The notes beneath the pieces are model-generated. The model saw only the letters and a program-made list of their open reading frames with translations, did not search any database and was not told the origin of the DNA. A DNA stretch of 64,000 nt from Bradyrhizobium sp. CCBAU 53338 (GTDB taxonomy: Bacteria; Pseudomonadota; Alphaproteobacteria; Rhizobiales; Xanthobacteraceae), in assembly GCF_015291665.1 (NCBI RefSeq), contig NZ_CP030048.1, positions 4,402,001 to 4,466,000 of the forward strand. The letters are read 5' to 3'. A program made the translations under genes and the position numbers. Below are positions 1-64,000 of this stretch, piece by piece. How positions within the stretch are numbered: position 1 is the first letter of the stretch; the number at the start of each line of letters is the position of its first letter.

Positions 1-164
1 CATCATGGCTTGTCGCCTGGTCGGTACCGGACAGCTCGGCGCGCAGACAGCGGCGAAACGCAAGGCGACGTTGAGAAAGCAGAAGCCGCCGGTTGAGTTG
101 CAAAAGTTCGTGCCGTCTTGTCGCTTTCTGAACAGAGCATCCGCCGCTCCTACGCGTACACGTC

Positions 165-869
165 CTACGCCCTACGCATCAGCTTCAGCGAGGCCGCCAG
201 CCGCAGGCTGCGTTTGCCCGCGAGCGCGATGCCTTCGAGCTCGCCGCTGTCTTCCGTGCAGGTCCCGGAGAAGCCGATCCCGACCTCGTAGCCGCCGAAC
301 ACGGGATTGTCGCCCTTTGCCGGCGTGTGCTCCTGGTTGAGCATCTCGCCCTTCCAGCGACCGTCCACCGAGGAATAGGAACCGAGATAGTAGAAGAACG
401 CGTCGCCGCCGAGGATGCGGCCGTCGAGCAGCAGCATCACGCCTGACAGCGCGGCATCGACGCCGTCGAGTGCACGGAGCTGCATCGCATAGAGCCCGTT
501 GGCGATGCCGCCCTCTCCGATCACGCCGCGCGGCGGCAGCGCCGCGTCGTCGAGCGGCGCGAGGTTGGCCCAGAACACGCCGTCGGGCATCGCGTCCGCT
601 TTGCCCTCGAGCAGGATCGTCGATCCCTCCGTGCGTCCGCGCACCTTGATCCCAGTGACGTCGGCGCCCATCAGCGGCTTGAAATGCGGATCGTCATTGT
701 GGCGCTCGGTGATGACCTCGGCTTCGATCACGCCGTTCCTGACGTCGTAGCTGCCGAGATGGGCGAAGGCGGAATTGCCGCCCAGCATCTTGCCGTCATG
801 CAGGCACATGATGCTGCGGCCGAAGGCGCCGTTGATGCCGTATTCAACTTTGTAAAGTCCGTCGAGCAA
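165..869 (-). CDS. Tandem-domain GrlR-like regulatory protein (copy 1)
   Basis: A 234-residue protein built from two copies of the GrlR-type fold, about residues 1-105 and 118-234. Each half opens with a D/N-GLY motif, then a G-(K/R)-x-LGG segment followed by LGSY. In enteropathogenic E. coli, GrlR binds and silences the activator GrlA of a type III secretion island. No secretion gene is present here, so the target is unknown. There is no signal peptide, so it is presumably cytoplasmic. The start is TTG at 867-869, chosen because the close paralogue at 3461-4162 begins at the equivalent residue. The family call is firm; the function is not known. Confidence 0.8.
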   Translation of the reverse strand: MLDGLYKVEYGINGAFGRSIMCLHDGKMLGGNSAFAHLGSYDVRNGVIEAEVITERHNDDPHFKPLMGADVTGIKVRGRTEGSTILLEGKADAMPDGVFWANLAPLDDAALPPRGVIGEGGIANGLYAMQLRALDGVDAALSGVMLLLDGRILGGDAFFYYLGSYSSVDGRWKGEMLNQEHTPAKGDNPVFGGYEVGIGFSGTCTEDSGELEGIALAGKRSLRLAASLKLMRRA

Positions 870-993
870 TGTCCTGAACCCGCAAAATCAATAAAGAATC
901 GCGGGGTACCTAGCACCGTCGCCGCACCGATGCCATCCGGCTTATCCGCGCAGGGACTCGCGGAACCGGTCCGGCCATCGTCCCATCATGCAC

Positions 994-1105
994 CTGTTTT
1001 GCCCGACGGATCAACAAAATTTCGTAAAAACAGCAATCGCGGTTTCCGAAGGTCCGGCTGCCTTGAACTTCAACCACTTGCCTACTGTGCATGGGGTTGT
1101 TTTCG
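994..1105. repeat. Dispersed intergenic repeat, copy A
   Basis: The left end reads CTGTTTTGCCCGACG and the right end CTACTGTGCATGGGGTTG. The same two blocks occur at 39010-39100 around a different core. In this copy the blocks start 88 bases apart; in the other they start 65 apart. It lies between a GrlR-like gene and a 49-codon gene. I recognise this as a common intergenic sequence of Bradyrhizobium genomes; its function is unknown. Confidence 0.65.
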
Positions 1106-1147
1106 GCTTTGCGCCGGCCCGGTTCACCACCGGCATCGCTGCGCGCG

Positions 1148-1297
1148 TCAGTGGCGCTTGAAATATTGCACGTCGCGCTCGTGCTTCTCGGCCGCCGCGC
1201 GGCTCTTGAACGTGCCGAGGTTGCGGCGCTTGCCGGTCTTGGGATTCACCTTGCGCGAATACAGCCGGTATTCGCCGGATGCGAGCTTGCGGATCAT
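1148..1297 (-). CDS. Small basic conserved protein, 49 residues
   Basis: A short gene with an excellent AGGAGG Shine-Dalgarno sequence 7 bases before the ATG at 1295-1297 and a TGA stop at 1148-1150. The 49-residue product is rich in Arg and Lys, starts MIRKLASGEY and contains NPKTGKRRNLGTF, a pattern seen in short ribosome- or nucleic-acid-binding proteins. No signal peptide or membrane segment is visible. The ribosome site and compact basic composition make it likely real. Binding of RNA or DNA is inference only. Confidence 0.65.
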   Translation of the reverse strand: MIRKLASGEYRLYSRKVNPKTGKRRNLGTFKSRAAAEKHERDVQYFKRH

Positions 1298-1353
1298 GGT
1301 TGCGCCTCCTGTCATGCCGCGAGGTCAACCAGCTTGGCTCGCGTTGCGTTCCT

Positions 1354-1821
1354 TTACGGCTTGGCCTGTGGTGCGAACTGCTGGTTGGCGAACGGCTGCG
1401 GATCGGTGGGAACCTTGATGACGACGAAGCTGCGCCCCATCGACCGGTGGCAGGCATTGCAGCCCTCGGTCAGATCGCCCAGAGCTTTTGCGAATTTGCG
1501 TCCGTCTTTCGCCGCGATCGCGCCGGTGACGGATTGCAGCGACGGTTCCAGTGTCGTGACGTTGCTGACGGGGATGCCGGAATACAGCACCGCGGCCTCG
1601 ACCAGGCTCGCCGTGAGCTGGCGCAGCTCGAAGGCCGCCAGCTCCCAGTTCTGCGCCCGGCCCGCAAGCCAGAGCTTCTGATGGCGCGTCTGCGCGGCGC
1701 TCATGATGTCGCCGAGCCGCGGCACGTACAGGTCGGTCGACGGCGACTTGAGATCTTGCGCCGCCACGGCGGTGGCCGCTCCCAGGCCGGCCAGCGCCAG
1801 CATCCACATCCGAAGCTTCAT
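1354..1821 (-). CDS. Exported cytochrome c-like protein with one CxxCH site
   Basis: A 155-residue protein with a Sec signal peptide (about residues 1-21, ending AVAA) and a single CNACH motif at residues 121-125, the signature for covalent heme c attachment. The motif lies near the C-terminus after a largely helical region, as in the four-helix cytochromes c' rather than class I cytochromes. It should act in the periplasm. No partner oxidase or reductase is adjacent. It could carry electrons or bind a small gas; the sequence does not decide. Confidence 0.7.
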   Translation of the reverse strand: MKLRMWMLALAGLGAATAVAAQDLKSPSTDLYVPRLGDIMSAAQTRHQKLWLAGRAQNWELAAFELRQLTASLVEAAVLYSGIPVSNVTTLEPSLQSVTGAIAAKDGRKFAKALGDLTEGCNACHRSMGRSFVVIKVPTDPQPFANQQFAPQAKP

Positions 1822-1902
1822 CGCAGATCTCCAGTCCTTCTGAAGACCCAGTCTACGACGTGCCGATCCCGAAGGACCTTGCGCTCGATCAAGGACCGCG
1901 AG

Positions 1903-2724
1903 CTAGAAGCACAGCGTGGTGACGAGCTTGCCCTGCTTGTCCTTGATCGCGTAGGGGCAGCGCAGCCGCTCCAGCGCCTTCTTGGCGTCCTCGTCGCCGA
2001 GCGCAGCCGCGCGCTCGTAATAGGCCTTGGCCGCGTCCTTGTCCTTCGGACCGCCGCGGCCTTCCTGCGCGAAGGCACCCATGCGCTCCAGCGCTCCTGG
2101 GTGATTTTGCGCAGCCGCCTTCTCGAACAGTGCGCGCGCGGCGAAATCGTCCTTCTCGCCGCCATTGCCATTGGAGAGCATCAGGCCGAGCTGGTACTGC
2201 GCCTCCGCATTGGTCTCCGCCGCCTTGCCCAGCAACGCGCGCGCCTGCGCGGGATCGGCAGGTGCTCCCCCGCCGGCGCTGCCGAGCGCGGCGAGGTTGG
2301 AGACGCCGCGGGGATTGCCCGCTTGAGCAGCCTTCTCGAACAGCCTTCGCGCCTGCGCTTCATCTTTCGCGATGCCGGCACCGGTGCCGTAGGCGACGCC
2401 GAGCTCGACCATCGCAGCACTGGAGCCCTTGTCGGCCGCCTTGCGCCAGGCGGCGATCGCCTCCGCCGTCTGCCGGTTGGCCGCATAGGCGCGCCCGAGC
2501 GCATACATCGCGCGCCGCGATGAAGCCGACGCCTGCCTGCAGAACTTGATCGCGGTTGCGATGTCCGAGGCTGCAATCTCCGGCACGCCCTTCACGTCGG
2601 CCGGCTTGTCGGGATCGCTGGGGTCGGCGGCGACACGGTCGCACAGCACGAGGTCGGCCGATTGCGCATGCGCGATGACAGGCGCGGCAAGCACAACGAG
2701 GATGGCAAAAAGAAAAATCCGCAT
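1903..2724 (-). CDS. Exported Sel1-repeat (TPR-like) protein
   Basis: A 273-residue protein with a signal peptide (MRIFLFAIL, cleavage near residue 20 after AHA) followed by about five Sel1-type helical repeats of roughly 36 residues, with the pattern A-x-x-x-LG-x-x-Y and A-x-x-x-F/Y-x-x-AA. Sel1 repeats form solenoids that bind other proteins. A TTG codon at 2758-2760 overlaps the stop of the upstream gene and would add 12 residues. I prefer the ATG at 2724 because the signal peptide starts there. It is probably cotranscribed with the ModA-like gene upstream. Confidence 0.75.
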   Translation of the reverse strand: MRIFLFAILVVLAAPVIAHAQSADLVLCDRVAADPSDPDKPADVKGVPEIAASDIATAIKFCRQASASSRRAMYALGRAYAANRQTAEAIAAWRKAADKGSSAAMVELGVAYGTGAGIAKDEAQARRLFEKAAQAGNPRGVSNLAALGSAGGGAPADPAQARALLGKAAETNAEAQYQLGLMLSNGNGGEKDDFAARALFEKAAAQNHPGALERMGAFAQEGRGGPKDKDAAKAYYERAAALGDEDAKKALERLRCPYAIKDKQGKLVTTLCF

Positions 2725-2756
2725 GGCGATCACGTTGCGTCCGCGCTCCGGCGAAT

Positions 2757-3440
2757 TCAAGGCTCGAGCCCCGACTGCCGCAACACAGGCACCACCTCCG
2801 GCGAGGCCAGATAGCGCAGCAACCTGTCGGCAGCCTCGGCCTGCTTCGCGTCCACCATGCGGCCGGCGGAGAACACGGCCGGAATCTGCAGATCGTGCGG
2901 CACCGGGCCGATCACCTCGATGCCGCCAACCTGCTTCAGCTCGCTGATCTGCTGCACGGCGAGGTCAGCCTCGCCGCTGACGAGCCGCTCGGCGGTGAAG
3001 CCCTGCTCGACGATGGTCGCCCTGGCGTTGATCTCGTCGGCGATGCTCATCCGCACGATCAGCTGGGCGAAGTAGACCCCGCTCGCCCCCAGCCGCGAAT
3101 AGGCGACGGAGCGCGCCGCGAGCAGCGTCTTGCGCAGTGCGGCTTCATTGGCGATGTCGGGGTGCGGTGCGCCTTTCCGCACGGCAAGGCCGACATAGGA
3201 GCGCGCGAGATCAGCTGCGCTGGCTGCGATCACCCGCCTCTCGCCGATCATGTCGTCGAGCCCCTCGCGCGTGAGGATCACGAGATCGGCGGCCTCGCCG
3301 GCGCGCAGGCGCTTGAGCAGCGCCAGCGTCGGCGCGAAATCGGCATCGACGTGAATGCCCGTTGCGGTCTCGAACGCGGCGGACAGGCTGCGCATCGCCC
3401 CCATCAGGCCGAGCGTCGAGAGCATGCGAACTTTTTCCAT
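2757..3440 (-). CDS. ModA-like substrate-binding protein without signal peptide
   Basis: A 227-residue protein resembling the molybdate-type (type 2) periplasmic binding fold. It has an N-terminal strand and helix (STLGLMGAMRSL), a DLVILT segment, and a C-terminal helix around residue 205 with LASPEVVPVL, as in ModA proteins. Unlike ModA it has no signal peptide: the protein begins MEKVRML. No modB or modC gene is nearby. It may be a cytoplasmic ligand-binding protein, or its export signal may have been lost. It lies directly upstream of the Sel1-repeat gene and downstream of a GrlR-like gene on the same strand. Confidence 0.7.
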   Translation of the reverse strand: MEKVRMLSTLGLMGAMRSLSAAFETATGIHVDADFAPTLALLKRLRAGEAADLVILTREGLDDMIGERRVIAASAADLARSYVGLAVRKGAPHPDIANEAALRKTLLAARSVAYSRLGASGVYFAQLIVRMSIADEINARATIVEQGFTAERLVSGEADLAVQQISELKQVGGIEVIGPVPHDLQIPAVFSAGRMVDAKQAEAADRLLRYLASPEVVPVLRQSGLEP

Positions 3441-3460
3441 GGGCGGCTTCCCTGTCGCGA

Positions 3461-4162
3461 TCAGGCGCGATGCATGAGCTTGAGCGCGGCGGTGAGGCGC
3501 AGGCTGCGCTTGCCGGCGAGCGCGGTGGCTTCCAGCACCGCGCCCTCGCCGTCATAGCTGCCGGAGAAGCCGATGCCGACCTCGTGGCCGCCGAAGATCG
3601 GATCGTCCTTGGCGGGCGTGTGCTCCTGGTTGAGGATCTGTCCCTTCCAGCGGCCGTTCGCGGCCGCGTAGCTGCCGAGATAGTAGAAGGACGCATCGCC
3701 GCCGAGGATGCGGCCCTTGTTCAGCAGCATCACGCCGGTAAGTCCGCCGTCGACGCCGTCGAGCATGCGCAGGTGAACCGAGTAGAGGCCGTCGATGATG
3801 CCGGCCTCGCCGATGCCGCCGGCGATCGGTACCTCGTCGTCGGTGATCGGCGTCATCAGCGACTGGAAGGGCACGCCGGGCAGCTCCTTCAGCTCACCCT
3901 TGAAGCGGTAGAGATCGCCGTCCGCAAATCCCTTTGCGATCAGCGTCGCATCGTCGGTGCCGGCCATGGCGCGGTAGTTCGGATCGGGGTTGTGGCGGAC
4001 GGTCTTGATGATGGTGTCAACGCCGCCTTCGGTCTTCTCGTAGGTGCCGATATGGGCGAACGCCGAATTGCCGCCGAGCATCTTGCCATTGCCGGCATGC
4101 ATCACGCTCCGGCCGACGGCGTCGCCGAGCTGAAATCGAACCTTGTAGAAACCTTCAAACAC
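3461..4162 (-). CDS. Tandem-domain GrlR-like regulatory protein (copy 2)
   Basis: A 233-residue paralogue of the protein at 165-869, collinear over its whole length: two GrlR-type halves, FYKVRFQL at the start, KMLGGNSAFAH in the first half, and GRILGGD with YYLGSY in the second. The C-terminal third (GFSG, ALAGKRSLRL, ALKLM) is almost the same as in copy 1. The start codon is GTG at 4160-4162. It is followed on the same strand by the ModA-like gene 20 bases downstream, so the two may be cotranscribed. Its regulatory target is unknown. Confidence 0.8.
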   Translation of the reverse strand: MFEGFYKVRFQLGDAVGRSVMHAGNGKMLGGNSAFAHIGTYEKTEGGVDTIIKTVRHNPDPNYRAMAGTDDATLIAKGFADGDLYRFKGELKELPGVPFQSLMTPITDDEVPIAGGIGEAGIIDGLYSVHLRMLDGVDGGLTGVMLLNKGRILGGDASFYYLGSYAAANGRWKGQILNQEHTPAKDDPIFGGHEVGIGFSGSYDGEGAVLEATALAGKRSLRLTAALKLMHRA

Positions 4163-4281
4163 CAGCCGTCCCCGGCCCTGCGCACATCGAGAAACAGTCT
4201 ATCCCGCTTTCGCCGATGATGGGCAGGTTTCGCGCGGCGCAGCCCCGCGCTGCACAGGAATGGCCGTCATTTGAATGTAAA

Positions 4282-4313
4282 AATCCGCCGGAGCAGTTCT
4301 GCTCCGGCGGATT
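4282..4313 (-). terminator. Rho-independent terminator of glnII
   Basis: A perfect 15-base inverted repeat (4282-4296 with 4299-4313) followed, on the minus strand, by TTTTT. It lies 47 bases after the glnII stop codon and is the strongest hairpin in this part of the window. Confidence 0.9.
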
Positions 4314-4359
4314 GAAAGCCAACCCGGACCAAGCCCCCAAGGTCCGGGCCGGGAGGATC

Positions 4360-5394
4360 TTAGGCCGCGGCCTTCTTGTCAGCCGGGACGGACGCGATCG
4401 TCTTCAGGATCTGCGAAGCGATCTGGTATGGGTCGCCTTGCGAGTTCGGACGGCGGTCTTCCAGATAGCCCTTGTAGCCGTTGTTGACGAAGGAGTGCGG
4501 AACGCGGATCGACGCACCACGATCAGCCACGCCGTAGCTGAACTTGTTCCACGGAGCGGTCTCGTGCTTGCCGGTCAGACGCTTGTCGTTGTCAGGACCG
4601 TAGACGGCGATGTGGTCCATCAGGTTCTTGTCGAAGGCCGCCATCAGCGCCTCGAAGTACTCCTTGCCGCCGACCGTACGCATGTACTCGGTGGAGAAGT
4701 TGGCGTGCATGCCCGAGCCGTTCCAGTCGGTGTCGCCGAGCGGCTTGCAGTGGAACTCGATGTCGATGCCGTACTTTTCGGTCAGGCGCAGCATCAGGTA
4801 ACGGGCCATCCACATTTCGTCAGCGGCCTTCTTGGAGCCCTTGCCGAAGATCTGGAATTCCCACTGGCCCTTCGCGACTTCCGCGTTGATGCCTTCATGG
4901 TTGATGCCGGCAGCCAGGCAGAGGTCGAGATGCTCTTCGACGATCTTGCGGGCGACGTCGCCGACATTCGAATAGCCGACGCCGGTGTAGTACGGACCCT
5001 GCGGGGCCGGATAGCCAGCCTCGGGGAAGCCGAGCGGGCGGCCGTTCTTGTAGAAGAAGTATTCCTGCTCGAAGCCGAACCAGGCGCCGGCGTCGTCGAG
5101 GATGGTGGCGCGCTTGTTGGACGCGTGCGGGGTCTTGCCATCGGGCATCATGACTTCGCACATCACCAGCACGCCGTTGGTGCGGGCACCGTCCGGGAAC
5201 ACCGCGACCGGCTTCAGCACGCAATCCGAGCTGTGGCCTTCGGCCTGCTGGGTGGAGGAGCCATCGAAGCCCCAGAGCGGAAGCTGCTCGAGCGTCGGGA
5301 ACGACGCGAATTCCTTGATCTGAGTTTTGCCGCGCAAGTTCGGAGTCGGCGTATATCCGTCGAGCCAGATGTACTCGAGCTTATACTTGGTCAT
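4360..5394 (-). CDS. glnII: Glutamine synthetase II
   Basis: A 344-residue eukaryotic-type (class II) glutamine synthetase. It condenses ammonium and glutamate to glutamine using ATP in the cytoplasm. Rhizobia carry it in addition to GlnA. Visible landmarks are WGFDGSSTQQA near residue 40, the EQEYFF metal site near residue 115, NHEGINAEVAKGQWEFQ in the middle, and HANFSTEYMR before the C-terminal part. The ATG at 5394 has a GAGAGG Shine-Dalgarno sequence and gives the usual family length. It has a sigma-54 promoter upstream and a strong terminator downstream, and a gstI-like gene is divergent. Confidence 0.97.
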   Translation of the reverse strand: MTKYKLEYIWLDGYTPTPNLRGKTQIKEFASFPTLEQLPLWGFDGSSTQQAEGHSSDCVLKPVAVFPDGARTNGVLVMCEVMMPDGKTPHASNKRATILDDAGAWFGFEQEYFFYKNGRPLGFPEAGYPAPQGPYYTGVGYSNVGDVARKIVEEHLDLCLAAGINHEGINAEVAKGQWEFQIFGKGSKKAADEMWMARYLMLRLTEKYGIDIEFHCKPLGDTDWNGSGMHANFSTEYMRTVGGKEYFEALMAAFDKNLMDHIAVYGPDNDKRLTGKHETAPWNKFSYGVADRGASIRVPHSFVNNGYKGYLEDRRPNSQGDPYQIASQILKTIASVPADKKAAA

Positions 5395-5476
5395 TGAGCC
5401 TCTCTGTAGATGATGCGAAAGGTGGGGTTGAGAGCCCCGCACGTTTGTACCCGGCCATCATCGGCCGGCCCCTTAC

Positions 5477-5494
5477 AAGCATGTTGCGTGCCAA
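5477..5494 (-). promoter_or_regulatory. Sigma-54 promoter of glnII
   Basis: On the minus strand the sequence reads TTGGCACGCAACATGCTT, which matches the -24/-12 consensus TGGCAC-N5-TTGC with one substitution. It lies about 85 bases before the glnII start, leaving a leader of roughly 70 bases. Rhizobial glnII genes are known to be transcribed by RpoN with NtrC under nitrogen limitation. I did not find a convincing paired NtrC site. Confidence 0.85.
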
Positions 5495-5930
5495 AAGGCC
5501 GCAGCGCGGGAGGTTTTCCACTGCGTCCCGAACCAGGCGGCTGATGGAAAACCGTCCACAGCGGCATGCGGCATAGCCGCGCACCTTCCCGTGAAGCTGC
5601 ACTGCAAAAATCCCGCGGAAAACGCCTGATTCTGGAGCAGGCAGGCGCAGGTCCAAGGTTGCCGATCAAACGCGCATCAACGTCCGGCAACTTTCGAAAA
5701 GGGTCCCGGCCCTGCCCAGCAACCTTTGGAATGGCCCAGGCGTTAGTCACTCAGACGGTGCCTTGGAGGGTGCAGATGGTCGTCTGCCCAATAATTGGGC
5801 GGAAACTGATTTCCTTTTCAGCACTTTCCAATCCGGGAGGCGCGGCCGATATGGGGATTCCAAGTAACCACATCAGAACGAGTCGGGCGCACCATGGAGG
5901 CCAAGGCGCTTCGACCAAGGAGCAATCGCA
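5495..5930. other. glnII-gstI intergenic region
   Basis: A long divergent regulatory region without a credible gene. It should contain the upstream activator sites for the glnII sigma-54 promoter and the promoter of the gstI-like gene. No clear NtrC dyad, sigma-70 promoter or hairpin could be picked out by eye. Confidence 0.5.
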
Positions 5931-6134
5931 ATGATGAACAATGGTCTAAGTCACGGATCTGCGAAGATCTATCAGTTCCCCGTCGGGGGCCGCGCGGCTC
6001 TCGCCGGACGCCGCCACGACGAGACCCGCCTTCCCACCGACCACGCATCGCTTCCCGCGAACGCGTCGATCTGCAGCGACAGCTGGTACCACCAGGACGC
6101 GGTCGACGAAGCAAAGCCCAAATGGGAACGCTAA
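5931..6134 (+). CDS. gstI: GstI-like small protein (DUF2735), likely regulator of glnII
   Basis: A 67-residue protein of the DUF2735 type, with AKIYQFPVGGRAAL near the N-terminus and a C-terminal SWYHQDAVDEAKPKWER segment. In Rhizobium leguminosarum the small gene divergent from glnII, gstI, encodes an inhibitor of glutamine synthetase II expression acting after transcription. The position, orientation and size here match. The start has AAGGAG 8 bases upstream of ATGATG, so either ATG (5931 or 5934) could be used. A strong terminator follows. The name rests on synteny and family; the mechanism in this organism is inferred. Confidence 0.75.
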   Translation: MMNNGLSHGSAKIYQFPVGGRAALAGRRHDETRLPTDHASLPANASICSDSWYHQDAVDEAKPKWER

Positions 6135-6189
6135 TGCCAGTGTCTGGTTCGAGGCCGCCGCGCTCGATCAACCGCTCGGCGGAAGTTTG

Positions 6190-6225
6190 AAAAAGGGTCG
6201 AAACAACGACGTTTCGACCCTTTTT
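6190..6225. terminator. Bidirectional terminator between gstI and the MliC-like gene
   Basis: A 15-base inverted repeat (6190-6204 with 6211-6225) with an A-run on the left and a T-run on the right, placed between two convergent genes. It should terminate transcription from both sides. Confidence 0.9.
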
Positions 6226-6247
6226 GATTCCGGACCCGACGCCGTCG

Positions 6248-6559
6248 TCAGATCACGGCGCAGGCCGTCGCCGGCCGCTTCAGATGCTTGACCGTGGTGG
6301 CCCCGGTCTTGTCGACCCGCAACGTGATCCCCGCCCCCGAATAGCGCGCGCCCGTAACGGCCAATCGCTTGGCAAGCGTCACCGGCTCGCCGTCGATCTG
6401 GAGAAACGCGCGCTTGTCGTCGTCATAAAACGCAACGATGAACTGGGTACCGTCGGCGCAGCGATAGGTGCGGAACGTCTGCGCCTCGGCCTGCCGCCCG
6501 CCGGACATTCCAGCCGCCAGCATGATGATCCCCCAAAGAATGGCCTTGTGCCGGCCCAT
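6248..6559 (-). CDS. MliC-like exported lysozyme-inhibitor family protein
   Basis: A 103-residue protein with a signal peptide (residues 1-26, ending QAEA), then a small beta-barrel domain with the MliC/PliC pattern: YRCADGTQF, a central DGEPVTL, SGARYSG, and a C-terminal Cys pairing with the first one (TACAVI). Proteins of this family bind and inhibit c-type lysozymes in the periplasm or at the outer membrane. There is no lipobox cysteine, so it is probably soluble in the periplasm. It is divergent from the phosphatase gene at 6641. Confidence 0.75.
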   Translation of the reverse strand: MGRHKAILWGIIMLAAGMSGGRQAEAQTFRTYRCADGTQFIVAFYDDDKRAFLQIDGEPVTLAKRLAVTGARYSGAGITLRVDKTGATTVKHLKRPATACAVI

Positions 6560-6640
6560 GATCGCCCCCTGTAATAGACCTCAAGGACGCCCTCAGTGCG
6601 TCCGGTGGAACCATAACCCAAGCTGAGCCCAACCTAACCC

Positions 6641-7384
6641 ATGTCAGATTCCCCTGCCCGTCACCTCGCTTTGCAAGGCGCCAGCAATTTTCGCGACCTC
6701 GGCGGCTATGCCACCCGTGACGGCCGCACCACGCGCTGGCGCCACATCTTCCGCTCCAACCACCTCGGCCAGCTCACCGCTGACGATATCGCGATCGTCC
6801 GCGCACTCGGCGTGAAAAGCGCGTTCGACTTTCGTGGGCTCGAGGAGCGCACGGCCGGCATCTGCGTCGTCAACGAGATCACCGTGCATTCGCTGCCGAT
6901 CGAACCGACCGTTGTCGCCGCGCTGCGCGCTGAACTCGCGAGAGGCACGCTCACCGGACCGGTCGCGCTCGAGCTCATGCGCGAGTCCTATCGCAACTAT
7001 GTCCGCCACAACACGCACAGTTTCCGCATGTTGTTCGGCCATCTGCTGGAGGACCGCGCTCCTCTCGTGATCCACTGCACCGCCGGCAAGGACCGCACCG
7101 GCTTTGCCAGCGCCCTGATCCTGCATGCGCTCGGCGTGCCCGATGACGTCATCGCGGAGGACTATCTGCTGACCAACCGCCACTACAAGCGCGACGTGTC
7201 GAGTGTCTCCGATCTGCCAGCCGACGTCCTCGACGCCATCGGTTCGGTCAACGCCTCCTATCTCGATGCAGCCTTCGACGCCGTCGGCCGCGACTATGGC
7301 GATGTCGAGACTTACTTGCGCGATGGCCTCGAGCTTGGCGCGGCCGAGCGGACCGCGCTGAAGGAACGCTATCTGCAATCATAG
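6641..7384 (+). CDS. Tyrosine-protein phosphatase (Y_phosphatase3 family)
   Basis: A 247-residue protein with the N-terminal NFRDLGGY motif (residues 16-22) and the catalytic P-loop HCTAGKDRTG at 145-154, in which Cys146 is the nucleophile and Arg152 binds phosphate. These are hallmarks of bacterial atypical tyrosine/lipid phosphatases. No signal peptide is present, so it acts in the cytoplasm. The following SDR gene starts 25 bases downstream on the same strand, so the two may be cotranscribed. The substrate is unknown. Confidence 0.85.
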   Translation: MSDSPARHLALQGASNFRDLGGYATRDGRTTRWRHIFRSNHLGQLTADDIAIVRALGVKSAFDFRGLEERTAGICVVNEITVHSLPIEPTVVAALRAELARGTLTGPVALELMRESYRNYVRHNTHSFRMLFGHLLEDRAPLVIHCTAGKDRTGFASALILHALGVPDDVIAEDYLLTNRHYKRDVSSVSDLPADVLDAIGSVNASYLDAAFDAVGRDYGDVETYLRDGLELGAAERTALKERYLQS

Positions 7385-7408
7385 GCGACCGCGCCCGGGA
7401 GATCGACG

Positions 7409-8089
7409 ATGCAAGGCAAGGTTTTGATCGTGACCGGCGCGCTCGGCGCGCTTGGCAAGGTGGTCACTGAGGCCGCGCTCGCGCGCGGCGCGCGGATCGC
7501 CGGCATCGATCACGCGCCCTCTCAGGTTGCGGCAACAGCCGAGCGCATCGAAATCGGCGGCGTCGACCTGTCCGACGCGGCGCAGGCGAAGACGGCCGTC
7601 GAGGCGGCCGCGAGGCATTTCGGCAAGGTCGACGCATTGGTGAACATCGCCGGCGGCTTTGCCTTCGAGACCGTCGGCGACGGCGACATCAAGACCTGGC
7701 ACCGCATGCATGCGCTGAACCTGCTGACGGCGCTCAACACTTCGCACGCGGCGCTGCCGCATCTTGCCGCGTCGAAGGCCGGCCGCATCGTCAATATTGG
7801 CGCGATGGGCGCGCTACAGGCCGGCTCCGGCATGGGGCCCTACGCGGCATCGAAGGCGGGCGTGCATCGCCTGACCGAGGCGTTGGCCAATGAATGGAAG
7901 GGCAAGGTCACCGTGAACGCGGTGCTGCCGTCGATCATCGACACGAGGGCCAATCGCGCCGACATGCCGACAGCGGATTTCGTCAAATGGGTCACGCCGC
8001 AGGAGCTTGCCGAGGTGATCCTGTTCCTCGTCAGCGACGCCGCGAGCGGCGTCACCGGCGCGCTCATTCCTGTCAGCGGACGGGTGTGA
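7409..8089 (+). CDS. Short-chain dehydrogenase/reductase family protein
   Basis: A 226-residue Rossmann protein with the cofactor motif TGALGALG at residues 9-16, the structural NIAG motif at 79-82 and YAASK at 145-149 (Tyr145, Lys149). The position about 13 residues before Tyr145, where most family members have the catalytic Ser, is within IGAMGA, so that Ser appears to be absent. The protein may use another residue or have altered activity. It ends directly against the convergent GrlR-like gene, with TGA and TCA adjoining. The substrate is unknown. Confidence 0.85.
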   Translation: MQGKVLIVTGALGALGKVVTEAALARGARIAGIDHAPSQVAATAERIEIGGVDLSDAAQAKTAVEAAARHFGKVDALVNIAGGFAFETVGDGDIKTWHRMHALNLLTALNTSHAALPHLAASKAGRIVNIGAMGALQAGSGMGPYAASKAGVHRLTEALANEWKGKVTVNAVLPSIIDTRANRADMPTADFVKWVTPQELAEVILFLVSDAASGVTGALIPVSGRV

Positions 8090-8437
8090 TCAATCCGGCA
8101 CGAGCAGCCGCAGATTGCCCCTGAAACGGATGCTCTGCTTGCCCGCGAGCGCGATGCCGCCGCCATAAGCGGTCTCGACGGTGTAGGTGCCGCTGAACCC
8201 GATGGTCACGACCTTGCGGCCCCACACCGGGCGCTCGTCGAATGAGGGCGAATGCTCCTCGTTGGTCAGCTCACCCTTCCACTTGCCGTCGGCGGAAACG
8301 TAGCTGCCATAGGCGAAGAAAAAGGAATCCCCGCCACGCATGGTGCCATCGCGCAGTACCATGACGCCCTGATTGCCGCCCTGCACGCCGTCCAGCATCT
8401 CGATCCGGATGTGATAGAGCCCGTTCCTGATCGTCAT
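8090..8437 (-). CDS. Single-domain GrlR-like protein (copy 3)
   Basis: A 115-residue protein corresponding to the C-terminal half of the two tandem-domain GrlR-like proteins at 165-869 and 3461-4162. It has RNGLYHIRIEMLDGVQ, then MRGGDSFFFAYGSY, KWKGELTNEEH and ALAGKQSIRF. The length matches classical GrlR of about 120 residues. The ATG at 8437 is preferred; a GTG at 8449 would add four residues. No T3SS gene is nearby. It has no signal peptide. Partner and target are unknown. Confidence 0.75.
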   Translation of the reverse strand: MTIRNGLYHIRIEMLDGVQGGNQGVMVLRDGTMRGGDSFFFAYGSYVSADGKWKGELTNEEHSPSFDERPVWGRKVVTIGFSGTYTVETAYGGGIALAGKQSIRFRGNLRLLVPD

Positions 8438-8565
8438 GTTCGCGAGCACCCTGTTCCCCGCGCGAGGATATAGCCGGCATGGCCGGATCCGGGCAAATCC
8501 CGATCAGCCGTGAGTCCGATCCGGGCTAGACTGCCGGCAACTGATTCTCCGATCGGAAACTCGCC

Positions 8566-9252
8566 TTGGAAACCGCGCTCTATCTGCCCGTCAAACGATT
8601 CCTCGAAGGCCTCGGCTTCGACGTGAAGGGCGAAATTCGCGGCTGCGATCTCGTGGGCCTGAGCGCCGGCGATCCTCCCGTGGTGGTGATCGGCGAGCTC
8701 AAGCTCGCCTTCAATCTCGAACTGATCCTGCAAGCGGTCGATCGCGCGCCGGCGGGCGACGAGGTCTGGATCGCGGCAAAGATATCGGCGCGCGGCAAGG
8801 GCCGCGAAAGCGATGCGCGTTATCGCAATCTCTGTCGGCGCCTCGGCTTCGGTATGCTCGGGGTAACCGACAAGGGCGAGGTCGAGGTTCTGGTGAAGCC
8901 GCCGACCACGGCTCCCCGCCGCGAGCCGAAAACGCGCTCGCGGCTGGTCGCCGAGCATCAGCGCCGCCAGGGCGATCCCGTGCTTGGCGGCAGCACTCGC
9001 GCGCCGATCATGACCGCCTACCGGCAGCAGGCGCTGGCCTGCGCTTCCGAGCTCGTTGCTGGCCCTCGGCGCGTGCGCGAGCTGCGCGAACGTTGTCCTG
9101 ATGCCGGCAAAATCTTGCTTAACAATGTGTATGGCTGGTTCGAGCGCGCCGACCGGGGAATCTACGGGCTGACGACGGCAGGCCATGCGGCGCTGAAACG
9201 CTGGCCGCAACAGCGGGTTGAGGTCGATGCCGGTGCTGCGTCACCGCCATGA
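8566..9252 (+). CDS. DUF2161 PD-(D/E)XK nuclease-like protein with winged-helix tail
   Basis: A 228-residue protein starting at TTG 8566 (ETALYLPVKRFLE), the usual N-terminus of the DUF2161 family. The nuclease-like core shows CDLVGL near residue 30 followed by IGELK near 50, matching the D...ExK arrangement of the PD-(D/E)XK fold. The C-terminal part, from about residue 150, looks like a small winged helix ending in GIYGLTTAG. The family is predicted to be a phosphodiesterase on nucleic acids, but I know of no defined substrate. No methylase or other defence gene is adjacent. Confidence 0.75.
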   Translation: METALYLPVKRFLEGLGFDVKGEIRGCDLVGLSAGDPPVVVIGELKLAFNLELILQAVDRAPAGDEVWIAAKISARGKGRESDARYRNLCRRLGFGMLGVTDKGEVEVLVKPPTTAPRREPKTRSRLVAEHQRRQGDPVLGGSTRAPIMTAYRQQALACASELVAGPRRVRELRERCPDAGKILLNNVYGWFERADRGIYGLTTAGHAALKRWPQQRVEVDAGAASPP

Positions 9253-9347
9253 CACCCGACCGGTGCATAGCTGTGATGCCACACTGATTTCATATTGCAA
9301 TGCAACATCGATGGCACTAGGTATCCCGGCATCAAGACGAGGCCGTT

Positions 9348-9653
9348 ATGAGCGCAGACTGGAATACCAAATATGGCACGCGGCGCGTGCGCCACGATCC
9401 GCCCACCCTGGATGAGGCGATCTTCGCCGCCGTCGGCATCACCGACGACCAGGAGCAGCAGGCCGAGATCGCTGCCGCGCTGATGGGGATGCCGCTCGAC
9501 GTCGTTCAGGCCGAGGTGAAGAAGCAGGCCCGCACCAACAGCCGCATCACCGCCACGCGCGTAATCGCCGGCGAACAGGGCGCACAGCGCTCGGTCGTGG
9601 TCGAACGCCGCGTGGTCCGCCGCTTCGGCAACGACAAGCGCACCGGCACCTGA
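9348..9653 (+). CDS. Conserved hypothetical protein, 101 residues
   Basis: A small soluble, charged protein starting at ATG 9348 with a GAGG Shine-Dalgarno sequence. Residues 18-45 are acidic and helical (DEAIFAAVGITDDQEQQAEIAAALMG) and the C-terminal part is strongly basic (VVVERRVVRRFGNDKR). No known motif is recognisable. A strong terminator follows 26 bases after the stop, so it is probably transcribed alone. Split acidic and basic ends would suit a protein- or nucleic-acid-binding role, but this is inference. Confidence 0.7.
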   Translation: MSADWNTKYGTRRVRHDPPTLDEAIFAAVGITDDQEQQAEIAAALMGMPLDVVQAEVKKQARTNSRITATRVIAGEQGAQRSVVVERRVVRRFGNDKRTGT

Positions 9654-9678
9654 GCGCTCATTCATTTGCTTCGACAAG

Positions 9679-9710
9679 AAAGCGGACCGGCCTGGCCGGT
9701 CCGCTTTTTT
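9679..9710. terminator. Terminator between 9653 and the convergent acetyltransferase gene
   Basis: A GC-rich 12-14 base inverted repeat (AAAGCGGACCGG with its complement) with a T6 run on the plus strand and A residues on the other side, placed between convergent genes. Confidence 0.9.
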
Positions 9711-9727
9711 GATTCAGGCCTTCGATT

Positions 9728-10333
9728 TCAGGCCGCGCGATTGCCGTACATGCTGGAAATCAGCTTCCAGCAGGTCGAGTTGAAGCTGAGAAGCGCACGG
9801 CCGGCCTTGAACGGCGCCGCCGCGAGATCGGCCAGCTCGTCCTCGGGAGCCTTGGTCAGATCGATCGTGCCGGTGGATTCGCCGTGGCGGAATTGCAGGT
9901 GCGCGCCGAACTTCTTGGCGAGCGCGCGCATGGCGTGGTTCTCCGCGCCTGTGGTGATGCGCAGGCTCTTGTAGCCCTTCCAGCGCGCTTCCGCGATCAG
10001 GCGGCTGAACAGCACGGTGCCGACGTTCTGGCGGCGCGCGGAGGCTTCCACGCTGAATGCGACTTCGGGCAGCGAATCGCCCTCCGGCGGATGCAGCTCG
10101 GCCGCACCGCGAACCACACCGTCGACGATATAGGCGACGATGACGGTGCCATCCTCGGCGCAGCGGGCGGCGTAACGCTCGATGAAGCCGTCGTCGAGAA
10201 ATCCGTTGAATCGGTCGTGCCGGCTTTCGGCATCGAGCCTGAGCAGGTGATCGCGCAACAGCGGCAATTCTTCCTGCTGGATCAGGGTCCGCACATAGCC
10301 CGGGGCGGTGCGGACGGTGTCTTCAAGTACCAC
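9728..10333 (-). CDS. GNAT-family N-acetyltransferase
   Basis: A 201-residue protein with the GNAT core: strands around VIVAYIVDGVVRGAAEL, then the acetyl-CoA loop RRQNVGTVLF, a Q/R-x-x-G-x-(G/A)-like motif, and a late helix with NHAMRALAKKFGA. The start is GTG at 10331-10333, supported by an AGAGGAG Shine-Dalgarno sequence 9 bases upstream. The N-terminal 35 residues (RDHLLRLDAESRHDRF) resemble acetyltransferases related to stress and motility genes. The substrate is not evident. Confidence 0.82.
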   Translation of the reverse strand: MVLEDTVRTAPGYVRTLIQQEELPLLRDHLLRLDAESRHDRFNGFLDDGFIERYAARCAEDGTVIVAYIVDGVVRGAAELHPPEGDSLPEVAFSVEASARRQNVGTVLFSRLIAEARWKGYKSLRITTGAENHAMRALAKKFGAHLQFRHGESTGTIDLTKAPEDELADLAAAPFKAGRALLSFNSTCWKLISSMYGNRAA

Positions 10334-10485
10334 GTCAAAACTCCTCTTGGTGTCCCTCGAGGAGGCGTTCGAATCCCTAGGTCCCTAATATTGTGCGTCG
10401 CAACAAGCTTTTCAAGACGGGAACCTGCCCAAGTTTGAGGCAAAGGGAACGACTAATTCGTTAATAAAATCAAGGCCCCGTAGTC

Positions 10486-10884
10486 TTACAGGACCAACTG
10501 CGTCTGGGTCACAACAGCGACCAGCTTGCCGTCCTCGGTCTCCAGCCTGGTGGTCCAGACCTGGGTCCGGCGGCCACGGTGAACGGGGGTGGCGGTGGCG
10601 ATGATAGTGGTTCCCTCCTTGGCGCCGCCAATGAAGTTGGTCTTGCTCTCCAGCGTGGTCGTGCCCTTGGCATCCCCCGGCAGATTGATCACGGTCGCAG
10701 CAGCTCCAACGGAATCCGCAAACGCCATCACCGCGCCGCCATGGATCGTGTGATGCAGCGTGCACAGATCGGGGCGTACGGTCATCCGCGCCACCACGCG
10801 ATCCTTCTCGGCCTCGACGAATTCGACGCCCTTGAGATCGGCGAATGGCATCTTCATCGCTTTAAGCTTTTCCAGCGGCGTCAT
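10486..10884 (-). CDS. PaaI-type hotdog thioesterase
   Basis: A 132-residue hotdog-fold protein with the thioesterase signature LHHTIHGGAVMAFADSVGAAA (about residues 43-63), followed by ESKTNFIGGAKEGTTI and a final beta strand with TQTQLVL. Members hydrolyse acyl- or aryl-CoA thioesters. The ATG at 10884 has a perfect GGGAGGAG ribosome site. It lies 100 bases downstream of kynU on the same strand. Kynurenine breakdown yields anthranilate, so a link to aromatic-CoA metabolism is possible but not shown. Confidence 0.85.
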   Translation of the reverse strand: MTPLEKLKAMKMPFADLKGVEFVEAEKDRVVARMTVRPDLCTLHHTIHGGAVMAFADSVGAAATVINLPGDAKGTTTLESKTNFIGGAKEGTTIIATATPVHRGRRTQVWTTRLETEDGKLVAVVTQTQLVL

Positions 10885-10986
10885 CGGATCTCCTCCCAAT
10901 TCATTGTTGCCGCAACGTGAATGGCTTCGCGCGGCAAATCAATGACGTCGGAGGTAGTGGCTGTGACCTCGGAAAGACTTCGCGCC

Positions 10987-12189
10987 TCACGTCACCGCAT
11001 TGACGACCTGATATTCCGGCCGCCGCCACACCTCGCCCGCGATCACCTCCTCGACGATTTCGGCCGCCCGGAGGACCTCGCTCTCGCCGATATACAGGGG
11101 CGTGATCCCGAACCTCATGATGTCGGGCGCGCGGAAATCGCCGATGAGACCGCGGGCGATCAGGGCCTGCATTGCAGCGTATCCGCCCTCGAAGGCGAAG
11201 GAGACCTGCGAGCCACGTTGCTCGTGTGCACGCGGCGTCATGAGCTTCAGAGACGGACAGCGACGCTCGACTTCCGCAATCAGGCGATCGCCGAGCGCCA
11301 GCGAGCGCATGCGGACCTCCTTGATGTCGACCCGGTCCCAGATATCGAGCGAGGCCTCCAGCGCCGCCATCGCCAGCACCGGCGGCGTGCCGACGCGCAT
11401 GCGCTCGACGCCGCCGGCGGCCGCGTAGGCAAGCTCGAATGCGAACGGCTTTGCGTGGCCCATCCACCCGGACAGTGCGGCGCGCGCGTTATCGGCGTGG
11501 CGCGGCGAGACGTAGAGGAACGCCGGCGCGCCGGGGCCGCCGTTGATGTATTTGTAGGTGCATCCGGCGGCGAAATCGACGGCGCAGCCGGCGAGATCGA
11601 CCGGCAGCGCACCAGCCGAATGCGCGAGATCCCAGACGGTGACGATGCCGAGCCCATGCGCCTTCGCAGTCAGCTTCGCCATGTCGTGGCGACGGCCGGT
11701 GCGATAGTCGACCTCGGTGATGTAGAGCACCGCGATCTCTTCCGACAGCGAAGCCTCGATCGCCTCCGGCGCCGCCAGGCGCAATTGATGGCCACGCCCG
11801 AGTGTCGCCATCAGGCCTTCGGCCATGTAGAGATCGGTCGGGAAATTGCCGGTGTCCGACAGCACGACCTTGCGCGACGAATTCATGTCGAGCGCGGCGG
11901 CGAGCGCCTGATAGACCTTGAGCGACAGCGTGTCGCCGACCATCACCGAGCCGACTTCGGCGCCGATCAACCGAGCGATGCGATCGCCGACATGGCGCGG
12001 CTGGGCATACCAGCCCGCGGTGTTCCAGGCGCGGATCAGCTCAACGCCCCACTCGGCCGTGATGACGCGATTGACGCGCTCGGCGACGCCGAGCGGCAAT
12101 GCACCGAGCGAATTGCCGTCGAGATAGATCACGCCGTCAGGCAGGTGGAACAGCGCCCTTGTGTCGTCGTAGACGCGAAGCCTGGTCAT
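10987..12189 (-). CDS. kynU: Kynureninase
   Basis: A 400-residue PLP enzyme that cleaves kynurenine to anthranilate and alanine. Signature segments are YLDGNSLG near residue 22, WDLAHSAGA at 186-194 (Asp187 and His190 contact PLP) and YKYINGGPGAP, where Lys213 is the PLP lysine. The length is typical. It starts 10 bases after the kynA stop codon, so the two genes are certainly one transcription unit, with the formamidase-like gene first. Together they convert tryptophan to anthranilate. Confidence 0.95.
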   Translation of the reverse strand: MTRLRVYDDTRALFHLPDGVIYLDGNSLGALPLGVAERVNRVITAEWGVELIRAWNTAGWYAQPRHVGDRIARLIGAEVGSVMVGDTLSLKVYQALAAALDMNSSRKVVLSDTGNFPTDLYMAEGLMATLGRGHQLRLAAPEAIEASLSEEIAVLYITEVDYRTGRRHDMAKLTAKAHGLGIVTVWDLAHSAGALPVDLAGCAVDFAAGCTYKYINGGPGAPAFLYVSPRHADNARAALSGWMGHAKPFAFELAYAAAGGVERMRVGTPPVLAMAALEASLDIWDRVDIKEVRMRSLALGDRLIAEVERRCPSLKLMTPRAHEQRGSQVSFAFEGGYAAMQALIARGLIGDFRAPDIMRFGITPLYIGESEVLRAAEIVEEVIAGEVWRRPEYQVVNAVT

Positions 12190-12199
12190 GGATGGATCT

Positions 12200-13039
12200 C
12201 TACAGAATGGTGCGGACGCGCCAGAGCTCCGGGAACAACTCGACCTCCAGCATGCGCTTGAGATAGCTGACGCCGCCCGTGCCCCCGGTGCCGCGCTTGA
12301 AGCCGATCACGCGTTCGACCGTCGTGACGTGGTTGAAGCGCCAGCGCCGGAAATAATCCTCGAAGTCGACCAGCTTCTCCGCGAGCTCGTACAGCATCCA
12401 GTGCGTCTCCGGCGCCTCGTAGACGATACGCCAGGCTTGCAGCACGCCCTCGCTGAAACCGTGGGTCTCGCGGACATCGCGCGCCAGCACGGCGACCGGC
12501 ATCTTCAGCCCGTTGCGGTCGGCGAGCCGCAGCACCTCGTCATAGAGGCTCGGCGTGGCGAGCTCGGCCTCGAGCAGCTTCGTCGTTTCCACATCGTGCG
12601 CGTGCGGCTTCAGCATGGCGTGGTTGCGATTGCCCAGCAGATATTCGATCAGCCGGTACTGGCGCGACTGGAAGCCCGAGGACTGGCCGAGCTGCGACCG
12701 GAAGCGCGTATATTCGCTGGGCGTCATCGTGCGCAGCACGTCCCAGGCGTTGTTGAGCTGCTCGAAGATGCGCGACATCCGCGCCAGCATCTTCATCGCG
12801 GGCGCCACCTCGTCCCCGGCGATGGCCCGGCGCGCGGCACTGAGCTCGTGGATCGCGAGCCGCATCCACAGCTCCGTGGTCTGGTGCTGGATGATGAACA
12901 GCATCTCGTCATGCGCTTCGGAGAGCGGATGCTGTGCGCCGAGGATCGCATCCAGCGCGAGGTAATCGCCATAGGACATGCGGCGGGCGAAATCGGTCTC
13001 GGCGCCTTCTTTTGCGGGATCGTAATCGCTGGACGTCAT
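12200..13039 (-). CDS. kynA: Tryptophan 2,3-dioxygenase
   Basis: A 279-residue heme enzyme that opens the indole ring of tryptophan to give N-formylkynurenine. Diagnostic segments are [13 protein letters not shown] (residues 21-33), [14 protein letters not shown] (45-58), [13 protein letters not shown], and the C-terminal [23 protein letters not shown] with the heme-ligating His region. It has a GAGAGGG Shine-Dalgarno sequence. It lies between the formamidase-like gene (34-base gap) and kynU (10-base gap) in a three-gene operon. Confidence 0.95.
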
Positions 13040-13073
13040 GACAAGCCCTCTCGATCGATCATCCCTGCCCTCA

Positions 13074-13883
13074 TCAGTCGAGCCCGATCAGGCGCGCCGT
13101 GATCGGCGACGACGGATCCTTCAGGCCGTCGATCACGGTGAAATGGTTCAGCCCGGGATCGACGACCAGGCGCGTCGGTACGTCGAAGCCGGTCCAGACA
13201 TTGGCCAGCAGGTCGGACTGGCGGATGAACTCCGGCCTTTCGCTGCCGCCGACCCAGGCAGTCACCGGCGCGTGCCCGCGCGGCAGATACAACGCCGCGC
13301 TTTCGAGCGTCGCCTCCTCCATGGTCATGCGCAGCGTCTCGTTCATCTTCGTCTTGAGCAGCGGCCGCAGATCGTGCAGGCCGCTGATCGAGAGCGTGCC
13401 GGCAATGCGGTTGAAGATTGCGGGCTCTAGCCGGCCGTCGTCGCACAGCATGCGCGTGACGAGATGGCCGCCGGCGGAATGGCCGGCGAGCCGGATCGGC
13501 CCCGCGACGAGCGAAGCCGCTTTCGCAACAGCGGCGGTGATCTCCGCGGTGATGTCGGAGATGCGCGCGGCCGGCGTCAGCGTGTAGCTCGGCAGGCAAA
13601 CCGTCCAGCCATGGTGCCGCGCGCCTTCGGCGAGATCCGTCCAGGCCGACTTGTCGAAGCGCATCCAGTAGCCGCCGTGCACGAACACGACGAGGCCCTT
13701 GCTGTCGCCATCGGGCAGGATCAGGTCGAAACGCTGGCGCTCGCCCGACCCGTAGGCGATATCGGGACGAAAGCTTCTCAGCCCGGCGCGGTAAACCGCC
13801 GCCCGCTCCGCCCATTGCGCCGGCATCTTGTCCGAGCCCGGGATATGGGCCGAGTTGGCGTAAGCGTCATCCCAATCGCGCAT
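13074..13883 (-). CDS. Alpha/beta hydrolase, probable N-formylkynurenine formamidase
   Basis: A 269-residue alpha/beta hydrolase with the oxyanion motif HGGYW at residues 69-73 and nucleophile elbow GHSAGG at 134-139 (Ser136). The catalytic His lies in the C-terminal [15 protein letters not shown] is the motif of the animal-type formamidase AFMID, unlike the metal-dependent bacterial KynB. As first gene of an operon with kynA and kynU, it fits the missing middle step, N-formylkynurenine to kynurenine. The ATG at 13883 has a GAGGGAG ribosome site; a longer frame upstream lacks one. The role is inferred from motif and context. Confidence 0.8.
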
Positions 13884-13961
13884 TGCTACTCCCTCGACGG
13901 ACTCAGGCCTTGCGATCGGGCGCCAGTCTGCCACCGGGAGCGGCCGCATCCTAGTCTTTAT

Positions 13962-13973
13962 TTTAAGCTTAAA
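13962..13973. promoter_or_regulatory. Palindrome upstream of the kynurenine operon
   Basis: TTTAAGCTTAAA, a perfect 12-base palindrome in an A/T-rich patch about 80 bases before the first codon of the operon, in otherwise GC-rich DNA. It is a candidate operator or promoter element. Kynurenine operons in other bacteria are controlled by Lrp-type KynR; none is encoded here. Confidence 0.4.
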
Positions 13974-14039
13974 GGATTTGACGGAGCCGTTGTTTCGGGC
14001 AACTGGCACCCAGCCAAGATGCCGTAGACGGAGCGGCCT

Positions 14040-15317
14040 CTACGCCTTCTCCACCCCACACCATTCCGCGATGAACAGTGCCATCGCCTTGGTGGTCTTC
14101 TTCAGCGACTCCAGGTCCACGAACTCGTTGAAGCCGTGCATCTCGCCGCCGCTGGCGCCGAAGCACAGGCTCGGGATGCCGTGGTTGAGGCCGTAGAAAC
14201 GGGTGTCGGTCAGCGCGGTGAAGACGAGATTTTCGACCGCGCCGCCATAAACCTTGTCGAAGGCCTTGCCGAATGCGGCCTCTGGCGCAGCGGAATCGGT
14301 CAGCTCATAGCCTTCCGACAGGAAGCCGGACCATTCAACCTCGGGCGGGTTGTTGGCGAGAAAGCGATGGTTGCGCGAGGCAGCCGCAACGCAGGCCAAA
14401 ATCTCCTTCTGGTGATCGGCGACCGACCAGCCCGGCAGGATCGCGATGCGGCAATCGACGTCGCACCAGGCCGGCACGCTGGACGCCCAGTCGCCGCCCT
14501 TGATGATGCCGGGATTGAAATTGATCGGATGGTTGAGCGTCTTGAAGTGACGATCCGCTTTCGCACGCTCGTTCCACTCGATCTCGAGCTTCTGCAAGGC
14601 GTGGACGAGGTGATATGCCGCCATGATCGCGTTCGAGCCAGAGCCCGCAAACGCGACGTGGGTCGGATGGCCTTTCACGCGCAGGCGAAACCAGATCACG
14701 CCGACCTGCGAGCGCACCATCTTGCCGGCGGTAGGCTCGGGGATGAAGCAGGCATCGGCGCGGTAGCCGCGCTGCAGCGTCGAGAGCGCGCCGACGCCGG
14801 TGCTTTCCTCCTCGATGACAGACTGAAAGTGAATTCGCGCCGTCGGCCTGAGGCCGGCCGCCTTGATCGCATCCAGCGCGTAGAGCGCGCCGATGGTGCC
14901 CGACTTCATGTCGCAGGCGCCGCGGCCGAACATCTTGCCGTCCTTGATCACGGGCGAGAACGGCGGCGTGTCCCACAATTCCAGCGGCCCCGCGGGCACC
15001 ACGTCGCAGTGGCCCTGCAGGATCAGCGATTTGCCGGCCTCGGTCGCCGGACGATAGGTGCCGACCACCGAACGTGCCTTGGAGAAGTCATGCTCGATCG
15101 GACCGAAGCCGCGCAGATCCTTCAAGTCGTCGACATTGATATGCCAATCGTCCACCTCATAGCCGCGCGCGCGGAGGAGATCGCCGATCATGTCCTGGCA
15201 CGGTCCCTCCGCCCCGCGGGTCGAAGGGATCGCGACGAAATCGCGTGTCGTCGCAAGCTGGGCTTCGAAGCCGGCATCGACGGCGTCAAGAATCCTCTGC
15301 TGCGTTTCGGCATTCAT
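14040..15317 (-). CDS. ArgE/DapE-family deacylase (M20 metallopeptidase)
   Basis: A 425-residue di-zinc M20 enzyme. Metal and catalytic residues are recognisable in GHCDVVP (His103, Asp105), GRGACDMKSG (Asp136) and VIEEES (Glu169/Glu170), and the dimerisation domain lies between about residues 200 and 330. The family removes acyl groups from amino acids, for example N-acetylornithine or N-succinyl-diaminopimelate. The ATG at 15317 has GGAG upstream and is preferred over an upstream codon. Genomic context does not reveal the substrate, so argE or dapE should not be assumed. Confidence 0.85.
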   Translation of the reverse strand: MNAETQQRILDAVDAGFEAQLATTRDFVAIPSTRGAEGPCQDMIGDLLRARGYEVDDWHINVDDLKDLRGFGPIEHDFSKARSVVGTYRPATEAGKSLILQGHCDVVPAGPLELWDTPPFSPVIKDGKMFGRGACDMKSGTIGALYALDAIKAAGLRPTARIHFQSVIEEESTGVGALSTLQRGYRADACFIPEPTAGKMVRSQVGVIWFRLRVKGHPTHVAFAGSGSNAIMAAYHLVHALQKLEIEWNERAKADRHFKTLNHPINFNPGIIKGGDWASSVPAWCDVDCRIAILPGWSVADHQKEILACVAAASRNHRFLANNPPEVEWSGFLSEGYELTDSAAPEAAFGKAFDKVYGGAVENLVFTALTDTRFYGLNHGIPSLCFGASGGEMHGFNEFVDLESLKKTTKAMALFIAEWCGVEKA

Positions 15318-15369
15318 CAGGCAACTCCGGGCATCCAAATGATCAAGGGTGCGCGCAAGCTAGCCGATT

Positions 15370-16083
15370 TCAGCCGTTCGGGTACTCCACAAAATATGCA
15401 TCCCGCAATGCATCTTCGAGCAGTCGGCCTTCCGAATAACCAGTCAGCGTCGCAGGGCGCGTCACGCCATCGAGCAGCCGCGGACACGGCTCCGGCGCGC
15501 CGAGAACGGTGCGGACCGGAATACGCTCGGCGTAAATGGGCAATTCGTAGTCCTCATCGTCGTCGGCTACACCCTTGGCGCGGACCTTTGCCGAGGCTTC
15601 CTCGATCTCCATCGCGATGAAGGAGGTCGCCTTGATTTCCTGGACGTTGCTGGCCCGCAAGCTCGCGGTGCGACCCGGGAAGAAGCGGTCGACCATCGCG
15701 ACCACCGCGCGCTCTTTCTCCTCGGGATCAGTGACCAGATAGGCGTTGCCGAACGCCATCACCGCGCGGTAGTCGGCGGAGTGATTGAAGCCGCATCGCG
15801 CCAGCACGAGGCTGTCGAGATGGGCAACCGTCAGGCACACCCGCTCGCCCCTGGTCTGGTTGCGCAGCATGCGGCTCGCGCTCGAGCCGTGCCAATAGAG
15901 CTTGCTCCCTTCGCGCCAGAAGAAGGTCGGCGTGCAATAGGGCTGGCCGTCGATCACGTAGGAGACGTGGCACAGCATCGAGGAATCCAGGATGCGGTGG
16001 ACGGTGGCGTGATCGTAGAAACCGCGGTCGTGCCGGCGCTTCACCTGGTTGCGCGCTGACGTCGGATAGGAATTCGGGCTCAC
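15370..16083 (-). CDS. Pyridoxamine 5'-phosphate oxidase-like FMN-binding protein
   Basis: A 237-residue protein of the FMN-binding split-barrel type, with LDSSMLCHVSYVIDGQPYCTPTFFWREG at the N-terminus and SSASRMLRNQ further on, as in the PNPOx-like and HugZ-like families. The start is GTG at 16081-16083 with AGGAG five bases upstream; the frame is open further but without a ribosome site. The gene is divergent from a MocR regulator, a common pairing in vitamin B6 metabolism. It may oxidise a B6 vitamer or reduce another flavin substrate; this is not settled. Confidence 0.8.
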   Translation of the reverse strand: MSPNSYPTSARNQVKRRHDRGFYDHATVHRILDSSMLCHVSYVIDGQPYCTPTFFWREGSKLYWHGSSASRMLRNQTRGERVCLTVAHLDSLVLARCGFNHSADYRAVMAFGNAYLVTDPEEKERAVVAMVDRFFPGRTASLRASNVQEIKATSFIAMEIEEASAKVRAKGVADDDEDYELPIYAERIPVRTVLGAPEPCPRLLDGVTRPATLTGYSEGRLLEDALRDAYFVEYPNG

Positions 16084-16100
16084 GGCCACTCCTGTCGTAT

Positions 16101-16160
16101 CTGGAACAATTCCAGAGCCGTTGTAGCGACGCATTTGGTCTGCGATAGTGCCAATTCCAT
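16101..16160. promoter_or_regulatory. Candidate MocR operator in the divergent promoter
   Basis: CTGGAA-CAA-TTCCAG (16101-16115) is an inverted repeat. Its core CAATTCCA recurs as a direct repeat at 16152-16159, and CAATTCC recurs at 16176-16182. MocR/PdxR-type regulators commonly bind spaced direct repeats between themselves and the divergent gene. Confidence 0.55.
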
Positions 16161-17619
16161 GCAAAAAATTCCGACCAATTCCCCTGGAAAGACCGAACTG
16201 CCGCTCGATCTAGCTGGGCCGCATATCACCCCCGGCGCGTCATCGGCACACCGGCTGTACCAGGCGCTGTGCGAGATGATCGTCTCTGGCCTGGTCAAAC
16301 CGGGCGAGCCGCTGCCGCCCTCGCGCACACTGGCGAAGCAGACCGGCTTTCGGCGCAACGCCGTCGTCACCGCCTATGAGCGGCTGATCGCCGACGGATT
16401 TGCGCAAGCGACCGTCGGCTCCGGCACCTACGTCGCGGCGCGGATTCCCACACGTGCGACTGCACCGAAGAAGTCGAAGGTCATCGTCGAGACGCCGCGG
16501 CAAGGCGCGCTCGCACTCGGCTGCACGCATATCGACGAGCGCGCGGTGCAGCGTTTTCGCGCCTTCGTCGGCCGGCGGATGCGCGCCTTTGGCAGCGAGC
16601 ATCTGCATTACGGCGACCCGCGCGGCAGCCGCGAGTTGCGCGTCGCGATCGCCGATCATCTGCTTTCGGCGCGGGGCCTGCGCTGCGACCCCGACCAGAT
16701 CATGCTCACGTCGGGCACGCTGCACACGCTGCGCATCGTTCTCGGTGCGATCCTGAAGATCGACGATCGGGTCTGGTGCGAGGATCCCGGCTATCCCATC
16801 GCGCGCAGGACCATCGCGCAATGCGGCTATCGCACCGTACCCGTTCCCGTCGATGCGCAGGGGCTGCAAGTCGCCAGAGGCCGCACCGCCGCTCCATCGG
16901 CGCGCGCGGCCTATGTGACACCGTCGCATCAGTTTCCGCTGGGCGTGCAGATGTCGATGCCGCGGCGGCTCGAGTTGCTGGACTGGGCCAGGCAGGCCGG
17001 GGCTTTCGTGTTCGAGGACGATTACGACAGCGAGTTCCGTTATGACGGCGCGCCGCTGATGTCGCTCGCCGGCATCGATCGCCTCCAGCGTGTGATCTAC
17101 ATGGGCACCTTCGCCAAGACACTGTTTCCGGGCTTGCGCATCGGCTATTGCGCCCTGCCCGAGCGTCTCATCGGCGACGTCACCGCCGCGCGCGCCGCGC
17201 TCGACCGCTTTCCTGCCACGCTGATGGAGGGTGCGGTCGCCGACATGCTCAATTCCGGCGCGTTTGCGGCCAATTTGAAGCGCGTGCGAAGACTCTATCG
17301 CGAGGCACGCGATGCGCTGGCCGAGACGCTCGAGGCGGCCTCGGACGGCGCATTGTCGGTTCCGGTGCCGTCACAGGGCCTGCACCTCGTGGCGCGGTTC
17401 GATCCATCGGTTGCGCCTGTCGCCGCGACCGAGGCGAAGCAGGCCGCTGGCGCGGAAGGTTGGCTGCTCGCCGACACCTACGCGCGGGCGCGACCCCTGC
17501 CCGGTTTCGTGCTGGGATTTTCGGGGCACGCGGTTCCACACATCGTCGTCGCCGCCGAACGGCTGGCGCGGGAAGCACGCATCGCCTTGCGCAAAGTCAA
17601 GCCGGCCCGGCGGGCATAA
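16159..17619 (+). CDS. MocR-type regulator (GntR HTH plus aminotransferase domain)
   Basis: A 486-residue protein. The N-terminus, about residues 28-95, is a GntR winged helix (LYQALCEMIVSGLVKPGEPLPPSR, then TGFRRNAVVTAYERLIADGF). The rest is a fold type I aminotransferase domain with DDYDSEFRY and the PLP-lysine segment TFAKTLFPGLRIGY. MocR regulators sense PLP or a PLP adduct and control the divergent gene, here the PNPOx-like gene. The ATG at 16159 is favoured; a TTG at 16135 would extend it by eight residues. There is no clear Shine-Dalgarno site. It could be PdxR-like. Confidence 0.87.
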   Translation: MQKIPTNSPGKTELPLDLAGPHITPGASSAHRLYQALCEMIVSGLVKPGEPLPPSRTLAKQTGFRRNAVVTAYERLIADGFAQATVGSGTYVAARIPTRATAPKKSKVIVETPRQGALALGCTHIDERAVQRFRAFVGRRMRAFGSEHLHYGDPRGSRELRVAIADHLLSARGLRCDPDQIMLTSGTLHTLRIVLGAILKIDDRVWCEDPGYPIARRTIAQCGYRTVPVPVDAQGLQVARGRTAAPSARAAYVTPSHQFPLGVQMSMPRRLELLDWARQAGAFVFEDDYDSEFRYDGAPLMSLAGIDRLQRVIYMGTFAKTLFPGLRIGYCALPERLIGDVTAARAALDRFPATLMEGAVADMLNSGAFAANLKRVRRLYREARDALAETLEAASDGALSVPVPSQGLHLVARFDPSVAPVAATEAKQAAGAEGWLLADTYARARPLPGFVLGFSGHAVPHIVVAAERLAREARIALRKVKPARRA

Positions 17620-17686
17620 CGAAGGTTGACTATCAGAATCACCGATCGCTCCCTAACATCCCGGCTCGCTTTCGGGATCTCTCATC

Positions 17687-17944
17687 ATGTCACATGTCAC
17701 AACAATTGGCCGCGCAAGTTGCCTCGCGCTTCTGGTCTCCACTGCGCTCGTGTCAACGGCCTGCGCAACGACGGTCGGACGCGAGCAGGACATCGTCGAC
17801 CTCAAGCTCGGCCAACGCGTGCAAGTGGATGACGGAACTTGCCCGGCGGGACAGGTCAAGGAAGTGCGCGGTTCGAAGATGACCGACAAGGGCGTCGTGC
17901 GAACGGCCAGTTGCGTGCCGCGGTTCGGCCCGAAGTCGAGGTGA
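17687..17944 (+). CDS. Small exported protein, possible lipoprotein
   Basis: An 85-residue protein with an N-terminal signal (LALLVSTALVSTAC) whose Cys near residue 26 could be a lipoprotein acylation site, although the lipobox is not ideal. The mature part is compact, GQRVQVDDGTCPAGQVKEVRG, with two further Cys residues that could pair. No domain is recognised. It is convergent with the exported protein at 17949, with only four bases between the stops. Confidence 0.65.
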   Translation: MSHVTTIGRASCLALLVSTALVSTACATTVGREQDIVDLKLGQRVQVDDGTCPAGQVKEVRGSKMTDKGVVRTASCVPRFGPKSR

Positions 17945-17948
17945 CCGC

Positions 17949-18314
17949 CTAAGACTTCGCCGGATCGAACATGCACTGCAGGGTCGGCTTGGCGATCTTG
18001 GTGAAGGTCGCGCCGATCTCGCTTTGCTTTGATACCGGCACCCAATCGGTCTCGATGGTGGGAACGCCGGTTTCGCTGATGCCGCGCAGCAGCGCCTCGC
18101 GAAGGTCGCGGTCCTCGACAACGGCCGCGGCATGATCATGCAGACAGCCGCAGACCTCCTCCGGATGCTCCCAGCGTCCGAGCATGCGCGGGGCACATTG
18201 CCTCACGAATTCGGTGCGCGGGTCCGGCAACCGGCTCGGTGCGCGCACCTGCGCATCAACGGAGCCGATCGTCAGAAGGGTCAGGAACGCCGCGGCGCAG
18301 AGACGAAGGTGCAT
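17949..18314 (-). CDS. Exported hypothetical protein with conserved cysteines
   Basis: A 121-residue protein with a signal peptide (MHLRLCAAAFLTLLTIGSVDA, cleavage about residue 21) and four cysteines in the mature part (RQCAPRM, EEVCGCLHD, LQCMFDP), which suggests a disulfide-stabilised periplasmic protein. The CGC-x-x-D/H element resembles short proteins of unknown function common in Bradyrhizobiaceae. No heme CxxCH motif is formed. No function can be assigned. Confidence 0.65.
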   Translation of the reverse strand: MHLRLCAAAFLTLLTIGSVDAQVRAPSRLPDPRTEFVRQCAPRMLGRWEHPEEVCGCLHDHAAAVVEDRDLREALLRGISETGVPTIETDWVPVSKQSEIGATFTKIAKPTLQCMFDPAKS

Positions 18315-18347
18315 GATGGACTTTGCCGGCTGATGTCTTGTTGCTGA

Positions 18348-18512
18348 TCACAAGCGCGCTGCGAGAACCACCGGCTGCGCCGCCGTGATCGTGACCGGCG
18401 AGCCGCTGTAATGGAAGGTGCCGATACCAGGAAGATCGCCGTCCGGCGCGCCGGCGAGCGACGAACCGGCGAGCACGAAGCCGAAAGCCAGGATGAAGCT
18501 GAGCGCGCGCAT
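18348..18512 (-). CDS. Small exported peptide, 54 residues
   Basis: Starts at ATG 18510-18512 with an AGGGA Shine-Dalgarno sequence and encodes a signal peptide (MRALSFILAFGFVLAGSSLAGA) plus a mature part of about 32 residues containing GIGTFHYSGSPVTI. The frame is open upstream for another 81 codons, but the signal peptide and ribosome site support this short form. It precedes the 17949 gene on the same strand with a 33-base gap, so the two may be cotranscribed. Function is unknown. Confidence 0.5.
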   Translation of the reverse strand: MRALSFILAFGFVLAGSSLAGAPDGDLPGIGTFHYSGSPVTITAAQPVVLAARL

Positions 18513-19038
18513 GGCGATGTCCCTGAATTGCGTGGCCGGCGGTCTGCCGTCGTCGTTGTGACGCTGATAACCATCACCGGTTTCTCCCGTGATGCGCCCA
18601 AAGCCCAAAATGGTTTCATTGCCGGTGAGAATTGTTTCGTCGGCGGCGGCCTGACGAAACAATTCGCGGAAAACATCAATCATTTCAGAAGGGGCAGCGG
18701 CGCCTTGAGCCCGCTTGGGAACCAGCGTTCGGCCTGGCTGAAGCCGTGCGGTCATATCGACGACGTCAGCGCTTCACATGCATTTTACGGTTTTCTGCTG
18801 AAGAGGTCGGCATCCGAGGGTCGGATGTGAGGGATGGTCATTATGATGGCGCAAGATCGCGCAACGATGCGCGACACGACGCAGCCGCCGGACCGCGCCG
18901 ATCGACGGATCAGCCGCCGCAGTGGCTCGCCTGGCGCGATGGCACTGCAATCGGGATGCGGCTACGAGGCCGCGCCGCAGGCATTCGTGCGGCTGAGCGG
19001 TTCGCACCTCGTGAAACCGCGCCTCAGCCGCGATCATA
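18513..19038. other. Gene-poor stretch between exported genes
   Basis: No convincing gene. A 71-codon plus-strand frame at 18834-19049 is open but has a low-complexity Arg-rich translation, overlaps the end of creA and shows no family features. The part upstream of 18512 probably carries the promoter of the small exported peptide. Confidence 0.4.
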
Positions 19039-19587
19039 CTACTGAGTAAAGAAGTCGCCGCATTTCTGGACGTTCGCGTCAGCCGGTCCCCACGGCATGA
19101 TCGGCACCGTCGAGGTCGAGTTCTTCGGCGATCCCTCGATCAGCTTGTCCGAATAGACCATGTAGACCAGCACATTGCGCTTGGCGTCACAGCCGCGGAC
19201 GATCTGCATCTTCTTGAAGAAGAGCGAGCGGCGCTTGCGGAACATGTCGTCGCCCTGCTCCATCTTGTCCCTGAACCTGATCGGGCCGATCTGGCGGCAG
19301 GCGAGCGAGACGTCAGAGACCTCCTCGGCAAGCCCGAGCCAACCCTTGAACCCGCCCCTCTCCGGCACCGTGAAATGGCAGGCCACGCCCTCGACCTCGG
19401 GGTCGTCCAGGCCATAGGTCGCGAGCTTGTCGTTCGGGCTCATCCACTTGAACACGGTGGAGCGGCGGAAGATCAGATCCGGTTCGTCGGCAGCTTGCGC
19501 GGTCGCCGCGGACGCGACCAATGCCAGAAGGAATAAAACGAGGCCTTTCAAGCGGATGCCGGAAAGACCGGGGAAACGAGATGACAT
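19039..19587 (-). CDS. creA: CreA family protein
   Basis: A 182-residue exported protein (signal peptide ending ATAQA) of the CreA family. It has DPEVEGVACHFTVPERGGFKGWLGLAEE in the first half, SVACRQIGPI-like SLACRQIGPIRF, and VYMVYSDKLIEGSPKNSTSTVPIMPW near the C-terminus, with conserved Cys residues. CreA is widespread in proteobacteria, but its molecular role is unknown. The ATG at 19587 has a GGAG site 8 bases upstream and is preferred to an in-frame TTG at 19605. Confidence 0.9.
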   Translation of the reverse strand: MSSRFPGLSGIRLKGLVLFLLALVASAATAQAADEPDLIFRRSTVFKWMSPNDKLATYGLDDPEVEGVACHFTVPERGGFKGWLGLAEEVSDVSLACRQIGPIRFRDKMEQGDDMFRKRRSLFFKKMQIVRGCDAKRNVLVYMVYSDKLIEGSPKNSTSTVPIMPWGPADANVQKCGDFFTQ

Positions 19588-19795
19588 GAAGTTCTCCGGC
19601 AACAAGTCCCCGCAATGTAGGTATGGGATGTCGCGTCAGGAAGATGACGGCAGGCGAACACGGCCGCCGTTTACCGCTCCGTGAGGCTTTTTTGTTACGG
19701 ATTGGACAAAAGTCGCTGACGGCAGAACTGCCGTGCTAGTGAACGCGTATCCCCTCTGCGACACTAACGTCTGATTTGGATTGCGGATTCGAGGA

Positions 19796-21481
19796 ATGAA
19801 TAGCGTGAACGGGTCCCCTTTTTCGGCTGCGCCGGCACGGTTGTGGCAGGTCGCGATTCTGGCGGCGGCAGGTGCGATCGGGACAGTGAGCCAGGCGGAA
19901 GCAGCGTTCTATTATTATCCTGATTATTCCGACGGATCCTATGGACGGCAGGTACGGCGTATCGAGGAGCCGCGGCTGAGGCCGCAGAAGCGCAGCGCTG
20001 CTTCCGCCAGGAACAAGAAAGAGGCGCTCGTCGAGAAGGAGAGCGGCGCGAAGCCGCAAGGTCCGCTCGTCATCGTCGTCTCGATCGAGCGGCAGAAGGT
20101 GACGATCTACGATTCCAACGGCGTGTTCGCGGAATCGCCGGTGTCGACGGGGATGAAGGGCCACTCGACGCCGATGGGCGTGTTCAGCATCATCCAGAAG
20201 CACAAATTCCACCACTCCAACATCTACAGCGGCGCGCCGATGCCGTACATGCAGCGGATCACCTGGTCCGGTGTCGCCATGCATGCCGGCGTGTTGCCGG
20301 GCTATCCGGCCTCGCACGGCTGCATCCGCATGCCGATGGCGTTCGCGGTGAAGATGTGGAACTGGACCAAGATGGGCGCGCGCGTGATCGTCACGCCCGG
20401 CCAGATGACGCCGCAAAGCTTCTCGCATCCGATGCTGGCCTCGCTGCGTGTCCCGCCACAGCCCGCAGCAAGCCTCGAGCCGACGACCAGCGTTGGCGAC
20501 AAGGCGGACAAGGGCGCGCCTGAAAAGGTCACGGACGCCAGCCCCGTCGAGACCAAATCGATCGAGACGAAGACCGCCAGCGCCGACGCCGTGCTCGAGT
20601 TGCGCTCCACGGTCGGTCATGCCGTGATGTCTGACGTGACCACGGGCAATGCACCGGTCCGCGAGGAAACCGCCAAGACCGAAGTTGAGACCGAGGTCAG
20701 GACCGGCGACACCAAGTCAGCCGAGGCTTCCGAGCCGGTCAAGCAGCCCGACGTAGCTGCGAAGACGGACGAAGCAGCCAAGCCTGCCGACACAGTGAGC
20801 CCGGCCGCGAAGCCAGCCGAGGCTGCCGAAGCGCCCAAGGCAATTTCGGACGACAAGGTCGAGGCCGCAAAGTCTGAGCCGGTCAAGGCCGACACGACGG
20901 CAACCGAGACGAAGCCCGACGCGGCAGTGACGGCCACGGCTCCTGCGCAAGCTGCTCCGCCGGATGCGAAGAAGGACCAGACCCGCGTCGCCGATCCCGC
21001 GCCGTCCGTGAAGCCCGACCTGCCGAAGCGGACCGGCCAGATTGCCGTGTTCATCAGCCGCAAGGATTCCAAGCTCTACGTGCGGCAGAACTTTGCGCCG
21101 CTGTTCGATGTGCCCGTGACGATCGCCGCAAGCGACCGGCCCCTCGGCACGCACGTTTTCACCGCCGAAGTCGACAAGTCCGATTCCAATGCGCTGCATT
21201 GGTCGGTCGTGTCGCTGCCGGTTTCCGTCCGTGCCGCGGCGCGCGACGATGATGGCCGTGTCGTGCGCCGGCGCGGCGCCACCGTGATCCCTGTCGCCGC
21301 AAAGCCCGTGATCACACCGGATAGCCCGGCCGAGGCTCTGGATCGCATCACGATCCCCGCCGACGCCATGGCGAAGATCAACGAGATGCTCACCACCGGC
21401 GGCTCGGTCATCGTCTCCGACCAGGGCATCAACCAGGGCGAGACCGGCGAAGGCACCGACTTCATCGTCCGCCTCTACTGA
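19796..21481 (+). CDS. L,D-transpeptidase (YkuD) with long linker and degenerate second domain
   Basis: A 561-residue exported protein that should cross-link or anchor peptidoglycan in the periplasm. After a signal peptide ending QAEA comes a YkuD domain (about residues 90-200) with His163 and SHGCIRM, where Cys176 is the nucleophile. Residues about 215-400 form an Ala/Lys/Glu/Pro-rich linker. The C-terminal 160 residues (IAVFISRKDSKLYVRQNFAPLFDV, then RPLGTHVFT) look like the start of a second YkuD domain without the SHGC site. ATG 19796 is used; GTG 19805 has a better-spaced GAGG site. Confidence 0.87.
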   Translation: MNSVNGSPFSAAPARLWQVAILAAAGAIGTVSQAEAAFYYYPDYSDGSYGRQVRRIEEPRLRPQKRSAASARNKKEALVEKESGAKPQGPLVIVVSIERQKVTIYDSNGVFAESPVSTGMKGHSTPMGVFSIIQKHKFHHSNIYSGAPMPYMQRITWSGVAMHAGVLPGYPASHGCIRMPMAFAVKMWNWTKMGARVIVTPGQMTPQSFSHPMLASLRVPPQPAASLEPTTSVGDKADKGAPEKVTDASPVETKSIETKTASADAVLELRSTVGHAVMSDVTTGNAPVREETAKTEVETEVRTGDTKSAEASEPVKQPDVAAKTDEAAKPADTVSPAAKPAEAAEAPKAISDDKVEAAKSEPVKADTTATETKPDAAVTATAPAQAAPPDAKKDQTRVADPAPSVKPDLPKRTGQIAVFISRKDSKLYVRQNFAPLFDVPVTIAASDRPLGTHVFTAEVDKSDSNALHWSVVSLPVSVRAAARDDDGRVVRRRGATVIPVAAKPVITPDSPAEALDRITIPADAMAKINEMLTTGGSVIVSDQGINQGETGEGTDFIVRLY

Positions 21482-21567
21482 GCCTGGCTGCGATAACGCG
21501 GTGTTGAGCGGGACGGCCGCAACGGCGGAGTAAGCTTCGTGCCGGATCACATCCGGGGGACGCCGTC

Positions 21568-22131
21568 ATGATGAACCGCAGAACCGTACTCACCGCGGCG
21601 CTGCTCGCAGCATCGGCAACGCGCGCGCGGGCCGATGGCGGCATGAGCCGGATTTCCGCCTACGCCTTCTCCTTCCCGGCGCTATCAGGCGACGACATTC
21701 GCCTCGCCGCCTTCACCGGCAAGCCGGTGCTGGTCGTGAACACGGCCTCGCTGTGCGGATACACGCCGCAATATGCGGGCCTGCAAGAGCTCTGGAGCGA
21801 GTTTCGCGCGCGCGGCCTTATCGTAATCGGCGTGCCCTCCAACGATTTCGGCGGTCAGGAGCCGGGCGGCACCAGCGAGATCTCGGAGACCGCGCATCAC
21901 CAATACGGCGTTACCTTCCCCATGACGGCAAAGGCGGTGGTGGTCGGAGCCAAGGCGCATCCCTTTTACCGATGGGCCGCCGAAGCGCGGCCGAAGGAAG
22001 TTCCGAAGTGGAACTTCCACAAATACCTTCTCGGTCGTGATGGCTACATCGCCGAGGTGTTTCCATCCGCGGTGGAGCCTGCCGACACCCGCATCAAGAC
22101 TGCGATCGCGCGGGCATTGGCGGACAGTTGA
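21568..22131 (+). CDS. Glutathione peroxidase family protein, exported
   Basis: A 187-residue thioredoxin-fold peroxidase. The active-site segment is NTASLCGYTPQY with peroxidatic Cys63; GVPSNDFGGQEPG supplies the conserved Gln, and WNFHKYL the conserved Trp and Asn. Bacterial members usually reduce peroxides with thioredoxin. The N-terminus (MMNRRTVLTAALLAASATRARA) is a signal peptide with an RR pair, suggesting export, possibly by Tat. ATG 21568 or 21571 could start it; GGGGGA lies upstream. Confidence 0.92.
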   Translation: MMNRRTVLTAALLAASATRARADGGMSRISAYAFSFPALSGDDIRLAAFTGKPVLVVNTASLCGYTPQYAGLQELWSEFRARGLIVIGVPSNDFGGQEPGGTSEISETAHHQYGVTFPMTAKAVVVGAKAHPFYRWAAEARPKEVPKWNFHKYLLGRDGYIAEVFPSAVEPADTRIKTAIARALADS

Positions 22132-22305
22132 CGCGCCTCTCCAAAGAGGCTTGGGCACAATTGTGGCGAAGCGCCAAACAGCCGTTGCAATGGCGACGGG
22201 CCACCATCTAGGCTAGGATGAACGGTAAGATATTTTGGGCAGGATAGGTTTTGCCGGAGGTGAAAAGCCACGGCGGAACAACGGGATCATCTCGAGGACA
22301 ACACC

Positions 22306-23331
22306 ATGCGTGTGGCGGCAGGACTGATTTTGGCAAGCGCGATCTCTGTTGCGCTGACAGGCGCGGCTTGGTCGCAGACCCCGGCTGCGAAACCCGTGGC
22401 GGCCACGCAGGCCGCTCCCGCGCCGGCGCCGGCTGTTGCAGCTCCGGCTCCGGCCGCCGCGGCCCCCGCTGCTGCAGCGCCCGCGTCGCAAGCCGCTGCC
22501 TTCCCGCCGCCACCGCAACAGGCGCCGCAGCCGGCGCGCGCGGCCTGCAACAATCCGAACGCACTGGGCGTCGCCCGCACCGTGGAGATCGACACCACAG
22601 GCGGTCCCGGCTTCGGCTTCGAGCATTTCAAGGAGCTCGACTTCCTGCGCGACAAGGAGGTCGTCCTGACCTTCGACGACGGTCCCTGGCCCCACAACAC
22701 GCCCGCCGTGCTGAAGGCCCTCGCCGACCAATGCACCACCGGCATCTTCTTCTCGATCGGAAAGCACGCCACTTACGAGCCGGAGCTCCTGAAGCAGGTG
22801 TACGCGGCCGGCCACACCATCGGCACTCACACCTGGTCGCACGCCAACCTCAACAACAAGAAGCTGACCGAAGCGCAACGCAAGGAAGAGATAGAGAAGG
22901 GCATCAGCGCCGTGAAGTGGGCGCTCGGCGGCATTTCGCCGGCTGCGTTCTTCCGCTTCCCGGCGCTGCAACATCCGCCGGAGATGGTCACCTATCTCGG
23001 CAACCGCAACGTCGCGATCTTCTCCTGCGACATCGACTCCTTCGACTTCAAGGCCTCGAAGCCCGAGAAGGTGATCGAGACCGTGATGAAGAAACTCGAG
23101 AACAAGGGCAAGGGCATCATTCTGATGCACGACTTCCAGAAGCACACGGCGGAAGCCCTGCCCGAGTTGCTGAACCGCCTCAAGGCCGGCGGCTACAAGG
23201 TGGTGGCGATGCGCGCCAAGGCGCCGGTCGCCTCGCTCCCCGAATACGACCAGGAGCTGATGAAGGACGTCAAGCTGCCGACGGTGAGCACGCGTCCGGT
23301 CAGTTCCGTGGTGACGACCGTTTCCGAATAG
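22306..23331 (+). CDS. Exported polysaccharide deacetylase (NodB homology domain)
   Basis: A 341-residue protein. Residues 1-23 are a signal peptide, residues 27-80 an Ala/Pro-rich linker, and the remainder a CE4 deacetylase domain with TFDDGP at 122-127 (Asp124 catalytic base, Asp125 metal), HTWSH at 175-179 (metal His pair) and FFRFPA. The family removes acetyl groups from GlcNAc polymers such as peptidoglycan or exopolysaccharide. It should act in the periplasm. The following DHFR-like gene starts eight bases after its stop, so the two are probably cotranscribed. Confidence 0.92.
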   Translation: MRVAAGLILASAISVALTGAAWSQTPAAKPVAATQAAPAPAPAVAAPAPAAAAPAAAAPASQAAAFPPPPQQAPQPARAACNNPNALGVARTVEIDTTGGPGFGFEHFKELDFLRDKEVVLTFDDGPWPHNTPAVLKALADQCTTGIFFSIGKHATYEPELLKQVYAAGHTIGTHTWSHANLNNKKLTEAQRKEEIEKGISAVKWALGGISPAAFFRFPALQHPPEMVTYLGNRNVAIFSCDIDSFDFKASKPEKVIETVMKKLENKGKGIILMHDFQKHTAEALPELLNRLKAGGYKVVAMRAKAPVASLPEYDQELMKDVKLPTVSTRPVSSVVTTVSE

Positions 23332-23338
23332 TCGTCGC

Positions 23339-23890
23339 TTGACGTTCCATTTCGAAGGCTACGTCATCGTCTCGGCGGACGGCATGCTTGCCGACGCCAG
23401 TCGCGTCATGCCCGACAGCCTGAAGTTCGAAGGCGACAAGCTGTTCTTCGAGCAGGCGCTCGATGGCGCCGCGCTGATCGTGCACGGCCGCAACTCGTAC
23501 GAACAGCAGACGAACTCGCCCAAGCGCAAGCGGCTGATCGCCACCCGCAAGATCAAGGCCCTCACCGTCGATCCGGAGATGCCGAACGCGACGCTGTGGA
23601 ATCCGGAGCATGCGAGCTTCGAGGATGCCTGCGCCTTTGCCGATGTCGCGGCGGGACGGGTCGCCGTCATCGGCGGCCCCGTCGTGTTCGAGATGTTCAT
23701 GCACCGCTACGACACGTTCTGGCTCTCGGAAGCCCCGCATGTGCGGTTGCCCGGCGGCGAAGGCTGTTTCGTCGATGTGCCCAGGCGGACTCCGCACGAG
23801 GTGCTGGCGTCACACGGGTTGGCGCCGGGCACGCCTTACATGCTCGACGCCGCGCACGACGTCACCGTCACGCCGTGGCGGCGGGGCTAG
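23339..23890 (+). CDS. Dihydrofolate reductase/RibD C-terminal-like protein
   Basis: A 183-residue protein of the DHFR-like fold, with the N-terminal VIVSADGMLAD segment, LIVHGRNSYEQ in place of the NADPH-binding GRxTYE motif, and VAVIGGPVVFEMFM as the second nucleotide motif. The start is TTG at 23339, eight bases after the deacetylase stop; the family N-terminus supports it, although no good Shine-Dalgarno site is visible, so translation may be coupled. True dihydrofolate reductase activity is unlikely. It is a predicted NADPH reductase of unknown substrate. Confidence 0.75.
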   Translation: MTFHFEGYVIVSADGMLADASRVMPDSLKFEGDKLFFEQALDGAALIVHGRNSYEQQTNSPKRKRLIATRKIKALTVDPEMPNATLWNPEHASFEDACAFADVAAGRVAVIGGPVVFEMFMHRYDTFWLSEAPHVRLPGGEGCFVDVPRRTPHEVLASHGLAPGTPYMLDAAHDVTVTPWRRG

Positions 23891-23908
23891 GCCCCGCCGA
23901 TCGGCGGC

Positions 23909-25312
23909 TCAGGGCGTCGGCAGGTGATAGACCAGTGAACCGCGCACCGTGTGGATCGTGCCGCCCGCGCTCAGGCTGGTGAAGAAGCTGTCCGTCAGAT
24001 CGTCGCGCGTCTCGACATGCGTCATGCGATATTCGGCGCGGGCCGAGATCCTGTCGCTGAAGAAACGCTCGAAGCCGCCGCCGATCGTGGCGCCGTGATA
24101 TTCGCGCTCCGGACTGGTGCTCTGAATGGCGCCGAAGAGATCGTAGCTGACGGAGCGCGCCGTCGATCCGCTGTAACCGCCGAGCACGTAGACGAGTGTC
24201 TCCGGGCTGACGAGATAGCCGGCACGCCCGCCCACGGTCCAGGCCCACTTCACCGAGGCGAGATCCGACGTGATCGTTCCTCCGGCACCGGCGCCCGTCG
24301 CCGTAATGCTCGCCCCGCCGTTCGTCGCGACGTCGATCAGGCCAAATGCGCCGATCACCCATTTCGGTGCGATCTGACGATCGTAGCCGATGGTGAAGGT
24401 GCCGCCGACATCGGCGCCGCCAAGCCCCGCCGCGTTGAAATCCAGAATGCCAGGGGCCGAGGCCGCAACATGGGGCGTGATGGCGTCACCGCCAATGCCG
24501 GCGCCGACATAGACACCGGTCCAGGCCGGATTGAGCGCCGGTGCTACCGCAGTCGTCGCCGCACCGCCGAACTGGCCGAAGCGGTAGGCCGCGCCGATCC
24601 GGATCACGTGCTCGGAAAGGTCGGTGGTCCAGACTGCGCCGAGTGGATCGACCGTGGTGTTGTGGCCAAGCCCGACATAGCGATACTCGCCACGCAGCGA
24701 CCAATTGTTGGCGAGGCGATACTCCGCGCCTGCACCCACCGTATAGCCGTACGCGGTCAGTGCGGGCTCCTGCACGGTGAACGACGGGCCGCCGCCGAGC
24801 ACCGCGTAATTGAGATTCCAGTTGTTGATGCGCATCTGGCTGTAACCAGCGAGGCCATAGAGCAGAATATCGGGCGTCGCCAGAAATCCGGCACGACCGC
24901 CGATGGTCCAGCCCTGGTCGAGCGACGGCATGGCCGCCGTGAGGGTCTGCCCGAAACCAGCCCCGCCCACGTTCACGGTCGTCCGCTGCCGCGACCAGTC
25001 GTAATCGACGAAGCCGCCAACCACGAAGCGCGTCGCAACCTGGACGTCGAAGCCGGCGAACGCGGACAATCCGAGATCGGCGCCCTGCAAGCCGTCGAGG
25101 CTGAAGAGCGAAGGGCCGCCGCCGAGCGGCGCCAGGTTCGACTGCCCCGACGCGAAGTCGAAGCCAAGTCCTGCGCCGACATAGAACTGGGTCCAGTTCG
25201 CCGCGGGCGCCAATTTCGGCGGCGCCTTCACGGGCAGGTCGGCAGCATCAGCCGCCGTGACGGCAAGGGCTGCGGCATGCGCGGCTCCCAGAACAACCAC
25301 CGCACGCGCCAT
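23909..25312 (-). CDS. Outer-membrane beta-barrel protein with two barrel domains
   Basis: A 467-residue exported protein with a signal peptide ending AADA and the sequence ADLPVKAPP, a typical mature start of Bradyrhizobium surface barrels. Two porin-like (OMP_b-brl) repeats follow, about residues 40-240 and 250-467. Each has FYVGAGLG or VYVGAGIG, GGFVDYDWSR or GAFGLIDV, and a late RGEYRYV or RAEYRMT strand. The ATG at 25312 is used; a TTG at 25333 would add seven residues. The presence of two domains in one chain is notable. Transport substrate, if any, is unknown. Confidence 0.8.
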   Translation of the reverse strand: MARAVVVLGAAHAAALAVTAADAADLPVKAPPKLAPAANWTQFYVGAGLGFDFASGQSNLAPLGGGPSLFSLDGLQGADLGLSAFAGFDVQVATRFVVGGFVDYDWSRQRTTVNVGGAGFGQTLTAAMPSLDQGWTIGGRAGFLATPDILLYGLAGYSQMRINNWNLNYAVLGGGPSFTVQEPALTAYGYTVGAGAEYRLANNWSLRGEYRYVGLGHNTTVDPLGAVWTTDLSEHVIRIGAAYRFGQFGGAATTAVAPALNPAWTGVYVGAGIGGDAITPHVAASAPGILDFNAAGLGGADVGGTFTIGYDRQIAPKWVIGAFGLIDVATNGGASITATGAGAGGTITSDLASVKWAWTVGGRAGYLVSPETLVYVLGGYSGSTARSVSYDLFGAIQSTSPEREYHGATIGGGFERFFSDRISARAEYRMTHVETRDDLTDSFFTSLSAGGTIHTVRGSLVYHLPTP

Positions 25313-25538
25313 CAGTCGCTTCGAATGAACCAAGTCCCGCCCCCGAATACGCCACGCCGGTCGAGCCCATCCAACCGGTCGACTGGTCGTATTCGGTTCC
25401 GGCAGAGTCCGACAAGGCTAGAAAGGTGCGCGCGGTCCAGCGGCCGCGATTTTGTAGAACCGCTGTGATCTCAAAGCCATAACGTGTGAATGAGGGTTCA
25501 CGCCACGCGCACTCGCGCGTGCAGAAACGCCTGTCCGG

Positions 25539-25991
25539 CTAGACGTCGCCGTAGGCGGTTTCGGCCGACCGCGTGGCGCGGCCATACCCCATGATCATGA
25601 ACAGCGCGCCGATGATCGAGAGATTCTTCAGCGCGTCGACCACCATCGCCGCATTGTCGGGCGCCGCCTGATTCCAGAAATCGGAGAACAGGACGGTCGA
25701 GACCGCGACGTAGATGACCATCAGCAGAGCGAAGAAACGCGCACCGAAATTCAGCGCGATCATCAGCCCCGCTATGATCTCGAGCCCGCCGGCCGCGATC
25801 GCCAGCAGCTGCGGCGTCGTCATCGCGGTCGCCGTCTCGACCTGCTTGGCATAAGGCGCGATCGCATCGGGCACCACGATCTTGCCAGCGATGAAATCGG
25901 CCGTCGCCTGGAGGGGAAAGAACTTGGTCGCGCCCGTGTAGATGAACAGAACGGCGAACAGGATTCGCCCGAAAGTCACGAACGCTGGCAT
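25539..25991 (-). CDS. DoxX family membrane protein
   Basis: A 150-residue integral inner-membrane protein with four hydrophobic helices (FGRILFAVLFIYTGATKF, then AGGLEIIAGLMIAL, FFALLMVIYVAVSTVLF, LSIIGALFMIMGYG). This is the DoxX/DoxD pattern associated with redox or quinone-linked functions. The ATG at 25991 has a GAGG site. It is monocistronic with a hairpin upstream. The specific role is unknown. Confidence 0.85.
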   Translation of the reverse strand: MPAFVTFGRILFAVLFIYTGATKFFPLQATADFIAGKIVVPDAIAPYAKQVETATAMTTPQLLAIAAGGLEIIAGLMIALNFGARFFALLMVIYVAVSTVLFSDFWNQAAPDNAAMVVDALKNLSIIGALFMIMGYGRATRSAETAYGDV

Positions 25992-26116
25992 GATCGGCCT
26001 CTTGGCAAAACGCTGAGCACGGGACGCACAAGGATTATGAAGAGTCCGTTCGCGGTTTACAAACGGGGAAATGGAAAACCGCAAGTTATTCAAAAGCGGC
26101 GGGGCGCCTCTTCCCC

Positions 26117-26149
26117 TCTCCCCCTACAAGGTCCCTACAAGGGGGGAGA
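26117..26149. repeat. Inverted-repeat element between maeB and doxX
   Basis: TCTCCCCC (26117-26124) pairs with GGGGGAGA (26142-26149), and the loop contains the direct repeat TACAAGG twice. It lies 31 bases downstream of the maeB stop and may act as its terminator, although no T-run is present. It resembles pyrimidine/purine hairpins scattered in Bradyrhizobium genomes. Confidence 0.5.
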
Positions 26150-26179
26150 AGGATTTGCACTTCCGACGACGCTTCCGTT

Positions 26180-28489
26180 CTACGTAAACAACGTCGGCTG
26201 CTGCCGGGCCGCGCGCTCCTGCGCTTCGACCACGGCGACCGCCGTCATGTTGAGGATGCCGCGCGCGGTCACCGAGGGGGTGAGGATGTGCGCGGTCCGC
26301 GCCGGGCCGATCAGGATCGGGCCGACGGGGAGCGCGTCCGCCAGCGACTTGATCATCTGATAAGCGACATTGGCCGTGTCCAGGCTCGGCATGATCATGA
26401 TGTTGGCCTCGCCCTCCAGCTTGGAGTGCGGCAGCACCATGCGGCGCGCCGCGGCAGAGAGCGCGGTGTCGCCCTGCATCTCGCCGTCGGCCTCGATCTC
26501 CGGATGCTTCTCCTTCAACAGCTGGGTCGCCCGGCGCATCTTGCGCGAGGAGTCGGTGTCGTAGCTGCCGAAATCGGAATGCGAGACGAAGGCGATCTTC
26601 GGCTTGATGGTGAAGCGCTGGACGTGGACGGCGGCCAGCGAAGCGATCTCGGCCAGCTCTTCCGCGCTCGGATTGGGCCTCACTTGCGTATCTGCGATGA
26701 AGAACGCGCCCTTGCTGGTGATCAGCAGCGCCAGGGCGGCGTAGTCGCTGACGCCAGGCGAGAAGCCGACGATCTCGCGGACGTGGCGCAGATGGCTCAT
26801 GTAGCGGCCCTCGACGCCGCAGAGCATCGCATCCGCCTCCCCGCGCGTCACCGCGAGCGCTGCGATCACGGTGTTGTTGGTGCGCACCACCGTCCGCGCC
26901 GCGTCCGGCGTCACGCCGCGGCGGCCGGCGACCTCGACATAGGACTGCACGTAGGAGCGGTAACGCGGATCGTCCTCGGGATTGACGAGGTCGAAATCCT
27001 TGCCCGCCTTGATCGACAGGCCGAAGCGCTTGATGCGCGCCTCCACCACCGAGGGACGCCCGACCAGGATCGGCGTCGCCAGCTTCTCCTCGAGCACCAC
27101 TTGCGTGGCGCGCAGCACGCGCTCGTCCTCGCCTTCGGCGTAGATCACGCGAACCGGCTGGGTCTTTGCCTTGGCGAACATCGGCTTCATGACGAGGCCG
27201 GAGCGGAAGGCGAAGCGCTCGAGCAGCGCGGTGTATTCGTCGAAATTGGTGATGGGGCGCGTCGCGACGCCCGACTCCATCGCAGCCTTTGCCACGGCGG
27301 GCGCGATGCGGAGAATCAAACGCGGATCAAAGGGACTGGGGATCAGCGAGCCCGGGCCAAAACCCTGCGTCTCGCCGGTGTCAAAGCCCTGCGCGACCGC
27401 ATCGGACGGCGCCTCGCGCGCGAGCTGCGCGATGGCCTCGACGGCGGCGTGCTTCATCTCCTCGTTGATGGCGCTGGCGCCGACGTCGAGCGCGCCGCGG
27501 AAGATGAAGGGGAAGCAGAGGACGTTGTTGACCTGGTTCGGGTAGTCGGAGCGGCCGGTGCAGATCATCGCGTCGGGACGCACCTTGCGTGCCTCCTCCG
27601 GCATGATCTCCGGGGTCGGGTTGGCGAGCGCCATGATGAGCGGCTTCTCGCCCATCGACTTGGCCATCTCGGGCTTGAGCACACCGGGTGCCGACAGGCC
27701 GATGAAGATGTCGGCGCCGCCGATGACGTCGCCGAGCGTGCGCTTGTCGGTCTTCTGCGCGTAGACCGCCTTCCAGCGGTCCATCGAGGTGTTGCGCCCT
27801 TCGTGCACGAGGCCGTCGATGTCACAGACCCAGATGTTCTTGCGCTGCGCGCCCATCGACACCAGCAGGTTGAGCGTCGCGATGGCCGCGGCCCCTGCCC
27901 CCGACGCCACGATCTTGACGTCCGACAGTTTCTTGCCGTTCAGGCGGAGGCCATTGGTGATGGCGGCGGCGACGATGATGGCGGTGCCGTGCTGGTCGTC
28001 ATGGAAGACCGGGATCTTCATGCGCTCCTTCAGCCGCGCCTCGATCTCGAAGCACTCCGGTCCGCGGATGTCTTCGAGATTGATGCCGCCGAAGGTCGGC
28101 TCGAGCGCCGCAACCGTCTCGACCACGCGGTCGATGGTGTCGGCGGCGATCTCGATGTCGAACACGTCGATGCCGGCGAATTTCTTGAACAGGACGGCCT
28201 TGCCCTCCATCACCGGCTTGGAGGCCAGCGGGCCGATATTGCCGAGGCCGAGCACCGCGGTGCCGTTGGAGACCACGGCGACCAGATTGGCGCGCGTCGT
28301 CAGGGTCGCGGCTTCCGCCGGGTTCTTGGCGATCTCGGTACAGGCGGCGGCAACGCCCGGGGAATAGGCAAGCGCGAGGTCGCGCTGGTTGGCGAGTGGC
28401 TTGCTCGCCTGGATCTCGAGCTTTCCGGGGCGCGGCAGACGGTGATAGGCCAGCGCCGCCTGGTGGAGATCATCGGAGTAGGACGACAT
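26180..28489 (-). CDS. maeB: NADP-dependent malic enzyme with phosphotransacetylase-like tail
   Basis: A 769-residue fused enzyme. Residues 1-430 form a malic enzyme ([11 protein letters not shown], then [15 protein letters not shown] with the metal Asp residues, and [14 protein letters not shown] for cofactor binding). Residues about 440-769 resemble phosphate acetyltransferase ([26 protein letters not shown]). It oxidatively decarboxylates malate to pyruvate. In rhizobia this enzyme class feeds acetyl-CoA synthesis when C4-dicarboxylates are the carbon source, and the tail is mainly structural or regulatory. NAD versus NADP preference cannot be read with certainty. Confidence 0.93.
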
Positions 28490-28928
28490 GCGGTCTCTTG
28501 CCTCGCGTTACCGGCCTCAAAATGCATCATCCGGAGCAGCCTTCCAAGCGGTTGGTATTTCCGGGTCGTGGAAACCGGATGAAGCACGGCCGAAGGCCCG
28601 GTGGCAACATCCGATTGCGCCCCCATCAACAGGGCGCACTGTCAAACATCTGATAGCGCTAGCTTTCCCTGGGCCTTGCGACGTTCCCCGAAGGTGGCAG
28701 CTTGCGCAGCGCACAATGAGCAACGGAGAACGAGGACGAGGACGAGTCACGCTGCCGGGCGACCGAAGCGTCGCTGATGCAGATGATGCAGCTCCTGCAA
28801 TCCGACCCGCAGAACGCGCTGGCGCAATTCAGGATCGAGGCATCGATGGGATTGCAGGAAGATAGCAAACCCTCGTGTCCCGGACGCGCTGCAACGCGCA
28901 AGCGCTGCGCAGCGTCCGGAGCACGAGA
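28490..28928. other. Intergenic region between maeB and aspS
   Basis: About 440 bases with no supported gene. The aspS-proximal end contains a hairpin (see 28880-28919), and the maeB-proximal part must hold the maeB promoter. Short frames here have serine- or arginine-rich translations and no ribosome sites. Confidence 0.45.
28880..28919 (-). terminator. Hairpin downstream of aspS
   Basis: CCGGACGC (28880-28887) pairs with GCGTCCGG (28912-28919) around an interrupted GC-rich loop, starting 9 bases after the aspS stop. It lacks a clear T-run, so it could be a terminator or a transcript-end stabiliser. Confidence 0.5.
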
Positions 28929-30701
28929 TCACTTCTGCGGCAGGTTCACCCGCACGTGCAGTTCGCGGAGCTGCTTGGTCGTCGCGTCCGACGGCGCGCC
29001 CATCAGCAGGTCCATCGCCTGCTGGTTCATCGGGAACAGCGAGATTTCGCGCAGATTGTTGGTGCCACAGAGCAGCATCACGATGCGGTCGACGCCGGCG
29101 GCCATGCCGCCGTGCGGCGGGGCGCCGTACTGGAAAGCGCGATACATGCCGCCGAAGCGGTCGACGACTTCCTGCTCGCCATAGCCCGCGATCTCGAACG
29201 CCTTCACCATCGCTTCCGGCACGTGGTTGCGGATGCCGCCCGAGGCGATCTCGTAGCCGTTGCAGGTGATGTCGTACTGGAACGCCTTGATGGTCAGCGG
29301 GTCCTGGCCCTTCAACGCGTCGAGACCGCCCTGCGGCATCGAGAACGGGTTGTGGGAGAAGTCGACCTTCTTGTCGTCCTCGTTGTACTCGTACATCGGG
29401 AAGTCGACGATCCAGGCGAGTTCGAACCGCTCCTTGTCGGTGAGGTTCAATTCCTCACCGACCTTGTTGCGGGCGAGCCCCGAAAACTTCCAGAACTTGT
29501 CGGGATCGCCGGCGACGAAGAAGGCGGCATCGCCTTCCTTGGTACCGATCTGCGCGCGGATCGCGGCCGTCCGCTCGGGCCCGATGTTGTTCGCGAGGGG
29601 ACCAGCGCCCTCGCCGCCCTCGCGCCACATGATGTAGCCGAGGCCGGGCTGGCCTTCACCTTGCGCCCACGAGTTCATGCGGTCGCAGAACGCGCGGCTG
29701 CCGCCGCCGGTCGCGGGGATCGCCCAGACCTGGTTCTTGGGGTCTTCGAGCATGCGCGCGAACACCTTGAAGCCGGAGCCGCGGAAATGCTCGGAGACGT
29801 CCTGCATCTCGATCGGGTTGCGCAGGTCGGGCTTGTCGCTGCCGTATTTGCGCAGCGCCTCGGCGAACGGAATCCGGCGCCAGTTCTTGCTCACCGGCTT
29901 GCCGTTGGCGAACTCCTCGAACACGCCGGTGATGACGGGCTCCATCGCCGCGAACACGTCTTCCTGAGTCACAAAGCTCATCTCGACGTCGAGCTGGTAG
30001 AACTCGCCCGGCAGACGGTCGGCGCGCGGGTCCTCGTCGCGGAAGCAGGGCGCGATCTGGAAATAGCGGTCGAAGCCCGACATCATCAGCAGCTGCTTGT
30101 ACTGCTGCGGCGCCTGCGGCAGCGCATAGAACTTGCCGGGATGGATGCGCGAGGGCACCAGGAAGTCGCGCGCGCCTTCCGGCGAGGACGCGGTCAGGAT
30201 CGGCGTGTTGAACTCGAAGAAGCCCTGCCCTTCCATCCGCCGGCGCATCGACTTGATGATCTCGACGCGCGTCATGATGTTCTGGTGCAGCTTCTCGCGA
30301 CGCAAATCGAGGAAGCGATATTTGAGCCTGATGTCTTCCGGATATTCCTGGTCGCCGAACACTGGCAGCGGCAGGTCGCCGGCCGGGCCCAGCACCTCGA
30401 TCTCGCTAACGTAGATCTCGATCTTGCCGGTCGGCAGATCGTCGTTGTCGGTGCCTTCGGGGCGGCGGCGAACCTTGCCGTCCATCTTGACCACGAATTC
30501 CGAACGCAGCTTTTCGGCCAGCGAGAATGCCGGCGAGTCCGGGTCGACCACGCACTGGGTCAGGCCGTAATGGTCGCGCAGGTCGATGAACAGCACGCCG
30601 CCATGGTCGCGAACGCGATGAACCCAGCCCGAGAGGCGGATGGTCTCGCCGATGTTGCTCTCGCGGAGCGCGCCGCATGTATGTGACCGGTAGCGATGCA
30701 T
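28929..30701 (-). CDS. aspS: Aspartyl-tRNA synthetase, probably non-discriminating
   Basis: A 590-residue bacterial-type class II synthetase. It has an N-terminal OB-fold anticodon domain ([19 protein letters not shown]), motif 2 with [19 protein letters not shown], a GAD insertion domain, and motif 3 [11 protein letters not shown] near the C-terminus. His33, in RVRDH, occupies the position that is His in the non-discriminating enzyme of Pseudomonas aeruginosa and Leu in E. coli. This suggests that it charges both tRNA-Asp and tRNA-Asn, with amidation by GatCAB. The ATG at 30701 gives the usual length. Confidence 0.97.
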
Positions 30702-30900
30702 GGTCGTCCCAAAAATCAATGTCGGAGGATACGAATCGGACGGCCTGAAACGACCGGTCCGACGTTGCGGCAGGGTTTACCCGACGAGGCCGGATGCGGC
30801 AACCAAGGGAACGGCCTGTTTTGGGGCTTGAAGCGCCCATTTTTGGCCGATTGGGCCCCAAGCCTTTGCCATCAGGCGTTCCCCGCCTATCTTTACCTCC

Positions 30901-32373
30901 ATGACCGTCCATTTCCCCTTCCAGAACTCCTATTCGGCACTGCCGGACAGCTTCTTTGCCCGCGTCGCGCCGACCCCCGTGGCCGCGCCCCGGCTGATCA
31001 AGCTGAACCGGCCGCTGGCGGTCCAGCTCGGGCTCGATCCTGATGTGCTGGAGACCCCCGAGGGCGCCGAGATCCTGGCCGGAAAGACGGTTCCGTCAGG
31101 CGCCGATCCCATCGCCATGGCCTATGCCGGCCACCAGTTCGGGCATTTCGTGCCCCAGCTCGGCGACGGCCGCGCCATCCTGCTCGGCGAGGTCATCGAC
31201 ATCGACGGCGTTCGCCGCGACATCCAGCTCAAGGGCTCGGGCCCCACTCCGTTCTCTCGCCGCGGCGACGGCCGCGCCGCGTTGGGTCCGGTCTTGCGCG
31301 AATACATCGTCAGCGAAGCGATGTTTGCGCTCGGCATTCCGACCACGCGCTCGCTCGCCGCCGTCATCACCGGCGAGCCCGTGATCCGCGAGACCGTGCT
31401 GCCCGGCGCCGTGCTGACGCGCGTCGCGTCGAGCCACATCCGCGTCGGCACCTTCCAGTTCTTCGCGGTGCGCCGCGACACCGATGCGATCCGCCGGCTG
31501 GCCGACCATGTCATCACCAGGCACTATCCGGATCTGCTTCAGGCCGAACGGCCCTATCACGCCCTGCTCGGCGCCGTCGTCGCGCGCCAGGCCGAACTGA
31601 TCGCGCGCTGGCTGCTGGTCGGCTTCATCCATGGCGTGATGAACACCGACAATTCCTCCATCTCCGGCGAGACGATCGATTACGGCCCGTGTGCTTTCAT
31701 GGACGCCTACAACCCCGCGCAGGTCTTCTCGTCGATCGACGAGATGGGCCGCTACGCCTATGCCAACCAGCCTCGCATCGCGTTGTGGAATCTGACACGC
31801 CTCGCCGAATGCCTGCTGCCGCTGTTGTCCGACGACCAGGAAAAGGCCGTCGCGGAAGCCCAGGACATTCTCGGCGCCTTCAGCGAGACGTTCAGCGCCG
31901 CCTATCAAGCCGGCCTGCGCAAGAAGGTCGGCCTGTTCACGGAACGCGACGGCGACGAGGCGCTGATCCAGGATCTGCTCGACGCCATGGCCAAGAACCA
32001 GGCCGACTTCACCCTCACCTTCCGCAAGCTCGGCGACGCCGCGGCCGATGACGGGGCCGACGTGCGTGCACAGTTCATGGAGCCCGCAGCCTTCGACGAA
32101 TGGGCCGGCCGATGGCGCGCGCGCATCGCGCTGGAGCCGCAGAGCGCGACCGAGCGGCAAGCCGCGATGCACGCCGCCAATCCGATCTTCATCCCGCGCA
32201 ACCACCGCGTCGAGGCCGTGATCCAGGCCGCGGTCAACAACGACGACTACGCGCCTTTCGAGGAATTGGTGAAGGTGCTGGCGAAGCCGTTCGAGGACCA
32301 GCCGGAGTACGCCGCCTACGCCGATCCGCCGCTGCCGGACCAGCGTGTGTTGCAGACGTTCTGCGGGACGTGA
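30901..32373 (+). CDS. selO: Protein adenylyltransferase SelO (YdiU family)
   Basis: A 490-residue pseudokinase-fold AMPylator. Visible features are [23 protein letters not shown] (residues about 79-101), the [21 protein letters not shown] nucleotide loop, [11 protein letters not shown], and [23 protein letters not shown] carrying the metal-binding Asn and Asp residues. The protein ends in a conserved QTFCGT tail close to the family Cys. Family members attach AMP to Ser, Thr or Tyr of redox proteins. A 45-base relic of its 3' end lies at 38878-38922. Confidence 0.95.
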
Positions 32374-32402
32374 CGGTTAGCCACCAGAAGCATCATCACC
32401 AC

Positions 32403-33295
32403 TCAAAATCGAGCGCAAGCCGCCAATACCGACCCACTCGACGATTCCGTGATCATCAAGGTCTCGCCGGTCCGATCCAGCGCCACGTTGGTGCAGGTCT
32501 GCCCGGTGCATGATTTGATCCGTGCGATGCACTCCCCGTTCGGCGCCAGCACGAAGACATGGCCAAGCGAGGCATGCGCAACGAACAGGCGCCCGGCGCG
32601 ATCCATTGTAAGCCCATCCGGCCCGCTGGTGCCGAAGAACGAGGCGACGCGCCCGACCTTGGCGACGCCGCCGTCGCGCATCAGCGGCACGCGCCAGACG
32701 CTGTTGTCGCGCGTCATCGCGACGAACAGCACCGCCTCATCCGGGCTCAACACAAGCCCGTTCGGGCTTGGCCCGTTCGCGATCAGGCAGTCGAGACGGC
32801 CGTCCGCGCGCAAGCGAAACACCCGGCCGCTCGGATCATGCAGCCCGGTCTGGCCCTGATCGGTGAAATAGACATCGCCGTTCGAGGCGATGTGCAGGTC
32901 GTTGCAGCCTTTGAAGGACTCCGAGTTGCGATGCGCCAGGATTGGCCTGATCGTGCCGCGTCCGGGATCGAGCTCCATGATGCCTTCATGTAATCTGCCA
33001 CGAGAATGCGGCCGTCCGGCGCGATCTTCAGGCCGTTCGGCCATCCCCGGTATTCCGTGATCAGAGACCATGTCCCCTCGGGCGCAATCCGGAAGATGCG
33101 GCCGAACGGAATGTCGACGACGTACAGATTGCCATTCGCATCGAAGGCCGGCCCTTCGATGAAACTGTCGACGGGATGGCCGCCGCGGTTGGCATCGGCC
33201 CAGTCCGAGCGAACGCCGGTGCGACGAAATTCCGCCGGCATCGCCGAAAAGACGCGGCTCTCAAGCCGCCGCGGCGGCGTGTCGAGATACATCAT
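32403..33295 (-). pseudogene. SMP-30/gluconolactonase-like gene with a frameshift
   Basis: Two overlapping frames together encode a complete six-bladed SMP-30-type lactonase of about 297 residues. Frame one, from ATG 33295, gives PVDSFIEGPAFDANGNLYVVDI up to ILVADY; frame two continues as HEGIMELDPGRG, FKGCNDLHIASNG, SPNGLVLSPDE and SGPDGLTMDRAG to the TAG at 32403. A single base is missing near 32990, within TACATGAAG. The start overlaps the stop of the citryl-CoA-lyase-like gene (ATGA), so it belongs to that operon. It may be a pseudogene or a sequencing error. Family members hydrolyse sugar or organic-acid lactones. Confidence 0.8.
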
Positions 33296-34122
33296 GGCCG
33301 TTCGCCGAGCGCGCGGTGCGGCTGCCCCTCATATTTGTAGGCGAACTGCTTCGGCATCGGCCCCTTGTTGCGGTCCTTGCGTCCGGTCTGCTCCCAGGCG
33401 TGCGCGAGAATGCCGACCGCGCGCGACAGGCAGAACACGCCTCGCGCCAGCGGCGGCGCAAAGCCGAGTTCGCCATAGATGACGGCGGTGGCACCGTCGA
33501 TGTTCATCGGGATCAGCTTGCCCTTGCGCGCCTGCATGACGCGCTCGATCGCGCGAGCTGCTGCGGCGTAACGGCCACCGACGTTGCCCTCGGTCGCGGC
33601 AGCATCCACCAGCGCGAGCAGCGGTGCGGCACGCGGGTCGACCGGATGAAAGCGATGGCCGAAGCCCGGCAGATATTTGCTGCGGGTCGCGGTGAAATGG
33701 TCAATGGCCGCGCCAGCCGCTGCATCGATGTCCTCAGTTTCGCTTCGCCGCAACACGTCGTCATAGAGCTCGACCGCCTGCTCGCCGGCGCCGCCATGGA
33801 CGTCGTCGAGCGTGTTGATGGCGGAGGCCATCGCGCCATTGAGCGGCAGGCCGCAGCTCACCGCCATCTGGGCGATCGCAATCGACGGCGCATGCGGGCC
33901 ATGATCGACGGAGGCGACCAGCGCGGCCTGAAGCAATCGTTCCTGCGCCGCCGTTGGCAACTCCCCGCGCAGCATCAGCCAGATCATCGCCGGAAAGGAG
34001 ATCCGGCCGATCAGGGCCTGGATCGGATAGCCCCGATAGGCAATGCGCCCAGGCGCGATATCGCAGATCGACGTCCGCCACCAATGCGCGGCCGCTTCCC
34101 GCAATGCGGTTTCATCGCTCAT
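33292..34122 (-). CDS. Citryl-CoA lyase-like protein (short citrate synthase family)
   Basis: A 276-residue member of the citrate synthase superfamily, much shorter than housekeeping citrate synthase (about 430). It keeps the active-site regions: DDVHGGAGEQ (His), LPGFGHRFHPVDPRA (His/Arg) and the Asp in PMNIDGATA. Short members act as C-C lyases on citryl-CoA or related 3-hydroxy-3-carboxyacyl-CoA thioesters. It overlaps the CoA-transferase gene by 11 bases and the lactonase gene by 4, so it is embedded in an operon. The CoA-transferase upstream supports a CoA-thioester substrate, not identified. Confidence 0.82.
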   Translation of the reverse strand: MSDETALREAAAHWWRTSICDIAPGRIAYRGYPIQALIGRISFPAMIWLMLRGELPTAAQERLLQAALVASVDHGPHAPSIAIAQMAVSCGLPLNGAMASAINTLDDVHGGAGEQAVELYDDVLRRSETEDIDAAAGAAIDHFTATRSKYLPGFGHRFHPVDPRAAPLLALVDAAATEGNVGGRYAAAARAIERVMQARKGKLIPMNIDGATAVIYGELGFAPPLARGVFCLSRAVGILAHAWEQTGRKDRNKGPMPKQFAYKYEGQPHRALGERP

Positions 34123-35356
34123 GGTGCCCCCCAGCGGCTTGCTCTACCTTCTTTCCTGCGACCGCTCCGCTCGCCACGAGCTGGGCGATGGCCGCCGCGG
34201 AGTAGCCGAGTTGCGCGAGCCAGCCTTCGGTGTCGGCGCCGAGCTCGGGCGGCAACGTCGGCACCGGAAACTCCTCGCCGAGCCGGAAGCCCGGCCGCGT
34301 GATCCGCAGCGGTTTTCCCTCGTCCGGATCTGCCGGCAATGCTTCGACAAATCGACGCTCGAGCAACTGCGGCTGGGTGAGGATTTGCGGCACCGTCAGC
34401 ACGCAGCCTGCAGGCACGCCGGCCGCGTTGAGCTCGCGCTCCCAATCCTCCGCCGCCTTCGCGCCCAGCGCATCGTTCAGCGCTATGTTCAGGGCCGCGC
34501 GGTTGGCCTTGCGCGTCTCGCGTCTGGCGAAGCGTGGATCGGTCGCGAGCTCGGGCCGGCCGACCAGATCGCACAAAGTCTGAAACTGCTTCTGCTCGTT
34601 GGCTGCGATGTTGAGCGGCCCCGTCGCGGTCCTGAACGTGCCGGAGGGCGCGGCGGTGAAGTTCTCGTTGCCCATCGGCTCCGGTTCGACGCCGGCGTTG
34701 AGGTGGTTGGAAACCACCCAGCCCATCGCAGCGACGGTGGCTTCCAGCAGCGACACGTCGATGAAGCGGCCGCGGCCGGTTTGCCGCTGATCGACCAGCG
34801 CAGAACTGATGGCAAAGGCCGCGGTCAGCCCGGCGATGGTATCGGAGATCGGAAATCCCGTGCGCAGCGGCGCGGATTGCGCATCGCCCGTCACGCTCAT
34901 CGCACCCGACAGGCCCTGCACGATCTGGTCATAGGCCGGCCTCTTCGCCCATGGCCCGGTCTGGCCGAAGCCCGAGATCGCGCAATAGACCAGCCGCGGA
35001 TTGTGCCGGCTCAGCACGTCATAACCGAGGCCGAGCCGCTCCATCACCTTGGGTCGAAAATTCTCCAGAACGACGTCTGCCTTGGCGACGAAGCGCAGGA
35101 ACACCTCCCTCCCCGCCTCCGACTTCAGATCGAGCGCAACCGATTGCTTGCCGGCGTTGACGGCGACGAAGGACAGGCCCTGGAGCCGCTCCGCCCGCTT
35201 CGGGTCGGCGCCGAGGCGTCGCGCCAGGTCACCGCCATCAGGTTTCTCGATCTTGATCACCTCGGCGCCGAGGCGCGCGAGATGGTAGCCGCAGAACGGA
35301 CCCGCCAGCACGTTGGACAGGTCGAGGACGCGGATGCCGGTGAGCGGCAAGGACAT
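34112..35356 (-). CDS. CaiB/BaiF-family (class III) CoA-transferase
   Basis: A 414-residue class III CoA-transferase: GIRVLDLSNVLAGPFCGYHLARLGAEVIKIEKP at the N-terminus, LENFRPKVMERLGLGYD, and FGQTGPWAKRPAYDQIVQGLSG containing the catalytic Asp that forms the glutamyl/aspartyl-CoA intermediate. It transfers CoA between carboxylic acids. It lies between the ABC importer genes and the citryl-CoA-lyase-like gene in one minus-strand operon, suggesting that it activates the imported acid before C-C cleavage. The acceptor acid is unknown. Confidence 0.9.
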   Translation of the reverse strand: MSLPLTGIRVLDLSNVLAGPFCGYHLARLGAEVIKIEKPDGGDLARRLGADPKRAERLQGLSFVAVNAGKQSVALDLKSEAGREVFLRFVAKADVVLENFRPKVMERLGLGYDVLSRHNPRLVYCAISGFGQTGPWAKRPAYDQIVQGLSGAMSVTGDAQSAPLRTGFPISDTIAGLTAAFAISSALVDQRQTGRGRFIDVSLLEATVAAMGWVVSNHLNAGVEPEPMGNENFTAAPSGTFRTATGPLNIAANEQKQFQTLCDLVGRPELATDPRFARRETRKANRAALNIALNDALGAKAAEDWERELNAAGVPAGCVLTVPQILTQPQLLERRFVEALPADPDEGKPLRITRPGFRLGEEFPVPTLPPELGADTEGWLAQLGYSAAAIAQLVASGAVAGKKVEQAAGGHHER

Positions 35357-35368
35357 TCCGGTTGCCCC

Positions 35369-36391
35369 TTACTTCAGTAACTCGGCAGCGCGCTCGGCGA
35401 AGCGGTTGGTGAAGGTCTTGGTGAGGTCGATCTTGGCGGCCGCGATCTTGGGATCGTAGTCGCTCAGGACTGCGAGCGGGACCTTGGCGGCTTCGGCGTC
35501 CATCTGGCCGGTCTGCGAGAACAGCGCCTTCGAGGCCTTCATGATCTCGATGTTCACGTCGCGATTGTCGGTCTTGTAGCCGGCAGGGATCGCATCGACG
35601 AGCTGCTCGGTCGGGACCGAGTTGATCCAGCGGTGCGTCTTCAGGAAGGCGTTGACGAGACGCTGCACCGTCTCCGGATTCTTGTCGATGAACGACTGCT
35701 GGAGATAGAGGCAGGCTGTCGGATAGATGCCGCCGAAGGCCTGCTTCGAGCCCTCGATCGTGCGCGCGTCGAACAGCGGCGCCGCGGAGCCCTTGCGTGC
35801 CAAGAGCGTCGCGACCGGATCGAAATAGACGAGCGCGTCGATGTTCTTGGCTTCGAGCGCGACCATGCCCGGCGCGCCGCTGCCGACCGCGATGATGTTG
35901 ACGTCGCGCGGCCCGAGCCCGGCCTTCTTGATGTAGTAGCGCGCCATGGTGTCGGTCGACGAGCCGGGCGCCGTAATGCCGAGCTTGAGCCCCTTCAGGT
36001 CGGCTCCGGTCTTGACCTTGTCGGCGAGATCGTTGCGCACGCCAAGCAGCACGCCTGGAATGTCGTTGAGCAGGAACACGCAGGAGATCTCCTTGCCTTG
36101 CGCCTGCATCTGGATCGTGTGGTCGTAGAAGCCGACGGTGCCGTCGACCGAACCGCCGATCAGCGCCTGGAGTGCCTTCGAGCCGCCGGCCTGGAAATTC
36201 TCGACGGTGACGTCGAGCCCCTCCTCCTTGAACATGCCGAGCTTCACGCCGAGCTCGAGCGGCATGTAGTTGAGGATCTGGGAGCCGACGGCGATCTTGA
36301 GCTTCGCCGTTTCGGGTTCGCCGGCCTGCGCGGACAGGACGGAAAGACAGATCGCCGATGTGGCCAGGATCAGCCGGGTGAAAACGCGCAT
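35369..36391 (-). CDS. ABC transporter substrate-binding protein (SsuA/NMT1-like)
   Basis: A 340-residue periplasmic protein with a signal peptide ending LSAQA, then the NMT1/SsuA-type fold: KIAVGSQILNYMPLELGVKLGMFKEEGLDV, GGSVDGTVGFYDH, ITAPGSSTDTMARYYIKKAGL and a C-terminal RFAERAAELLK. Relatives bind taurine, alkanesulfonates, pyrimidine precursors or aromatic acids. The ATG at 36391 has a GGAGG site. It is the third gene of the operon after ATPase and permease. The ligand is predicted to be an organic acid handled by the downstream enzymes. Confidence 0.9.
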   Translation of the reverse strand: MRVFTRLILATSAICLSVLSAQAGEPETAKLKIAVGSQILNYMPLELGVKLGMFKEEGLDVTVENFQAGGSKALQALIGGSVDGTVGFYDHTIQMQAQGKEISCVFLLNDIPGVLLGVRNDLADKVKTGADLKGLKLGITAPGSSTDTMARYYIKKAGLGPRDVNIIAVGSGAPGMVALEAKNIDALVYFDPVATLLARKGSAAPLFDARTIEGSKQAFGGIYPTACLYLQQSFIDKNPETVQRLVNAFLKTHRWINSVPTEQLVDAIPAGYKTDNRDVNIEIMKASKALFSQTGQMDAEAAKVPLAVLSDYDPKIAAAKIDLTKTFTNRFAERAAELLK

Positions 36392-36421
36392 GCGAACCTC
36401 CATGATTATCTCGTTGTTCAA

Positions 36422-37195
36422 TCAGACTTCGTGGGCCGGCGCGGGACGCCACACCAGGAGCCGTTTCTCGGCGCGATCGACCAGCGCATCGAGGGCGACG
36501 ACGAAGGCGGACAGCACGATGATGCCGGCGAACACACCGGCGGCATCGAGCACGCCCTCGGCCTGGGCAATCAGGTGACCGAGCCCGGCCGACGAGCCGA
36601 GATACTCGGCGACCACCGCGCCCATCACGGCCATGCCGACGGAGACCCGCAAGCTCGACAAGATCCAGGTCGTGGCCGACGGCAGGTAGACGTGGCGCAG
36701 CAAGGACCATTTGGACGCGCGCAGCAGGCGGGCATTGGCGAGCACCACCGGGTTAACCTCGCGCACGCCCTGGAAGGTGTTGAAGAAGGCGACGAACAGC
36801 ACCAGCGTGACGCCCAGCGCCACCTTCGAGGTCAGGCCGAGGCCGAACCAGATCACGAAGATCGGTCCGAGCAGAATGCGCGGGATGGCGTTGAACATCT
36901 TGATGAAGGGCTGCACGACCTCGGCCGCAAACGGGCTCAGGCCGAGCCATATTCCAAGCGTGGTGCCGATCGCGATCCCCGCCGCGAAGGACAGGATCGT
37001 CTCCAGCAGCGTGACGCCTACATCGGTCCAGAAATCCGCGGTCGACATCCATTCGCCGATCCGCGCCACCAGCGTCGATGGCGCCGGAAAGAAGAACGGG
37101 TCGATCAGTCCTGCCCGCACGCCGGCTTCCCAGACCAGGAGCAGACTCAGCACGATCGCGACCTGAACGAGAACGACCTTACCCTTGCGGGGCAT
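36422..37195 (-). CDS. ABC transporter permease (SsuC/TauC-like)
   Basis: A 257-residue inner-membrane permease with about six hydrophobic helices and the EAA loop (VLANARLLRASKWSLLRHVYLPSA) characteristic of BPD-type importers. The ATG at 37195 with GGAGAAG upstream overlaps the ATPase gene by 17 bases. An in-frame extension to 37258 lies inside the ATPase coding region and is unlikely to be used. It works with the flanking ATPase and binding protein. Confidence 0.92.
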   Translation of the reverse strand: MPRKGKVVLVQVAIVLSLLLVWEAGVRAGLIDPFFFPAPSTLVARIGEWMSTADFWTDVGVTLLETILSFAAGIAIGTTLGIWLGLSPFAAEVVQPFIKMFNAIPRILLGPIFVIWFGLGLTSKVALGVTLVLFVAFFNTFQGVREVNPVVLANARLLRASKWSLLRHVYLPSATTWILSSLRVSVGMAVMGAVVAEYLGSSAGLGHLIAQAEGVLDAAGVFAGIIVLSAFVVALDALVDRAEKRLLVWRPAPAHEV

Positions 37196-37970
37196 AGCTC
37201 TTCTCCACTTCGGCGCCGAGCAGCGACCAGATCTGACGATAGAGTGCGACGAATTCATCCGTAGTCTGGAGCGCGGATACGTCGCGCGGGCGTGGCAGCG
37301 TGATCGGGACGTCCCCGACCATGCGACTGCCCGGTCCCGCCGACATCACCACGACACGGTCGGCGAGCGTGATCGCCTCGTCGAGATCGTGGGTGATGAA
37401 GATCAGGGAGCGCCGCTCCGCCTGCCAGAGATCGAGCAGGATGCGGTGCATCAGCCGGCGGGTGTGCACGTCGAGCGCCGAAAACGGCTCGTCCATCAGG
37501 ACGATCCTCGGCTCCATGATCAGGGTCTGGGCCATCGCCACGCGCTTGCGCTGGCCGCCCGACAACTGATGCGGATACCGCTCCTCAAAACCCTTCAGGC
37601 CGACCTTGGCGAGCCAGGGGCGCGCCTGCGCCCGCGCCTCTTCGACCGATTTGCCCTGAAATACGAGGCCGAGCCCGACATTGTCCTGCGCGGTCTTCCA
37701 CGGCAGCAGGCCCTCCTGCTGGAGCATGTAACCGGACTGGTCGTTCAGGCCCGTGAGCGGCTTGCCGAAGATGCAGACATCCCCGGCGGCTGGCTTCAGC
37801 AATCCTGTGACGGTGTTGAGAATGGTCGACTTGCCACAGCCGGTCGGCCCGACCACAGCGACGAACTCGGCCTCGCCGACCTGGAGGTTCATGCTTTTGA
37901 CGGCGGTGAAGTCGCCGAAGCGGATCATGACGTCGCGCAAATCGACGGCCGAGGCCGGCTGCCCTTCCAT
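37179..37970 (-). CDS. ABC transporter ATPase (SsuB/TauB-like)
   Basis: A 263-residue ATPase with Walker A GPTGCGKST at 41-49, the Q-loop in YMLQQEGLLPWK, the signature LSGGQRKRVAMAQ near residue 138, Walker B IVLMDEPFSALD and the H-loop ITHDLDEA. It is the first gene of a minus-strand operon that continues with permease, binding protein, CoA-transferase, citrate-synthase-like lyase and lactonase. A palindrome lies just before its start codon and the IclR regulator is divergent. Confidence 0.93.
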   Translation of the reverse strand: MEGQPASAVDLRDVMIRFGDFTAVKSMNLQVGEAEFVAVVGPTGCGKSTILNTVTGLLKPAAGDVCIFGKPLTGLNDQSGYMLQQEGLLPWKTAQDNVGLGLVFQGKSVEEARAQARPWLAKVGLKGFEERYPHQLSGGQRKRVAMAQTLIMEPRIVLMDEPFSALDVHTRRLMHRILLDLWQAERRSLIFITHDLDEAITLADRVVVMSAGPGSRMVGDVPITLPRPRDVSALQTTDEFVALYRQIWSLLGAEVEKSYAPQG

Positions 37971-37982
37971 TGTTTCGCTCCG

Positions 37983-37996
37983 TAGAACCAGTTCTA
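37983..37996. promoter_or_regulatory. Candidate IclR operator at the ABC operon
   Basis: TAGAAC-CA-GTTCTA, a perfect 6-2-6 palindrome 12 bases before the first codon of the ABC ATPase. It shares the GTTCT/AGAAC half-site with the palindrome at 38104-38120 and with ACAGAACCTGT at 38050-38060. Confidence 0.6.
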
Positions 37997-38103
37997 TTAA
38001 TCGAAACCCGTAGCCCGACGCGCCACTTGAGTCAAATTAATTTCACCAAACAGAACCTGTGTGTCGGCCTTTTTATCGACTTCTGAGTGTCTCCGTGATA
38101 TTT

Positions 38104-38120
38104 GTTCTGTCTGACAGAAC
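38104..38120. promoter_or_regulatory. Candidate IclR autoregulatory operator
   Basis: GTTCTGT-CTG-ACAGAAC, a perfect 7-3-7 palindrome ending 10 bases before the IclR start codon and next to its Shine-Dalgarno sequence. It is well placed for repression. A shorter form, ACAGAACCTGT, lies at 38050-38060. Confidence 0.7.
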
Positions 38121-38130
38121 AGGAGCAGAG

Positions 38131-38820
38131 ATGGTCAAGACAGGGGTTGATGCGGTGGCGCGGGCGCTGGCGATCCTCAAGGCCTTTGGGCCGGAGCGCA
38201 GCGCCATGACGCTGACCGAGATCGCCGAGGCGACCGATCTCTACAAGAGCACGGTGCTTCGCCTCGCCGCGACGCTGGAGAGCGACGGCTTTCTTGTCCG
38301 CGGCGCGGACCGGCTGTTCCACCCCGGGCCAGAACTCTGGCGCCTCGGTGCGCTCTATCAGCGCGGCCTTGATCTCGGTGACCTCGTGAGACCGACGCTG
38401 CATCGCCTGGTCGAAGCGACCGGCGAGACGGCTTCGTTCTACATTGCCGACGGTGACGAGCGCATCTGCCTCTACCGGGTCAACTCCCCGCGCTCCGTCC
38501 GGCATCATCTCGACGAGGGCCAGCGACTGCCGATCGATCGCGGCGCCGCCGGTCGCGTGCTCACTGCCTATCGCGATCCCGCGTCGGCCGAAGCCAGGAA
38601 AATCCGCGAGCGCGGGTTCTACGTATCGCTCGGCGAACGTGATCCCGAGGTCGCCGCTGCCGCAGTCCCCGTGATCGATGTCCAGGGCAAGCTGCGCGGC
38701 GCCTTGTCAGTGTCCGCGATCCGGACCCGCTTCGACGCAGAGGCGCGCAAGGCCGCCGTCGACGTCCTGACTAACGAGGCCAAAGCCCTGAGCGGTCTGC
38801 TGCCCGCCGGCGAGCGCTGA
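38131..38820 (+). CDS. IclR-family transcriptional regulator
   Basis: A 229-residue regulator with an N-terminal winged helix (VARALAILKAFG, then MTLTEIAEATDLYKSTVLRLAATLESDGFL) and a C-terminal IclR ligand-binding domain (ICLYRVNSPRSVRHHLDEGQRLPIDRGAAGRVLTAY, then VPVIDVQGKLRGALSVSAIRTRF). IclR members bind small organic acids. The ATG at 38131 has AGGAG upstream. It is divergent from the ABC/CoA-lyase operon, with palindromes at both promoters, so it probably controls that operon and itself. Confidence 0.93.
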   Translation: MVKTGVDAVARALAILKAFGPERSAMTLTEIAEATDLYKSTVLRLAATLESDGFLVRGADRLFHPGPELWRLGALYQRGLDLGDLVRPTLHRLVEATGETASFYIADGDERICLYRVNSPRSVRHHLDEGQRLPIDRGAAGRVLTAYRDPASAEARKIRERGFYVSLGERDPEVAAAAVPVIDVQGKLRGALSVSAIRTRFDAEARKAAVDVLTNEAKALSGLLPAGER

Positions 38821-38877
38821 CGCATCGCGCGTGCCGCCGGAACGGTCAATCTGCGCCGCCGCGCCTCGAAGGCGCAG

Positions 38878-38922
38878 CCGCTGCCGGAGCAGCAAGCGTT
38901 GCAGACGTTCCGCGGGGCGTGA
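38878..38922 (+). pseudogene. Relic of the 3' end of a selO-like gene
   Basis: Fifteen codons, ending in a stop, translate as PLPEQQALQTFRGA and align with the selO C-terminus [14 protein letters not shown] (32329-32373). I count 39 of 45 identical bases. Upstream sequence does not continue the match. This is probably a leftover of a duplicated or rearranged selO. Confidence 0.65.
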
Positions 38923-39009
38923 GGCGAGCCGGGCTTCGCACGCTGGTCCTGCGTCGAACCCTACCCTCGGCTGATCATCTGCGGATTTTCCGATATTGGC
39001 AACATGCCC

Positions 39010-39100
39010 CTGTTTTGCCCGACGTGTCAACTTGTGTCGAACGACGCGTAGGGCATTGCCCCGGCAATCCTCGGCTACTGTGCATGGGGTTGTTTTCGAT
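39010..39100. repeat. Dispersed intergenic repeat, copy B
   Basis: The left block CTGTTTTGCCCGACG starts at 39010 and the right block CTACTGTGCATGGGGTTG at 39075, matching the ends of the element at 994-1105. The core differs in length and sequence. Confidence 0.65.
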
Positions 39101-39193
39101 ACTTTTTTGCGCGATCGACGAATACCGCACCGCGAGACGAGCGGATTGACCCGCGCTGCCGTTCTGCCCAACAATTCGAGGCATCGGCAATCG

Positions 39194-39211
39194 CTGTCAT
39201 CAAACTGAAAC
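39194..39211 (+). promoter_or_regulatory. Pho-box-like repeat before the phosphodiesterase operon
   Basis: CTGTCAT-CAAA-CTGAAAC: two 7-base units spaced by 4 bases, in the arrangement of PhoB boxes (CTGTCAT-N4-CTGTCAT). The first unit is perfect and the second diverges in three bases from the strict consensus. It lies 73 bases before the start codon. Confidence 0.5.
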
Positions 39212-39284
39212 ACTCGCACTCTAACCGGCTGGCGGGCCGTCTTGCCGGAGGCGACCGTCCTCCCAGAGACCTGACAAGAGCGCC

Positions 39285-40136
39285 ATGCCCTTCAAATTCA
39301 TCCACATCACCGACACGCATCTGGCGAACCCCGGGCTGAAGCTCTATGGCCTCGATCCGCGCGCCCGGCTGGACGCGGCCGTTGCCGACATCAACAAGCA
39401 CCAGTCGGATGCGGCGTTTGCGGTCGTGACCGGCGACCTCACCCATTGGGGCGAGCCTGAATCCTACGCCAACTTCGCCGAGGCGATGGCCGCGCTGAAA
39501 ATGCCGTACATCGCCATGGTCGGCAATCACGACAAGCGCGTGGCCTGCCTCGACGGCCTCAAGGCCGCGCCGCGCGATCCCAACGGCTTCGTGCAGGGCA
39601 CCCGCACCACCGAGCACGGCCTGTTCGTCTTCCTCGACACGCTGGACGAGACCAGCCATGCTGGCGAGATGTGCGCCAGGCGCTTCGACTGGCTGGCGAA
39701 GACGCTGGCCGCCGCGCCGGCCGACCAGCCGTTCGTCGTCTTCATGCATCATCCGCCCTTCCCGGTCGGCGTGCACGCCATGGACGAGATCGCGCTGAAG
39801 CAGAGCGCCGAATTCGCCGAGGTGATCGCGCCCTATCGCGCGCGCATCCGCCATCTCTTCTTCGGCCATGTGCACCGGCCGATCTTCGGCAGCTACGGCA
39901 AGATCCCGTTCTCGACGCTGCGCGGCACCAACCACCAGGTCTGGTTCGAGCTCGACGCCAACCCCGCCGACCATCTGGCGAGCCACGAGCCGCCCGCCTA
40001 TGGCGTGGTGCTGATCGACGACGAAAACCTCGTCGTGCACAGCCACGACTTCCTCGACACCAGCCTGCGCTTCCCGTTCGAGCCTCCCGCCGGCGTGGAC
40101 GGCCGCGACTATGCGCTCAATTTCCCGGCGCGATGA
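39285..40136 (+). CDS. Calcineurin-like phosphodiesterase (GpdQ/CpdA family)
   Basis: A 283-residue dinuclear metallophosphoesterase: ITDTHL near residue 8, VVTGDLTHWG, MVGNHDKR, MHHPPFP and GHVHRP provide the Asp, Asn and His metal ligands in the usual order. Close families hydrolyse glycerophosphodiesters or cyclic nucleotides. The next gene, an Ugp-like permease, begins two bases after its stop, and a binding protein follows, so it most likely processes phosphodiesters taken up by this importer. No signal peptide is present, so it acts in the cytoplasm. Confidence 0.9.
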   Translation: MPFKFIHITDTHLANPGLKLYGLDPRARLDAAVADINKHQSDAAFAVVTGDLTHWGEPESYANFAEAMAALKMPYIAMVGNHDKRVACLDGLKAAPRDPNGFVQGTRTTEHGLFVFLDTLDETSHAGEMCARRFDWLAKTLAAAPADQPFVVFMHHPPFPVGVHAMDEIALKQSAEFAEVIAPYRARIRHLFFGHVHRPIFGSYGKIPFSTLRGTNHQVWFELDANPADHLASHEPPAYGVVLIDDENLVVHSHDFLDTSLRFPFEPPAGVDGRDYALNFPAR

Positions 40137-40137
40137 C

Positions 40138-41088
40138 ATGAGCCTCGCAGAACCCGCGGCTCTTCCGGTCGCGGCATCCGCGCCGCCGCGCCTGCGCGTC
40201 GCAAAGCGGTTCACCAGCCGCCTCAAAGCCTCGCTGCCGGCCTATCTGCTGTTGCTGCCCTCGTTGATCTTCCTTGCGCTGTTCACCTATGGCGCGATGG
40301 GACGGGTGCTGATCGATGCGCTCTATCAGCGCGCCACGCCGAAGGCGCCGCTTCGCTTCGTCGGCCTCGAGAACATCGGCGCCGTGTTGGGCGATCCCGC
40401 CTTCACCGGCGCCGTCGTCAACAACCTCATCTACGCCGTCGGCACCGCGATCCCCAGCATCGGCCTTGCGCTCCTGTTCGCGCTGGCACTCGCGCGCACC
40501 AATGTGGTCACCAGCGCGCTGCGCGCCGCGTTGTTCCTGCCGGTGCTGATCCCGATGGTGGCTGCGTCCGCGCTATTCCTGTTCATCTTCCTGCCCAATG
40601 TCGGCCTGCTCGACCACTATATCGGAGGCCTGCTGCCGGTGCTGCCGAACTGGCTCGGCGATCCCGACATCGCGCTCTACGCGATCATGATCATCACCAT
40701 CTGGAAGAACGCCGGCTATTACATGCTGTTCTTCCTGGCCGGCCTCCAGGCCGTGCCGGAGGACGTGATGGAGGCGGCGCATCTCGACGGCGCCGGTCCC
40801 TTCATGCGACTGCGCTACATCATCCTGCCGGAGCTCAAGCCGACCTTCCTGTTCGTCATCGTGATCGCCACGCTGAACGCGGTCACGCAGGTCGACCACG
40901 TCTTCGTCCTCACTCAAGGCGGTCCGTCGAACTCCACGAATCTCGTGCTGTTCTACATCTACCAGCAGGCGGTCGAGCATTTCGACGTCGGCAAGGCCTC
41001 GGCCGCGACGCTGCTGACGCTCGCAGCGCTGATGGCTCTCACCGCGCTCTCGTTCCGGACCATGGCGAACCGGGAGGGCGGGCCATGA
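40138..41088 (+). CDS. ABC transporter permease (UgpA/MalF-like)
   Basis: A 316-residue permease with about six transmembrane helices and the EAA loop (VMEAAHLDGAGPFMRLRYIILPELKP). The first 35 residues are cytoplasmic and basic at the end. The ATG at 40138 lies two bases after the phosphodiesterase stop. It overlaps the next permease by four bases (ATGA). It resembles UgpA, the glycerol-3-phosphate importer permease, but sugar-transporting relatives cannot be excluded. Confidence 0.92.
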   Translation: MSLAEPAALPVAASAPPRLRVAKRFTSRLKASLPAYLLLLPSLIFLALFTYGAMGRVLIDALYQRATPKAPLRFVGLENIGAVLGDPAFTGAVVNNLIYAVGTAIPSIGLALLFALALARTNVVTSALRAALFLPVLIPMVAASALFLFIFLPNVGLLDHYIGGLLPVLPNWLGDPDIALYAIMIITIWKNAGYYMLFFLAGLQAVPEDVMEAAHLDGAGPFMRLRYIILPELKPTFLFVIVIATLNAVTQVDHVFVLTQGGPSNSTNLVLFYIYQQAVEHFDVGKASAATLLTLAALMALTALSFRTMANREGGP

Positions 41089-41954
41089 AGCTGATCGACG
41101 CGCTCTACAAGGACGCCCCGCTCGCCACCCGCAACGAGATCACGCCGAAGCTCGGCTTCCTGCTGACGATCCTGCTCGCACTCGCCTGGCTGATCCCGTT
41201 CCTGTGGATGGGCGTCGCGACCCTGCGACCGTCCTCCGACGGCATCAATTTGATGGCCGAGCTGATGCCGAGCCTGAAGCCGACGCTCGACAATATCAGG
41301 GATGCCTGGGAGATCGGCGATTTCCCGCGCTACTTCCTCAACACCACGATCATCTGCACGGGCATCCTGCTGGTGCAGTTCGTCACGATCACCCTTGCGG
41401 GTTTTGCCTTTGCGCGGCTCGACTTCGCCGGCAAGACACCGATCTTCTATCTGTTCCTGATGCAGCTGATGCTGGTGCCGGTGCTGCTGATCGTGCCGAA
41501 CCTGAGCCTGGTGGTCCAGCTCGGCCTCTACGACACGCTCGCCGGCGTGATGATGCCGTTCTTCGCCTCGGCCTTCGGCACCTTCCTGATGCGCCAGGCC
41601 TTCGAGGCGATTCCGACCGAGCTGGAAGACGCCGCGCTGATCGATGGCGCGAGCCTGATCCAGCGCATCCGCCACATCTACGTGCCGCTGTCGCTGCCGA
41701 GCTTCTCGGCCTTCGCCATCATCTCGGTCACCAGCCACTGGAACGACTTCCTTTGGCCGCTGATGGTGATCAATTCGCCGGACAAGCGGCCGCTCACCGT
41801 CGGGCTCTCGGTCTTCACCAAGACCGCGGAAGGCACGCAGGACTGGGGCACCATCGCCGCCGGCACGCTGATGGTGATCGCACCGCTGCTCGTCACGTTC
41901 CTCATTTTCCAGAAGCGCTTCATCAGCTCTTTCGTCACCTCAGGCATCAAATAG
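41085..41954 (+). CDS. ABC transporter permease (UgpE/MalG-like)
   Basis: A 289-residue second permease of a CUT1-type importer, with six helices and the EAA loop (ELEDAALIDGASLIQRIRHIYVPLSLPS). The start overlaps the previous stop as ATGA, which indicates translational coupling. It pairs with the 40138 permease. No ATPase gene is in the cluster. Confidence 0.93.
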   Translation: MKLIDALYKDAPLATRNEITPKLGFLLTILLALAWLIPFLWMGVATLRPSSDGINLMAELMPSLKPTLDNIRDAWEIGDFPRYFLNTTIICTGILLVQFVTITLAGFAFARLDFAGKTPIFYLFLMQLMLVPVLLIVPNLSLVVQLGLYDTLAGVMMPFFASAFGTFLMRQAFEAIPTELEDAALIDGASLIQRIRHIYVPLSLPSFSAFAIISVTSHWNDFLWPLMVINSPDKRPLTVGLSVFTKTAEGTQDWGTIAAGTLMVIAPLLVTFLIFQKRFISSFVTSGIK

Positions 41955-41965
41955 GAGATTTATCG

Positions 41966-43300
41966 ATGCTGTTCTCCCGCAGGCTCATGCTTGGCCTCGC
42001 CATGGCAGGCTCCATGGCAGGCGCCCTCGCCTTACCGGCTCACGCCGGTGAAGGTCCGACCGAGATCGACCTGTTCTTCCCCGTGCCCGTCGACGGCAAG
42101 CTCGCCCGCGACATGGGCACGCTGATCAAGGAGTTCAACGACGGTCACCCCGACATCAAGGCGACCGCGGTCTACACCGGCTCCTATGACGACACGCTGA
42201 TCAAGACGCGCGCCTCGATCAAGGCCGGCAAGCCGCCGGCGGCCGTGATCATGTCGGCCAACTTCCTGCTCGACATGCAGATCGAGAACGAACTGACCAA
42301 TCTCGATCCGTTGATCAAGGCGGACGGCAGCACCAAGGAGCAGTTTCTTGGCCAGTTCTTTCCGGCGCTGAGCGGCAATGCGGTGATCAATCGCTCGGTC
42401 TATGGCGTCCCGTTCCAGAATTCGACGCCGTTGCTCTACATCAACGCCGACAAGGCCAAGGAAGCCGGCCTCGATCCGAACAAGCCGCCGCAGACCTGGG
42501 CCGAGCTCACCGACTGGGCCAAGAAGCTCACCAAGCGCGAGGGCGACAAGGTGACCCAATGGGGCATCGCGATCCCCTGCGCCTATGACTATTGCGGCTG
42601 GATGATGGAAACGCTCACCATGACCAATGGCGGGCGCTACTACAACGAGGAGTTCGGCGGCGAGGTCTACTACGATACGCCCTCGATGCTCGGCGCGCTG
42701 ACCTGGTGGAGCGACCTCGTGAGCAAGCACAAGGTCCACCCACCCGGCGCCACGCCCGGTCCCGCGGTCAGCACCTCCTTCATTTCCGGCAACGCGGCGA
42801 TGATGATGCTGTCGACGGGCTCGCTGACCTATGTGCGTGAGAACGCCAAGTTCAACTACAAGGTCGCGTTCATCCCGCGCAACGTCCGCAACGCCGTGCC
42901 GATCGGTGGCGCCTCGCTGATCATTCCGGCGGGCGTCGAGGCCGACAAGCAGAAGGCCGCCTGGACGCTGATCAAGTGGATGACCTCGCCGGAAAAGAGC
43001 GCCTGGTGGAGCCGCGCCACGGGTTACTTCGCGCCCAACATGGCCGCCTACAAGACGCCCGACATGGTCGACTTCCTCAACAAGAACCCGGACGCGAAGA
43101 TCGCCGTCGAGCAGCTCGACGTCGCCAAGCCCTGGTTCGCGACCTACAAGACCGTACCGGTCCGCAAGAACCTCGAGGACGAGGTGATGCTGGTGCTGAA
43201 CGGCAAGAAGCAGCCGAAGGAAGCCCTCGTCGCCGCCCAGAAGGCCGCCGACGAGACGCTCAAGCCGTACAACGCCGAGACCTCGCTGAAGCTGCCGTAA
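41966..43300 (+). CDS. ABC transporter substrate-binding protein (UgpB-like)
   Basis: A 444-residue periplasmic binding protein with a signal peptide (about residues 1-26, ending AHA) and the CUT1 fold: IDLFFPVPVDGKLARDMGTLIKEFNDGHPDIK, VPFQNSTPLLYINADKAKEAGLDP, and WTLIKWMTSPEKSAWWSRATGYFAPN. These segments recall glycerol-3-phosphate-binding UgpB. The ATG at 41966 has GGAG 8 bases upstream. It is last in the operon and is followed by a terminator hairpin. The ligand is likely a glycerophosphodiester or glycerol-3-phosphate, given the linked phosphodiesterase. Confidence 0.92.
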   Translation: MLFSRRLMLGLAMAGSMAGALALPAHAGEGPTEIDLFFPVPVDGKLARDMGTLIKEFNDGHPDIKATAVYTGSYDDTLIKTRASIKAGKPPAAVIMSANFLLDMQIENELTNLDPLIKADGSTKEQFLGQFFPALSGNAVINRSVYGVPFQNSTPLLYINADKAKEAGLDPNKPPQTWAELTDWAKKLTKREGDKVTQWGIAIPCAYDYCGWMMETLTMTNGGRYYNEEFGGEVYYDTPSMLGALTWWSDLVSKHKVHPPGATPGPAVSTSFISGNAAMMMLSTGSLTYVRENAKFNYKVAFIPRNVRNAVPIGGASLIIPAGVEADKQKAAWTLIKWMTSPEKSAWWSRATGYFAPNMAAYKTPDMVDFLNKNPDAKIAVEQLDVAKPWFATYKTVPVRKNLEDEVMLVLNGKKQPKEALVAAQKAADETLKPYNAETSLKLP

Positions 43301-43326
43301 GACCAACGACGACGGCCAACGAACAT

Positions 43327-43360
43327 CGGCGCTCCGTCATGCGGGGCGCCGAATTTGTTT
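43327..43360 (+). terminator. Terminator of the phosphodiesterase/Ugp-like operon
   Basis: CGGCGCTCCG (43327-43336) pairs with CGGGGCGCCG (43342-43351), followed by AATTTGTTTT. It lies 27 bases after the last stop codon of the operon. Confidence 0.75.
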
Positions 43361-43712
43361 TGGATGGTTACCCCCGTTAACCCGCCGTCCACCATCCCGT
43401 CCGGCCCTCCGCCGGTAACCATTGGAATTAACAGACCCTCAACGCACCCACGACAAATCTACCGATGTTTCTGGAGATTTCCGCCGTGGATTTGCTGGTT
43501 TTTGAGTTCCTGGGGTTGGCCCTGGTTGGCATGTGCCTGGTCGTGGTGGCACTGCCCTGCGCCCGGAAATCCTCAGGTCGGGTCCGCTACGAATAGGAAT
43601 TTCGGCCGCAAGGAGTGATTCCGGGGCGATGCAAGCCTCGAATTCGCTTAGAGCCCCTTGACATCACAGCGCTTTCGGCAGAACGGCTGATACCAAGTGT
43701 CATGGGCCGTTC
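43361..43712. other. Upstream region of rnd
   Basis: Apart from a possible tiny membrane-protein gene (43465-43596), no gene is seen. The sequence CTTGACATCAC at 43656-43666 could be part of a promoter for rnd. Confidence 0.4.
43465..43596 (+). CDS. Possible 43-residue single-pass membrane protein
   Basis: A short frame from ATG 43465 gives a peptide with one hydrophobic segment (about residues 14-31, LALVGMCLVVVALP) and a basic tail (ARKSSGRVR), the profile of a small inner-membrane protein. The ATG has no ribosome site; an internal GTG at 43486 has GGAG 9 bases upstream and may be the true start (36 residues). It was found by reading the sequence and is unsupported by homology. Confidence 0.4.
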   Translation: MFLEISAVDLLVFEFLGLALVGMCLVVVALPCARKSSGRVRYE

Positions 43713-44861
43713 ATGGATTTGATTACCACCACCGCTGACCTCGCGGCTGCCTGCAGCCGGCTGGCCAAGCACCCCGTCATTACCGTCGATACCGAGTTCC
43801 TGCGCGAGACCACCTATTACCCGCTGTTGTGCGTGGTGCAGATGGCCAGCCCCGAGGAAGCGATCGTCATAGATACCCTGGCCGAGGGTATCGACCTCAA
43901 GCCGTTCTTCGAGCTGATGGCCAACGAGGCCGTGCTGAAGGTGTTTCACGCCGCGCGCCAGGACATCGAGATCATCTGGCACCAGGCCAACATCATCCCT
44001 CACCCGGTGTTCGACACCCAGGTTGCGGCCATGGTGCTCGGATACGGCGACAGCATCGCCTATGACGCCCTGGTCGAGAAGGTCACCGGCCACCGCCCGG
44101 ACAAGACCCACCGCTTCACCGACTGGTCGCGCCGGCCGCTGACCAAGGAGCAGATGCACTACGCGGTGTCCGACGTCACGCATCTGCGCGACGTGTTCGC
44201 AGCGCTGGATGCCGATTTGAAGAAGCGCCGCCGCAGCGAATGGGTCTCGATCGAGATGGAGATACTGACCTCGCCCAAGACCTACGACTTCCACCCCGAG
44301 CGCGCCTGGGAGCGGCTGAAGACGCGGGTTCGCAAGCCGAAGGACCTCGCCGTGCTGATGGAGGTCGCCGCCTGGCGCGAGCAGGAAGCGCAGAGCCGCG
44401 ACGTGCCGCGGGGTCGCGTGCTGCGCGACGAGGCCGTCACCGACATCGCCACCCACGCGCCGAACACGCTCGAAAAGCTCGCCCATCTGCGCTCGGTCCC
44501 GAAGGGCTTTGAGAAATCCAAATGGGGCGCGGACATCGTTGCCGCCGTCGAGCGCGGGCTCAAGCGCGATTTCTCGACGCTGCCGAAGCTGGAGAAACCG
44601 CGCAACAACTCCAATGGCGCAGCCACGGTCGAGCTGTTGAAGGTGCTGCTGCGCATGACTGCCGAGCGTCACGCGGTGGCCAGCAAGGTCATCGCGACCG
44701 TCGATGATCTCGAGGAGATCGCAGCTGACGACGACGCGGACGTCCCGGCCCTGCGCGGCTGGCGCCGCGAGCTGTTCGGGGACGCCGCACTGAAGCTCAA
44801 GCGCGGCGAGCTGGCGCTCGCGATCGAGAAGGGTCGCGTGATCGGAGTTCAGCGGGTTTAG
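43713..44861 (+). CDS. rnd: Ribonuclease D
   Basis: A 382-residue 3'-5' exoribonuclease that trims tRNA precursors. The DEDD exonuclease domain shows [13 protein letters not shown] (Asp and Glu of Exo I), [11 protein letters not shown] (Exo II), and [14 protein letters not shown] (Exo III, with Tyr of the DEDDy type). HRDC-like helices follow, about residues 205-290 and 295-382. The length matches the family. It is monocistronic. Confidence 0.95.
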
Positions 44862-44877
44862 CTCGCTGCATCCGCCT

Positions 44878-44952
44878 CGTCGTTGCGAGCGTACCGAAGC
44901 AACCCGGACTGCCTCCGCGGAAAGATTCTGGATTGCTTCGTTCGCAATGACC
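44878..44952. repeat. REP-like palindromic repeat
   Basis: CGTCGTTGCGAGCG-x-CGAAGCAA on the left is mirrored by GATTGCTTCG-x-CGCAATGAC on the right, with a core containing CTGCCTCCGCGGAAAGATTCTGG read across the centre. This is the familiar short palindromic repeat of Bradyrhizobiaceae intergenic regions. It lies between the convergent rnd and transaminase genes. Confidence 0.7.
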
Positions 44953-44970
44953 GAGTTCTGCGCACCGGCT

Positions 44971-46356
44971 TCACCTACGCCGCGTGAGCTTGGCCACTTC
45001 CGGCTTCATGTCATTCAACACGCCAGTGATCGCCGCCAGCAGGTCGTCGATCTGTGCCTTGGTGGTGATCAGCGGCGGGCAGATGGCGATGGCGTCGAGC
45101 ATGTTGCGCGAGATGACGCCGCGCTCCTGGAGCATGCGGCTCGCCATGCCGCCGACGGCGCCGGGCGTTGCGGCCGCGGTCTTGCGGCCCTTGTCGAGCA
45201 CGAGCTCGAGCGCTGCGATCATGCCGACGCCGCGAACCTCGCCGACCAGCGAATGGCTGGTGAGTTCACGTAAGCGGCTCTGCATGTAGCCGCCGAGTTC
45301 GGCGGCATGCGCGACGAGGCCGCGCTCCTCGATGATCTTGAGGTTTTCCAGCGCAATCGCCGAGCCGACCGGATGGCCGCCGGCAGTGAAACCGTGGCCG
45401 AGCACGCCGATCTTGTTGCTCTCGTCCGCAATCGGCTCGAACATGCGGTCGTTCATGATGATGGCCGACAGCGGGAAATAGCTCGAGGTAATCTGCTTGG
45501 AGACCACCATCGCGTCGGGCTTGATGCCATAGGTTTCGCAACCGAACATTTTGCCAGTGCGTCCGAAGCCGCAGATCACCTCGTCGGCGACCAGCAGGAT
45601 GTCGTACTTCTTCAACACCGCCTGGATCTTGTCCCAATAGGTGGCCGGGGGCACCACGACGCCGCCCGCCCCCATCACCGGCTCGCCGAAGAAGGCCGCG
45701 ATCGTATCAGGCCCTTCCTTCTGGATCAGCGCGTCGAGCTCCTCGGCCCGGCGCGTCGCGAAGGCTTCCTCGGTCTCGCCGGGCGCGCCGTCCTTGTAGA
45801 AATGCGGCGAGCCCGTGTGCAGGATGTTCGGCAACGGCAGGTCGAACGAACGATGGTTGTTGGGCAGGCCGGTAAGGCTTGCGGATGCAATGGTGACGCC
45901 GTGATAGGCGCGCATGCGGCTGATGATCTTCTTGCGCTGGGGCTGGCCGAGCGAATTCGAACGATACGCGATCAGCTTGAGGACAGTGTCGTTGGCTTCC
46001 GAACCGGAATTGGTGAAGAACACCTTGCTCATGGGCACCGGCGCGAGCGCGACCAGCTTCTCTGCGAGGTCGATCGACGGCCCGTGCGATTTGGCGGAGA
46101 ACGTATGGTAGAACGGCAGCGCCTGCATCTGCTTGTGCGCGGCCTCGACCAGCCGCTTCTCGTTGAAGCCGAGCCCGACGCTCCACAGGCCTGCCATCGC
46201 TTCGAAATAGCGCTTGCCCGACGCATCGAACACGTAGGGCCCCTCGCCGCGCTCGATCACAAGGGGACCCGCCTGCTGATGCGCGCGCGCATTGGTGTAG
46301 GCGTGGAGCTGGTAAGCCACATCCCGGGCTTCTTGCGAATTGGGCAGCATGGACAT
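44971..46356 (-). CDS. Class III aminotransferase (omega-transaminase)
   Basis: A 461-residue PLP enzyme: GKRYFEAMAGLWSVGLGF near residue 48, NSGSEANDTVLKLI for phosphate binding, AYHGVT, DEVICGFGRTG (PLP Asp) and MVVSKQITSSYFPLSA (PLP lysine, near residue 288). Members transfer amino groups from omega-amines, beta-alanine or putrescine to pyruvate or 2-oxoglutarate. No metabolic neighbour fixes the substrate. The start ATG at 46356 has AGGG upstream. Confidence 0.92.
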   Translation of the reverse strand: MSMLPNSQEARDVAYQLHAYTNARAHQQAGPLVIERGEGPYVFDASGKRYFEAMAGLWSVGLGFNEKRLVEAAHKQMQALPFYHTFSAKSHGPSIDLAEKLVALAPVPMSKVFFTNSGSEANDTVLKLIAYRSNSLGQPQRKKIISRMRAYHGVTIASASLTGLPNNHRSFDLPLPNILHTGSPHFYKDGAPGETEEAFATRRAEELDALIQKEGPDTIAAFFGEPVMGAGGVVVPPATYWDKIQAVLKKYDILLVADEVICGFGRTGKMFGCETYGIKPDAMVVSKQITSSYFPLSAIIMNDRMFEPIADESNKIGVLGHGFTAGGHPVGSAIALENLKIIEERGLVAHAAELGGYMQSRLRELTSHSLVGEVRGVGMIAALELVLDKGRKTAAATPGAVGGMASRMLQERGVISRNMLDAIAICPPLITTKAQIDDLLAAITGVLNDMKPEVAKLTRRR

Positions 46357-46498
46357 TTGCAGGGATCCCTTGAGTCATGACGTCGCCGGCACGGCCGACG
46401 TCACCACTTGGCTATTGCGACGGGACAAAACTTGCAACGCCAATTCGTCGGCAGCAAGCGCTCAGCAGCGTTGCACAAAGCCGCACCAGGGACAGTGT

Positions 46499-46663
46499 TC
46501 AGGTCGCGCCGTCGTCATTTCCGTCGTCGGCTGCGGCCTCCCTTACCTCGACCAGCGCCATCGACAGCAAATAGACGGTCGTGGGCAGGCCAACCCGGCG
46601 CGCCGTCTCGACGGCCCGCGACAGCTCGCTCGCCAGTTCCTTGAGCTCGTCCTCCCGCAACAA
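46499..46663 (-). CDS. Small acidic protein, 54 residues
   Basis: A short gene starting at TTG 46661-46663, with GGTGGGA upstream, and ending at TGA 46499-46501. The peptide is helical and acidic (REDELKELASELSRAVETARRVGLPTT, then VYLLSMALVEVREA). It lies upstream of the transaminase and 34 bases downstream of the isochorismatase-like gene. The codon pattern looks coding. The start codon and the function are uncertain. Confidence 0.5.
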   Translation of the reverse strand: MLREDELKELASELSRAVETARRVGLPTTVYLLSMALVEVREAAADDGNDDGAT

Positions 46664-46697
46664 TGTCCCACCCCATCCATCCGCCGATCGGGTCTGC

Positions 46698-47258
46698 CTA
46701 GACCGCGACGGCGCCGCTGGTTCTGATCAGCTCGGCGCTGGACTGGAGTGTAGCAAAGTTGGCGATGACATCCACCACCGACTGTCGGTAGACGGCCGCC
46801 TCGCTTGTGCCCGGCTGCCGACAGGCCACGGCATCGGTGACCACCTGATAGCGGTGGCTGCGATGAAATCCCTCGATGACGGTGGCCAGAATGGTCTCGT
46901 CGAGGGAAAAGCCCGTCAGCACGCAGCGCAGATTGCGGACGCTGGATACGTAGTCGGCGAAACGGGAGGAGCTGTAAGCCGACGGCAACGCGTGCTCGAA
47001 CGTCATCTCGCCCGGCCTGGGTTTCGCCTCCGCAATCCAATCAGTCAGCCTGGATGACGGATTGAACCACGTCGCCTCCGCGATGCGTTTCAAATGCATC
47101 ACCGGCCAGAGATTGCTCCGCCACAACGCCAGCAACTCCAGGCAGCGAATGATCGTGACGTCGCCGTCGAGGATGACGTGGCGACGCCCCGGGATCAGAT
47201 ATTCCACCTGAAGGTCGGCGCAGACCAGAACCAGCGGATCGTCGTGGGACACCGGCAT
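46698..47258 (-). CDS. Isochorismatase-like protein lacking the catalytic Cys
   Basis: A 186-residue cysteine-hydrolase fold. The Asp of the triad is kept in VCADLQVEYL and the Lys in MHLKR, but where family enzymes have GxxTxxCVxxTA this protein reads TGFSLDETILAT. By my alignment the nucleophilic Cys position is Thr. It may therefore be a binding or regulatory protein, or use different chemistry. It lies 25 bases downstream of a GNAT gene on the same strand, within a three-gene unit opposed by a LysR regulator. Confidence 0.7.
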   Translation of the reverse strand: MPVSHDDPLVLVCADLQVEYLIPGRRHVILDGDVTIIRCLELLALWRSNLWPVMHLKRIAEATWFNPSSRLTDWIAEAKPRPGEMTFEHALPSAYSSSRFADYVSSVRNLRCVLTGFSLDETILATVIEGFHRSHRYQVVTDAVACRQPGTSEAAVYRQSVVDVIANFATLQSSAELIRTSGAVAV

Positions 47259-47283
47259 TGTCTTGCGCAGAGCTGCACCCGTT

Positions 47284-47904
47284 TCAGCGGTCGGCGAGCG
47301 CGAGGTCCCGCAGCGGCGAAGTGACCGCGCGCCCCGCAGAGGCGTCGAGCACCCCCGGACGATCCCAGTCGCCCTCCGGGCGAATGATCACATAGGGATC
47401 GCTGTCCAGCGTGATGGCGTCCGGCCCCGGCTCGATCTCCAGCAACATTTCCGTATAGGAAAAGTCCGAGAAGGTGATCTTGCGGTTGTGGCCGAGCGGC
47501 TTGGCGCCGAAATGAGCCCAGAAGTCGACCAGCCGATCCTGCGCCTGGCCATAGATCTTGCGGAACCCCTTGCGCTTCACATAGTCCACGCTCGCCTGCA
47601 CCAGCTTGAACGAGACGCGCGAGCGTCGATATTGGTGCCGCACCGCAAGCCGCTCCACCTTGGCGAAATCGCCGAAGAACCGCACGCGCAGGCAACCCGC
47701 CGGCTCGTTGCCGACATAGCCGATGAAATGCGCGGCAACCATGTCGTTGCCGTCGAACTCCTCGTCGAACGGACAATCCTGCTCGGCGAGATAGACCGCG
47801 GAGCGAATGGCCGTGACCAGCATGAGATCGCTTGGATCGCGCGCAAGACGGATGGTGATTGCGCGGGAGTCAGGCTTGGCGAGGGGAATCCTAGTGCCGT
47901 GCAT
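47284..47904 (-). CDS. GNAT-family acetyltransferase
   Basis: A 206-residue GNAT protein: RSAVYLAEQDCPFDEEFDGND, GCLRVRFFGDFAKVERLAVRHQYRRSRV (acetyl-CoA motif region, with RRSRVSFKL), and a C-terminal extension rich in acidic residues (EIEPGPDAITLDSDPYVIIRPEGDWDRP). The ATG at 47904, rather than 47910, is favoured because AAGGAG lies eight bases before it. It overlaps the upstream gene by 14 bases. The substrate is unknown; amino-acyl or homoserine-lactone-like acyl transfer is possible. Confidence 0.75.
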   Translation of the reverse strand: MHGTRIPLAKPDSRAITIRLARDPSDLMLVTAIRSAVYLAEQDCPFDEEFDGNDMVAAHFIGYVGNEPAGCLRVRFFGDFAKVERLAVRHQYRRSRVSFKLVQASVDYVKRKGFRKIYGQAQDRLVDFWAHFGAKPLGHNRKITFSDFSYTEMLLEIEPGPDAITLDSDPYVIIRPEGDWDRPGVLDASAGRAVTSPLRDLALADR

Positions 47905-48508
47905 CTGCATAACTCCTTGCTTGGATGATCGCGCCCGGCATCCGCATCGGCTGCCGATGCCAGGGGCGCTCGTAACACCAGAGGTCGGGCTGGAAGCTCG
48001 AGATCGGCGCAAATCCCGTTGCCCTCATGATCTCGCGGCCGGCTGCGGTCGACGGCTGCGCATAGCAATCGGCGCCGCGAAATCTCGTCTGCCGCAGATG
48101 AGCCGCGGCCTTGCCAAGACCAGCGATGCCGCGGCCCGTCGTCGCGATTGCCCAGATGTAGATGGCGGCCACGTCGTCATTCGCGGAAGCGAGATAGCGT
48201 GTCTCGGGCGCGGTCAGACAGATATCGTCCAGCATCAGCGCATCATGTCCGCAGTCATTCAGGAACAGGAAAGCCATGCCGCCGAGCAGATTGCCTTTCC
48301 GGGTAAACGTCAGGATGCTCTGCGGATCGAAGGCCAGATATCTCGCGAGCTCAACCGCCCCGATCTGCACACCCGGCACCAGTCGGTGCGCCATCTCGGA
48401 AAGTGCGGCGATTTCGGAAAATTGCGCGCAACGGACATCCACGTCCGGGTTCAGCGGCAAGGCATCGAAATCATGCCTCGCGGCAAACGAGCCCCTTTCC
48501 ATACTCAT
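47891..48508 (-). CDS. GNAT-like hypothetical protein
   Basis: A 205-residue protein of uncertain family. It has a central GNAT-like strand pattern (SILTFTRKGNLLGGMAFLFLND), then IYIWAIATTGRGIAGLGKAAAHL, which could be an acetyl-CoA loop (TGRGIAGLG), and a Trp-rich C-terminus. It is the first gene of a three-gene unit ending in the isochorismatase-like gene and overlaps the next start by 14 bases. It is divergent from a LysR regulator 71 bases away. Confidence 0.6.
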   Translation of the reverse strand: MSMERGSFAARHDFDALPLNPDVDVRCAQFSEIAALSEMAHRLVPGVQIGAVELARYLAFDPQSILTFTRKGNLLGGMAFLFLNDCGHDALMLDDICLTAPETRYLASANDDVAAIYIWAIATTGRGIAGLGKAAAHLRQTRFRGADCYAQPSTAAGREIMRATGFAPISSFQPDLWCYERPWHRQPMRMPGAIIQARSYADARH

Positions 48509-48579
48509 GTCGTCCCTCTATCGTCCAGGGGTTTTGAACGCCGCCACGAGCAGGAGCTTAGCGGCTGGAGATCAGGAGT

Positions 48580-49620
48580 ATGCAGCAAGTATTGCACCGG
48601 GGTGCTGCAATGATGCAGCACCATGAAGAAGCGCTAAATGCGTCCTGGGACGATTTGAAACTCTTTTTAGCTTGCGCAAAATCTAAAAGTTTCCGCAACG
48701 CGGCCGAGGAGCTCGGGCTCACCTCCACCACATTGATGCGCAGGATCGACCGGCTCGAAGAGAGCATCGGTTGCAAGCTTTTCCTGCGTGACCAGAGCGG
48801 GCTCACGCTCAGCGACGAGGGCACCGCGATGATTGCCGACGTCGCGCACATGGAACGTCACGCCTTCAACGTCTTCCGCCGCGCCTCGCGCTCGTCGAAC
48901 GACACATCGGGCACCGTACGCGTCGCGGTGACGGAAGGTCCCGGCAATTTCTGGATCCTGCCGCGGCTGATCGATTTCCAGAAGACCTACCGCAAGATCA
49001 CCGTCGACCTGCGTTGCGCCATGGAACAAGCGGATGTGGCGCGCCTGGAGTCGGACATCGCGATTCAACTCGAGCCGCCGACCAATCCCGATCTCATCGT
49101 CGCCAAGCTGGGGCGTTTGCACATCTATCCGTTCGTCTCGAAAGACTATGCGGATCTTTATGGCGTACCGGCGACGCTCGCCGAATTGCCGAGTCACCGC
49201 ATCGTCAAGCAGAGCGCACCGCAGGTCGACGACGGCGCTTACGCCCGCGTGCTCGGGTTGAAGTCGCTGGAGGGCATCGTCGGGATCAAGACCAATTCTT
49301 CGGTGGGCGTGCTCTACGCGGTCGAGCGCGGCGCGGGCATCGGCTTCCTGCCAACGGTGTCAATCGCCCTCGGTGCGCAGCTCGTCGCCGTCGACCTGGG
49401 CGTCAGCCACCACGCCGACCTCTGGCTGACCTATCACAAGGAGTTCCGCGCCTCCGAGCGGCACAAGATCGTGGTCGACTGGCTGAAGAAGATCTTCGAC
49501 CCCAAGACCTATCCCTGCTTCCGCGACGAATTCATCCATCCGAACGCGCTGGTGCCTATGATGACGGCGGCGCGAGAAGGCTTTGGATTGACCGGCTATG
49601 TCGCGGCGACGCCGACGTAG
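48580..49620 (+). CDS. LysR-family transcriptional regulator
   Basis: A 346-residue LysR regulator with helix-turn-helix LFLACAKSKSFRNAAEELGLTSTTLMRRIDRLEESIG (about residues 27-63) and an effector domain (VAVTEGPGNFWILPRLIDFQKTYRKI, KTNSSVGVLYAVERGAGIGFLP). ATG 48580 has GGAG 9 bases upstream. A 9-4-9 palindrome covers 48601-48622 inside the first codons. It is divergent from the GNAT/isochorismatase-like unit, which it most likely regulates. Confidence 0.9.
   Translation: MQQVLHRGAAMMQHHEEALNASWDDLKLFLACAKSKSFRNAAEELGLTSTTLMRRIDRLEESIGCKLFLRDQSGLTLSDEGTAMIADVAHMERHAFNVFRRASRSSNDTSGTVRVAVTEGPGNFWILPRLIDFQKTYRKITVDLRCAMEQADVARLESDIAIQLEPPTNPDLIVAKLGRLHIYPFVSKDYADLYGVPATLAELPSHRIVKQSAPQVDDGAYARVLGLKSLEGIVGIKTNSSVGVLYAVERGAGIGFLPTVSIALGAQLVAVDLGVSHHADLWLTYHKEFRASERHKIVVDWLKKIFDPKTYPCFRDEFIHPNALVPMMTAAREGFGLTGYVAATPT
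48601..48622. promoter_or_regulatory. Palindrome in the LysR/GNAT divergent region
   Basis: GGTGCTGCA-ATGA-TGCAGCACC, a perfect 9-4-9 inverted repeat, 93 bases before the divergent GNAT-like start and overlapping codons 8-15 of the LysR gene. LysR regulators bind interrupted dyads, but the usual T-N11-A form is not obvious. Confidence 0.5.
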
Positions 49621-49638
49621 AGTCGAACGCGCGGCGTC

Positions 49639-50781
49639 TCACCACCGATACTCGAAGCCGACGGTGCCTTGGTGCGACGTCAGTTCGTTGCGGAACTTGC
49701 CGTCGTAGTTGACGTAGAGGCGCGCGGTGTTGGTGAGGCTGAGCGAGGCCGACGCCCCGGCGTCCATGCCGTAGCGACTCTCACCGATGCCCGGGACGAT
49801 GATGTTCTGGGTCCCGAGGCTGACCTGCACCGAGCCCAAATCCTGATAAAAATTATCGACGAACTTGCCATAGGCCGAGAGGTCCAGAATCTTCCGGTCG
49901 AAAATGAAATACCGCCCGATTTCGGCGCCGATCATGACGCGCGCGCGCGCGATCGCGCTCGAGCCGACGGTAAGCGGGTCGAGGCCGCCCGCCTCCTGGA
50001 ATGCCGCGCCCGTGGCGCGCACATATTCGAACGCCCCCTTGGGCACGATGCGCATCTGGTCTTTGGTCCAGTAATAGCTGATCTCGGTCAGCGCGCCGTC
50101 GACCGCCGCGCGATAGCCCGCCGTCGCGAAGCCAAAGCCGGTGTCCCTGATGGAATGGACCTTGCCGAAGCCGTGGACGACCGCGAAGGCCCAGGTCCAA
50201 GGCCCCTTGTCGACGGAACCGTTGAAACCGATCTGGGTCAGATCGAGGGTCGCAGACTGGAGCGCAAGCGGCACGTCGATGTCGGTATGGCTCTGGTCGA
50301 CGGAGAAACCGAGATTGACACCCGGCACGATGCGCGCCCCGAAGCCTGCGACGCCGCCGAACGTCTTGCGCTTGTCGCCGACGAAATCGCCCTGCGGATC
50401 GGTCCGCATCGAAATGCCGTAACCCTCGTACCAGGTGCGGTAGCGCGGATCCTCGGTACTCTCGGACGCGCCGCCCCCACCCGGATTGGTGCGCGACGCC
50501 CGGTTGATTCCGCCGGAGGCCTGGTTGCCGAGCCGCTCGAGGAAGTTCGAGCCGAGATCCAGCGCACTGTTGCCGGCCGACTGGTCGTAATTGGTCGACG
50601 TCGGACTCGGAGACGGTATGGGCGTCGGAGACGCTGCCGGCGTCGGGGTCTGCGCGAAACCTGATGTCGCCGGTATCATCACCACAACCGCAAGGGCCAA
50701 GGCGAGTGCCGTCACGATCCGGCGGACACGGTCCAGCCCGATCGTCTGCCGTATCCCCTGGAGCTGCGGAGTGCAGCACAT
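49639..50781 (-). CDS. Autotransporter-like outer-membrane beta-domain protein
   Basis: A 380-residue exported protein. The N-terminus (MCCTPQLQGIRQTIG, then a hydrophobic run ending SGFAQ) is a long signal peptide, followed by a Pro/Thr/Ser linker and a short passenger (NSALDLGSNFLERLG). The C-terminal 270 residues form a beta barrel ending in FEYRW, the classic terminal aromatic recognised for outer-membrane insertion. The barrel looks like the autotransporter beta-domain family but the passenger is very short. Start ATG 50781 is chosen for the signal peptide; the frame is open further upstream. Confidence 0.75.
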   Translation of the reverse strand: MCCTPQLQGIRQTIGLDRVRRIVTALALALAVVVMIPATSGFAQTPTPAASPTPIPSPSPTSTNYDQSAGNSALDLGSNFLERLGNQASGGINRASRTNPGGGGASESTEDPRYRTWYEGYGISMRTDPQGDFVGDKRKTFGGVAGFGARIVPGVNLGFSVDQSHTDIDVPLALQSATLDLTQIGFNGSVDKGPWTWAFAVVHGFGKVHSIRDTGFGFATAGYRAAVDGALTEISYYWTKDQMRIVPKGAFEYVRATGAAFQEAGGLDPLTVGSSAIARARVMIGAEIGRYFIFDRKILDLSAYGKFVDNFYQDLGSVQVSLGTQNIIVPGIGESRYGMDAGASASLSLTNTARLYVNYDGKFRNELTSHQGTVGFEYRW

Positions 50782-51157
50782 GACGACTAATCCCGAAGCA
50801 AATAAGCTGCCCGCAAGAATGCAATACGAACGGCGGCAGGTGCGGCGATTTGTGCCGAACTGCCACGAGGGGTCAACCGTTGGGCAGGACGTCGCCGGGG
50901 CAATTGCGCCTGATTGTGGTTCCGCTGCCACAGGTCGCAAATTGCAGCGGTACATTTTCGATACGGTCTTGAAATTCGCGCGCGGCTTGCTAGCGCGCAA
51001 ATTTCGTGTTGGAATACCATACACAATCGGAATTGGCCGCTCGACTGTGCGTTTCGCGACAGCCTCAAGACTCGAACAGACTTCCGGAAGCCCGTTTGTG
51101 ACGTGGCACGCGAAACAGCGGCCGCGTCTTTTTAGTATCTAGCGGAGGAGACTAACG
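50782..51157. other. Upstream region and leader of the cold-shock gene
   Basis: No gene is supported. The proximal part should hold the promoter and the long 5' leader typical of cold-shock transcripts. The distal part contains the promoter of the minus-strand autotransporter-like gene. No box was identified with confidence. Confidence 0.45.
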
Positions 51158-51364
51158 ATGCCACAAAAGGGCACCGTCAAATGGTTCAACCCCACCAAGG
51201 GTTACGGGTTCATCAAGCCAAACGGCGGCGACAAGGACGTGTTCGTCCACATCTCCGCAGTCGAGCGTGCCGGACTCTCCACCCTGAATGAGAACCAGGT
51301 GGTTGAATACGACCTCGTGGAGAACCGCGGCAAATCGTCCGCGGAGAACCTCAAGGTCTCCTGA
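51158..51364 (+). CDS. cspA: Cold-shock protein (CspA family)
   Basis: A 68-residue single OB-fold RNA chaperone. RNP1 is KGYGFIKP and RNP2 VFVHISAVE; GTVKWFN is the usual start. It melts RNA secondary structure in cold or stationary phase. The ribosome site is AGCGGAGGAG, 7 bases before ATG. A strong terminator follows. The long region upstream suggests leader-mediated control. Several such genes normally occur per genome, so the exact paralogue is unknown. Confidence 0.95.
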   Translation: MPQKGTVKWFNPTKGYGFIKPNGGDKDVFVHISAVERAGLSTLNENQVVEYDLVENRGKSSAENLKVS

Positions 51365-51401
51365 TTTCTCTCGACGCTAAGCGCGAGAGATCATGACGTT
51401 G

Positions 51402-51430
51402 CCCCCGGCTCTGCCGGGGGATTTTGTTTT
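51402..51430 (+). terminator. Terminator of the cold-shock gene
   Basis: CCCCCGGC (51402-51409) pairs with GCCGGGGG (51413-51420), followed by ATTTTGTTTT. A second small stem (TCTCTCG with CGAGAGA, 51367-51390) precedes it. Confidence 0.88.
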
Positions 51431-51454
51431 GGAGGACGAAACGCAGGCCGCGCT

Positions 51455-52108
51455 TCAGTTCGCCACCGGCGCGATCAGGAAATTCTCTGACGCCGAACTG
51501 CCCGTCGTCTTGCAGACATCGCCCTCGATCTTGACCTTGCCGGTCGCAAGCAGGCTCAGCGCCGCCGGATAGATGCGATGCTCGACTTCGAGGATGCGCT
51601 CGGACAGCGTCTCCGCCGTATCGTGATCGCTGACGGGCACTGCACCCTGCATCACGATCGGACCGGCATCGGTCTCGGGGATCACGAAGTGCACCGTCGC
51701 GCCAGACAGCTTGACGCCGGCGCGCAAGGCCTGACCATGCGGATCGAGGCCGGGGAAGGACGGCAGCAGGGAGGGATGGATATTCAGCATCCGCCCGTAC
51801 CATGCCTTCGCGAACTCGGCCGTGAACAGGCGCATGAAACCGCCGAGACAAATCAGCTCGATGCCGTTCTCATCAAGGGCTGCCTGCAATACCGCTTCAA
51901 AGCCGGCGCGGTCCTTGCCGAATGGCTTGCTCTCGATCACCAGCGTCTTCGCGCCGGCCGCCTTGGCCCGTTCGAGGCCAAGCGCATCGGCCTTGTTCGA
52001 GATGACGAGCGAAATCTCCGCCGGAAAATCCGCGGCGCTGGCTGCCTTGATCAGCGCGGACATGTTGGAACCACGGCCGGAGATCAGGATGGCGACGCGG
52101 CGCTTCAT
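51455..52108 (-). CDS. purN: Phosphoribosylglycinamide formyltransferase
   Basis: A 217-residue enzyme of purine synthesis that formylates GAR with 10-formyl-THF. Signatures are ILISGRGSNMSAL at the N-terminus, LICLGGFMRLFT, LNIHPSLLPSFPGLDPHGQAL (with catalytic Asn/His) and SGATVHFVIPETDAGPI with the catalytic Asp. The ATG shares one base with the purM stop (TGATG), so translation is coupled. Confidence 0.96.
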   Translation of the reverse strand: MKRRVAILISGRGSNMSALIKAASAADFPAEISLVISNKADALGLERAKAAGAKTLVIESKPFGKDRAGFEAVLQAALDENGIELICLGGFMRLFTAEFAKAWYGRMLNIHPSLLPSFPGLDPHGQALRAGVKLSGATVHFVIPETDAGPIVMQGAVPVSDHDTAETLSERILEVEHRIYPAALSLLATGKVKIEGDVCKTTGSSASENFLIAPVAN

Positions 52109-53181
52109 CACAGCGCCAGATCGAGATGGCCGTTATAGACGACGCGGTTCTCGCCCTCGGCCGGGATCACGGTACCGAGCCGCGCCACGGTCTCGCCGGC
52201 ATCGGTGAAGACCCGCACGACCTCGTCGACCTTCTCGGGCTCGACGATCGCGATCATGCCTATGCCGCAGTTGAACGTGCGCAGCATCTCGAGTTCGGCA
52301 ATGCCGGCCTGGGCTGCAAGCCATTTGAACACCGGCAGCACCGGCAAGCGGGCGAGATCGATGCCGACGCCGAGATTCTTCGGCAGCACGCGGGGAATGT
52401 TATCGGTAAAGCCGCCGCCGGTGATATGGGCGAGGCCCTTCACCGCACCGGTCTCGCGGATCGCCCGCAGGCAGGATTTGACGTAGAGCCGGGTCGGCGT
52501 CAGCAGCGCGCCACCCAGCGTCATCACCGGCGCAAACGGCGCCTGCGCCTCGAAGCCGAGGCCGGACTGTTCCACGATCTTGCGCACCAGCGAGAAGCCG
52601 TTGGAGTGGACGCCCGACGAGGCGAGGCCAATCACGGCGTCGCCCGCAGCGATGTCCTTGCGCGGCAACAAGGTGCCACGCTCCGCGGCGCCTACGGCAA
52701 AACCGCCGAGATCATAGTCGCCGTCCTTGTAGAGGCCGGGCATTTCGGCGGTCTCGCCGCCGATCAGAGCGCAGCCGGACTCGCGGCAGCCTTCGGCGAC
52801 GCCGGCGACGATCGCAGCCGTCGCCTCCGGGTCGAGCTTACCGCAGGCGAAATAGTCCAGGAAGAACAGCGGCTCGGCACCCTGGACCACGAGGTCGTTG
52901 ACGCTCATCGCGACGAGGTCGATGCCGATTCCGCCATGCAGGCCGGTCTCGATCGCGATCTTGACCTTGGTCCCGACGCCGTCGGTGGCCGCAACCAGGA
53001 CGGGGTCCTTGAATCCGGCCGCCTTGAGGTCGAACAAGCCGCCGAATCCGCCGATCTCGGCGTCGGCGCCCGGCCGTGCGGTGGCGCGCACCATCGGCTT
53101 GATCAGGTCGACGAGGCGGTTGCCCGCGTCGATATCCACGCCTGAATCGGCGTAGGTGAGGCCGTTTTTGCGGTCGGTCAT
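52108..53181 (-). CDS. purM: Phosphoribosylformylglycinamidine cyclo-ligase
   Basis: A 357-residue AIR synthetase, the step after FGAM formation in purine synthesis. Visible are [19 protein letters not shown] at the start, [19 protein letters not shown] (ATP site), [23 protein letters not shown] and [16 protein letters not shown]. The ATG at 53181 gives the family length; an upstream extension is not needed. It is coupled to purN. Confidence 0.96.
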
Positions 53182-53334
53182 GCCCGATTTCCAGTGGGTT
53201 TGCGGCTGGTTACGTCGAATTCCGGGGACACGCAATGGCAAGCGTGGCGCCCCGCCCTATACTATGTAGATATCAACCGGTTCAGCCTCCAAGGGCCGGA
53301 TTTCGAGGTCAAGTCGGGTGCCGGGAAGCGCCGC

Positions 53335-53877
53335 GTGAGTATTCCGAACATCATTACCCTGGGCCGCATCATGCTGGTCCCGATCATCGTCTGGGCCATC
53401 GTGTCGAGCCAAATGGAGGTGGCATTCGCCGTCTTCCTGATCGCGGGCTTCAGCGACGCGGTCGACGGTTTCCTCGCCAAGCGCTTCAACATGGCCAGCG
53501 AACTCGGCGCCCTGCTCGACCCGTTGGCCGACAAGGCACTGCTGGTGTCGATCTACCTGTCGCTCGGCATCTGGGGCGACATCCCCCGCTGGATCGTGAT
53601 CCTGGTGGTCTCCCGCGACATCATGATCGTCACCGCGGTGATCGTGTCCTGGCTGTTCGACAAGCCGGTCGAGATGAGGCCCTCGAAGGTCTCCAAGCTC
53701 AACACAGCCGCACAGGTCGCGTACGCGGCGCTGGTGCTGGCCGCGCTCGCCTTCGGCTTCAAGCCGACGCCCTATGATATAATCCTCATGGGCTTCGTCA
53801 CGCTGTTCACGCTGTCCTCCGTATCGCTCTATCTGGTCGAGTGGCTGCGGCACATGAGCACGATCGAAGCCAAATGA
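53335..53877 (+). CDS. CDP-alcohol phosphatidyltransferase (PgsA-like)
   Basis: A 180-residue integral membrane enzyme of phospholipid synthesis. The CDP-alcohol phosphotransferase motif D-G-x2-A-(K/R)-x8-G-x3-D-x3-D is present in DAVDGFLAKRFNMASELGALLDPLADK, and the N-terminus SIPNIITLGRIMLVP matches PgsA-like proteins. About five membrane segments follow. The start is taken as GTG 53335; the frame is open upstream to 53194, but homologues begin at SIPNIIT. The alcohol acceptor is not fixed (glycerol-3-phosphate or another). Confidence 0.83.
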   Translation: MSIPNIITLGRIMLVPIIVWAIVSSQMEVAFAVFLIAGFSDAVDGFLAKRFNMASELGALLDPLADKALLVSIYLSLGIWGDIPRWIVILVVSRDIMIVTAVIVSWLFDKPVEMRPSKVSKLNTAAQVAYAALVLAALAFGFKPTPYDIILMGFVTLFTLSSVSLYLVEWLRHMSTIEAK

Positions 53878-53970
53878 GAGGGACGCGGCCCCGTAAAAGG
53901 CCAACTCCCGATCGAATAAATCGAATCTCTTTCAGTTAGCGCCGGCGTGCCGGCACGGAGCAGAGCAAGC

Positions 53971-54648
53971 GTGGCAGGCCGCGTTCACCCCCGACAATTG
54001 GCATTTTCGCTTCCGCATGCGGAAAGCCTCAGCCGGGACAATTTCCTCGAGGGCCCTGCCAACGCCGCCGGCCTTGCCCTGATCGACGGCTGGCCCGAAT
54101 GGCCAAACCGGATCATGTGGCTCGCCGGACCCGAAGGCTCAGGCAAGAGCCATCTCGCCGCGATCTGGGCCGAGGTATCAGGCGCCCGCTCCACCACTGC
54201 CAATGCGCTGAGCGCCCCTGACGTGCCCGGCGCGCTCGCGACCGGCGCGCTGGTGGTCGAGGATCTCAAAGCCGGTGATTTTGACGAGCGCGCCCTTTTC
54301 CATCTGATGAACCTCGCCCGCGAGGACGGCGCCTACATGCTGTTCACCGGACGTGAGCCGCCGGCGGCAATCGAAGTCGAGCTCCGCGACCTCAGATCCC
54401 GGTTTCGGACGATTCCCCTTATTTCGCTGCTGCCGCCTGACGACCAGCTGTTCCGCGGCCTGATCATCAAGTTCTGCGCCGACCGCCAGCTCACGGTGGA
54501 CGAAACCGTGGTGAGCTACCTCGCGACCCGGCTCGAGAGGTCCTCAGCCGCGGCCAGGCGCGCCGTGGAACTGCTCGATGGCGAGGCCCTGCGGCTTGGC
54601 CGCCCCGTCACCCGTGCGCTCGCCGCTGAGTTGCTTCGCGACGTCTGA
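53971..54648 (+). CDS. hdaA: DnaA-related regulatory protein HdaA
   Basis: A 225-residue AAA+ protein related to the DnaA core, lacking the DNA-binding tail. It has RQLAFSLPHAESLSRDNF (the clamp-binding QLAF-like motif near residue 9), Walker A GPEGSGKSH, Walker B-like LVVEDL, and the sensor segment LRSRFRTIPLISL. In alphaproteobacteria HdaA, with the beta clamp, promotes inactivation of DnaA. The start is GTG 53971, with GGAG 10 bases upstream. It precedes ppk1. Confidence 0.85.
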   Translation: MAGRVHPRQLAFSLPHAESLSRDNFLEGPANAAGLALIDGWPEWPNRIMWLAGPEGSGKSHLAAIWAEVSGARSTTANALSAPDVPGALATGALVVEDLKAGDFDERALFHLMNLAREDGAYMLFTGREPPAAIEVELRDLRSRFRTIPLISLLPPDDQLFRGLIIKFCADRQLTVDETVVSYLATRLERSSAAARRAVELLDGEALRLGRPVTRALAAELLRDV

Positions 54649-54706
54649 CCGCCAGGCGGCGCTTGGCCCCCAGGCCCGCTTGACGCGGCTCTGCAGCGGA
54701 ACATCA

Positions 54707-54724
54707 ATGTCATCGAAACGTCAT
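54707..54724 (+). promoter_or_regulatory. Pho-box-like repeat before ppk1
   Basis: ATGTCAT-CGAA-ACGTCAT: two 7-base units spaced by 4 bases, in the PhoB-box arrangement, matching 11 of the 14 fixed consensus bases. It lies 58 bases before the ppk1 start. PhoB control of polyphosphate kinase is known in other bacteria. Confidence 0.5.
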
Positions 54725-54782
54725 CGCACTAACACATGCTCCGGCCGGTTTTGCGCATAAGTCGCAAATTGGGGCAAACTGG

Positions 54783-56987
54783 ATGGACCGACTTCTCATG
54801 GACTCCGCGCAAGATGTTGAAACAAAAGAGAAAGCAACGGAGACCGAGAGCCTGCCGGCGATCGCCTCGAGCCCTGAGCGATTCATCAATCGCGAGCTGT
54901 CCTGGCTGCATTTCAACCGCCGCGTCCTCGAGGAATCGGTCAACGCCAGCCACCCCATGCTGGAGCGGGTGCGATTCCTGTCGATTTCGGCAAATAATCT
55001 CGACGAGTTCTTCATGGTCCGCGTTGCCGGCATCAAGGCGCAGGTCCGCGAGGGCATTGCCGAGCGCGCGCCTGACGGCCTGACCCCGTCCGAGCAGCTC
55101 GCCCTGATCAACCGCACCGTGTCGCAGCTTGCCAGCGATCAGCAGGCGATCTGGCGCGACCTGCGGGGCACGCTCGCCGATGTCGGCATCGTGCTGGTCG
55201 ACGGCAAGGAGGTCACCAAGGCGGAGCGGACCTGGCTCGAGGACTACTTCCTCAACAACGTCTTCCCGCTGCTGACGCCGCTGGCGATCGATCCGGCCCA
55301 CCCCTTCCCGTTCATCCCGAGCCTCGGCTTCACCATCGCGCTCCAGCTGACGCGCGAGGCCGACGGCAAACCGATGAACGCGCTGATCCGCATGCCCGGC
55401 AAGATCGACCGCTTCATCCGCCTGCCGGCCGAGGGCAAGGTTCGCTTGATCTCGCTGGAGCAGTTGACCGGCCTGTTTATCAACCGCCTGTTTCCGGGCT
55501 ACAGCCTCCACGGCCAGGGCGCCTTCCGCATCATCCGCGACTCCGAGCTCGAAATCGAGGAAGAGGCCGAAGACCTCGTCCGCCTGTTCGAGACCGCGCT
55601 GAAGCGCCGCCGCCGCGGATCGGTGATCCGGCTCGAAATCGACGCCAAGATGCCGGAGCAGCTGCGCAGCTTCGTGCAACACGCCCTGTCCGCCGCCGAC
55701 GACGAGGTGTTCCTGGTCGACGGCGTGCTCGCCATGAACGAGCTGTCGCAGCTCACCCGGCTCGACCGGCCCGACCTCGAATTCACCCCTTACGTGCCGC
55801 GCCATCCCGAGCGCGTGCGCGAGCATGGCGGCGACATCTTCGCCGCCATCAGGCAGAAGGACCTGATCGTCCATCATCCCTACGAATCCTTCGACGTGGT
55901 GGTGCAGTTCCTGCAACAAGCCGCGCGCGACCCTGACGTCGTCGCGATCAAGCAGACGCTCTATCGCACCTCCAACAATTCGCCGATCGTGCGCGCCCTC
56001 GCCGAAGCGGCCGAAGCCGGCAAGTCCGTGACCGCGCTGATCGAGCTGAAAGCGCGCTTCGACGAAGAGGCCAACATCCGCTGGGCGCGCGACCTGGAAC
56101 GTGCCGGCGTGCAGGTCGTCTACGGCTTCCTCGAATTGAAGACGCACGCAAAGCTCTCGATGGTGGTGCGCCGCGAGGGCGGCAGCCTCACCACCTACGT
56201 CCATACAGGCACCGGCAACTATCACCCGGTGACCGCACGTATTTATACGGACCTCTCCTACTTCACCTCAGAACCGACCATCGGCCGCGACGCTGCTCGC
56301 GTGTTCAACTTCATCACGGGCTACGCCGCGCCGAGCGATCTGGAAAAGATGGCGGTCTCGCCGCTGACCCTGCGCAAGCGCATCATCGAGCATATCCAGG
56401 GCGAGACCGAGCACGCCCGTCACGGCAAGCCTGGTGCGGTCTGGATGAAGATGAATGCGCTCGTCGACCCCGACATCATCGACGCGCTGTACGAAGCGTC
56501 ACAGGCCGGCGTGCAGGTCGAGCTGGTGGTACGCGGTATCTGTTGCCTCAGGCCCGGAATCCCTGGCCTGTCGGAAAACATCCGCGTCAAGTCGATCATT
56601 GGGCGTTTCCTGGAACACGGCCGAATCTACTGCTTCGGCATGGGCCAGGGCCTGCCGAGCGCGAAAGCGGCTGTGTATATCTCGTCGGCCGATATGATGC
56701 CGCGCAACCTCGACCGCCGCGTCGAGGTGCTGTGTCCGCTGCAAAATCCCACGGTGCATCAGCAGGTTCTCGAACAGATCATGGTCGCGAACCTGAAGGA
56801 CAATGAGCAGAGCTGGCAATTGTTGCCGGACGGGTCCTCAACGCGTATGAAGGCCGCGAAGGGCGAGGAGCCTTTCAACGTGCACAATTACTTCATGACA
56901 AATCCGAGTCTGTCTGGCCGTGGAAAGTCGCTCAAGGAATCCTCGCCGCGCCGTCTCACGCGCCGAAACGAACGCCATCAGTCCTGA
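54783..56987 (+). CDS. ppk1: Polyphosphate kinase 1
   Basis: A 734-residue enzyme that polymerises the gamma-phosphate of ATP into polyphosphate. The N-terminus has [18 protein letters not shown], and the catalytic part [12 protein letters not shown] with the phosphorylated His455 and EHGRIYCFG with His612, whose 157-residue spacing equals that of E. coli His435 and His592. The length is typical. The exopolyphosphatase gene starts 15 bases downstream, so synthesis and breakdown are cotranscribed. A Pho-box-like repeat lies upstream. Confidence 0.97.
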
Positions 56988-57002
56988 CCGGAGATTGTTG
57001 CC

Positions 57003-58505
57003 GTGAAACGGCCGCGCAAGCGTGGCGCTAGCGTCGCGGTCATCGACATCGGCTCCAACTCGGTGCGTCTCGTCGTCTACGAGGCGCTGGCGCGGAGCCT
57101 GATTCCGATCTTCAACGAAAAGACGCTGTGCGGCCTCGGGCGCGAGGTGCAGAGCACGGGCCTGCTTGCGCCCGACGCCGTCGACAAGGCGCTGACCTCG
57201 CTGAAGCGCTTTCGCGCGCTGTGCCGCGTGATGCAGGTCGGCCGCGTGTTCGCGATTGCGACCGCCGCCTGCCGCGACGCCTCCAATGGCGCCGACTTCA
57301 TCGCGAAAGCCGAGCGCATTTGCGCCGTGAAGATCGAGATCCTGTCGGGACCGCGCGAAGCAAAGCTGTCGGCGCTCGGCGTGATCTCGGGCATTCACCA
57401 GCCCGACGGCATCGTCGGCGATCTCGGCGGCGGCTCGCTCGAGCTGATCGACGTGCGCAGGAACAGCGTGCGCAGCGGCGTGACGTTGCCGCTCGGCGGC
57501 CTTGCGCTTCAGGACCTCGCCCACAAATCGCTGAAGCGCGCCGATCGCATCGTCCGCGAGGCGCTCGACGAAGTCGAGCAGCTCGCCGCCGGGCGTGGCC
57601 GCACCTTCTACGCCGTCGGCGGCACCTGGCGCGCGCTCGCGCGCATCCACATCATCCAGAGCGGCTATCCGCTCCAGGTGATGCACGGCTACTCCATTCC
57701 CGCGGCCGAGGCGCTCGATTTTGCCCGTCGCCTGCGGCGCCTCGCCGCCGTCGACATGCTCGCCGACATCGAAGTCGTCGCCGATGCGCGGCGCCCTCTC
57801 CTCACCTATGCAGCGCTGGTACTCGAGCACATCATCCGGGTCGCAAAACCGAAGACCATCGTGTTCTCGACCTTCGGCGTGCGCGAAGGCCTGTTGCACG
57901 AGAAGCTGCCGGAGGCCGAGCGCAACAAGGACGGCCTGATCTGCGCCGCCGAGGAGCTGAACGAGCTGTTGTCACGCTCGGCCAAACACGCGCGCGAGCT
58001 GATGGCCTGGACCGATCGCCTCGCACGCGTGGTGAAGCTGCGCGAGACCGAGGAAGACCGCCGCCTGCGTCATACCGCCTGCCTGCTGTCCGACATCGGC
58101 TGGCGCGTCCACCCCGATCATCGCGGAGAGCAGACGCTGAGCCTCGTCGTGAACGCCAATTTCGGCGCGATCGACCACCGCGAGCGCGCCTTCGTAGGCC
58201 TGTCGGTGTTCTATCGCTATGCGGGCCTCAGCGAAGAGAACCAGCCGCCGCTGACCATGCAGGAACTGCTGACGCCGGCGCAGCTCGAACGCGCCCGCCT
58301 GTTAGGTGCGGCGTTCCGTGTCGCGCATCTGATCTCGGCCGCGCGCCCCGGCGTGTTGCCGGCCACGCATTTCCGCAGCCGGGGCCGCAATCTGATGCTG
58401 GTTTTCGAGCACAGGCTCGGCGATCTCGTCGCCGACCGTGTCGGCAGCCGTTTCAAGCAACTCGCCCGCCTGATCGGGCGCAGCGGCTCGATCGTCCGGC
58501 GCTAA
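57003..58505 (+). CDS. ppx: Exopolyphosphatase (Ppx/GppA family)
   Basis: A 500-residue protein: an ASKHA-type core with VIDIGSNSVRLVVYE at residues 13-27 and IVGDLGGGSLELIDV (about 138-152) for phosphate binding, plus a C-terminal HD-like helical domain. It hydrolyses terminal phosphates of polyphosphate and may also degrade pppGpp. The start is GTG 57003, 15 bases after the ppk1 stop. The order ppk1-ppx is the standard polyphosphate operon. Confidence 0.95.
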   Translation: MKRPRKRGASVAVIDIGSNSVRLVVYEALARSLIPIFNEKTLCGLGREVQSTGLLAPDAVDKALTSLKRFRALCRVMQVGRVFAIATAACRDASNGADFIAKAERICAVKIEILSGPREAKLSALGVISGIHQPDGIVGDLGGGSLELIDVRRNSVRSGVTLPLGGLALQDLAHKSLKRADRIVREALDEVEQLAAGRGRTFYAVGGTWRALARIHIIQSGYPLQVMHGYSIPAAEALDFARRLRRLAAVDMLADIEVVADARRPLLTYAALVLEHIIRVAKPKTIVFSTFGVREGLLHEKLPEAERNKDGLICAAEELNELLSRSAKHARELMAWTDRLARVVKLRETEEDRRLRHTACLLSDIGWRVHPDHRGEQTLSLVVNANFGAIDHRERAFVGLSVFYRYAGLSEENQPPLTMQELLTPAQLERARLLGAAFRVAHLISAARPGVLPATHFRSRGRNLMLVFEHRLGDLVADRVGSRFKQLARLIGRSGSIVRR

Positions 58506-58609
58506 GCGGCGCTCCGTTCTGTCGCGGAATGAGGCAGGTTGATGCAAATCAACCCGACCGCGTCGTGCCGGACTAACGTGCCGCCACGTTGTTTCGGACC
58601 ACTGCTGCC

Positions 58610-59743
58610 ATGCTGCTCCAACCTGGGCTTCGTCTCCCGATCCGCAGTCGGAAAATGGCTGCCTGCGTCTTGTCCGCGCTCGCCTTTGGCCTTTCGCCGC
58701 CGGTTCTTGGAGCGCAGGACGAGCTCAAGCTGAGCGAGCAGCAGGCGAGAAATCTTGGCGTGCGAGTCGCTCATCCGATCGCGAGCCGGACGGACCTGAC
58801 GCTGCCCTACCCCATCCAGATCGTGATCCCCACGCCGCAATTGTGGGTGGTCAGCGCACCCGTCGCCGGCATGGTCGCCAACTTGCTGGTCGGCCGCGGC
58901 GATCGCATCTCGGCCGGACAGCCGCTGGTCGTTCTGGAAAGCCCCAGCTTCGTCTCCCAACAGCGCGACTACCTGCACGCGATCGCGCAGGAGCAACTGA
59001 CAACGCAGCAGCTCAAACGCAACATCGATTTGTTCGACGGCAAGGCAGTGCCACAACGCGTGCTCGAGGCGAGCCAGGCCGAGGCGCGCCAGGCCACGCT
59101 CGTGGTCGCCGAACGTCGACAGATGCTGCGCCTGAGCGGAATGTCCGATGAAGCGATTGCGCGGCTGGTCGAGGAAACTGCAATCAGCGCGACGCTGACG
59201 GTCAACGCACCGCAGACCGCATCCGTAGTCGATCTCGTGGTATCGCCGGGGCAGCGGCTCGAACAATCCGCACCGCTGGTCAAGTTGGCGCGGCTTTCAC
59301 CGCTATGGGCCGAAATCGCGGTTCCCGCGGCTAGCATTCGAGCGATCCGTACCGGAGCGAAAGTCGAGATCGAAGGCTATTCCACGCCCGGCAAGGTCGT
59401 GCTGGTCTCCGAGACGACGGATCCTGCAACCCAGACGATCCTGGTCCGCGCGGAAGTCCCCAACGACGGCGAGCTGCATCCCGGCCAGACGGCCGCCGCT
59501 CGCATCGGCTTTCTCTCCGCCGGCCAGAGCGCCTGGGAGATTCCTTATGCCGGGCTCGTCCGGCGAGGCGAGCAGACGTCGGTATTCGTCGCCTTTGACG
59601 GCGGTTTCCGCCTCGTTCCGGTCACGCTCCTTGCAGAAGACCAGGACCATGTCGTGGTATCCGGCCCGATCACCGACCGCGACGAGATTGCGAGCGGCGG
59701 CATCTCGGCGCTTCGCGGCATCCTCTTGGGGCTGGGGCAATAA
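58610..59743 (+). CDS. RND efflux periplasmic adaptor (CusB/CzcB-like)
   Basis: A 377-residue membrane-fusion protein with a signal peptide (MLLQPGLRLPIRSRK, then a hydrophobic run ending LGAQ). It has biotinyl-lipoyl-like halves (VSAPVAGMVANLLVGRGDRISAGQPLV and NAPQTASVVDLVVSPGQRLEQ) enclosing a helical hairpin with QQLKRNIDLF. It links the inner-membrane pump to the outer-membrane channel. The pump gene starts directly after its stop. ATG 58610 is used in preference to a TTG at 58589. No outer-membrane factor gene is nearby. Confidence 0.85.
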   Translation: MLLQPGLRLPIRSRKMAACVLSALAFGLSPPVLGAQDELKLSEQQARNLGVRVAHPIASRTDLTLPYPIQIVIPTPQLWVVSAPVAGMVANLLVGRGDRISAGQPLVVLESPSFVSQQRDYLHAIAQEQLTTQQLKRNIDLFDGKAVPQRVLEASQAEARQATLVVAERRQMLRLSGMSDEAIARLVEETAISATLTVNAPQTASVVDLVVSPGQRLEQSAPLVKLARLSPLWAEIAVPAASIRAIRTGAKVEIEGYSTPGKVVLVSETTDPATQTILVRAEVPNDGELHPGQTAAARIGFLSAGQSAWEIPYAGLVRRGEQTSVFVAFDGGFRLVPVTLLAEDQDHVVVSGPITDRDEIASGGISALRGILLGLGQ

Positions 59744-62700
59744 ATGCTCCGGCGTCTGGTCGCATTCGCGCTTGCGCAGCGGCTGTTCGTCGTCCTGAGC
59801 GTGTTGCTGTTGATCGGCGCGGGCGCCGTGCTGCTGCCCAGCCTGCCAATCGACGCATTTCCCGACGTCTCGCCGGTTCAAGTCAAGATCATCATGAAGG
59901 CGCCCGGCCTCACCCCCGAAGAGGTCGAGCAACGCATCACGGTGCCCGCCGAGCTCGAGCTACTTGGATTGCCGAACAAAAAGATCCTGCGTTCAACCAC
60001 GAAATACGCTCTGGCCGATATCACCGTCGATTTCGAGGACGGTACCGACATCTACTGGGCGCGCAACCAGGTTTCGGAACGGCTATCGAACATCTCGCGT
60101 GATTTCCCTGACGGGGCGAGCGGCGGCCTTGCCCCGATCACAAGCCCCCTGGGCGAAATGTTCATGTTCACGATCGACAGCGACGAGCTTTCGCTCGCCG
60201 AGCGTCGTACCCTGCTCGACTGGGTGATCCGACCGGCCTTGCGCACGGTGGCCGGCGTCGCGGACGTCAACGCGCTGGGCGGTTACGTGCGCGCCTTCGA
60301 GATCGTTCCGCGCAATGACGCACTTGCCGCCCGCGGCATTTCCTACGACGTGTTTCGCCGGGCGATCGAAGCCAACAGCCGCAACGACGGCGCCGGACGG
60401 GTGAACCAGGGCGAAGACAGCGCCCTGGTTCGGATTGAAGGCAGCATCCGTTCGATCGACGATATCAAGGCCATTGTCGTGGACACGCGCGAGGGGGTCC
60501 CGATCCTCGTCAACGACGTCGCGAGCGTCAAAGTCGGGACGCTGACACGCTATGGTGCAGTCACGTCGAACGGGCGCGGCGAAACCGTCGAGGGGCTCGT
60601 CCTCGGTTTGCGCGGTGCCAACGCGGGGCAGCTCGTCCGCGACGTACGTGCCCGCCTTGCCGAGTTGCAATCCTCGCTGCCGAAAAGCGTTTCGATCAAC
60701 GTGTTCTATGACCGCAGCCGCCTGGTCGATCGCGCCGTCGGGACCGTTGTGCGTGCCCTTGGTGAGGCCACCGCTCTCGTCATCGTGCTCCTGCTGCTCT
60801 TCCTGGGCAACTGGCGGGCCTCGCTCGTGATCGCTCTCAGCCTGCCGCTCGCCATCGTCATTGCGCTGATCGTCATGCGGGTAGTGGGGATGTCGGCCAA
60901 CCTGATGAGCCTCGGCGGACTTGCGATCGCGATCGGCATGTTGATCGACGCGCTGGTCGTCGTGGTCGAGAACATTGTCGGCAACCTCGGCAAGCACGAA
61001 GCCGGCAAGACGACCCCGCTGATCCACCTGGTCTACCGCTCGGTTTGCGAGGTCCTGGAGCCGGTAACCTCGGGCGTCGTCATCATCATCATCGTGTTCG
61101 TTCCCCTGCTGACGCTCCAGGGACTGGAGGGAAAGCTGTTCATCCCCGTCGCGCTGGCGATCATTTTCGCGCTCGCCGGCTCGCTGCTGCTTGCGCTCAC
61201 GGTGATCCCGGTCGCGACGTCCTTCCTGCTCAGTTCTGCCTCTCATCGCGATCCCCTGATCGTTCGCGCGGCCCAGCGCGTCTATGCACCGGCACTGAAC
61301 TGGGCCTTGAGCAACGAGCGCAAGGTAATGGCTGCGGCGCTGATCGGTCTGGCCGCCGCCGGCTTTGCCTATGGAAGGCTGGGCAAGACCTTCATGCCGA
61401 CCATGGACGAAGGCGACGTCATCGTCAGCGTGGAGACGCTTCCCTCCGTCAATCTCGACGAATCGCTTGCGATGAACGGGAGGCTGCAGGCCGCGCTCCT
61501 CGCAGTGCCGGACATTGCCGGCATCGTCGCACGGACCGGGTCCGACGAGCTCGGCCTCGACCCCATGGGGCCCAACCAGACCGACACGTTCCTCGTGCTA
61601 AAGTCGGCAGCCGAAAGACAGACCGACGATCGTGAGGCTCTGCTGCAGAAATTGCGCGAGGTTCTCTCCGGACTTCCCGGCATCTCGCTCAGCTTCACCC
61701 AACCCATCGACATGCGCGTGCAGGAGATGATCAGCGGCGTGCGTGGCGACGTCGCGGTCAAGATCTTCGGTCCGGATATCGCCAGGCTGAACGAAGCCGC
61801 GGCTAAGCTGTCCGCCATTCTGTCCGGCATCGACGGTGCCGAGGATGTCTACACCACGCTCAACGAAGGAGCTCAATATTATACGGTTTCCGTCAATCGA
61901 ATGGAGGCCGGACGTCTCGGCCTGACGGTTGACGCGATCGCCAATTCGCTCCGTACCCAAATCGAGGGGCGAACGATCGGAACCGCGCTCGAGGAGGGAC
62001 GCCGCACACCCATTCTCGTCCGGGGCAGCAAGACGACCAGAGAGGCGCCGACCCTGCTCGCGAGCCTTCCGCTGACGCTCACGTCCGGTCAGCACGTCGC
62101 GCTGTCGCAGGTCGCCCGAATTCAACGCGTCGACGGCCCGGTCAAGATCGACCGCGAAGACGGCGCTCGCATGAGCGTGGTTCGGGCCAACGTCCGGGGC
62201 CGTGACATGGTCGGCTTCGTCGAAGCGGCCCGCCAGAGGGTCACGGCGGAACTTCAGCTCCCGGAGGGCTATCGGTTGACCTGGGGCGGACAGTTCGAGA
62301 ACCAGCAACGTGCCTCCGCACGTCTGTCGGTCGTCGTGCCTGTGGCGATCGGCCTGATTTTCGTCCTGCTCTTCACCACGTTCGGCGCCATCCGGCAGGC
62401 CTTGCTCGTGCTCGTGAACATCCCCTTCGCCCTGATCGGCGGCGTGTTCGCGCTGGTCGTCACGGGCGAGTACCTATCGGTGCCGGCCTCGGTCGGGTTC
62501 ATCGCGCTGCTCGGGATTGCCGTCCTCAACGGCGTCGTTCTGGTTTCCTACTTCAATCAACTGCGCGCCCACGGCCTGAGCGAGCATCGCATCGTCGTCG
62601 AAGGCGCCATGCGCCGGCTTCGGCCGGTGTTGATGACCGCGAGCATCACGGCGCTCGGCTTGATTCCCCTGCTGTTTGCCTCAGGTCCGGGATCCGAGGT

Positions 62701-62818
62701 CCAGCGACCGCTCGCCGTCGTCGTGATCGGAGGGCTGTTGTCCTCTACGGTGCTGACGCTGATCCTGCTGCCGATCTTGTATCGCCGCTACGGCGGCGCG
62801 TCGAAGGTGGCCAAATGA
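59744..62818 (+). CDS. Heavy-metal RND efflux pump (CusA/CzcA-like)
   Basis: A 1024-residue inner-membrane pump with the two-fold RND architecture, 12 transmembrane helices and large periplasmic loops. Landmarks are FPDVSPVQVKI, EDGTDIYWARNQVSERL, SLGGLAIAIGMLIDALVVVVEN in TM4, and GFIALLGIAVLNGVVLVSYFNQLR in TM10. The TM4 segment lacks the DFGxxxDGA pattern of CzcA-type zinc/cobalt pumps and is closer to the CusA-type GGI-like motif for monovalent copper or silver, so copper or silver is the likelier substrate. It overlaps the DUF3240 gene as ATGA. Confidence 0.92.
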   Translation: MLRRLVAFALAQRLFVVLSVLLLIGAGAVLLPSLPIDAFPDVSPVQVKIIMKAPGLTPEEVEQRITVPAELELLGLPNKKILRSTTKYALADITVDFEDGTDIYWARNQVSERLSNISRDFPDGASGGLAPITSPLGEMFMFTIDSDELSLAERRTLLDWVIRPALRTVAGVADVNALGGYVRAFEIVPRNDALAARGISYDVFRRAIEANSRNDGAGRVNQGEDSALVRIEGSIRSIDDIKAIVVDTREGVPILVNDVASVKVGTLTRYGAVTSNGRGETVEGLVLGLRGANAGQLVRDVRARLAELQSSLPKSVSINVFYDRSRLVDRAVGTVVRALGEATALVIVLLLLFLGNWRASLVIALSLPLAIVIALIVMRVVGMSANLMSLGGLAIAIGMLIDALVVVVENIVGNLGKHEAGKTTPLIHLVYRSVCEVLEPVTSGVVIIIIVFVPLLTLQGLEGKLFIPVALAIIFALAGSLLLALTVIPVATSFLLSSASHRDPLIVRAAQRVYAPALNWALSNERKVMAAALIGLAAAGFAYGRLGKTFMPTMDEGDVIVSVETLPSVNLDESLAMNGRLQAALLAVPDIAGIVARTGSDELGLDPMGPNQTDTFLVLKSAAERQTDDREALLQKLREVLSGLPGISLSFTQPIDMRVQEMISGVRGDVAVKIFGPDIARLNEAAAKLSAILSGIDGAEDVYTTLNEGAQYYTVSVNRMEAGRLGLTVDAIANSLRTQIEGRTIGTALEEGRRTPILVRGSKTTREAPTLLASLPLTLTSGQHVALSQVARIQRVDGPVKIDREDGARMSVVRANVRGRDMVGFVEAARQRVTAELQLPEGYRLTWGGQFENQQRASARLSVVVPVAIGLIFVLLFTTFGAIRQALLVLVNIPFALIGGVFALVVTGEYLSVPASVGFIALLGIAVLNGVVLVSYFNQLRAHGLSEHRIVVEGAMRRLRPVLMTASITALGLIPLLFASGPGSEVQRPLAVVVIGGLLSSTVLTLILLPILYRRYGGASKVAK

Positions 62819-63126
62819 CCGACCAGCAGGTCTGCCTCACGCTGATTGTGCCGCGCCAACTCCGTGAAGAGATGTTCGACTATCTCGCCGAACAGAGCGA
62901 CATTGTCTCGGGCTTCACCGCCTCGCGCACCGCCGGCCACGGCGGCGAAGTCCGACTGTACACCGCCGCCGAACGCGTCCAGGGCCATGCCGATCAAGCC
63001 ATGGTCCAGGTCATTCTGGCGCACGATGAAGCCGTCCGCCTGCTCGATCGGATTCGGGGTTCGTTTGCCGGCACCAGGCTCGTCTATTGGACGACGCCCG
63101 TGACGGAATTCGGCATCATCGACTGA
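62815..63126 (+). CDS. DUF3240 PII-like protein linked to metal efflux
   Basis: A 103-residue protein of the DUF3240 family, predicted to have a PII-like ferredoxin fold: CLTLIVPRQLREEMFDYL, GFTASRTAGHGG and a C-terminal strand YWTTPVTEFGII. It overlaps the pump gene by four bases (ATGA). In other bacteria DUF3240 genes repeatedly neighbour CusA/CzcA pumps, suggesting a sensor or modulator of metal efflux in the cytoplasm, not experimentally defined to my knowledge. It has no signal peptide. Confidence 0.85.
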   Translation: MTDQQVCLTLIVPRQLREEMFDYLAEQSDIVSGFTASRTAGHGGEVRLYTAAERVQGHADQAMVQVILAHDEAVRLLDRIRGSFAGTRLVYWTTPVTEFGIID

Positions 63127-63129
63127 ACA

Positions 63130-63990
63130 CTAGCCTTCAGCCGACGCCTTGGCGTGCTGCTTGGAGGCTTCGAGCGCGGCGGCATTCATGCTGCGGCGGC
63201 GCCAGATCGAGCCGATCAGCAGCACGACGACGATACCGAGCACAGCGCAAAGATATTCAGCCCCACCGCCGCCATGGGCGAATTGCGGCGGAACGTGCAG
63301 AGTGCCGAGCATCCGGTCCAGCGAGACGCCGAACCGACCTTCGGAGAGTGCATGCAGCTTTGGTGCAATGCCGGGATCGGTCGCGATCACCTCGCCGGCG
63401 ATCCAGCCCAGCAGCGCCGCACCGGCCCAAACCAGGATCGGCAATTGTGCGAGCAGCGCCATGATCAGCGCCGCGCCCGCAACGATCAGCGGCACGCTGA
63501 CCGCGAGGCCGAGCACCAGCAGCGGCACGCTGCCATTGGCGGCGGCGGCGACCGCGATGACGTTGTCGAGGCTCATGACGATGTCGGCGACCACGACGAT
63601 CTGCACCGCCTGCCACAGATGCGAGGCGGACTCGACGCCCTCCTCCTCGTTCTCAGGCACCAGCAGCTTGGCCGCGATCACGATCAGCGCGAGTCCGCCG
63701 GCCAGCTTGAGGTACGGCAGAGCCATCAGGCTCGCGACGATACCGGTGAAGACGATCCGCAGCAGCACCGCGGCGCCCGCGCCGAGCACCATGCCCCACA
63801 GCCGATGCCGCGGCTTCAGGCCGCGGCAGGCAAGCGCGATGACCAGCGCGTTGTCGCCGGACAAAAGGACGTTGATCCAGATGATCTTGCCGACCGCGAT
63901 CCAGAAGGTCGGTTCGGCCATCTCATTGCGGAACTGGGTGAAGAATGCCCCGATCGTGGCGGGATCGAAGATCTGCCAGAGCCAGTTCAC
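63130..63990 (-). CDS. TerC family membrane protein
   Basis: A 286-residue integral membrane protein with about eight hydrophobic helices. The family signature is clear: NVLLSGDNALVIALACRGL near residue 38 and VVADIVMSLDNVIAVAAAANG near residue 154, each holding an acidic pair within membrane helices. TerC proteins are linked to tellurite resistance and, in related members, to manganese efflux (Alx/MeeF). The start is GTG 63988-63990 with AGGA upstream. It is convergent with the DUF3240 gene. Confidence 0.9.
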   Translation of the reverse strand: MNWLWQIFDPATIGAFFTQFRNEMAEPTFWIAVGKIIWINVLLSGDNALVIALACRGLKPRHRLWGMVLGAGAAVLLRIVFTGIVASLMALPYLKLAGGLALIVIAAKLLVPENEEEGVESASHLWQAVQIVVVADIVMSLDNVIAVAAAANGSVPLLVLGLAVSVPLIVAGAALIMALLAQLPILVWAGAALLGWIAGEVIATDPGIAPKLHALSEGRFGVSLDRMLGTLHVPPQFAHGGGGAEYLCAVLGIVVVLLIGSIWRRRSMNAAALEASKQHAKASAEG

Positions 63991-64000
63991 AATGAGTCCT

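Follow-up and report, generated by a model that had tools for sequence, protein, structure and literature searches.

Which acid might Bradyrhizobium sp. CCBAU 53338 break down with an operon in which a family III CoA-transferase is joined to a short citrate-synthase-like lyase? We addressed this in a window of 64,000 nucleotides (the whole stretch of DNA analysed, whose positions are used below) and in relatives that carry the lyase. Open reading frames and profile matches place six genes on the minus strand and a divergent IclR-family gene on the plus strand:

32403..33295, minus strand: SMP-30/gluconolactonase-type lactonase with a frameshift near 32981-32987 (its 3' part matches PF08450)
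33292..34122, minus strand: short citrate-synthase-family lyase of the citryl-CoA-lyase type, 276 aa (NF004864, PF00285)
34112..35356, minus strand: CaiB/BaiF (family III) CoA-transferase (PF02515, 410 bits, residues 5-376)
35369..36391, minus strand: periplasmic binding protein, NMT1/THI5-like (PF13379, 84 bits)
36422..37195, minus strand: ABC importer permease (PF00528, 93 bits)
37179..37970, minus strand: ABC importer ATPase, NitT/TauT type (PF00005, 108 bits)
37983..37996, no strand: palindrome TAGAACtgGTTCTA, directly ahead of the ATPase gene that opens the operon (seen in a palindrome search and an alignment of 14 intergenic regions)
38030..38057, minus strand: half site GGTTCTG with a -35-like box, TTGACT, downstream of it (the same alignment shows the core letters kept)
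38103..38121, no strand: perfect 9+1+9 palindrome TGTTCTGTCtGACAGAACA, immediately before the regulator gene (alignment and palindrome search)
38131..38820, plus strand: IclR-family regulator (PF09339 and PF01614), kept with the operon in relatives

Gene content and regulation

The permease start overlaps the ATPase stop, the lyase start overlaps the transferase, and the lactonase start at 33295 joins the lyase stop through an ATGA overlap. Each operon gene has a Pfam match over the cut-off (the lactonase through its 3' part), dN/dS against four relatives lies between 0.050 and 0.223 for the five operon genes other than the lactonase and for the regulator, and the same gene order is found again in relatives. 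By these signs the operon members look like real genes, in agreement with the original prediction of six minus-strand genes with overlapping or close junctions. The IclR gene that it named is also there, on the plus strand and divergent from the operon; its reading frame opens at a GTG at 38059, but the likelier start is the ATG at 38131. From the intergenic alignment, the palindrome at 38103..38121 is likely an IclR operator and that at 37983..37996 likely a second one, to both of which the regulator would bind, and the half site and TTGACT box have a putative regulatory function.

For the lactonase a correction is needed, since it does not form a single reading frame. In a relative with an uninterrupted gene (L006, 297 aa), residues 1-105 match window positions 33295-32981 and residues 104-297 match 32987-32406 in another frame; the SMP-30 (SGL) reading frame is thus not intact in the window. 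The gene is in one frame in L006, L013, L020, and L153-L156, whereas 25 of the 37 genomes that carry this ABC-type operon, the window's genome included, have it broken or lack it. Of 125 lyase loci, 22 have a lactonase gene, whether intact or damaged, as the next gene behind the lyase, and these belong to two unrelated families (15 SMP-30, 7 amidohydrolase).

The transferase and lyase

The lyase matches the NCBI family named citryl-CoA lyase (NF004864, 442 bits, cut-off 261) and PF00285 (131 bits), and this family has at least 8000 members (all 8000 candidates scored match at E 0.001). Its nearest solved relative in sequence and fold is 6hxp, the citryl-CoA lyase of Hydrogenobacter thermophilus, which ranks first in Foldseek (E 5e-13, 31% identity in the fold alignment) for a model built from 18 sequences with a mean pLDDT of 74. 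Residues H74, H109, H156, R157, R164, and D209 are present in 126 of 126 aligned rows and R234 in 125; by analogy with citrate synthase, H109, H156, and D209 would be catalytic, and R157, R164, and R234 would bind carboxylate, which the R234 position helps to hold in citrate synthase. At the spacing of what we take to be the third carboxylate-binding arginine of pig citrate synthase (Arg 421), the lyase has, by eye count, Gly254, with R251 and K253 nearby. These lie in a conserved R-x-K-G-P at 251-255, and the stretch around Gly254 is poorly modelled (residues 248-267 under pLDDT 50). In the transferase, Asp172, presumably the catalytic aspartate known from formyl-CoA transferase, is kept in 111 of 111 aligned rows.

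A transferase lies within 8 kb of the lyase in 111 of the 125 loci. The other 14 include nine with a SauS-like acylating aldehyde dehydrogenase and five with neither (in L049 and L069 a transferase is present slightly outside the 8-kb limit), and the two partners occur together within that distance in 0 of 125 loci. Since the partner is a transferase or an acylating aldehyde dehydrogenase, never both within 8 kb, the lyase would act on an acyl-CoA derived from either an acid or an aldehyde. Judged from these loci, the transferase and lyase form a portable pair. The locus set contains two loci twice (L006 = L152 and L038 = L159), and its neighbour labels are blast matches to a small panel; a simple gene caller missed the lyase in 30 of the 125 loci, so residue, pairing, and lactonase counts were taken from tblastn. 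The lyase was found in 42 of 146 genomes of the window's genus and 25 of 385 of its class, and in 3 of 369 genomes of Pectobacterium's class (all three at E 1e-60) and 1 of 60 of its family (E 1e-40). The set of close relatives comprises the best 80 of at least 353. Gene families, catalytic residues, and conserved pairing support the predicted import, CaiB-type CoA activation, and citryl-CoA-lyase-type cleavage of a 3-hydroxy-3-carboxyacyl-CoA.

The conserved lyase residues cannot tell oxaloacetate from 2-oxoglutarate. Most oxaloacetate-pocket residues are kept, and NCBI and most named relatives use the label citryl-CoA lyase or citrate synthase, as would be expected if the acid were citrate or a C6 relative (hydroxycitrate, or an aconitate- or tricarballylate-derived acid) that an aerobe converts by CoA transfer to acetyl-CoA and oxaloacetate. 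Tct-type and DASS importers adjoining the pair in some relatives point the same way, as does a TcuA-like flavoprotein encoded in operons of Azospirillum and Agrobacterium (the L119 protein scores 358 bits, under the cut-off of 369). There is nevertheless little reason to expect plain citrate in an aerobe whose cycle is complete, which can route it through aconitase. Two genomes, both also with a canonical aconitase, encode a divergent aconitase paralogue next to the lyase or its partner; with citrate as the acid, the split would seem superfluous. A citrate-type substrate would also leave the duplicate 2-oxoglutarate dehydrogenase and ring-opening genes described below without account, and we regard it as unlikely.

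The importer

The ATPase, permease, and NMT1-type binding protein together fit a NitT/TauT-type ABC importer. The best NCBIfam model of the ATPase is a taurine ATPase (205 bits, under the cut-off of 357), none of the importer genes reaches the cut-off of a single NCBIfam equivalog, and the closest solved chain to the binding protein, 3qsl, is named simply putative exported protein. Importer types beside the pair differ widely between loci; an MFS importer in L018 is nearest to aromatic-acid symporters (175 bits, below the cut-off of 419). Such variety could mean that the pair is tuned in each host lineage to a larger plant 2-substituted malate (eucomic or piscidic acid, isopropylmalate), but the tested pocket positions are identical in all gene contexts, a poor fit with differing bulky products, and this explanation is decidedly improbable. 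Among the 37 ABC-type genomes, transferase and lyase are intact in 14 of the 14 with a damaged importer. Uptake to support growth is thus apparently not the purpose in every case, and the module could instead run towards synthesis or clear away an inhibitor resembling citrate. That role is very improbable: the importers, lactonases, and 2-oxoglutarate dehydrogenase found in operons suit breakdown, and CoA transfer would probably offer little drive for synthesis.

Neighbouring genes and the candidate substrate

Each substrate clue from neighbouring genes rests on few loci. The operon of Pectobacterium aroidearum (L055) comprises regulator, transferase, lyase, and DASS importer, then the E1, E2, and E3 genes of 2-oxoglutarate dehydrogenase, with an E1 that is an additional copy in that genome (1145 vs 1565 bits); this is the one locus of 125 with that complex beside the pair. 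SDH-, AroD-, and QuiC-like genes stand beside transferase, lyase, and a thiamine diphosphate (ThDP) enzyme in some loci, and the ThDP enzyme, closest to acetolactate synthase, is present in 6 of 6 loci with a DSD-like match and 5 of 5 with an AroD-like match. The lyase of L151 is surrounded by SauS-like and ThDP genes, a dehydrogenase of the IolG-like kind, and a pair of AP_endonuc_2 barrels of which one is fused, with a QuiC-like protein at 407 bits (cut-off 1200). These genes would point to a C7 precursor, since inositol-type chemistry on quinate would yield the homocitrate skeleton.

These neighbours (2-oxoglutarate dehydrogenase, aconitase, ring-opening genes, and lactonases) favour homocitrate or its lactone. 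With confidence somewhat short of even, we read the operon as a catabolic unit under IclR control whose substrate is a 2-substituted malate, with homocitrate as the likeliest one, joined by its lactone where the lactonase works. In the proposed direction, the ABC importer would take the acid into the cell, the lactonase would open homocitrate lactone, and the transferase would move CoA, probably from succinyl-CoA, onto the CH2-COOH arm. Retro-Claisen cleavage by the lyase would then give acetyl-CoA and a 2-oxoacid, 2-oxoglutarate if the carbon chain is that of homocitrate, from which 2-oxoglutarate dehydrogenase could remake succinyl-CoA. The 3-hydroxy-3-carboxyacyl-CoA type named in the original prediction is supported, while the gene context of relatives points to a C7 acid absent from its list.

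One of its own guesses, citramalate, belongs with the small 2-alkylmalates (also itatartarate or its lactone, 2-hydroxyparaconate) that would yield acetyl-CoA and pyruvate or hydroxypyruvate. The P. aeruginosa itaconate cluster includes a 2-hydroxyparaconate lactonase, according to PMC9875883, an earlier case of a lactonase that accompanies a CoA route. Itaconate itself fits poorly because the required hydratase is not among the six genes, though none would be needed if citramalate or itatartarate were imported. The near-invariant carboxylate-holding R234 argues against so small a substrate, which would again leave the 2-oxoglutarate dehydrogenase and ring-opening neighbours unexplained, and we consider it doubtful.

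A broader version of the homocitrate reading, also unlikely, is that the pair completes an undescribed, non-aromatising route for quinate/shikimate-type cyclitol carboxylates, the Bradyrhizobium ABC form serving uptake and breakdown of homocitrate or its lactone. Dehydrogenation, inositol-like dehydration to a 1,2-dione, and ThDP-dependent opening would give homocitrate semialdehyde, which a SauS-like enzyme, or an aldehyde dehydrogenase with the transferase, would convert to homocitryl-CoA for cleavage to acetyl-CoA and 2-oxoglutarate. The QuiC-like protein of the alphaproteobacterial operons carries an HPPD-like domain, which slightly lowers the odds of this route because it leaves an oxygenase step possible. 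The ring-opening enzyme has no close counterpart in the window genome (36% identity at best), a point against the homocitrate reading as a whole.

Two other readings were considered. Decarboxylation of a protocatechuate ring-cleavage product to citrate semialdehyde was lowered, there being no Lig-type genes in the alphaproteobacterial operons, but it keeps some probability because of that HPPD-like domain and because nine of ten genomes with ring-opening clusters or the 2-oxoglutarate dehydrogenase operon have at least one dioxygenase match (intradiol 7, LigB 8). A sulfonate substrate, in line with the TauABC-like importer and SauS-like gene, lost ground with a tested ThDP enzyme that is not Xsc (309 bits, cut-off 620) and with the carboxylate-type arginines kept in the lyase.

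Relation to nitrogen fixation

Homocitrate, a C7 acid, is the organic part of the nitrogenase cofactor. The window strain has nifH (460.8 bits) and no nifV over the cut-off among the matches listed, down to about 322 bits, in favour of homocitrate, but its nifH lies on the other contig, which counts against it. Under the broader, unlikely reading above, such a strain would meet plant-made homocitrate through the ABC form. The importer is intact in 15 of 16 genomes with nifV missing or broken vs 8 of 21 with nifV intact (Fisher 0.0006, rows related). On the tree the importer state changes once, so this complementarity is not independent evidence. Among the matches listed, nifV frameshifts occur in 8 of 33 nifV-bearing operon carriers vs 0 of 47 nifV-bearing non-carriers (Fisher 0.0005, rows related), a comparison in which shorter nifV remnants of non-carriers would escape the 322-bit limit. 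Frames were confirmed in nine nifV copies, and seven of the eight frameshift genomes belong to one operon clade. These p values are too small because the rows are related and two loci are duplicated. Many lyase carriers (Cupriavidus, Ralstonia, and others) are presumably mostly not diazotrophs, which speaks against homocitrate.

Comparison with known systems

In the literature searched, mostly without full texts, no description of the pathway was found, nor any activity, ligand, or growth data on a member; the papers that came up include some that mention both lyase and transferase, such as PMC2864759. The term uncharacterised therefore suits the pathway within that literature, but not the lyase family, already named by NCBI. 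That large family bears the name citryl-CoA lyase though citrate would be a strange substrate beside the partners it usually has. Should homocitrate be the acid, the operon would break down the organic part of the nitrogenase cofactor by a route that we did not find in the literature searched, and the lyase would be a citrate-synthase-type enzyme acting on a homocitrate-type substrate. The binding protein and importer would then be a candidate for homocitrate import into rhizobia; for the symbiosome membrane, a 2014 paper (PMC4266029) gives the homocitrate transporter as not identified, in passages on the plant side.

Some relatives' loci share SDH-, AroD-, and QuiC-like genes with the quinate/shikimate pathway to protocatechuate, but to our knowledge the classical route has no CoA-transferase, ThDP enzyme, or lyase. 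Others resemble myo-inositol catabolism (IolG, IolE, IolD) in that the lyase is flanked by AP_endonuc_2 barrels, a ThDP enzyme, and a dehydrogenase of the IolG-like or MocA type; such genes are absent from the window operon, the relatives' ThDP enzyme is acetolactate-synthase-like, and the substrate would be of the quinate type. The itaconate cluster of Pseudomonas and Cupriavidus (Ict, Ich, Ccl) likewise activates its acid with a CoA-transferase and cleaves a 3-hydroxy-3-carboxyacyl-CoA, yielding acetyl-CoA and a 2-oxoacid. It differs in using a hydratase, of which Pfam and NCBIfam find none among the six genes, and its lyase is of another family, CitE-like. Closest are the Hydrogenobacter citryl-CoA lyase and the citryl-CoA-lyase module of ATP-citrate lyase, which are likewise short and of citrate-synthase type and share the His/His/Asp and several Arg positions. 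In Hydrogenobacter the partner is citryl-CoA synthetase, whereas the lyases studied here stand with an acylating aldehyde dehydrogenase or a CoA-transferase of CaiB type, and they differ also in the conserved R-x-K-G-P.

Operon structure and control region

The genes originally predicted to form an IclR-controlled import and degradation operon lie as follows, with the IclR gene encoded opposite them and facing the six minus-strand genes.

37970 to 32403, minus strand: six-gene operon, in the order ABC ATPase, permease, NMT1-type binding protein, CaiB-type CoA-transferase, short citrate-synthase-type lyase, SMP-30 lactonase
38103-38121 and 37983-37996: perfect palindromes, two of the recurring motifs of the control region

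Judged by its closest lyase proteins and loci, the window is Bradyrhizobium-like. The transferase and lyase genes overlap, and the lyase/lactonase junction shares an ATGA. Compared with four relatives, dN/dS spans 0.050-0.223 in the regulator and the operon's five unbroken genes; the two parts of the lactonase give 0.079-0.305. These values indicate that all have recently been under selection. The six-gene operon is real, and the transferase-lyase pair is a conserved module. The lactonase expected at the operon end is in place behind the lyase, but its reading frame is broken in this strain by a frameshift near 32981-32987; relatives hold one-frame copies.

Three motifs recur in 14 aligned regulator-operon gaps (the window and 13 loci): GTTCT...AGAAC close to where the regulator begins, a TCT half site with TTGAC after it, and AGAA...GTTCT close to the first operon gene. 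We infer that IclR binds these conserved motifs. Judged by eye from translations, window positions 39285-43300 encode a calcineurin-like phosphodiesterase and then a glycerol-phosphate/sugar-type ABC importer, apparently unrelated to the operon.

Transferase and lyase enzymes

The lyase scores 181 bits above the cut-off of the NCBI equivalog model for citryl-CoA lyase. Its nearest solved relative in sequence and fold is the Hydrogenobacter citryl-CoA lyase (6hxp), followed by fold by the lyase modules of ATP-citrate lyase (predicted model, mean pLDDT 74; residues 248-267 unresolved). The model match and nearest fold support the predicted cleavage by a short citrate-synthase-family lyase. Across 126 aligned lyases H74, H109, H156, R157, R164, and D209 are invariant, R234 differs in one, and R251-x-K253-G254-P255 is kept in 124-125 rows. 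From a by-eye count, we take H74, H109, H156, R164, D209, and R234 to match citrate-synthase residues 238, 274, 320, 329, 375, and 401; by the same count, no lyase arginine has the spacing of citrate-synthase R421, with R251 and K253 close by. Transferase Asp172 is present in 111/111 rows. The mechanism is very probably CoA transfer and then retro-Claisen cleavage, with acetyl-CoA and a 2-oxoacid as products, and homocitrate is tentatively proposed as the operon's substrate. A literature search, with most subscription journals outside its reach, found no earlier description of the pathway.

A portable pair with changing neighbours

Among the best 80 of at least 353 relatives, the lyase cluster is found in 80/80 and the transferase cluster in 77/80 loci. 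Adding 7 plasmid and 38 further loci gave a set of 125, two being counted twice; 111 of these have a transferase on the lyase strand no more than 8 kb away, and in 99 it scores >200 bits and lies no more than 2.5 kb from the lyase. The importer type around the pair differs between host lineages:

NitT/TauT ABC: Bradyrhizobium, Bosea, Ralstonia
MFS: Paraburkholderia, Caballeronia, Pandoraea
TctC-type receptors: Cupriavidus
TctA with TctC: Halomonas
TctCBA: Ruegeria
DASS: Methylobacterium nodulans, some Bradyrhizobium, Pectobacterium
Liv-type ABC: Azospirillum

A lactonase-like gene, intact or not, is immediately 3' of the lyase in 22 of the 125 loci (15 SMP-30 and 7 amidohydrolase-2); the amidohydrolase of locus L117 is closest to L-fuconolactonase, far below the cut-off (76 bits vs 400).

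An acylating aldehyde dehydrogenase of SauS-like type is encoded near the lyase in nine loci, all of them lacking a transferase within 8 kb (Fisher 1e-10, a value that is too small, as the rows are related); L049 and L069 do have a transferase, a little past that distance. Five other loci have neither gene nearby. The acyl-CoA for the lyase would thus come from either enzyme, the transferase using the acid and the SauS-like enzyme the aldehyde. Since 7/9 SauS-like loci also contain a ThDP enzyme, aldehyde and ThDP steps probably precede the lyase.

A possible association with nitrogen fixation genes

Among 146 genomes from the window's genus, 42 have the lyase and 72 have nifV over the cut-off. 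Eight more genomes have frameshifted nifV (nine copies with frames checked, several sites), and the lyase is present in every one of the eight (hypergeometric 3e-5); these copies, L164-L172, are broken at differing sites. Among the matches listed, which go down to about 322 bits, nifV, intact or broken, is commoner in lyase carriers (33/42) than in non-carriers (47/104). The two genes are about 350 kb or less apart in 14/16 carriers with both on one contig (for G104, using the nearer of two lyases). Importer state was compared in the 42 carriers less five: G043, G017, G041, and G140, with another operon type, and G080, at a contig end. An intact importer is seen in 8/21 carriers with intact nifV, 7/8 with broken nifV, and 8/8 without nifV over the cut-off. 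On the operon tree, however, importer decay maps to one change, and 7/8 genomes with broken nifV belong to a single clade, so the association is only suggestive. The window's genome, the one searched for nifH, lacks nifV over the cut-off and has nifH on a different contig from the operon.

G000:C2:231753-232574: nifH of the window's genome

Downstream neighbours

In Pectobacterium aroidearum (L055), regulator, transferase, lyase, and DASS genes are followed by E1, E2, and E3 of the 2-oxoglutarate dehydrogenase complex, with a canonical E1 elsewhere in the genome.

L055:11449-16946: second complete 2-oxoglutarate dehydrogenase complex, directly 3' of the transferase-lyase-DASS operon

This arrangement, seen in 1/125 loci, fits 2-oxoglutarate as the lyase product and succinyl-CoA as the CoA donor. 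A divergent aconitase paralogue is in the operon of G041 (Bradyrhizobium-genus, 890 bits) and Aurantimonas G966 (1070 bits), both with a canonical aconitase elsewhere (1360 and 1363 bits), and acnA lies near the lyase locus in Agrobacterium larrymoorei. It can be argued that citrate would not need splitting, since aconitase is at hand. A TcuA-like flavoprotein accompanies aldehyde dehydrogenase, lyase, and transferase at two Azospirillum, one Agrobacterium, and one Bradyrhizobium-genus locus; its profile score, on L119 alone, is 358 bits (cut-off 369).

Upstream neighbours and a possible route from quinate

Azoarcus KH32C: IclR, HPPD-like, QuiC-type TIM barrel, transferase, lyase, ThDP enzyme, SDH-like (161 bits, cut-off 252), AroD (210 bits, cut-off 139)
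L151: Gfo/Idh/MocA dehydrogenase, TRAP importer, QuiC-like fusion, lyase, AP_endonuc_2 barrel, SauS-like, ThDP enzyme

Two Aromatoleum genomes have almost the Azoarcus order, one also with an aldehyde dehydrogenase. Across the 125 loci the ThDP enzyme accompanies 6/6 DSD-like, 5/5 AroD-like, 5/6 SDH-like, and 6/7 VOC matches, and a DSD-like match is absent in 9 of the 15 loci with the ThDP enzyme. This enzyme is acetolactate-synthase-like, and its reaction is therefore not fixed by homology. With an inositol-type reaction sequence applied to quinate, this compound would be dehydrogenated to 3-dehydroquinate, which would lose its C5 hydroxyl to give a 3,4-dione; hydrolytic C3-C4 opening and then oxidation would yield 3-carboxy-3-hydroxyadipate, which is homocitrate.

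In Steroidobacter agaridevorans (L045:11648-18620), carboxylesterase and BD-FAE-type esterase genes, which look as if suited to quinate esters such as chlorogenate, adjoin ALDH-transferase-lyase-ThDP genes; a QuiC-like gene by the same cluster scores 610 bits (cut-off 1200). The lyase operons of L151, L148, L141, and L138 have SauS-like, ThDP, and AP_endonuc_2 genes, with a MocA-type dehydrogenase in L151, L141, and L138 and TRAP and QuiC-like genes in L151, L141, and probably L148; each is possibly a self-contained quinate-type pathway. In L151 the TRAP importer is recognised from DctP by profile and from two other components by size and place, the QuiC-like fusion includes an HPPD-like domain, and the Gfo/Idh/MocA dehydrogenase is IolG-like below the cut-off (139 bits vs 355). 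The L151 gene set resembles the dehydrogenase, dehydratase, and ThDP ring opener sequence of myo-inositol catabolism.
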